DNA of 24,205 nt from Methylophaga sp. GTDB lineage: Bacteria; Pseudomonadota; Gammaproteobacteria; Nitrosococcales; Methylophagaceae. A program made the translations under genes and the position numbers. Positions 1 through 24,205 of the stretch are shown here, piece by piece (position 1 is the first letter of the stretch; the number at the start of each line of letters is the position of its first letter). Under the pieces are notes generated by a model. That model was given only the letters and a program-made list of their open reading frames with translations, searched no databases and was not told where the DNA came from. The stretch covers positions 1-24,205 of the forward strand of contig JABURN010000095.1 of NCBI GenBank assembly GCA_014762585.1, in the 5' to 3' direction.

Positions 1-147
1 CGCGCCGCCCCACACTTCCAGCGACCAGAAACCGACCTGATCCAGCTTGTCGCAAATCGGCAGCATATCGTCGGTGCGCATGCGGGTGGCGATAAGCGAC
101 TGGTGGGCATCGCGCAGAATGACATCGGTAACTTCTATTTTTTTCAT
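1..147 (-). CDS. pycB: Pyruvate carboxylase subunit B / oxaloacetate decarboxylase alpha subunit, N-terminal part (runs off left edge)
   Basis: Only the first 49 codons lie in the window. The product starts [18 protein letters not shown] and continues through IATRMRTDD to LEVWGGA, the carboxyltransferase (HMGL-like TIM barrel) opening shared by pyruvate carboxylase B subunits and oxaloacetate decarboxylase alpha subunits. The [10 protein letters not shown] segment belongs to the conserved metal/substrate site region of the family. The ATG at 147 has a GGAG ribosome site about 9 bases upstream. It lies 27 bp downstream of the biotin carboxylase gene on the same strand, which favours the two-subunit pyruvate carboxylase reading (pyruvate + bicarbonate + ATP to oxaloacetate). 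No oxaloacetate decarboxylase beta or gamma gene is visible, but that side is cut off. Confidence 0.9.
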
Positions 148-174
148 ACGAAAATTCTCCAGCTTGAAGGCGGC

Positions 175-1590
175 TTACCAGCCGGCATGGGCAGCAATAG
201 CGGTGGCCAGGGCCAGCGCTACAGCGCTGGGGCGTCGTTTATCGGAATACTCGAGCAGTTCCGGATGGGCCGGCACGAAACTGGTGTCGAACTGGCCCGA
301 GCGGAAATCAGCATGATTCAGAATCTGCTTGTAATAGTTGGCGGTGGTCTTAATCCCGTGCAGACGCATATCATCAAGCGCCCGCTGACCGCGGTTAATC
401 GCATCTTCCCAGTCCAGTGCCCAGACCACGAGTTTGAGACACATGGAGTCGAAATAGGGGGGGATGTCATAACCGGTGTAAATCGCGGTATCCACCCGCA
501 CCCCGGGACCGCCCGGCGCGTAGTAGTGGGTGATGCGGCCAAAACTGGGCAGGAAATCGTTTTTGGGATCTTCGGCATTGATGCGGAATTGCAGGGCGAA
601 ACCGCGGTAGTGAATGTCCTGCTGACGGTAGCTCAGTGGCTTACCGGCAGCGATTCGGAGCTGTTCCCTGACAATATCGACACCGGTTATTTGTTCGGTG
701 ATGGTGTGTTCGACCTGCACCCGGGTGTTCATTTCCATGAAGTAGACTTCATTGCCGGTCAGCAGGAACTCAACAGTACCGGCATTTTCATAGCCGACTG
801 CCTGGGCGGCGCGTACCGCCAGATCACCGACATAATCGCGTTGTTCCGGTGTCAGTTGTGGACTGGGCGCAATTTCTATCAGCTTCTGGTTGCGGCGCTG
901 AATCGAACAGTCACGCTCATAAAGATGGATCACATTACCCTGACTGTCAGCGAGGATTTGCACCTCGATATGGCGCGGGTTAAGAATGCATTTTTCCAGG
1001 AACACTTCCGCTGAGCCAAAGGCCTTGGTGGCTTCTGAGATGACGCGAGGGTATTGCTGCTTGAGTTCTGCTGCGCTGTCACAGCGGCGAATACCGCGGC
1101 CACCACCACCGGAAGTGGCTTTGATCATGACCGGGTAGCCAACTTCTTCGGCCAGGGTCAGCGCATCTTCCAGGCTTTCGAGGTTGCCATCAGAGCCGGG
1201 CGTGATGGGAACACCTGCTTCTCGCATACTGTCACGGGCGGCGGTTTTATCCCCCATTTTTTCAATCACGCTGGATTTGGGGCCGATAAAGGTCACATTG
1301 TGTTTTTCACAGAGGCGGGCAAATTCGGCGTTTTCTGACAGAAAACCGTAACCCGGATGGATGGCATCACAGCCGGTTTCCACCGCCAGATTTACGATAC
1401 GGAGCGGGTCCAGATACCCGGCCAGCGGGTCCTCACCCAGCGAATAGGATTCATCAGCGCGTTTCACATGCAGCGCATAGCGATCCGGTTCGGTATAGAT
1501 GGCGACCGAGCGAATACCCATCTCGGCACAGGCCCGCACAATGCGTACGGCAATCTCACCGCGGTTGGCTATCAGAACTTTTTTCAGCAT
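175..1590 (-). CDS. pycA: Pyruvate carboxylase subunit A (biotin carboxylase)
   Basis: This 471-residue ATP-grasp biotin carboxylase carboxylates the biotin of a partner subunit using ATP and bicarbonate. It has the expected family length. Visible features are the N-terminal Rossmann start MLKKVLIANRGEIAVRIVRA, the glycine-rich ATP loop KATSGGGGRG (about 157-166), HIEVQI (207-212), and the metal/bicarbonate segment MNTRVQVEHT (287-296). The next gene encodes the carboxyltransferase start, so the pair most likely forms a heteromeric pyruvate carboxylase that replenishes oxaloacetate. The alternative, AccC of acetyl-CoA carboxylase, is less likely because accB is not next to it. A LysR gene is divergently transcribed 117 bp away, an arrangement known for pycR-pycA in pseudomonads. 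Confidence 0.93.
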   Translation of the reverse strand: MLKKVLIANRGEIAVRIVRACAEMGIRSVAIYTEPDRYALHVKRADESYSLGEDPLAGYLDPLRIVNLAVETGCDAIHPGYGFLSENAEFARLCEKHNVTFIGPKSSVIEKMGDKTAARDSMREAGVPITPGSDGNLESLEDALTLAEEVGYPVMIKATSGGGGRGIRRCDSAAELKQQYPRVISEATKAFGSAEVFLEKCILNPRHIEVQILADSQGNVIHLYERDCSIQRRNQKLIEIAPSPQLTPEQRDYVGDLAVRAAQAVGYENAGTVEFLLTGNEVYFMEMNTRVQVEHTITEQITGVDIVREQLRIAAGKPLSYRQQDIHYRGFALQFRINAEDPKNDFLPSFGRITHYYAPGGPGVRVDTAIYTGYDIPPYFDSMCLKLVVWALDWEDAINRGQRALDDMRLHGIKTTANYYKQILNHADFRSGQFDTSFVPAHPELLEYSDKRRPSAVALALATAIAAHAGW

Positions 1591-1707
1591 GGTGCAGACT
1601 CCTGAATCAGATGCCGCCTAGCTTAGATAAAGCCACTCATAATTAAAAATTGATATAATTTTTGTTAGCAATAAGTTATTAGTTATGGATGAGGCCGGAA
1701 GTCTTTT
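1591..1707. promoter_or_regulatory. Divergent pycA/LysR control region with two palindromes
   Basis: This 117-bp AT-rich gap separates the divergent pycA and LysR starts. It contains an inverted repeat AAAAATT-GATAT-AATTTTT at 1645-1663, and 6 bp further on a perfect palindrome AATAA-G-TTATT at 1670-1680. Dyads of this size between a LysR gene and its divergent target are the usual regulator-binding arrangement. Assignment to this regulator is inference. Confidence 0.45.
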
Positions 1708-2658
1708 ATGTCCTTGAGTCTGCAGCAATTATTAAACCGCCTTTCCTTCCGTCAGATGCAGGTTTTTCAGGCGGTATATCAATATCAGGGCTATGGTCGC
1801 GCGGCAGAAGCGCTGGGCCTGACGCAGCCGGCGGTCAGCTCACAGATCCGTAAGCTGGAGCAGGCACTGGGACAACCTCTATTCGAGTATGTAGGCAGAC
1901 AACTCTATTGTACCCGCGCCGGAGAAAAGGTCGCCGAACGCATCAACGCCGTATTTGATCAGGTAGAGTTATTACAGACCGATCTGCACAGTCTGCAGGG
2001 TCAGTTATCCGGTGCCTTGAGTATTTGCGCTGTCAGCACGGCGCAGTACGCGGTCCCGCATCTGCTCAAGGGCTTCATCAGCCTATATCCGGCAGTCAAT
2101 GTGAACCTGAAAGTGATGAACCGGGCAGGGGCCATAGAACAGCTCAACAACAATACGGATGATTTGGTCGTGATGGGCCTGGTGCCCAGTGACCGTTCAC
2201 TGGCCTCGCTGCCATTCCTGGATAATGAACTGATTCCGGTGCTGGCAGCCACTCACCCGCTGGCAGACAAAAAACAAATCACGCCCCAGCAGTTTCTTAA
2301 TGGTCGGCTATTACTGCGGGAACCGGGTTCCGGCAACCGTCTGGCGCTGGAACAACACTGCCAGCAGCAGCGTTTGAGTCTGCGGTCCTATATGGAAATG
2401 GGGTCCAATGATGCCATCAAGCATGGTGTGCTGGCAGGACTGGGCGTTGCGGTACTACCCAAACTCAGTGTTTTGGCCGAGTTGAAACAGGGCAGCCTGA
2501 TCGCGCCGGCTTTGAAGGGATTTCCCTTACGCCGGAGCTGGTGCCTGGTTTATCCCAAAGGTAAGCATCCCACCCCGGTCATGCAGGCTTTCCTGGATTA
2601 TATCCAGTCACACCTGAAAGAGATTAATCAGTATTTCGCTGAGTTGCAGGCACTCTGA
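1708..2658 (+). CDS. LysR-family transcriptional regulator, probable regulator of pycAB
   Basis: This 316-residue protein has the family's usual length. Residues about 13-72 form the winged helix-turn-helix, with FRQMQVFQAVYQ leading into AAEALGLTQPAVSSQIRKLE, the classic LysR recognition region. Residues about 95-300 match the type 2 periplasmic-binding-like effector domain. The ATG at 1708 is preceded by GGAAG. It is divergent from pycA across a short palindrome-rich gap, so it probably controls the pyruvate carboxylase genes, as PycR does in Pseudomonas. The effector cannot be read from the sequence. Its TGA directly abuts the stop of the convergent small gene. Confidence 0.9.
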   Translation: MSLSLQQLLNRLSFRQMQVFQAVYQYQGYGRAAEALGLTQPAVSSQIRKLEQALGQPLFEYVGRQLYCTRAGEKVAERINAVFDQVELLQTDLHSLQGQLSGALSICAVSTAQYAVPHLLKGFISLYPAVNVNLKVMNRAGAIEQLNNNTDDLVVMGLVPSDRSLASLPFLDNELIPVLAATHPLADKKQITPQQFLNGRLLLREPGSGNRLALEQHCQQQRLSLRSYMEMGSNDAIKHGVLAGLGVAVLPKLSVLAELKQGSLIAPALKGFPLRRSWCLVYPKGKHPTPVMQAFLDYIQSHLKEINQYFAELQAL

Positions 2659-2859
2659 TCAGGGTTTGAGAAAACGGGTTTCAACATGCAACGAGCTGTC
2701 GGGACGTTCGCGTTTGAGTTGCCAGCCTTGCTCCAGAATATAGTCCAGAGCTGCTTGATAGCTTTCAAAACTCGTTTCGACCTGTTCGGTTTGACCGTCG
2801 GTTTCTTTGCTGACAACAAAACCGGATTGGCTTTGTTCAATGCTTGCCTGTGGTTTCAT
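2659..2859 (-). CDS. Small hypothetical protein, 66 residues
   Basis: I do not recognise this family. The protein starts MKPQASIEQSQSGFVVSKE and ends VETRFLKP. It is hydrophilic, with no signal peptide or membrane segment, and a mixed composition suggesting a small soluble alpha/beta domain (SYQAALDYILEQGWQLKRE reads as an amphipathic helix). The ATG at 2859 has a good GGAG site about 8 bases upstream, which supports a real gene. Its stop touches the stop of the convergent LysR gene with no base between them. An opposite-strand ORF at 2686-2880 is a shadow. Confidence 0.65.
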   Translation of the reverse strand: MKPQASIEQSQSGFVVSKETDGQTEQVETSFESYQAALDYILEQGWQLKRERPDSSLHVETRFLKP

Positions 2860-2970
2860 GGCATTGCTCCAAATGAGTGAGTACCCTGATCGTTACTGAA
2901 TTAGCGACATTGGTAAAGCGATAAAAACGGATTCAGTAAAATCCTGACTGCAAACAAGCAAATCACGCTA

Positions 2971-3000
2971 TTGGCAAACTCTGGCGCTCATTAATATAGG
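2971..3000 (+). promoter_or_regulatory. Candidate sigma70 promoter for pqqA copy 1
   Basis: TTGGCA at 2971-2976 and TATAGG at 2995-3000 are separated by 18 bp and end 40 bp upstream of the first pqqA. The elements match the consensus moderately and no start site is known. Confidence 0.35.
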
Positions 3001-3040
3001 AACTGCAATTCGCAATGAGTTCAATCAAGAGGTGATTATC

Positions 3041-3112
3041 ATGTGGACTAAACCAGAATACTCAGACATGCGTTTCGGCTTTGAAGTGACTATGTATATC
3101 TGCAACAGATAA
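3041..3112 (+). CDS. pqqA: PQQ precursor peptide PqqA, copy 1
   Basis: This is a 23-codon gene. The peptide starts [14 protein letters not shown] and ends EVTMYICNR. PqqA is the ribosomal precursor of pyrroloquinoline quinone. The radical SAM enzyme PqqE crosslinks the Glu and Tyr of the conserved E-x-x-x-Y motif, here Glu15 and Tyr19. AGAGGTGA supplies a ribosome site before the ATG. The next feature is a strong hairpin terminator, so it is a stand-alone unit. No pqqB, C, D or E gene is in the window. Compared with copies 2 and 3 it has Lys4, Glu6 and Ser8 where they have Ala4, Ala6 and Gln8. All three have Cys21 where PqqA sequences I remember have Ala or Ser. Confidence 0.93.
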
Positions 3113-3128
3113 TACAGTTCTGCCGAAC

Positions 3129-3161
3129 AAAAAAAGCCCCGAAATTTCGGGGCTTTTTTTT
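3129..3161. terminator. Bidirectional rho-independent terminator between pqqA1 and the YjfB-like gene
   Basis: The perfect 20-base palindrome AGCCCCGAAATTTCGGGGCT lies at 3135-3154, flanked by an A run on the left and a T run on the right. It can therefore stop transcription from both directions. It sits between the stops of pqqA copy 1 (3112) and the convergent gene at 3179. Confidence 0.9.
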
Positions 3162-3178
3162 GTGAGCTTCTACAGTTC

Positions 3179-3388
3179 TCAGACTTTGATGTTGACGTTG
3201 TTCCCGAGATTGGCAGACGGTTGTGCCGGTGTCGCGGCACCGACAGCGGCCTGAATCAGCTGGATGCTGGCTTGGCCCTGTGCTTTGATGGCGTCGTTAC
3301 TGAGCTTAATTGCCGCAATATTCTGCTGTGCCGCAATACGCTCTGCTGACAGAATCGGGGATACATTCTGTGTTCTCTCGATATCCAT
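3179..3388 (-). CDS. YjfB-like putative motility protein
   Basis: This 69-residue protein starts MDIERTQNVSPILSAERIAA and ends NLGNNVNIKV. The short N-terminal MDI start, an alanine/glutamine-rich amphipathic helix and a C-terminal LG-x-x-[VI]-[ND]-[IV]-KV tail match my memory of the YjfB putative motility protein family, whose biochemical role is unknown. The start context GAGAGCTGAAGT has only weak purine complementarity. A good sigma70-like promoter lies upstream at 3418-3446, and the shared terminator at 3129-3161 closes the unit. It has no other motility neighbour here. Confidence 0.7.
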   Translation of the reverse strand: MDIERTQNVSPILSAERIAAQQNIAAIKLSNDAIKAQGQASIQLIQAAVGAATPAQPSANLGNNVNIKV

Positions 3389-3417
3389 ACTTCAGCTCTC
3401 AATAACTGTTTGAATTC

Positions 3418-3446
3418 ACTATAAATGATATTTTTTACGCTGTGAA
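3418..3446 (-). promoter_or_regulatory. Candidate sigma70 promoter for the YjfB-like gene
   Basis: Read on the minus strand, TTCACA (3446-3441) and TATAGT (3423-3418) each differ from consensus by one base and are spaced by exactly 17 bp. The -10 box is about 30 bases before the ATG. No flagellar sigma28 motif (TAAA / GCCGATAA) is evident. Confidence 0.5.
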
Positions 3447-3562
3447 GGGTTTGTTCAAAAAACCGTCATTTCGGTCTGTCAGAATGATTTGGGTCGGAGC
3501 GGAAACTTCACCCCGCCCGGACACGTCACAAAGATAAAGTCAGAATTGCAAGGAGAACGGCG

Positions 3563-3898
3563 ATTACTACCAAAACACTTAATGAACGTCATGATGAAGC
3601 GGCTCGTATCGATGAGGCTGCACCGCCCTGTACCACAGAAGCAGATTTGCGTCAGGCCGCAGAAGATGGCGAGGCTGAGGATCTTCTGGCGCTGGCCCAT
3701 GCCCTGGTGAATAACACCATAGAACATCAGGATCCAGACGAAGCGCTGGCCTGGCTGGAAAAATCAAGACTGGCGGTGGCGCCGACAGATGAAGCTTTTC
3801 TGGAGCGTGTGCTGGATGTTGAGAGACAGGCCAAGAAAAAGCAGGAACAATTGGAAATGGCCCGCGAGATGGAATACACACGAAGTGTGGATGCCTGA
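3563..3898 (+). CDS. Sel1/TPR-like small protein with apparent ATT start codon
   Basis: The open frame runs from after the TGA at 3485 to the stop at 3898, and has no ATG, GTG or TTG until 3647. A near-perfect AAGGAG site at 3550-3555 is followed after 7 bases by ATT ACT ACC AAA at 3563. Starting there gives 111 residues with a natural beginning, [M]TTKTLNERHDEAARIDEAA. Starting at TTG 3647 would give 83 residues and leave the ribosome site unused. The body (AEDGEAEDLLALAHALV, DPDEALAWLEKSRL) resembles one or two Sel1/TPR helical repeats, followed by a charged helix. It is cytoplasmic by appearance and its function is unknown. The shared terminator follows 30 bp after the stop. The ATT is either a rare true start or a mutated ATG. 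Confidence 0.6.
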   Translation: MTTKTLNERHDEAARIDEAAPPCTTEADLRQAAEDGEAEDLLALAHALVNNTIEHQDPDEALAWLEKSRLAVAPTDEAFLERVLDVERQAKKKQEQLEMAREMEYTRSVDA

Positions 3899-3927
3899 GC
3901 TTGCATCAAGAATCCATCCAACAGGTA

Positions 3928-3959
3928 CAAAAAAGCCCCGAAATTTCGGGGCTTTTTTT
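3928..3959. terminator. Bidirectional rho-independent terminator between the Sel1/TPR-like gene and pqqA2
   Basis: The same 20-base palindrome as at 3135-3154 (AGCCCCGAAATTTCGGGGCT) occupies 3934-3953, with A run left and T run right. It separates the convergent stops at 3898 and 3976 and can serve both. Confidence 0.9.
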
Positions 3960-3975
3960 GTTTTAGCAGACAGGA

Positions 3976-4047
3976 TTATCTGTTGCAGATATACATAGTG
4001 ACTTCAAAGCCGAAACGCATGTCTTGGTAAGCAGGTGCGGTCCACAT
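3976..4047 (-). CDS. pqqA: PQQ precursor peptide PqqA, copy 2
   Basis: This 23-codon gene encodes a peptide starting [14 protein letters not shown] and ending EVTMYICNR. The crosslinked pair would be Glu15 and Tyr19. Its peptide is identical to copy 3 but several synonymous bases differ, which points to selection on the peptide. It has its own AAGGAG site before the ATG and lies 15 bases after the stop of the 29-codon ORF, so copy 3, that ORF and copy 2 probably form one transcript ending at the terminator at 3928-3959. Confidence 0.93.
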   Translation of the reverse strand: MWTAPAYQDMRFGFEVTMYICNR

Positions 4048-4062
4048 AGCTATTCTCCTTGA

Positions 4063-4152
4063 TTATTGAGCACGACAGATTGGGCAGGAACACTGCATTG
4101 GGTGTTTAAGCCAATCCATTAAAGCAATGTCTGTCTGTTGGTAAAGAGCCAT
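4063..4152 (-). CDS. 29-residue cysteine-motif peptide between two pqqA genes
   Basis: The ATG at 4152 follows the pqqA3 TAA by two bases (TAATCATG), a spacing typical of translational coupling. There is no separate strong ribosome site. The peptide starts MALYQQTDIALMDWLKHP and ends MQCSCPICRAQ, so it has an amphipathic first half and a compact C-x-C-x-x-C cluster near the C-terminus. The stop is 15 bases before the pqqA2 ATG. I recognise no family. The cysteine cluster could bind a metal or be modified, or it could be a chance ORF in a 107-bp spacer. The case for it is the coupling, the perfect fit between two pqqA genes, and the non-random motif. Confidence 0.5.
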   Translation of the reverse strand: MALYQQTDIALMDWLKHPMQCSCPICRAQ

Positions 4153-4154
4153 GA

Positions 4155-4226
4155 TTATCTGTTGCAGATATACATAGTGACTTCAAAACCAAAACGCATG
4201 TCCTGATAAGCAGGTGCAGTCCACAT
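4155..4226 (-). CDS. pqqA: PQQ precursor peptide PqqA, copy 3
   Basis: This 23-codon gene starts [14 protein letters not shown] and ends EVTMYICNR, with the PqqE crosslink residues Glu15 and Tyr19 present. A strong AAGGAG site precedes the ATG. It is the first gene of a probable pqqA3 - 29-codon ORF - pqqA2 transcript. A weak promoter candidate (TTGCCT and TATGAT with only 15 bp between) lies upstream. Multiple pqqA copies are known in some methylotrophs and are thought to supply enough precursor for abundant methanol dehydrogenase. That purpose is inference here. Confidence 0.93.
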
Positions 4227-4332
4227 GATGCAGTCTCCTTTTTGTTTGACTTGCTTAACATCATAATCAGTGGGGCAAACAGGCAATACAGATTTATGCT
4301 GGATAGCTGTCAGGATTTTGCTGAAGAGGGGT

Positions 4333-4632
4333 TTATTCGGATGTCTCCTGTTGCTCTGTCAAGCACTCCTGGTAAACCTGCTCACTAAAGTCATCGATGA
4401 CTTGATACTGTTGTTGAAAATCGGTGACGCGGGGCTCTGCATAGGCACGAAGCAACAAACCACGGGAAATATTGCCAGCGGTGTCTTTAACGGCATCGGC
4501 AATAGGCACACCCTGCTGACGCCAGTTCATAAACAGATTGGCTTTTTCTTTCCAACCCTCACATTCTCCGATTTCTGCCGCCTGGAGCGGAGAAGACAGC
4601 AGAAAAACAGCCATTAATGTCAGCAATTTCAT
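4333..4632 (-). CDS. Small exported hypothetical protein, 99 residues
   Basis: The N-terminus [20 protein letters not shown] is a clear Sec signal peptide with a likely cut after Ala in LQA-A. The mature part has two cysteines (GECEGW and YQECL) that could form a disulfide in the periplasm. I do not recognise the family. An upstream in-frame ATG at 4659 exists, but the ATG at 4632 is preferred because AGGA lies about 8 bases before it and it begins the signal peptide directly. It is downstream of, and co-oriented with, the DUF4168-like gene, but a terminator at 4769-4796 separates them. The pqqA3 gene follows about 100 bp later. Confidence 0.75.
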
Positions 4633-4768
4633 ATTGATAATCCTGTTCTGATGATTCATGCAATAGATGCTTAGAGCGCATTCCGGTTGCTAGGTTCAAA
4701 ACTTTTGTCTGATCAATGGAAGATATTTCTGAAATGAGTGAGAGCTACACGCTGGTTGTGACAGACAT

Positions 4769-4796
4769 AAAAAAGCCCGGGCTGTGACCCGGGCTT
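4769..4796 (-). terminator. Rho-independent terminator after the tandem DUF4168-like gene
   Basis: The stem AAGCCCGGG (4773-4781) pairs with CCCGGGCTT (4788-4796) around a CTGTGA loop. On the minus strand it is followed by a T run (A run 4769-4774 on the plus strand), 25 bp after the stop at 4821. Confidence 0.85.
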
Positions 4797-4820
4797 TCAT
4801 CATCACTGATTAAGCACTGA

Positions 4821-5564
4821 TCAAGAATGTTGCTTAATCATTTTCTGGACCTGACTGCGAAGCTCAGGATCCTGTTGCAGTGAGAGTGAAATATTGGCGT
4901 ACTCTTCACGATACAGGCCGGCTTCTTCGATGGCATTAGCAATCTCACGGTGTGCTTCAACCATCAGGTCACGCTCTTTTGCCTTGGTGTCGGCCTGAGC
5001 GATTCTCTCGGAATAGTCCGTACGAATCATTTTGATATCGTCCTGAACCGATGCATATTGCATCAGTTTCTGCTGGCTGAAGTCGGCATCGACTTTTTCA
5101 GCCTGGACCGGTTCACGAGCGGTTTTAGGTGTATAGGCCACACCTTTAATCATATCGACACCGACATCCACATCGGTCAGGTTGTTAGCACGGGCACGCA
5201 TGACCGGGTCGGTTTTAACCGCTACGTCGATGGTTTCATACAAGTCATAGTCGAAACCGCTGTCAGTGATCACGGTATAACGACTGATAGTCGCTTGACG
5301 AATCAGTGACTGTTTCATCACATCATTCGGTGCTTCATCTATCTTCTTGGCGAAGTTCTGGTTAATGGTGGATACTTCCTTTTGCAACTCCGCATAACGT
5401 TTCAACTGCTCGTCAGTCACCGTGGTTTTCTCAATCACTTCAACCCAGGGACCTTCTTTGTAAGATTCCAGGACTTTATCGTCTTTGGCATAAGCCATTG
5501 TGGTGGTGGCTGATGCCAGGCTGACAGCAGCAAAAATAGAAAACGTTTTCAGTGCGGTAGTCAT
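4821..5564 (-). CDS. Exported protein with two tandem DUF4168-like units
   Basis: This 247-residue protein begins with a signal peptide (MTTALKTFSIFAAVSLASAT, likely cut near MAYA-KD). The mature part contains two related helical units of about 80 residues. Unit 1 is near 49-126 (TVTDEQLKRYAELQKEVSTI ... FDYDLYETIDVAVKTDPVMR). Unit 2 is near 161-240 (FSQQKLMQYASVQDDIKMIR ... LYREEYANISLSLQQDPELR). Both show the DUF4168 pattern: F/V-[ST]-x-x-x-L-x-x-[FY]-A-x-x-Q near the start and EEY-x-x-I-x-x-x-x-x-x-DPELR at the end. The family is secreted or periplasmic with unknown function. GGAGG precedes the ATG and a terminator follows, so it is monocistronic. Confidence 0.75.
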   Translation of the reverse strand: MTTALKTFSIFAAVSLASATTTMAYAKDDKVLESYKEGPWVEVIEKTTVTDEQLKRYAELQKEVSTINQNFAKKIDEAPNDVMKQSLIRQATISRYTVITDSGFDYDLYETIDVAVKTDPVMRARANNLTDVDVGVDMIKGVAYTPKTAREPVQAEKVDADFSQQKLMQYASVQDDIKMIRTDYSERIAQADTKAKERDLMVEAHREIANAIEEAGLYREEYANISLSLQQDPELRSQVQKMIKQHS

Positions 5565-5676
5565 AAAACCTCCGTTGATTTAAAAACACGTGGCCTATGC
5601 TACAAAACCGCTGACTCAGAACAATGGTCAATCTGGTGAGATTAGGGTCAGAAATTTTCTGAGTTGTGGCTAAGCA

Positions 5677-6891
5677 TCAGACCAGCTGAGTTTTTAAATC
5701 AAGTGATGAGAAGACTTCCCGCGCTATCTGCAGTTCTTCATCAGTGGCTATGACGAGAACTCGAATTGCACTATCAGTGCTGGAAATGTCCGCCGACGGG
5801 TCCCTGTTATCGACATTTTTCTGCTTATCCAGTGACAGTCCGAACGGCTCGAGTCCATCACAGCAAAGCGCACGAATCAGGCTGGCGTTTTCACCGATAC
5901 CGCCGGTGAACACCAGCGCATCGACTCGTCCCAGGGCGACAAGATAAGCGCCGATATATTTGCGAATATGGTAAACAAACATCTCCAGCGCCAGTTTCGC
6001 CTTCACATCATCCTTTTCAGCCCGTTCAATAATCTCACGCATATCGTGGCTGCCGCAGATCGCCTGCAGACCTGAGTCAAAGTTGAGCTGCCGGGCGATC
6101 TCGTCGGCGCTCATACCATGCCTTTGCTGCAGATACAGCGGAATCGAGGCATCCAGATCGCCACTACGGCTGCCCATCATCAAGCCTTCCAGCGGGGTGA
6201 AGCCCATCGAAGTATCCATGCTTTTACCCTGACGAATGGCACAGGCACTGTCACCGTTACCCAGGTGTAAAGTGATGAGATTGAGCTGATCCAGCGGTTT
6301 GTCGAGCATTTCGGCGGCTTTGCCGGCGATATATTGATGTGAACTGCCATGGAAGCCATAACGGCGAATACCAAATTCACTGAACCATTGCTCCGGCACC
6401 GGATAGCGATAGGCATAGTCGGGCATGCTGTGATGAAATGCAGTGTCGAACACCGCGACCTGCGGCAGCTCGTCAAACAGCGCCATACATAAGCGGATTC
6501 CCTGCAGGTTGGCGGGGAGATGCTGGGGGGCCAGATATTCAAGTTCGGCTATTTGCTCGACGAGTGCCGGCGTCAATTGAACCGGCTCGATAAATGCCGT
6601 GCCCCCATGCACGACGCGGTGGCCGATAGCATCCAGTGTCAGGTCTGCCTGTTGCAGTGCTTCAGTCAGATCGCGCTGAACTATCTCAAAAGCTGCCGCA
6701 TGATCTTTAAATTCAGCCGTTTCCTCGCTGTTTTCCGGTTTGTCACCGCTATAGCGCGTCAGTTGGTGTTTGCCGCTTTTCTGAGCAATACCGGTGACCG
6801 CGCCGGCCAGCAGCGTGGTGGCTGCCGGCAAGGCGACGATTTTGAATTTAATCGAAGAACTGCCACAGTTCAGAACCAGAATATGTTTCAT
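5677..6891 (-). CDS. ackA: Acetate kinase
   Basis: This 404-residue cytoplasmic enzyme interconverts acetyl phosphate + ADP and acetate + ATP. Its length and motifs are standard: the N-terminal VLNCGSSSIKFKI (about 5-17), GHRVVHGG, VFDTAFHHSMPDYAYRYPVP, the phosphate-binding GFHGSSHQYI, LHLGNGDSACAI, MGFTPLEGLMMGSRSGD, and the C-terminal FTGGIGENA. It starts 8 bp after the phosphoketolase stop and is surely co-transcribed with it. The pair turns sugar phosphate into acetate with substrate-level ATP synthesis. Phosphotransacetylase could instead use the acetyl phosphate, but no pta gene is in the window. Confidence 0.97.
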   Translation of the reverse strand: MKHILVLNCGSSSIKFKIVALPAATTLLAGAVTGIAQKSGKHQLTRYSGDKPENSEETAEFKDHAAAFEIVQRDLTEALQQADLTLDAIGHRVVHGGTAFIEPVQLTPALVEQIAELEYLAPQHLPANLQGIRLCMALFDELPQVAVFDTAFHHSMPDYAYRYPVPEQWFSEFGIRRYGFHGSSHQYIAGKAAEMLDKPLDQLNLITLHLGNGDSACAIRQGKSMDTSMGFTPLEGLMMGSRSGDLDASIPLYLQQRHGMSADEIARQLNFDSGLQAICGSHDMREIIERAEKDDVKAKLALEMFVYHIRKYIGAYLVALGRVDALVFTGGIGENASLIRALCCDGLEPFGLSLDKQKNVDNRDPSADISSTDSAIRVLVIATDEELQIAREVFSSLDLKTQLV

Positions 6892-6899
6892 CGAAAGCC

Positions 6900-9278
6900 T
6901 TACTGACCCGGCCAGACCCAGTCCGCATATTCGGGTTTATCGACGCCATACTCATAAGCATAGAGGCGACATTCAATCTGCGCATCTTTCAGTTGCTGTT
7001 TGGCATGGGCGCCAATGGTCTGAAGCCTGTCAACACGATCAATCACATCCATGGCCAGACTGAAACGGTCAATTTCATTCTGAATGGCCAGCTCCAGAGG
7101 CGTGTTGATATTGCCTTTCTCTTTATAGCCACGCACATGAATATTTTTGTGATTAGTGCGGCGATAAGCCAGCCGGTGCACCAGCCAGGGGTAACCGTGG
7201 AAATTGAAAATGACCGGCTTATCGCGGGTAAACAGGTTATCGAAATCTTTATCGGTCAGTCCATGCGGATGCTCGGTCTCCGGCAGTAATTTGAACAGAT
7301 CCACCACATTGATAAAGCGCACTTTGAGGTCGGGGAAATGCTCATGCAGCAGTGCCACCGCAGCCAGAGCTTCCTGGGTTGGAATATCGCCGCAGCCGAC
7401 CATGACCACATCCGGTTCCTGACCCTGATCGGAACTGGCCCAGTCCCAGATCCCCAGACCTTTGGTACAGTGTTTCACTGCCTCATCGATGCTCAGAAAC
7501 TGCAGATGTTTCTGTTTATCAGCGACGATCACATTGACGTAGTTATCAGCACGCAGGCAGTGATCGGCGACCGATAGAAGACAGTTGGCATCAGGTGGCA
7601 GGTAAATCCGGCAGACGCTGGGGCTTTTGTTGACCACCAGATCCAGGAAGCCGGGATCCTGATGGGTAAAGCCATTATGATCCTGACGCCAGACAGTGCT
7701 GGTAATCAGCAGGTTGAGAGATGACAGCGGTGCCCGCCAGTCAATCTGGTTGCAGATATCCAGCCACTTGGCGTGCTGGTTGAACATGGAATCAATCACA
7801 TGCACAAAGGCTTCATAGCTGGACAGGAAGCCATGGCGCCCGGTCAGCAGATAGCCCTCAAGCCAGCCTTCCAGCGTATGTTCTGACAGCATTTCCAGCA
7901 CCCGGCCATCGCGAGATAACTGACCGCCGTCTTCGTCTTCCGGGAGCATATCAGCCATCCACAGCTTTTTACTGGCGTCATAGACATCATCGAGCTTGTT
8001 CGAGGTGTTTTCATCAGGCCCGAACACCCGGAAGTTGCTCATGTTCTTCTTCATGATGTCGCGCAGGAAACAACCCAGCGGACGAGTATTTTCAACAGAA
8101 TCCACACCCGGCGAGTTAAGCGCCGCTGCATAATCATAGAAGTCCGGCATCTTCAGGTCTTTGCGCACCAGTCCGCCGTTGGCATGCGGGTTGGCGCTCA
8201 TGCGCCTGTGACCTTTTGGCGCCAGTGCTTTCAGCTCAGGGATCAGGCGCCCGTTATCATCAAACAGCTCATGCGGACGATAGCTGAGCAGCCAGTCTTC
8301 CAGCTGTTTCAGATGCTGGGCATTATCCTTCACACCGGCCAGTGGCACCTGATGTGCGCGCCAGAATCCTTCGACTTTATGGCCGTCAACCTTATCCGGT
8401 CCAGTCCAGCCTTTGGGACTGCGCAGCACGATCATCGGCCAGCGTGGGCGTTCAACTTCATCAGATGCGCGCGCTTTGTCCTGAATCGATTGGATATCGT
8501 TAACACATTGTTCCATGGTCGCCGCCATTTTGGCGTGCATTTCCATCGGATTGCTGCCTTCCACAAAATACGGGGTCCAGCCATAACCTTTGAACAGATC
8601 TTCCAACTCCTGGTGCGAAATGCGTGACAGCAGGGTCGGGTTATTAATCTTGTAACCATTGAGATGCAGCACCGGTAATACGGCGCCGTCGCGTTTCGGG
8701 TTCAAGAACTTATTGGAATGCCAGGACGTCGCCAGTGGGCCGGTTTCAGCTTCACCGTCACCAACCATGACGGTGACCAGCAGGTCCGGGTTATCAAAGG
8801 CGGCGCCAAAGGCATGCGACAGGCTGTAACCCAGCTCACCACCTTCATGAATCGATCCCGGTGTTTCCGGCGTGCAGTGACTGCCGATGCCGCCGGGAAA
8901 GGAAAAGGATTTGAAGAACTGACGCAGTCCGTCAACATCTTCACCTTTATTGGGGTAGATTTCTGAGTAGGTCCCCTCCAGGTAGACCGGTGCCAGTACG
9001 CCCGGAGCACCATGGCCCGGGCCGGCAAGGAAAATGGCGTTGAGATCAAACTTGTTGATCAGCCGGTTCATGTGGATGTAGGTAAAACTCAGGCCCGGGC
9101 TCGCACCCCAGTGTCCCAGCAGGCGGTTTTTGATGTGTGTGGGTTTAAGTTTGCTGCGAAGCAGCGGATTATCCTGCAGGTAAATCATGCCCGCAGCGAG
9201 GTAGTTACAGGCACGCCAGTAGGCATGCATCTGTTCCAGCGTGGTCTTATCGAGCTCAATATCCTGTAAAGCACCCAT
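6900..9278 (-). CDS. xfp: Phosphoketolase (xylulose-5-phosphate/fructose-6-phosphate)
   Basis: This is a 792-residue thiamine diphosphate enzyme of normal family length. It cleaves xylulose 5-phosphate or fructose 6-phosphate with phosphate, giving acetyl phosphate plus glyceraldehyde 3-phosphate or erythrose 4-phosphate. Signatures are EGGELGY (145-151) and [20 protein letters not shown] leading into [13 protein letters not shown] (158-190), the ThDP/metal site. [18 protein letters not shown] near 48-65 is also characteristic. The ATG at 9278 has GAGG upstream. Joined with ackA it forms a carbon-conserving route to C2 units. Such operons occur in methylotrophs that assimilate formaldehyde through the ribulose monophosphate cycle. 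Preference for either substrate cannot be read from sequence alone. Confidence 0.97.
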
Positions 9279-9357
9279 AATGCAGTCCTCAAGTCAGAGT
9301 ATGAAAACTGTAACGGCTTTAGATGTCATCGTGATTAAAGCGTCACAAGGTAGGTTG

Positions 9358-9373
9358 TGATCAGACTTGATCA
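9358..9373. promoter_or_regulatory. Paired TGATCA boxes upstream of xfp
   Basis: TGATCA occurs at 9358-9363 and again at 9368-9373, a 10-bp period, 80-95 bp before the xfp start. Two palindromic hexamers on one helical face could bind a dimeric regulator. No known operator is matched, so this is only a candidate. Confidence 0.25.
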
Positions 9374-9416
9374 TGTTGCAGCAGATTACAAGAGGGCGGG
9401 GATTAAAAGGGAAAAT

Positions 9417-10367
9417 TTACCTGGGCAGGGCGATAAAGGTGCCGTCATTCAATCGGGTCATCTCACGCATCAGCACACTGAAGCGATCAGTAGTGCCGGC
9501 TGAAATAAAGCCCACCGCGTGAATTCTGGCCAGCCGCCGGCCCGAGCTTAATACTTTGTTCTGTTCGGTCACTGTTTTAATCACCGCATCATAGCTGCCG
9601 CCCGAATATTCATCACCAAACACATAAATCGAGGTGGTGATATTGGGTTTGGCGTATTTTCTCAGCGCTACCGTCAGCCCTTCAACCGGACTGGAATTGG
9701 ACACCGCATTCCATTTTGAGAAAAGCGAAATGACATTTTTACGGCGGGACGGCGTGTCCGGGATCCAGCGGCCGTCATAACCGGAAATCAGAGATTTACC
9801 CATATCATTCAGCACCTGAAAGCCCTTCACCTCAGGGTGAATATTCAACACATTAATCAGTTCAGTTGAGACCGATCCCCAGATGCTTTTCATACTGCCC
9901 GAGGTATCAACGATAAACACGACGTAGTCGCTGTCGACCGGGATACCGCCTACCTCATCATCACGTTCGCTGACTGGAGGCCGTGGTGTGCTCAATGAAG
10001 CCTGTTTCAGACGTTCCTCAACAAGACTCAGCCCCTCGACGGATTCGTTCATGGTCTCAGCTTGTTTCTCAAGCGTTTTGAGCTCCTGCTGTAAGGCAGA
10101 TGAAGCCTGCTTGATCGACGCTTTCTGATCCGAGAGCGATTCCAGTGCCGCCAAATCGTCATGCAGGGTCTGTTCAATTTCTGTGACCGAATTCTGCAGC
10201 GACAATAGTGAGGCCAGCAGCGCGCTGACTTCATCGGCACCAGCCTGGCTACGGTCGATATCGGTTTTGGAAATCAGGATTAGCATGACCACCGCGCCGA
10301 AGCCGCAGGAAATCACATCCAGGAAGGACAGGCTGAAAATATCGAGGCCTCTGCTACGTCGTTTCAT
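9417..10367 (-). CDS. VWA-domain protein with MotB/ExbD-like N-terminal helix (paralogue 2)
   Basis: This 316-residue protein has a basic cytoplasmic tail, one N-terminal membrane helix (about 11-33) with the motif FLDVISCGFGAVVMLI and Asp17 at its start, a coiled-coil stretch (about 45-125), and a VWA domain (about 146-316). The metal site is DTSGS (154-158) with SSP near 225 and GDEYS near 251. Asp at the entrance of a single helix followed by a periplasmic domain is the arrangement of MotB, ExbD and TolR, where the Asp carries protons. The neighbouring gene encodes a MotA/TolQ-type partner. Its ATG overlaps the previous stop (ATGA). It is the last gene of the eight-gene operon. Its role in a proton-driven complex is inferred. 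Confidence 0.85.
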   Translation of the reverse strand: MKRRSRGLDIFSLSFLDVISCGFGAVVMLILISKTDIDRSQAGADEVSALLASLLSLQNSVTEIEQTLHDDLAALESLSDQKASIKQASSALQQELKTLEKQAETMNESVEGLSLVEERLKQASLSTPRPPVSERDDEVGGIPVDSDYVVFIVDTSGSMKSIWGSVSTELINVLNIHPEVKGFQVLNDMGKSLISGYDGRWIPDTPSRRKNVISLFSKWNAVSNSSPVEGLTVALRKYAKPNITTSIYVFGDEYSGGSYDAVIKTVTEQNKVLSSGRRLARIHAVGFISAGTTDRFSVLMREMTRLNDGTFIALPR

Positions 10368-11425
10368 GGCCAGTTACTCGCCGGGCTGATCACAATGCCG
10401 CGCTGGCTGGCAGCCCACAGCCAGTATTGGTAGGCCGCTTCCGGATCGCCTTCAATCGGCAGCAGAATCACATCCACCTGGGAACCAAAGCTGCCACTTT
10501 CTTTGATGGTCTGCTGGAACAGCCGCTTACGACATTCACCACTGATGGTTTTCGCCGTGCCGGTCAGCGAACTGCAGTCTGAGAATGGGTTCAGGCTCTT
10601 AAAGCGGGACTCACCCTGGGTCGGCAGACCATCGGTAATGACATAGACATTACTGGGTGAAAAGCTTTTGATGGCGTTCAGACCTTTCTGCAGATTGGTA
10701 GCCCCGGTTGGCACCAGACCACTGGCTTCGCGGATGATGCTACCGGCTGACTCACTGCTGGCACTCATCCAGCCCTTGCCGCCCAGCTGTTTTGCCTCTT
10801 CATTGTAGGCCATTACCAGCACCTCACTGTTTTGCGGCAGTCTTGCCAGCATCCAGCTTAGAACTCGCTGGGTTCGCTGCCACTTGGGGGCCTTGAGCTT
10901 GTTCTGATCGCTGCCGCTCTTGGTTTTGATGATATCGATCAGTTTTTCATTGGTCATGGAGGCGCTGGCATCCAATAAGATGGCAATCCTGCTGCCCTCG
11001 ATCTTCAGCCCCAGCAAATACTGCTCTTGATTGACCTGACGGGTTTCAACCAGATCTTGTTTCTCTGGCACCTTGATGCGGGTGATACTCTGTTTCAGTT
11101 CATCCAGGGTTGCGCTGGCGGAGTCAAAAGCCTCATTTTTGGCCTGCAAATCAGCCTGTTGTGAAGACAGGCTCTGTCGCAGACTGGCGATATCGATGTT
11201 TTCCTGTTGCAGCTGCTGGCGGATCTCATCCAGACGCTGTTGTGATTCATCTCTGGCTTGTTTCAGCTGGCTGATGTCGTTTTTGAGGTTCTCAATTTCG
11301 GCCGGGGCTTCATCCACGCTCTGCTTGACCAGCATAAATACCAGGATCACCGCGCCCAGCCCGCAGGACATGATGTCCAGAAAGGCAAGGCTTGATCCTT
11401 CAGCGCGACGCGGTTTATGTGCCAA
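10364..11425 (-). CDS. VWA-domain protein with MotB/ExbD-like N-terminal helix (paralogue 1)
   Basis: This 353-residue protein has the same plan as the next gene: basic tail, N-terminal helix (about 12-34) with FLDIMSCGLGAVILVFM and Asp17, and a long heptad-like Gln/Leu/Asp-rich coiled coil (about 42-118). A VWA domain follows (about 144-353) with metal-site DASAS (152-156), TGATN (about 240-244) and ITDGLPT (263-269), so the MIDAS looks complete. Two cysteines (SDCSSL and GECRKR) may form a disulfide if the domain is periplasmic. It lies 6 bp after the MotA/TolQ-type gene and overlaps the next gene by 4 bp. The Asp17 motif is shared almost exactly with paralogue 2, suggesting that the two form a heterodimer inside one channel. 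Confidence 0.85.
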   Translation of the reverse strand: MAHKPRRAEGSSLAFLDIMSCGLGAVILVFMLVKQSVDEAPAEIENLKNDISQLKQARDESQQRLDEIRQQLQQENIDIASLRQSLSSQQADLQAKNEAFDSASATLDELKQSITRIKVPEKQDLVETRQVNQEQYLLGLKIEGSRIAILLDASASMTNEKLIDIIKTKSGSDQNKLKAPKWQRTQRVLSWMLARLPQNSEVLVMAYNEEAKQLGGKGWMSASSESAGSIIREASGLVPTGATNLQKGLNAIKSFSPSNVYVITDGLPTQGESRFKSLNPFSDCSSLTGTAKTISGECRKRLFQQTIKESGSFGSQVDVILLPIEGDPEAAYQYWLWAASQRGIVISPASNWP

Positions 11426-11431
11426 GACTTA

Positions 11432-12214
11432 TCACCGGATGCGACGCAGCAGAAACCTGTCGCAGTATTCCTGGGTATCGACAACCTGGCTGTCCTGCAG
11501 GCGTTGTAGCTGGTGGAACAGAAACATCAGAAAGATACTGATTAACAGGGCAACCAGGGTGGAGTTAAAGGCAATACCGAGACTGTCAGTCATACCGGCG
11601 ATATCACCTGCCAGCGCTTCATCGGCCTGAGACAGCGCCTGACCGATACCGCGTACCGTGCCGATAAAACCTATCGATGGAATCGCCCAGATGAGATAGC
11701 GGATCATGGTGTTTTCGGAATCCTGCTTGACCGCGATTGCTTCCAGGTTGCTCTCGATTGCGTCTGACAGATTCTGAACATTATCCGTAGAGCTGTAGCG
11801 CCATAGAGCTGAACGCAGCGTCTGTACCAGCGGTGAATGACGGCAGTCTTCGGGAATATCATTATCCAGTCGCTGAATAATACCGTTGACGTCAAGATCA
11901 TGGCGGGCATTAGTCTCTTCACTGTTTTCTATACGGACGTCTTCAATCAGATCCACATTGTAGAGATACTTGGTTTTGAGGATCTCGCGATAAGCGCTGC
12001 CAATCAGAAAGCAGCCCCACAGCAGCAGGATGAAGCAGATCTGTTGTTCATAATCCTTGATTAGTACCACGATATCGCGTGGTGCAGATTGTCCCTGCGC
12101 CGCGGCTTCTGCCATTAACTGTGCCGCTTCGGGCCGGACATAGGCGATAAACAGCATATGCACCACAATCACCGACACCACCAGCGCGGCGAAATTTTTC
12201 AGTGTTTCGTTCAT
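11432..12214 (-). CDS. MotA/TolQ/ExbB-family proton channel protein
   Basis: This 260-residue inner-membrane protein has hydrophobic helices near 6-26, 58-75, 170-193 and 208-236 and a cytoplasmic loop between the second and third. The last two helices carry the family core: IPSIGFIGTVRGIGQAL (178-194) and GMTDSLGIAFNSTLVALLIS (207-226), comparable to the LGLIGTV and small-residue/Thr helices of ExbB and TolQ. Family members form a pentamer around a dimer of Asp-bearing helices and convert proton flow into motion. The two downstream VWA proteins supply such helices. It starts 2 bp after the 46-residue peptide stop. It is not TolQ or ExbB proper, because tolRAB, exbD or tonB are absent. Confidence 0.87.
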   Translation of the reverse strand: MNETLKNFAALVVSVIVVHMLFIAYVRPEAAQLMAEAAAQGQSAPRDIVVLIKDYEQQICFILLLWGCFLIGSAYREILKTKYLYNVDLIEDVRIENSEETNARHDLDVNGIIQRLDNDIPEDCRHSPLVQTLRSALWRYSSTDNVQNLSDAIESNLEAIAVKQDSENTMIRYLIWAIPSIGFIGTVRGIGQALSQADEALAGDIAGMTDSLGIAFNSTLVALLISIFLMFLFHQLQRLQDSQVVDTQEYCDRFLLRRIR

Positions 12215-12216
12215 GT

Positions 12217-12357
12217 TCAGATATCCACCGGAAAGGACACGGGCGAGTTAAGACTGATGACCGGTTTACCGGCATAGACCTTGTGCGCGGTAAAGCCAAT
12301 GATTAACAGCAGCAGGACAGCGCCCAGCAGCGCCCCAAATTTTTTAACGCGTGACAT
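12217..12357 (-). CDS. 46-residue single-helix membrane peptide
   Basis: This tiny gene is wedged between the PEGA/FGE-like gene (10 bp upstream) and the proton channel gene (2 bp downstream). The peptide starts MSRVKKFGALLGAVLLLLII and ends SLNSPVSFPVDI, giving a basic N-tail, one membrane helix (about 7-25) and a short polar C-tail on the far side (or a signal-peptide-like cut after VYA). GAGGGG lies 6 bases before the chosen ATG at 12357. Another in-frame ATG at 12363 directly abuts that site and is less likely. I recognise no family. Its position suggests an accessory subunit or assembly factor of the channel. Confidence 0.75.
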   Translation of the reverse strand: MSRVKKFGALLGAVLLLLIIGFTAHKVYAGKPVISLNSPVSFPVDI

Positions 12358-12367
12358 TGTCATCCCC

Positions 12368-14365
12368 TCAATATACAAATCGACCCAGCCTGAAACCGAG
12401 TGTCTCGGACCCCTCACTCTTGCCGTCACGATAGGAAGCGCGAAGCTCGGTTAAAGAACCTGAGCGCCAGTTGGCGCCTTTAATCACACGGCTGGTGGTG
12501 AGGCTGGTATCAAGCTCGTGCGGTTGAGCCGTGCTCGTGGTCGGTGGTATCAGTGTATAGGCATCGTGAGTCCACTCACTGACATTGCCGCCCATATCAA
12601 ACAGCCCCGACAGCTCGCGCTGCATCGACATGACCGGTGCCACCCCGGCATAAGCATCATCATAGCGCGGCACATAAACCGGCACACTGCCTTTGGTCGA
12701 GACATCAGCGATATTGGCGGCATTTTTAGGAATCGTCTGGCTGTCGCCCCAGACAAAGCGGCTTTGCTCCCCTCTGCCAGCTTTTCTGGCAAGCCATTCC
12801 CATTCGGCCTCGGTCAGTAAGCGATAGCCATCGGCGCGGGGGTTAACGCCTGTAAGATTGTTGCCGCTGAATTGATATACCGGCTGCAGGTCTTCTTCCC
12901 GGCTCAGCCAGTTGGCATATTGGGCAGCTTCAACCCAGCTCACACCCGTGGCTGGCAGCTGTGGTTGGCCGCTATGGGCCTTATCGAACTGCGCATAGGC
13001 GGCGTTCGTGACTTCGTTGCGTCCGGCATAAAACGGCCGGGTCATGGCGACAGTTCTGATAAATTCATTGGCACGCTGGCCCGGTTCCCCCCGTGGCGCA
13101 CCCATTTTGATCGACCCGCTGGGTTTAAACAGCACCATCTCGCCCCCGGCTTTGGTTTTATAAATGGGCGGGGCAGCGGCAAGCCGAGCTTCGGCTTCCG
13201 GTACCATAACGGCGTGCACCGTCGCTGTGGTACTGGCTTTCGGCGTCACAGTCTGCCTGATTGTCCGGTAGCCAGACGCGCGGATTTCTATCTGATGCGG
13301 AATCGCCATCAGGCGAGTCTCAAAAGGCGTGTCACCTACTTTTTTGCCATTGATAAAGACCTCAGCCGCTTTGCTGGCAGTGACTTCAAGCGTCCCTATT
13401 TCCTGTTTCAGGCTGAAATCAAGATGCCGGGTTTCTTCAGCTTCCAACGTCAACGTCTCTGACTGACTGAAATAGCCGGGCTTTTGGTAACGCAAGACAC
13501 TCTCCTGACCCGCCTTGAGCCGGATCTTGCCCTGTGGATTCACATTGATACCGTTCAGCGTCAGTGTGCCACCAGCAGGTTGCAGATTGACCGTAACCCC
13601 GGCGCTTTTGGCTGCCAGCCGGTAAAGACGGCTCAGTCTGGGTTCAGCCTGGGTCAGTTCAAGCTGCTCTGTACTGGGGTCAAAACCGGCTTTGCTGACT
13701 TCGACCTTGTAAGATCCGCCGACCAGTGACAATGTGAGCGGTGTCTGCCCCTGTGTTTCGCCATCAATGCTCACCGCTGCGCCTTCAGGGCTGCTGTTGA
13801 TTTCAAGCTCGCCCTGAAGCGGCGACAGGTTGGGCATCTTTTCCATGACTTCACCGGGTTTCAGTGCCAGACTCAGAGTTAGTGGCTGGTAATAGGGGTG
13901 GCTGATTTCAATCTGATAGTCTCCCGGCTCAAGCTGCTGTTCGAGCGTATCCGCCACCGCAATCATTGAACCGTTGACAGACCAGCGGGTTTTATTGTCT
14001 TTGATGGGGGAAGTCAACAACAGCCGGGCCGGCAGCGGTTCCAGCACCAACTGAATCACCTTGCCGAAATCCTGGTTGGCAATCGTGCGTGTCTGCGCTT
14101 TATAGCCCGCTGCCCGGGCTTCAATCCCGGCTTTTGCTGTCAGGCTGTAGAGGTGATGATTAATAACCCATGCCAGACCGGAAACGGCTGAAACCTCGGC
14201 CTGGTCGCTGATGCTGGTGGGGAGTACTTCAATACGGCTGGCCTTGGCAATGATCAGCAGACTGACGACGATCAGTACCACCAGCAGGCTGCCGGCGCTC
14301 CAGAGCAAACGGCGACGTCGGCTCTGGCGTTTGGCTTGCAGAACGGCCTGTTTAAATTCGCTCAT
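12368..14365 (-). CDS. Membrane-anchored PEGA-repeat protein with cysteine-free FGE/SUMF-like domain
   Basis: This 665-residue protein has a basic cytoplasmic tail, one membrane helix (about 19-40), then several PEGA-like beta units: about 115-170 (degenerate), 184-245 with SSPEGAAVSIDGETQGQTPL, 256-318 (degenerate) and 324-388 with VFINGKKVGDTPF. A formylglycine-generating-enzyme-like (C-type-lectin-like) domain follows at about 405-665, shown by RNEVTNAAYAQF, GVSWVEAAQYANWLS, YRLLTEAEWEWLARKA, GLFDMGGNVSEWTHDAY, VIKGANWRSG and LGFRLGR. True FGEs use two cysteines in the C-terminal strand region. This protein has no cysteine at all, so it is probably a binding or scaffold domain, not an oxidase. 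It overlaps the preceding gene by 14 bp. Confidence 0.87.
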   Translation of the reverse strand: MSEFKQAVLQAKRQSRRRRLLWSAGSLLVVLIVVSLLIIAKASRIEVLPTSISDQAEVSAVSGLAWVINHHLYSLTAKAGIEARAAGYKAQTRTIANQDFGKVIQLVLEPLPARLLLTSPIKDNKTRWSVNGSMIAVADTLEQQLEPGDYQIEISHPYYQPLTLSLALKPGEVMEKMPNLSPLQGELEINSSPEGAAVSIDGETQGQTPLTLSLVGGSYKVEVSKAGFDPSTEQLELTQAEPRLSRLYRLAAKSAGVTVNLQPAGGTLTLNGINVNPQGKIRLKAGQESVLRYQKPGYFSQSETLTLEAEETRHLDFSLKQEIGTLEVTASKAAEVFINGKKVGDTPFETRLMAIPHQIEIRASGYRTIRQTVTPKASTTATVHAVMVPEAEARLAAAPPIYKTKAGGEMVLFKPSGSIKMGAPRGEPGQRANEFIRTVAMTRPFYAGRNEVTNAAYAQFDKAHSGQPQLPATGVSWVEAAQYANWLSREEDLQPVYQFSGNNLTGVNPRADGYRLLTEAEWEWLARKAGRGEQSRFVWGDSQTIPKNAANIADVSTKGSVPVYVPRYDDAYAGVAPVMSMQRELSGLFDMGGNVSEWTHDAYTLIPPTTSTAQPHELDTSLTTSRVIKGANWRSGSLTELRASYRDGKSEGSETLGFRLGRFVY

Positions 14366-15800
14366 CGGCGATAATACTCACTTGATAAGAAGCCGAATCA
14401 AGGGGGATGTTGACTTCGATGATCTTGGATTTATAACCCTGACGCTTCCCCTCGAACTGATAAGTGCCCGGTTTCAATTCAATCTTTTTGCTACGGGTAG
14501 TACCGACGACACCCACACCGCGCACTGAGATGTCGGTTTCCCCGTCGGAAATCACTTCCACCGTGACTGCTTTGTTCACGACATTGATGCTGTCACGCAG
14601 TTTTTTAGCGATCGCATTGAGCGAAGGGCTGGCCTCGCGCACCGACTCTGCCTGAATCAATGCAATGTCAGCCTTGGATTTAACCAGATCATTGGATAAT
14701 CGATAGGGATTGGCGAGCAGCGCCTGTATTTGCTGCTGTAATGAGACAATACGCTCGGCCCGCGCCAGATTGTCGCTGATCGCTTTATCAGCAGGCCGTT
14801 GCTGCAGCGCCTGTTTCCATTCTGTTACTGCAGTTTGCCAGTTATCGGCCTGTTGCGCCTCTTGCGCGGCGGCAACGCTCGACGCATAAACAAGACGGGA
14901 TTCAAGTTCAGCTATCGCTGCTGCCAGCTGCTGGTTTTCCGTGCGGTCGGGATTAAGTTGTCTGGCCTGATTAAGCTGCGCTTTAGCTGTGCTCAGATCT
15001 TGAGAATCAATGGCATCATAGCCCCGTGCAATATGCTGATCGTAGCGATTGGCTGCGAGCTGGCTTTGCAGCGAGGCGGCACGTTGTTGCATGGCTTCCC
15101 GCTCACTGTCGATCTGCAACAGCTTGTTGATCAGCCTCAGTTCCTCGGAGGGATTATTTTCCGCCCGCGCCACAGCGATGGCTTTTTCCAGCCAGGCGAG
15201 CTGTGGGATCAGTTCGATTTTCTCTGACAGCTGCTGTGCAGCTTGATCCCCGGCCTGATGTATCAGAGCATTGTCGATTTCAAGGCGGGCGCGGTTGTAA
15301 TTAAGCGCGTCATAAGCCTGCTGGGCCTGTTGCATGGCTTCGGTGAAGGCCTGACGACTGTTTTCAATCGTAGTTTCGGCCAGCATATTGAGCGCTTTCA
15401 TCGCGCTGTCGGCTTTGGCATAGTCACCGGCTGAAAAGGCCTCAATGGCGGCGGCTTCATCCTGCTGCAGTCGATCGGCCAGCGCTTCATCCCAGCGTTT
15501 GATATCTATCTGCTCAAGCTGCGGTTTCAGTTGATTCTGATAATGCGCGTAGGCCTCAAGATAACGCTGTCTGGCTTCCTCGTCAGTTGCCGGCGTCTCT
15601 GAAGGGACTGTTAAATCTGATGATGCGACCACTTCGGCATTATCGCCGGCTGAGGGTGCCGTTGTTTCAGGCCAGAGTGAGTGACTGCTGGCATAAAGCA
15701 GCATTGCAGCCACTAAAACAGCGACACTACTGAGGAATATCAGGCGCAGTGTGGAACGGCGCTTTGCCTGTCTGGCCCGGGCTATTTTCTCAGCAAGCAT
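14352..15800 (-). CDS. Membrane-anchored helical-repeat protein with C-terminal PEGA-like unit
   Basis: This 482-residue protein begins MLAEKIARARQAKRRS, then has a membrane helix (about 18-37). A long Ala/Gln/Glu-rich helical region follows (about 60-400) that reads as TPR-like or coiled-coil repeats, for example WQTAVTEWKQALQQRPADKA. The C-terminal ~70 residues end in a PEGA-like unit (KKIELKPGTYQFEGKRQGYKS). The basic QAKRRS tail resembles the QAKRQS tail of the next gene's product, so both may be inserted in the same way with the bulk in the periplasm. It starts 8 bp after the lipoprotein stop and overlaps the following gene by 14 bp. The function is unknown. It looks like a periplasmic scaffold of the envelope complex. 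Confidence 0.78.
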   Translation of the reverse strand: MLAEKIARARQAKRRSTLRLIFLSSVAVLVAAMLLYASSHSLWPETTAPSAGDNAEVVASSDLTVPSETPATDEEARQRYLEAYAHYQNQLKPQLEQIDIKRWDEALADRLQQDEAAAIEAFSAGDYAKADSAMKALNMLAETTIENSRQAFTEAMQQAQQAYDALNYNRARLEIDNALIHQAGDQAAQQLSEKIELIPQLAWLEKAIAVARAENNPSEELRLINKLLQIDSEREAMQQRAASLQSQLAANRYDQHIARGYDAIDSQDLSTAKAQLNQARQLNPDRTENQQLAAAIAELESRLVYASSVAAAQEAQQADNWQTAVTEWKQALQQRPADKAISDNLARAERIVSLQQQIQALLANPYRLSNDLVKSKADIALIQAESVREASPSLNAIAKKLRDSINVVNKAVTVEVISDGETDISVRGVGVVGTTRSKKIELKPGTYQFEGKRQGYKSKIIEVNIPLDSASYQVSIIADERI

Positions 15801-15808
15801 GGACGGGC

Positions 15809-17044
15809 CTAAAGCTGAGTTTCAGGGGTTGCCTCAAGCTCATACATTTGTGCCATGAAAGCGCGCCACTGCTGAAACTGTTCTTCGACATCACCGGTGA
15901 GTTCAACGGTTTTTTCCTCAAAGCTGATGACTTGCGGTGACATTTCCAGGTTGACCGATTCACCGAGTTCATTAATTGCATCCTGATGCATCTTGGCTTC
16001 TTCGCGTGAGGTGAAGCCACTGTTAATCAGTACTGCGCCACCGACACCGGCAGCGACGGCAGCGATATCGGCACCGATATTATTATCGTAGGGCTCGCCG
16101 GAGGCCGCAGCAGCAATAGCAGCTGCTACCAGCAGCACGCCGCCGGCAATTTTCATCCAGCTTTTGGTTTTGGCTTCTTTTCTGAGCTGCATTTCGGTGA
16201 AGCTGGCTTTTTGCCACACCAGGTAACTGTCTTCCATCTGCTGACTGAAGCCACTGTAATCCTGCTGCAGATTATCAATAAACAATTGCTCGCGAACCCG
16301 GACTGATTTGACCCGCTGGAACAAGGGATCGGCATCGCTGGGCATGGCGGTCACCGTCATCGGTTGCGCATCCGTGTTGAGATAAGGCAGGAAAGCCTGT
16401 TCATTGAAGCTGGCGCCGAAGCGCAGATCAGCAATCTGTTTCAGTTCGGCGAGGCGACGCTGCTGCTGTTCCAGCAGAACGGCTACAATCCGGTTGGCGG
16501 CCTCTTCAAAGGCCGGGTCGTAGGCATCTTTACCTTCATTTCTGGGATTTTTATAGAAGCCTTCCGAGACTTCATGTTCGATATTTTCATCCAGCCACTG
16601 CTTGCCACTGATATCCACGACCTCCATATCGAATTCCAGATCCATACCGTTGGATTCGACAATCTCACCCAGCACATACAAATCACCGGATGCGGTCTTA
16701 TCCGGGGTGACCCTTACGGCGCCGAACTTGCCGGTGTCTTCCAGTGCCTGTTTCAGTTTGTAGGCAAAGCGGTTGGCTTCAGCGCGGCGCAGTTCGGGCC
16801 AGATACCTTCTTCTTCATAATTGGCTTCATCTTCAGACAGGCCAGGGGAAAAGGCCGGGATAATCACATCCAATCTGGGGCCGCTGTAAGTGACTTCGCT
16901 GGCTTGTTCTTCAAAGCTTGAAGCCAGTTGCGGGCCGGTGGCGGTGGGTTTGCTCTGGCTACCGACACAGGCAGTCAGTGCATGCATCATGATCAGCAGA
17001 TAGACCAGGAGTTTCGAGGGTTGTCTGAAACGATCAATGTTCAA
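15809..17044 (-). CDS. Lipoprotein of the envelope operon, CsgG/PelC-like N-terminal region suspected
   Basis: This 411-residue protein has a lipoprotein signal: MNIDRFRQPSKLLVYLLIMM then ALTAC with the lipidated cysteine at 26. Residues about 55-190 (LDVIIPAFSPGL ... FAYKLKQALEDTGKFGAVRV ... GDLYVLGEIVES) have the alternating strand/helix pattern of small outer-membrane lipoprotein folds such as CsgG, PelC or LpoB; this is a resemblance, not a firm match. Two hydrophobic Gly/Ala-rich stretches (about 297-315 and 324-343) suggest a membrane-interacting hairpin. Residue 27 is Val and 28 Gly, so there is no Asp+2 inner-membrane retention signal and outer-membrane sorting is plausible. It overlaps the preceding gene by 11 bp. 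Confidence 0.75.
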   Translation of the reverse strand: MNIDRFRQPSKLLVYLLIMMHALTACVGSQSKPTATGPQLASSFEEQASEVTYSGPRLDVIIPAFSPGLSEDEANYEEEGIWPELRRAEANRFAYKLKQALEDTGKFGAVRVTPDKTASGDLYVLGEIVESNGMDLEFDMEVVDISGKQWLDENIEHEVSEGFYKNPRNEGKDAYDPAFEEAANRIVAVLLEQQQRRLAELKQIADLRFGASFNEQAFLPYLNTDAQPMTVTAMPSDADPLFQRVKSVRVREQLFIDNLQQDYSGFSQQMEDSYLVWQKASFTEMQLRKEAKTKSWMKIAGGVLLVAAAIAAAASGEPYDNNIGADIAAVAAGVGGAVLINSGFTSREEAKMHQDAINELGESVNLEMSPQVISFEEKTVELTGDVEEQFQQWRAFMAQMYELEATPETQL

Positions 17045-17609
17045 CGTTCATTCCTTTGTATTTACGGTATTCATTCCACAGCTTTTTGCGGATTTCAGGG
17101 TCGGTTTCTGCTTCCGCTGCAATCCGGATCTGCGCAGCAATGGCGTCGTCATTTTCTGCCGGAGGAATATCTTCAGGGATTTTGCCATTGTCAGCCGGAC
17201 CACTGAGGACTGACTCGGAGGTCTCTTCGTCGCTCAGCTCTGAGCTGGTATCGCTCGCTGCCACAGCATCCTGACCGGTTTCCGCTTCAGTACCCTGCAT
17301 AGCGTCACTGGCAGCGGACTCAGCGCCCGAACTGCCATTATTGGCGGCTGCAGCATGGCCGCTTGATGATGAGCTGCTGTTGACGGACAGATTACAGTCC
17401 TCGAATTTTTTCAGCGATTCATAAAAGGCCTGCTCCATCAGCGCCAGCTTTTCAGCTCGGGTCAGTTCTGGATTATCCTGGTAGTTGATACCCATAACCT
17501 CGCAGTCATCCTTTGCTTCCTCAGCCTGTGAATTATCGGCAGAGACGGCACTGGCAACTAACAGGCTCAGAAAAGCAGAATTTTTCAGCCAGGAGACAAC
17601 AGTTTTCAT
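17034..17609 (-). CDS. Secreted Ser/Ala-rich acidic protein, first gene of the envelope operon
   Basis: This 191-residue protein has a signal peptide MKTVVSWLKNSAFLSLLVAS and a likely cut after AVSA (residue 24). The mature N-terminal part holds two cysteines (36 and 72) that may pair around a short helical domain. A low-complexity Ser/Ala/Gly/Glu linker follows (about 76-140), then a charged C-terminal helix (about 154-187). I do not recognise it. The frame is open further upstream, but the ATG at 17609 begins the signal peptide and has AGAGGA about 9 bases before it. The stop overlaps the lipoprotein start by 11 bp, tying it to the operon. A 250-bp non-coding gap upstream should hold the operon promoter; I found only weak candidates there. 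Confidence 0.75.
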   Translation of the reverse strand: MKTVVSWLKNSAFLSLLVASAVSADNSQAEEAKDDCEVMGINYQDNPELTRAEKLALMEQAFYESLKKFEDCNLSVNSSSSSSGHAAAANNGSSGAESAASDAMQGTEAETGQDAVAASDTSSELSDEETSESVLSGPADNGKIPEDIPPAENDDAIAAQIRIAAEAETDPEIRKKLWNEYRKYKGMNVEH

Positions 17610-17859
17610 CACTGAGTGTCCTCTTTGATACATGAACATTATCCTTAATAACATCAATTCCATTTTATGGTCGTGGTTTTGCGACAACGGCTGAGCAAGC
17701 AATCCCACTGGAAAAGTAACACAATTCAGAGATTGAAATGCTCATGCTTAAGTGGACTGATATCACGCTAGCAACAGTAACTAGACCACAGTTCGAAAAA
17801 TAATGGCCGGTGATAGTTCCATCAAAGTCAGGCTGTTTAAAGCGGCCTGATAAGCCGGG

Positions 17860-19350
17860 CTACGAGGCGCTGGCGACGGTGTCACTGACCTGACTGTCAG
17901 GCGGCAGCCATTTCATACAGCAATTCCGGCCATGGCGTTTAGCCTCATACAGTGCTTCATCCGCAAAGCGGATGAGTTCATCACCCTGCATACCTGTCAG
18001 CCAGCTACAGCTTCCCAGGCTGATGGTTAGAGCCCGGTTTGGCCAATCGGCAAGTTCTACTGCGCTTCGTAAGCGCTCAGCGACTTCCAGCGCGGTGACA
18101 CGGTCGGTATCGGGTAACAAGATAGCGAATTCCTCACCACCGAAGCGGGTAACGACATCATAAGCACGGCATTCTCGCTTCAGGATATCGGCCAGCATTT
18201 TCAGTGCCCGGTCTCCCTCGGGATGACCGAAGCTGTCGTTGTAGCTTTTGAAGAAATCGACATCCAGGATAATGACAGAAAGCTTGCCGTCTTCTGCTCG
18301 CCTTGTCCTATGCAGTTCTCTTTCCAGTACCGTGTTGAGGACGCGGCGGTTACCCAGTGCGGTCAGCGGATCGGTCACGCTTTGTTCCAGCAGACTGACA
18401 TTGGCAGCTTCCAGTTTAACCTGGGTGTCTCTGAGCAGCTGGTTCTGCTTTTCGGCCTTATAAAGCAGATCGCTGATTTGACCCTGAGCCAGGCGTAAAT
18501 CAGAGATATCAAGAATCTGCGAAATAAAGTTTTCGACAGAGCCATCCTGTTTACGCACCACGGCGACTGACAGCAGTGCATAAACAATATGACCGTCTTT
18601 ATGGCGATAGCGTTTTTCGATCTGGTAGTTGTCGCGCTGACCAGAAATGACCTGCTTGAATAGTGACAGGTCTTTTTCCAGATCTTCTTCCAGTGTGATG
18701 TCCTGAAAGGTCAGATTCAGTAATTCATTTTCTGCATAGCCGAGAATTTGGCAAAGCTTGTGATTGACCTGTAACCAAAGGCCATTGGTCGCGACAATCG
18801 CCATACCGATGCCGGCATGGTGGAAGTTGTTGCTGAATGCCTGTTCGCTTTTACGCAGCTGCTCTTCGCGATTTTTCTGCTCGCTGATATCCAGATGGGT
18901 ACCGTACATCATCAGCGGCTGGCCATCATCGCCACGACTGAAGATTTTCCCCCGGTCCAGTACCCACACCCAATGACCGTCTTTATGACGCATACGGCAC
19001 TCGACATCATAAAACTCTGCTTCACCGGTAAAGCAGGCCTGCAAGGCATTATTGGACTTTTGCAGATCGTCGGGATGGGCAAGACTGAGCCAGGTCTCAA
19101 TAGAGATTGGTTCCAGTTCTTCCAACCGGTATCCCAGAATTTCTGCCCAGCGCTCGTTGAATCGGGTTTCACCAGTCTGAACATTCCACTCCCAGGTACC
19201 GACATTCGTGCCTTCAATAAAGGCCTGGTATTTCTGCCTGGTTTCCAGCAACTCGGCCAGCTCGTGCTCGCTGAGTTGGGCTGGGTGGTCTTGTTCCGGA
19301 TGATTCATCTGCAGCTGTTCTGAGCCGGTCTTTCCTGTTGAGATCGACAA
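17860..19350 (-). CDS. PAS-PAS-GGDEF diguanylate cyclase
   Basis: This soluble protein of up to 496 residues has two PAS/PAC sensor units (about 38-158 and 165-288), a coiled-coil linker (about 288-325), and a GGDEF domain. The active-site GGEEF is at 404-408, and the metal/GTP segment LDVDFFKSYNDSFGH starts at 362. An inhibitory RxxD site (RAYD, 395-398) sits five residues before GGEEF, so product inhibition by cyclic di-GMP is likely. The first PAS contains W-rich TWEWNVQTGETRFNERW, typical of PAS_3. The longest frame starts with TTG at 19350 and no clear ribosome site. The ATG at 19308 (482 residues) is an alternative that loses no domain. It is co-oriented with the envelope operon but 250 bp away. 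Confidence 0.93.
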   Translation of the reverse strand: MSISTGKTGSEQLQMNHPEQDHPAQLSEHELAELLETRQKYQAFIEGTNVGTWEWNVQTGETRFNERWAEILGYRLEELEPISIETWLSLAHPDDLQKSNNALQACFTGEAEFYDVECRMRHKDGHWVWVLDRGKIFSRGDDGQPLMMYGTHLDISEQKNREEQLRKSEQAFSNNFHHAGIGMAIVATNGLWLQVNHKLCQILGYAENELLNLTFQDITLEEDLEKDLSLFKQVISGQRDNYQIEKRYRHKDGHIVYALLSVAVVRKQDGSVENFISQILDISDLRLAQGQISDLLYKAEKQNQLLRDTQVKLEAANVSLLEQSVTDPLTALGNRRVLNTVLERELHRTRRAEDGKLSVIILDVDFFKSYNDSFGHPEGDRALKMLADILKRECRAYDVVTRFGGEEFAILLPDTDRVTALEVAERLRSAVELADWPNRALTISLGSCSWLTGMQGDELIRFADEALYEAKRHGRNCCMKWLPPDSQVSDTVASAS

Positions 19351-19404
19351 ATTTTAACAAGATTGTGAATTTCTAGGCTATTAAAACTGAGCAGGGTCAA
19401 GGTG

Positions 19405-20013
19405 CTATTTCGCTGACCGAAAATAGTGATAGAGGTAATAAGCCACGATCCCCATCAGGGCGCCGCCGAAATTAAACACCATATCCAGGGCCAGATTGAA
19501 GTAGCCGCCAACCCCGTTGTCGGGTACCGTCAGCACGGCAATAAATTCAATGATTTCATTCAGTGCACTGACCCCGAGCGCCGCGCACAAGGCGATAAAG
19601 CCGACCAGGATCTGACTGTGTCGGTTGCCGAAATAATGTCGCAGCAAGTGTAGAAACAATAAAGCCACGATGGCATAAAGATAGCCGTGAACGAACTGAT
19701 CAAATTTGAGAATATAAAATTCGCCGCCGCCATCATAAAAAGGATACATCCGCCAGGCGTAAAGTACGCCGTCCTCGGTGGGCACACTGCCACCCATCAT
19801 GTGCATTAGGCCCCATATAGAGAGTCCTGCCAGAATATGGGTAGGCATCCGGGTTTTATCCAGGGTGCTGTAGAGCAGAGCGAAAATAAACACAATCACA
19901 CCGACATAGCCGATAAACTCGATGTTTAATTCGCGGATGTAAAACGCAGCATAAGCCAGAGTATAGAGAGCGGTGAATATCAGAATGGCGAGTTGCGCTT
20001 TAGTAAACTTCAT
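19405..20013 (-). CDS. DUF2238-like multi-pass inner-membrane protein
   Basis: This 202-residue protein has about six hydrophobic helices. Motifs GLMHMMGG (about 69-76), YDGGGEFYILKFDQFVHGY and ALNEIIEF (about 150-157) resemble the YjdF/DUF2238 family, where conserved His, Asp and Glu residues sit near membrane ends. The family's function is unknown. AAGGAG precedes the ATG at 20013. It is divergent from the 56-residue gene, with a 150-bp gap carrying an inverted repeat. The diguanylate cyclase gene begins 54-96 bp downstream on the same strand and might be co-transcribed. Family assignment is from memory of motifs. Confidence 0.7.
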   Translation of the reverse strand: MKFTKAQLAILIFTALYTLAYAAFYIRELNIEFIGYVGVIVFIFALLYSTLDKTRMPTHILAGLSIWGLMHMMGGSVPTEDGVLYAWRMYPFYDGGGEFYILKFDQFVHGYLYAIVALLFLHLLRHYFGNRHSQILVGFIALCAALGVSALNEIIEFIAVLTVPDNGVGGYFNLALDMVFNFGGALMGIVAYYLYHYFRSAK

Positions 20014-20057
20014 ATTCAGGCTCCTTGCAGCATGATTGCTTAATTGCTGATTCCCGA

Positions 20058-20085
20058 CGTTAACAGAATTTGTGCGGAGTTAACG
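20058..20085. promoter_or_regulatory. Inverted repeat in the divergent region at 20014-20163
   Basis: CGTTAAC (20058-20064) and GTTAACG (20079-20085) are perfect inverted arms with centres 21 bp apart, two helical turns. They lie 45-72 bp before the membrane protein start. This is the geometry of a dimer-bound operator, but no regulator is identified. Confidence 0.3.
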
Positions 20086-20163
20086 GCAATATTTGCTAAG
20101 ATAACACGGCCTGATGAAATGACTTAGCCTGATTTACATTGACATCTTTGAAGGATTTTTCGA

Positions 20164-20334
20164 ATGGATAAAACCACTATCACGGTTATTGCGGTTGCGG
20201 CGCTGATCGTTATCGGCTTTGTGTTTAAAAAGCTGATCAAGCATGAAGAGAAGAAAAACGATCCCAATCTGGCAGAGCCAAGAGACTCAAATACCCTGCC
20301 TGGCAATCAGGGCGTGAAAAACAGAGATCAATAA
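20164..20334 (+). CDS. 56-residue single-helix membrane protein
   Basis: The ATG at 20164 is preceded by GAAGGA at suitable spacing. The peptide starts MDKTTITVIAVAALIVIGFV, a membrane helix of about residues 6-21, followed by a basic stretch FKKLIKHEEKK and a polar Asp/Asn/Pro-rich tail ending VKNRDQ. The positive-inside rule suggests that the C-terminal tail is cytoplasmic. A strong terminator follows 25 bp after the stop, so it is its own transcription unit. I recognise no family. Confidence 0.75.
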   Translation: MDKTTITVIAVAALIVIGFVFKKLIKHEEKKNDPNLAEPRDSNTLPGNQGVKNRDQ

Positions 20335-20358
20335 GCGCTGACAGAAAATGTAGCGCTG

Positions 20359-20393
20359 AAAAGCCCCGACATGTTTCATGCCGGGGCTTTTTT
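20359..20393. terminator. Bidirectional rho-independent terminator
   Basis: The stem AAAAGCCCCGaCATG pairs with CATGcCGGGGCTTTT around a TTT loop, with one mismatch, and is followed by a T run. It lies between the convergent stops at 20334 and 20398. The A run on the left lets it work for both strands. Confidence 0.85.
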
Positions 20394-20397
20394 ATGA

Positions 20398-20922
20398 TTA
20401 AACCATCCGTCTCAGGGTGTCATCACGACGGATGAAGTGGTGATATAGCGCACCGCAGAAATGCGCCAGCACCAGTGCGACCAGCACAAAGGCCAGGATA
20501 CCGTGCAGTTCTCCCAGGTTAATCATCCAGGCGGTCTCAGCAGCTGGCTTTTCCAGCAGGGTCATGCCAAACAGTTTGACTGGATAGCCTTTGCCGAAGA
20601 TATAAAGTGCGCCCAGCGGCGGCATCACCAGCAGGCAGACATACATAATGCGGTGGCTGCTGCGGGCGATCTTTCCAAGCAATCCTTGTGTGACGGGGCG
20701 GTGGGCTTGCTGTTTGCTGGTCCAGAGCAGTCGCGCCACCGTCAGCAGCATGATCAGGGCACCAACAGAGGTGTGATAGGGGCCGAAAGTATCACCGAGC
20801 CAGTGCTCACCATCGTTAATGTAATCAGCAAATTTAAAAAACTGCTGAATCACCAGCACCGCGACAAACCAGTGGAAAAAGCGGGTAATCAGGCCGTAGC
20901 GCTGTTGTGAGTCGTTGAGCAT
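20398..20922 (-). CDS. Cytochrome b561 (CybB-type) di-heme membrane protein
   Basis: This 174-residue inner-membrane protein has four helices. His17 (RFFHWF), His50 (GPYHTS), His140 (GELHGI) and His154 (LAHFCG) are placed as in bacterial cytochrome b561, where two hemes are held by these pairs. The family moves electrons between quinol and an acceptor, and some members act on superoxide. The frame is open to an ATG at 20961, but AAGGAG lies directly before the ATG at 20922, which gives the usual length. A LysR gene is divergently transcribed 151 bp away and may regulate it. The physiological partner cannot be read from the sequence. Confidence 0.9.
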   Translation of the reverse strand: MLNDSQQRYGLITRFFHWFVAVLVIQQFFKFADYINDGEHWLGDTFGPYHTSVGALIMLLTVARLLWTSKQQAHRPVTQGLLGKIARSSHRIMYVCLLVMPPLGALYIFGKGYPVKLFGMTLLEKPAAETAWMINLGELHGILAFVLVALVLAHFCGALYHHFIRRDDTLRRMV

Positions 20923-20959
20923 ATCAGTCTCCTTGGAGCTTGAGTTCGTTAAAAGCTTC

Positions 20960-20984
20960 ACCTGCCTGATTCAGGCGAACAGGT
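20960..20984. promoter_or_regulatory. Nested palindrome between cytochrome b561 and LysR genes
   Basis: A perfect palindrome GCCTGA-T-TCAGGC (20964-20976) lies in the divergent gap, overlapped by outer arms ACCTG (20960-20964) and CAGGT (20980-20984). A second element closer to the LysR start is a direct repeat TTAACTGAG at 21053-21061 and 21066-21074, which overlaps the GTG. Either could be a LysR binding site. Confidence 0.35.
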
Positions 20985-21073
20985 AAACATTAATGTTGTT
21001 ACTCTAACTTGCTGTTATAAGTAGGAGAACATAAAGTTTTGAGCTAAGAGCTTTAACTGAGAGTGTTAACTGA

Positions 21074-21991
21074 GTGTTAGATCGTTTTACCAGCATGCGG
21101 GTCTTTGCCGAGGCGGCCACCCAGGGGAGCTTGTCTGCGGCGGGGCGTGCCCTGCATATGTCGCCGGCGATGGCGACCAAGCATGTTGATAGCCTGGAAG
21201 CCCGGCTGGGGATAAAGCTGTTACACCGCACTACCCGGCAGCTGACTTTGACCGATGCCGGTAATCGATACCTTGAGTCCTGCCAGCGTATTTTGCAGGA
21301 AGTCGACGAGGCGGAAGCAGAAGTACTGGCGCAACGGGTAGATGTGGTCGGACGCTTGCGCATGAATGTGCCGTTGTCATTCGGTGTGCGTTTTATTGCC
21401 CCTTTGTTACCTGAGTTTCATCGCCGTTATCCTCAGGTCGAGGTGGAGTTGGGACTCAGCGATGCCCGGCAGGACCTGCTCAAAGAAGGCTGGGATCTGG
21501 CGATCAGAATCGGACATCTTGCTGACAGTGGGTTGAAGGCGAGACGACTCGGGGATTGTGAATTACTGGTCTGTGCTTCGCCGGATTATCTTGAACGCCA
21601 TGGCAGGCCTCAGCTAGTCAGTGAACTTTCCGAGCATGCCTGTTTGAGTTACACCCTGTCCCCGATGCAGGGCCAGGGTGTCTGGTGTTTTGGCCGCAAG
21701 GGAGATATCCGTGTGCCGGTCAAAAACAGTTTGAAAGCCAATAATGGTGATGCCCTGCTGGCGGCAGCGATTGGCGGACAGGGAATTATTTACCAACCGG
21801 ACTTTATTGTGGGTGAAGCGCTTGCCAGTGGCTCACTGGTGGCACTCCCACTGGATAAGCCTGCCGTGGATGTGGGCGGGTTACACGTACTGTCCCCGCC
21901 TGACCGTCGTCCACCGGCCAAAGTCAGAGCGATGATTGCCTTTCTGCAGGAAGCCCTGGTGCAGCAGCAGGCTTCCTCGTCGGGGTTCTGA
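21074..21991 (+). CDS. LysR-family transcriptional regulator
   Basis: This 305-residue regulator has an N-terminal helix-turn-helix (about 1-60: MRVFAEAATQGSLSAAGRAL, then SPAMATKHVDSLEARLG) and a LysR substrate-binding domain (about 90-295) of the group often annotated as AaeR/DmlR-like. The start is GTG at 21074, giving the standard MLDRFTSMRVF opening. Its ribosome site is poor, and a direct repeat TTAACTGAG covers the start. It is divergent from the cytochrome b561 gene, a common pairing, so that gene is the likely target. The inducer is unknown. The stop lies 14 bp from that of the convergent permease gene. Confidence 0.9.
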   Translation: MLDRFTSMRVFAEAATQGSLSAAGRALHMSPAMATKHVDSLEARLGIKLLHRTTRQLTLTDAGNRYLESCQRILQEVDEAEAEVLAQRVDVVGRLRMNVPLSFGVRFIAPLLPEFHRRYPQVEVELGLSDARQDLLKEGWDLAIRIGHLADSGLKARRLGDCELLVCASPDYLERHGRPQLVSELSEHACLSYTLSPMQGQGVWCFGRKGDIRVPVKNSLKANNGDALLAAAIGGQGIIYQPDFIVGEALASGSLVALPLDKPAVDVGGLHVLSPPDRRPPAKVRAMIAFLQEALVQQQASSSGF

Positions 21992-22005
21992 ACGAGTCAG
22001 CAGGC

Positions 22006-24205
22006 TCAGAACTCGCGTAATAAGTGCATTGGCGGCACTTTAAGCACCGTTCTGCTGGCGGACAAACCAATCGCGCAGATAATCACCACTCCGATTAACG
22101 GCCCCAGTGCCCACAGCAAGGGATGCCAGCTGGCAACGCCATTGAACACAAATACCTGCAGAGCAAACAGACAGCCTTCGGCACCGGCTGCAGCTATCAG
22201 GCCGGAAAACAGACCCAGGGCGCCAAACTCCACAAACAGAGACTGCTGCACCAGTGCTTTCCTGGCGCCTAACACCCTTAACAGGGCACCCTCTTCCAGT
22301 CTTTCTTCCAGTGTGGCCCGAACGCTGGCCAGCAAAACCAGCCCACCTGCTGCCAGAATGCAAATCAGCACCAGCTGAATCGCCTGTGATAACTGGCTGA
22401 TGATAGTCTGCACCTGTTTTAACAGCTCTCCGATATTTAACATCGACACCGTGGGAAATTGGGCCATGGCTTTGTAAAAAGGCTGGGCATTGGCGTCACT
22501 GACAAACACACTGCTGACAAAATTAGCGGTGTAATCTTCCAGCGCCTGTCTGGGCAGGATCAGATAAAAATTAGGCTGCATCGAACCCCAGTCGACTTCA
22601 CGAATTGAGGTAATGGGCAAAGTCACGACATTGCCGCCAATATTGATTTCAAGCTCATCACCCAGACCCAGTTTGGCTTCCAGGGCAGCACTCTGCTCCA
22701 CCGACAGCCCGTCGGCATCAAAGTCGCCAGAGACCAGCCGGTTGCCCTTGCCGATAGTGTCTGACCAGGTGAGGTTGAGTTCACGCTCATACAGTTCAGG
22801 CTCGCCCCGACCTTCCGGATAAAGTGACTGAATGGGGGTATCATTGACCGAAATGACGCGGCCGCGCACCATCGGGTACCACTCAGAGTGGGGTACACCC
22901 AGCCCGGCAGTGATCTGGTTAATCGGATCAAGCTGATCGGCCTGAACGTTGAATAAATAATGATTGGGCGCATCGGCCGGCAGTTGCCGCTGCCAGTCAG
23001 CGACCAGGCTGGTTTTGATGCCTACCAGAATCAGACCCAGCATGATAATCAGGGTAAATACCAGTAGCTGAAACAGGTTTGGTATCAGTCGTCGGTAGAG
23101 CGAGGCGAGGCCGATCTGCCAGCCACTGGTGGCGCCCGATGTGAGTGAGCGACCCAGGCGGAACACCGCAAAGCCCAGTGTAGAGACGACCATGGCAATA
23201 CCGGCAATGGCCAGCGTCATAATCACGGGTAGCAAAAAGCCCTCTGTGTACAAACACATCAGTCCGAACATGCCGAGAAAGCCGAGACTGTAGATGATGA
23301 GCGTGTTCTGCTCCAGCTTTATCGCCGGTTGCAACACTGTCATTGGTGAAATTTTAATCAGCCGCTGCATTAACGGCAGACAGAAAGCCAGCATCGAGAC
23401 AAACCCGGTCGCGATCCCCAACCATAAACGGCTAGGAGATGGCTCGGGCAGCGAGGTTGACATCAGATCGCTTAAAACTGAAGAAATCAGTCCCTGTATC
23501 AACCAGCCGGCGGCAAGACCCACAGCCACTCCGACCGCAAAAAGCAGCAAGAACTGAATCAGAAAGGTTTTGATCAGGGTTTTGGGTGTTGCGCCCAATG
23601 TCTTCAGTACCGCCACCTGCATCAAATGTCGCTTCACAAAGCGCGAAGAGGCCAGAGCGATGGCAATGCCTGACAGAATCACGGCCAGGGTGCCAGCGAG
23701 CAGCAGAAAGGACTGGGCCTTGCCGATAGTGTCACCGATTCTTTCGCCTTTCTGAATCGGTGTGCGCCAGCGCTGGCCCTCGTTGAGCTGGGGCTGAACC
23801 CAGTTTTCGTATTGCTGCAAAGTTTCCTGTTCACCGGCGAGCAGCAGACTGTAACGAACCCGGCTGCCGGGGATGATGACCCCGGTAGCATCCAGATCCG
23901 CCATATTCATCACGGCGCGCGGTGATACCGCAAAGGCAGAACTGCTGGAGCCGGGATCTCTGACCAGATAAGCTGAGACAGTCAGTGTGGTCTCGCCGAC
24001 TTCCACTTCGTCCCCTATTGCCACATCGAGCAGGCTGGCCAGGCGGGATGACAGCCAGATTTGCCCCTGCTGTGGTGGTTTGCGGGTGGGCTGGCCGCCA
24101 CCGAAAGCTGTCTCATCGACCAGAAACTGCCCGCGAAGTGGGTAAAGATCAGTCACTGCATTCAGCAGGCTCAGCTGTAAAGCCTCACCGGCGAAAATCA
24201 TGGTT
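22006..24205 (-). CDS. ybbP: YbbP-like FtsX-family ABC transporter permease, N-terminus outside the window
   Basis: The frame stays open to the right edge, and the first ATG inside (24201) is not a start: the family begins roughly 80-100 residues earlier. Visible parts are a periplasmic domain (LYPLRGQFLVDE ... VEVGETTLTVSAYLVRDPGS), an FtsX-type helix group (SFLLLAGTLAVILSGIAIAL ... LKTLGATPKTLIKTFLIQFL), several further helices, a second periplasmic domain, and a C-terminal FtsX unit (LVLLASVRATLEERLEEGAL, then LRVLGARKALVQQSLFVEFG). That double layout matches YbbP, which works with an ATPase YbbA and is linked to hydrolases such as TesA. An ATPase gene would be expected just beyond the edge. 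Substrate is unknown; lipoprotein or lipid handling is the usual proposal. Confidence 0.88.
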   Translation of the reverse strand, partial: TMIFAGEALQLSLLNAVTDLYPLRGQFLVDETAFGGGQPTRKPPQQGQIWLSSRLASLLDVAIGDEVEVGETTLTVSAYLVRDPGSSSSAFAVSPRAVMNMADLDATGVIIPGSRVRYSLLLAGEQETLQQYENWVQPQLNEGQRWRTPIQKGERIGDTIGKAQSFLLLAGTLAVILSGIAIALASSRFVKRHLMQVAVLKTLGATPKTLIKTFLIQFLLLFAVGVAVGLAAGWLIQGLISSVLSDLMSTSLPEPSPSRLWLGIATGFVSMLAFCLPLMQRLIKISPMTVLQPAIKLEQNTLIIYSLGFLGMFGLMCLYTEGFLLPVIMTLAIAGIAMVVSTLGFAVFRLGRSLTSGATSGWQIGLASLYRRLIPNLFQLLVFTLIIMLGLILVGIKTSLVADWQRQLPADAPNHYLFNVQADQLDPINQITAGLGVPHSEWYPMVRGRVISVNDTPIQSLYPEGRGEPELYERELNLTWSDTIGKGNRLVSGDFDADGLSVEQSAALEAKLGLGDELEINIGGNVVTLPITSIREVDWGSMQPNFYLILPRQALEDYTANFVSSVFVSDANAQPFYKAMAQFPTVSMLNIGELLKQVQTIISQLSQAIQLVLICILAAGGLVLLASVRATLEERLEEGALLRVLGARKALVQQSLFVEFGALGLFSGLIAAAGAEGCLFALQVFVFNGVASWHPLLWALGPLIGVVIICAIGLSASRTVLKVPPMHLLREF

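Follow-up and report, generated by a model that had tools for sequence, protein, structure and literature searches.

Eight tightly packed genes on the minus strand of a Methylophaga sp. contig form one real, conserved unit. We estimate a probability of roughly 0.6 that they encode an ion-driven motor of the 5:2 type in the inner membrane, coupled to a trans-envelope scaffold. This reading draws on the protein sequences and on published AlphaFold3 models of the same core design. The core, a channel protein with paired vWA proteins, is known as a prediction (PMC12204202), and most of the other parts appear to be new. The window, meaning the whole stretch of 24,205 nucleotides that was analyzed, has an ORF listing with eight minus-strand frames at 9417..17609:

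VWB, 9417-10367, minus strand: TM helix, coiled coil and VWA-type domain
VWA, 10364-11425, minus strand: TTG start; TM helix, coiled coil and VWA domain
CHN, 11432-12214, minus strand: MotA/TolQ/ExbB-type channel; PF01618
SMP, 12217-12357, minus strand: 46-aa ORF
FGE, 12368-14365, minus strand: one N-terminal TM helix, PEGA repeats and C-terminal FGE-like domain
HRP, 14352-15800, minus strand: one N-terminal TM helix, TPR-type superhelix and C-terminal beta domain
LIP, 15809-17044, minus strand: lipoprotein with lipobox LTAC
SEC, 17034-17609, minus strand: exported Ser-rich protein, 191 aa counted from ATG

The frames lie as claimed in the original prediction, which was made from this DNA alone; their overlaps measure 4, 14 and 11 bp and their gaps 6, 2, 10 and 8 bp. 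A promoter and terminator scan gave no excess over shuffled sequences.

Of the 80 loci fetched, 55 contain the complete eight-gene set; the 80 were the best-matching loci among at least 590 matches and not a random draw. In 23 of the remaining 25 loci, the cluster runs into the end of a contig. Because the set recurs in so many loci and the rest are mostly cut by contig ends, the genes cluster beyond chance. One order and strand arrangement was kept in 53 of the 55 complete loci, where synteny was counted without L001-L030, which have short flanks. Gene loss in L056, L058 and L061 was considered and rejected, since a search of both strands found the genes rearranged; the first two loci still hold the gene set, as does L061 within its contig. 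The set was also retained together despite rearrangement in L132 and L135, and in one genome (G213) it is divided between contigs. The bacteria that carry the cluster include many from marine and sediment habitats, and the cultured Methylophaga aminisulfidivorans (L031) is among them.

Co-occurrence was also counted in a sample of 369 genomes. A VWA-family match (E<=1e-5) was seen in 34 of them, and all 34 were among the 41 genomes with a channel match, leaving 7 with a channel match and no VWA-family match. The possibility that homologues rarely co-occur, which had been named as a test of the original prediction, was thus not borne out by either the loci or the genomes. The boundary between the VWA family and its sister is narrow (weakest accepted match 9.1e-16, strongest other 9.4e-15), and a stricter co-occurrence count, 31 out of 31, comes from a cut placed after the fact. 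The counted genomes and loci are related, and Fisher values on them are not readable as probabilities. There were 31 strong-channel genomes, and wide flanks were taken for 17, including G213 with its second contig. Neither channel nor VWA matches were present in G160, from the same genus, or in G002 and G364, from the same family, within the 369-genome sample, which indicates that the machine is dispensable. Carriage by mobile elements was examined and rejected. Three plasmid records matched, none spanning 80% of the channel. Among viral contigs there were matches to two loci; one has the channel gene alone, and the other has a distant channel together with two VWB matches that are weak.

By its sequence, CHN is a member of the MotA/TolQ/ExbB channel family, in agreement with the original prediction; it scored 51 bits against MotA_ExbB (PF01618) in Pfam, where the curated cut-off is 22.9. 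No PDB chain matched the channel profile (A1) at E<=0.01. Hydropathy gave four hydrophobic segments, and the KDYEQE loop is conserved. Thr186 and Thr219, which we take to be pore-lining threonines, are invariant (17/17), and their patterns are present in 79 and 78 of the 80 loci, respectively. Both positions align with the TolQ-like protein of the same genome. That genome has five PF01618 proteins besides CHN and, therefore, the CHN system would be an additional motor.

VWA matched VWA_2 in Pfam (30.5 bits, E 6e-07, cut-off 27). VWB alone fell below the VWA cut-off (E 0.14); VWA_2 was matched by 7 of 29 members of the VWB family, and profile-profile comparison showed VWB to be homologous to VWA (hhalign probability 99.8). 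Each protein has a TM helix with a pore Asp, SLAFLDIMSCGLGA in VWA and SLSFLDVISCGFGA, with Asp17, in VWB. The metal (MIDAS) site residues are intact in both VWA (D152/S154/S156/T243/D265) and VWB (D154/S156/S158/S225/D252), and each of the five in VWB, as well as Asp17, was found in 29/29. A pore Asp was present in all of the ORFs read, 71/71 for VWA and 71/71 for VWB. One VWB that seemed to lack the Asp, and five pore motifs that could not be read at first, turned out to be pattern or ORF artefacts; in one VWB ORF, it was a motif of the VWA type that the pattern had picked up. These data support the predicted pair, two paralogous proteins that each bear an Asp in the N-terminal helix.

Motors of this kind, called TPH-vWA, were predicted with AlphaFold3 backing in PMC12204202 (Mol Biol Evol 2025, msaf138), which describes a TolQ-like protein with paired vWA proteins bearing a pore Asp and displays Idiomarina clusters. 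The features in common with our operon are a TolQ-like gene, two different vWA genes, no tolR/exbD and a conserved Asp in the trans-pore helix. In the window, the TolQ-like gene adjoins a pair of vWA genes that differ from each other and both encode a TM Asp, and Pfam found no ExbD/TolR/MotB-type domain among the eight proteins. Section 8 of that paper describes the motor and the vWA pair alone, and among the partners of our operon it does not mention the FGE/PEGA, TPR and lipoprotein components, the secreted protein or the tail peptide. The suggestion of an apparently undescribed machine must, therefore, be narrowed: the core is already predicted in print, and it is for the other five parts that no description was found in the open-licence PMC literature.

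The FGE protein combines PEGA (119 bits, E 6.6e-35, 4 stretches) with FGE-sulfatase (116 bits, E 3.6e-33) in Pfam, as expected. A functional FGE enzyme was rejected because the catalytic Cys pair is absent; the window protein has no Cys overall, and the last 60 residues have none in 78/78 loci. From these sequences, the C-terminal part is a non-catalytic domain of the hub type. An inactive FGE fold is described as a motor-driven hub in PorK/GldK in PMC12421860, where the catalytic Cys is also lost, and PMC12635249. One possible explanation is that the operon encodes a functional proteobacterial relative of the T9SS and gliding motors (PorKLMN, GldKLMN), which moves an FGE-fold hub or track for protein export or surface movement. 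The FGE domain does resemble PorK (9mzu, E 2.7e-20) and GldK (TIGR03525 in NCBIfam, E 3.8e-22), and it has lost the catalytic Cys as PorK has (PMC12421860), but SUMF1 outscores PorK (2.8e-28) and so no special kinship with PorK is implied. Both would pair a 5:2-type motor with a non-catalytic FGE-fold hub. In contrast to PorK/GldK, which are outer-membrane lipoproteins, the window FGE is TM-anchored without lipobox or Cys, and the PorM axle has Ig-type domains whereas the operon axle would have VWA domains. The PorN/GldN family, Sov and SprA were not named by Pfam or NCBIfam in any of the eight proteins. We consider such a relative unlikely. T9SS membership proper was rejected: the hub fold is common to both, but the other defining parts were not found in the eight proteins.

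PMC5915273 describes an OCTIN-related FGE superfamily with N-terminal extensions that include PEGA, and bacterial OCTIN that forms periplasmic oligomers. The FGE protein is similar to this group in its FGE domain without catalytic Cys and its PEGA-type extension. The OCTIN oligomers are disulphide-linked, whereas the window FGE protein is without any Cys.

The helical-repeat/PEGA protein of the original prediction stood in its first half. HRP has a TPR-type superhelix at about residues 73-408, followed by a transthyretin/PEGA-like beta domain at 412-475; Pfam found no PEGA in HRP, and the transthyretin-like C-terminal fold alone was seen. The FGE-like and lipoprotein parts are also present as foreseen, but their description was incomplete, lacking the non-catalytic state of FGE and the FlgT/CsgG/TolB-N-type character of LIP. 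The class test placed LIP residues ~50-199 in the FlgT/PelC/CsgG/TolB-N type of fold, and the domain is followed by long helices, among them a hydrophobic pair (~297-345), in a model of medium confidence (pLDDT 77) whose helical part is poor. The fold class takes in the ring formers FlgT, PelC and CsgG, but also the monomeric or non-ring TolB, LptE and PqiC and, therefore, does not imply a ring for LIP. Another reading is that a motor energises outer-membrane export or tethering, with LIP as a CsgG/PelC-like ring, or with a Tol-Pal-like system as the mover of a lipoprotein in the outer membrane. We find this doubtful since the hydrophobic helices of LIP are of low confidence, a TolQ-like motor protein is already encoded in the genome, and the window showed no genes for polysaccharide or curli.

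Tol-Pal and Ton (TolQR, ExbBD) share with the operon the channel family and the pore Thr/Asp chemistry, and the core of LIP has a fold similar to that of the TolB N-domain. The predicted operon axle differs in bearing VWA heads, and neither Pfam nor NCBIfam gave a TolR/ExbD, TolA/TonB, TolB propeller or Pal match for the eight proteins. MotAB/PomAB with the FlgT (H/T) ring is alike in the channel family, apparently in the four hydrophobic segments, and in the FlgT-like fold of LIP. Its axle heads are of the OmpA type, however, whereas those of the operon are VWA heads, and there are no flagellar genes in the window.

The 46-residue ORF, SMP, had been taken for a membrane peptide. It is probably a signal peptide with a short exported peptide rather than a membrane subunit, judging from a home-made rule used in place of SignalP: a small-residue -3/-1 site was found in 77/78 loci and a strict AxA in 45/78. 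The putative signal peptide is followed by ~17 exported residues, GKPVISLNSPVSFPVDI, which end in FPVDI. The C-terminus fits [FMI]-P-x-[DN]-[IMF]-stop in 78/78 loci holding FGE and CHN, and in 17/17 further clusters, with a pattern that was broadened after inspection of the exceptions. Integrin-type VWA domains bind an acidic residue of the ligand. By analogy, we tentatively suggest that SMP might be a dedicated moving part of a distinct Pseudomonadota trans-envelope rotary machine with a heterodimeric VWA axle. It could be a free periplasmic peptide of ~17 residues, with its fixed C-terminal FPVDI docked in the MIDAS of a VWA head or in an FGE pocket, as a clutch, plug or assembly key. A MIDAS-binding Asp in the tail is disfavoured because Asn replaces Asp in 6 of the 78 loci.

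SEC is Ser-rich, as had been claimed, but it has two Cys in the mature part, which does not fit the Cys-rich half of that claim. There is no Pfam family for SEC. A conserved C-terminal segment, ...DIPxxxNDDxxAxQIRxAAExExDPxxxxxLWNEYRKYKG, recurs across the loci displayed. SEC was undetected in L068 and L108, where contig ends are no explanation.

These parts support the predicted trans-envelope list, and the motor that we favor would work as follows. A ring of presumably five CHN subunits would receive the Asp helices of one VWA and one VWB, which form a heterodimeric axle. Ion flow past the Asp and Thr rings would turn or swing the axle, and the coiled coils and VWA heads would transmit this motion into the periplasm. 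The heads may engage ligands there, possibly the FPVDI tail of SMP. The hub and the scaffold would be provided by the FGE-like, PEGA and TPR proteins, directed toward an assembly of LIP, perhaps a ring, in the outer membrane. As a first guess, the function in the cell could be to remodel or move something at the outer membrane, with a logic like that of T9SS/Gld.

Against the motor reading, an outer-membrane barrel or translocon is absent from the operon, and the VWA heads could be sensors instead of force arms. In a sensor or signalling complex, ligand-binding VWA heads would gate the ion channel, with phospho-signalling downstream. One clade has an FHA-containing gene between CHN and VWA, in 22/48 loci; an FHA domain was matched in 2/4 scanned copies, and kinase and PP2C genes lie nearby in 7 loci. 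There is also a sister family that combines VWA genes with kinase-PEGA genes, which fits signalling. However, FHA, kinase and PP2C genes are absent from the window operon, a sensor could do without this set of trans-envelope parts, and a motor under phospho-control accounts for the same facts, so we regard a sensor as improbable. A Zorya-type anti-phage system is far more remote. PADLOC gave weak matches of ZorA to CHN (1.9e-4) and of ZorB1 to VWA in its TM and coiled-coil region (2.8e-5), but none for ZorC, ZorD or ZorE at E<=0.1 in the eight proteins (for VWA, among the best 25 of 30 matches). The VWA heads, the lack of an OmpA-type domain and the many envelope parts also argue against it, and Zorya defence was rejected as a weak channel and coiled-coil similarity.

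With this motor as the preferred reading, a published channel and vWA-axle prediction becomes a defined eight-part machine that is open to knock-out and purification. It includes an exported tail peptide conserved to its last residues, for which no description was found in the open-licence PMC literature; the papers that matched FPVDI there were unrelated by title and abstract. The range of possible envelope roles for ion-driven 5:2 motors is widened. The findings also suggest that 5:2 motors beyond Bacteroidota have repeatedly taken dead FGE folds as partners.

Eight closely packed ORFs were found in the window, on the strand and with the tight junctions that the original prediction had claimed; neighbors either overlap (by 4, 14, and 11 bp) or are separated by gaps of at most 10 bp (2-10 bp). 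The cluster and the genes beside it, the latter identified by eye, are as follows.

9417-17609, minus strand: the eight-gene cluster
6900-9278, same strand, directly downstream: phosphoketolase-like gene, linked with the cluster by nothing known
5677-6891, same strand, downstream: acetate kinase-like gene, likewise
17860-19350, same strand, upstream of SEC: PAS/GGDEF-type protein, a possible regulatory neighbor

The order of transcription is an exported Ser-rich protein (SEC), a lipoprotein (LIP), a helical-repeat protein (HRP), a PEGA/FGE-like protein (FGE), a 46-residue ORF (SMP), a MotA/TolQ/ExbB-type channel (CHN), and the VWA proteins VWA and VWB. Pfam assigned CHN to MotA_ExbB, VWA to VWA_2, and FGE to PEGA plus FGE-sulfatase; SEC, LIP, HRP, SMP, and VWB had no match above cut-off. 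VWB is a paralogue of VWA. The source genome, which is Methylophaga-like and 85.7% complete, encodes five PF01618 proteins besides CHN and, therefore, the CHN motor is an additional one.

Conservation of the cluster was examined around channel relatives in genome contigs, of which there were at least 590; the best 80 were kept with flanks of up to 10 kb. Genes were scored on both strands with profiles built from the same loci, and SMP was scored as present wherever FGE and CHN were both on the locus. Synteny is conserved, as the complete set was seen in 55 of the 80 loci, 53 of these 55 having one gene order and strand (one with an extra HRP piece). The nearest relatives of the window channel among these best 80 are L031 and L032. 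Of the 25 incomplete clusters, 23 are truncated by a contig end; in L068 and L108, SEC alone was not detected by the profile search of both strands, and a contig end does not explain this. SEC-LIP-HRP lies downstream of VWB on the opposite strand in L056, which L061 resembles as far as its contig end, and in L058 SEC-LIP-HRP-VWA-VWB is opposite to FGE-SMP-CHN. When 17 genomes of the host class were fetched with wide flanks, the cluster surrounded the channel in 16. CHN is placed after VWB in L132 and L135, and genes went undetected in three of the 16 clusters: SEC (L129), LIP (L132), and SEC plus VWB (L120, a short contig). In the 17th genome (G213), VWB, VWA, FGE, HRP, and SEC share a contig on which LIP was not detected, and the channel lies on a different one.

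Co-occurrence was assessed in one set of 369 genomes sampled evenly from the host class. The channel was matched at E<=1e-5 in 41 genomes and the VWA/VWB family in 34, all of them within the 41. Each of the 31 genomes with a near-full-length channel (E<=1.8e-46) had a VWA-family match of 9.1e-16 or better, and the other three (G032, G035, and G090) had weak channel matches. The seven channel genomes of this sample that lacked a VWA-family match were all weak matches. Neither protein was matched in one genome of the same genus (G160) or two of the same family (G002 and G364). Sampling at the phylum level gave 398 genomes, of which 16 had a channel match at E<=1e-20; 13 of these came from one family. 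Gamma-, alpha-, and Desulfobacterota-labeled rows are intermixed in the channel tree, with eight changes between gamma and other labels, at least five of them forced by well-supported branches. This mixing suggests that the channel moved horizontally, though many rows are metagenome bins. A full-length family channel with 40% identity was also seen on an IMG/VR contig (L145, 3001-3771), which has no second family gene in its 4961 bases and is perhaps a bacterial contig wrongly labeled viral.

The motor core carries the residues expected of the 5:2 stators, in which a channel pentamer surrounds two Asp-bearing helices. Thr186 and Thr219 of CHN are invariant in the profile (17/17), align with a TolQ-like protein of the same genome, and have their patterns in 79 and 78 of the 80 loci, respectively. 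CHN has four likely membrane segments by hydropathy, of which the third is weaker, a topology which we take to be nearer to MotA than to TolQ; KDYEQE is a conserved loop motif. A single N-terminal TM segment is present in both VWA and VWB, and in each it bears the motif S/A-F/L-L-D-x-x-S/A-C-G-F/L-G-A. The Asp attributed earlier to both helices was confirmed in 71/71 VWA and 71/71 VWB ORFs read, one VWB reading having caught the VWA-type motif. The MIDAS residues are D152, S154, S156, and D265 in VWA (29/29, with position 243 being T in 26 and S in 3) and D154, S156, S158, S225, and D252 in VWB (29/29).

LIP, HRP, and FGE are the putative scaffold proteins. LIP has an invariant lipoprotein Cys26 (29/29), a FlgT/PelC/CsgG/TolB-N type domain, and then long helices, including a hydrophobic pair of low confidence. 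The residue at +2 after the lipobox Cys sets the destination membrane of a lipoprotein and, since this is Val, LIP should be destined for the outer membrane. HRP combines a TM anchor with a TPR superhelix and ends in a transthyretin-like domain. FGE is likewise TM-anchored, and its PEGA repeats precede an FGE-like domain similar to SUMF1 (2.8e-28) and more weakly to PorK (2.7e-20). The last 60 residues of FGE, where alignment with FGE-fold proteins places the catalytic Cys pair, contain no Cys in 78/78 loci. FGE shares with PorK an FGE fold devoid of catalytic Cys; PorK is described as a non-catalytic docking hub for the PorLM motor (PMC12421860), and GldK as a component of a moving track (PMC12635249). 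An earlier paper (PMC5915273) had already related inactive FGE proteins that carry PEGA extensions to OCTIN.

The strangest single feature of the cluster, by sequence, is the SMP tail. In all 78 loci holding both FGE and CHN, the interval contains an ORF ending exactly in [FMI]-P-x-[DN]-[IMF]: FPVDI (55), FPTDI (7), FPSNI (5), FPIDI (3), FPGDI and IPYDI (2 each), and FPSDI, MPTDI, FPTNI, and FPVDF (once each). The tail was also present in 17/17 further clusters, as IPSDM in one. SMP of the window's group begins with a hydrophobic stretch, often has an AxA-like site, and leaves about 17 residues as its mature part; that of the Woeseiaceae/Pseudomonadales group has a signal-like N-terminus, a long acidic middle, and the identical tail type. 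Besides the export signal, it is the free C-terminus that the groups keep, and we infer that it is a docking tag. VWA domains bind acidic ligand residues, which makes the MIDAS of a VWA head an attractive candidate receptor, although this idea is weakened by the Asn that replaces Asp in 6 of the 78 tails.

Further genes accompany the cluster in some clades, and other channels have neighbors of their own, as listed below.

L072:10746-12134: gene of about 1.1-1.4 kb between CHN and VWA, seen in 22 of the 48 loci examined; C-terminal FHA domain in 2 of 4 scanned; N-terminal part resembling an actin/Hsp70-type ATPase by eye only
L073:1344-2837: TPR protein ending in a TonB domain (TonB_C; Pfam on L073 only)
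L136 (9395-18949), L137 (7516-10816), L111, L112, L138: sister motif, in which FHA-like and PP2C-like ORFs (by eye) lie in the vicinity of a distant MotA/TolQ-type channel
L114:5748-10405, minus strand: channel, two small single-hydrophobic-helix proteins, then an FGE-like protein (by eye), possibly a further channel and FGE pairing

Kinase-type and PP2C-type genes are close to the cluster in seven loci (Pfam basis, L072 only), and a TPR-type gene is directly upstream of SEC in 14 loci with Pseudomonadales-type clusters. The inserted FHA, kinase, PP2C, and upstream TPR genes are all absent from the window operon. In the sister family, L136 and L137 pair the distant channel with a VWA protein (VWA_2 in both) bearing the helix ALDLFASA(L/M)GAF, and L136 additionally encodes a kinase-PEGA fusion.

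The system had been called apparently undescribed, which, within the literature searched, holds for the eight-part set and tail peptide but not for the core. TolQ-like pentamers with heterologous vWA pairs, whose Asp helix enters the pore, were already proposed from homologues of an Idiomarina protein in section 8 of PMC12204202. The core, possibly of the same family, agrees with that design in every feature compared and is a prediction already in print. Partners of the FGE, PEGA, lipoprotein, or tail-peptide kind go unmentioned in that section, and the term VWA is absent from the portions of PMC9389320 and PMC12505986 covered. As far as our searches go, the literature holds no description of the eight-part machine with its tail peptide. 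We consider it somewhat probable (roughly 60%) that the cluster encodes a 5:2 motor whose heterodimeric VWA axle would work on a trans-envelope scaffold.
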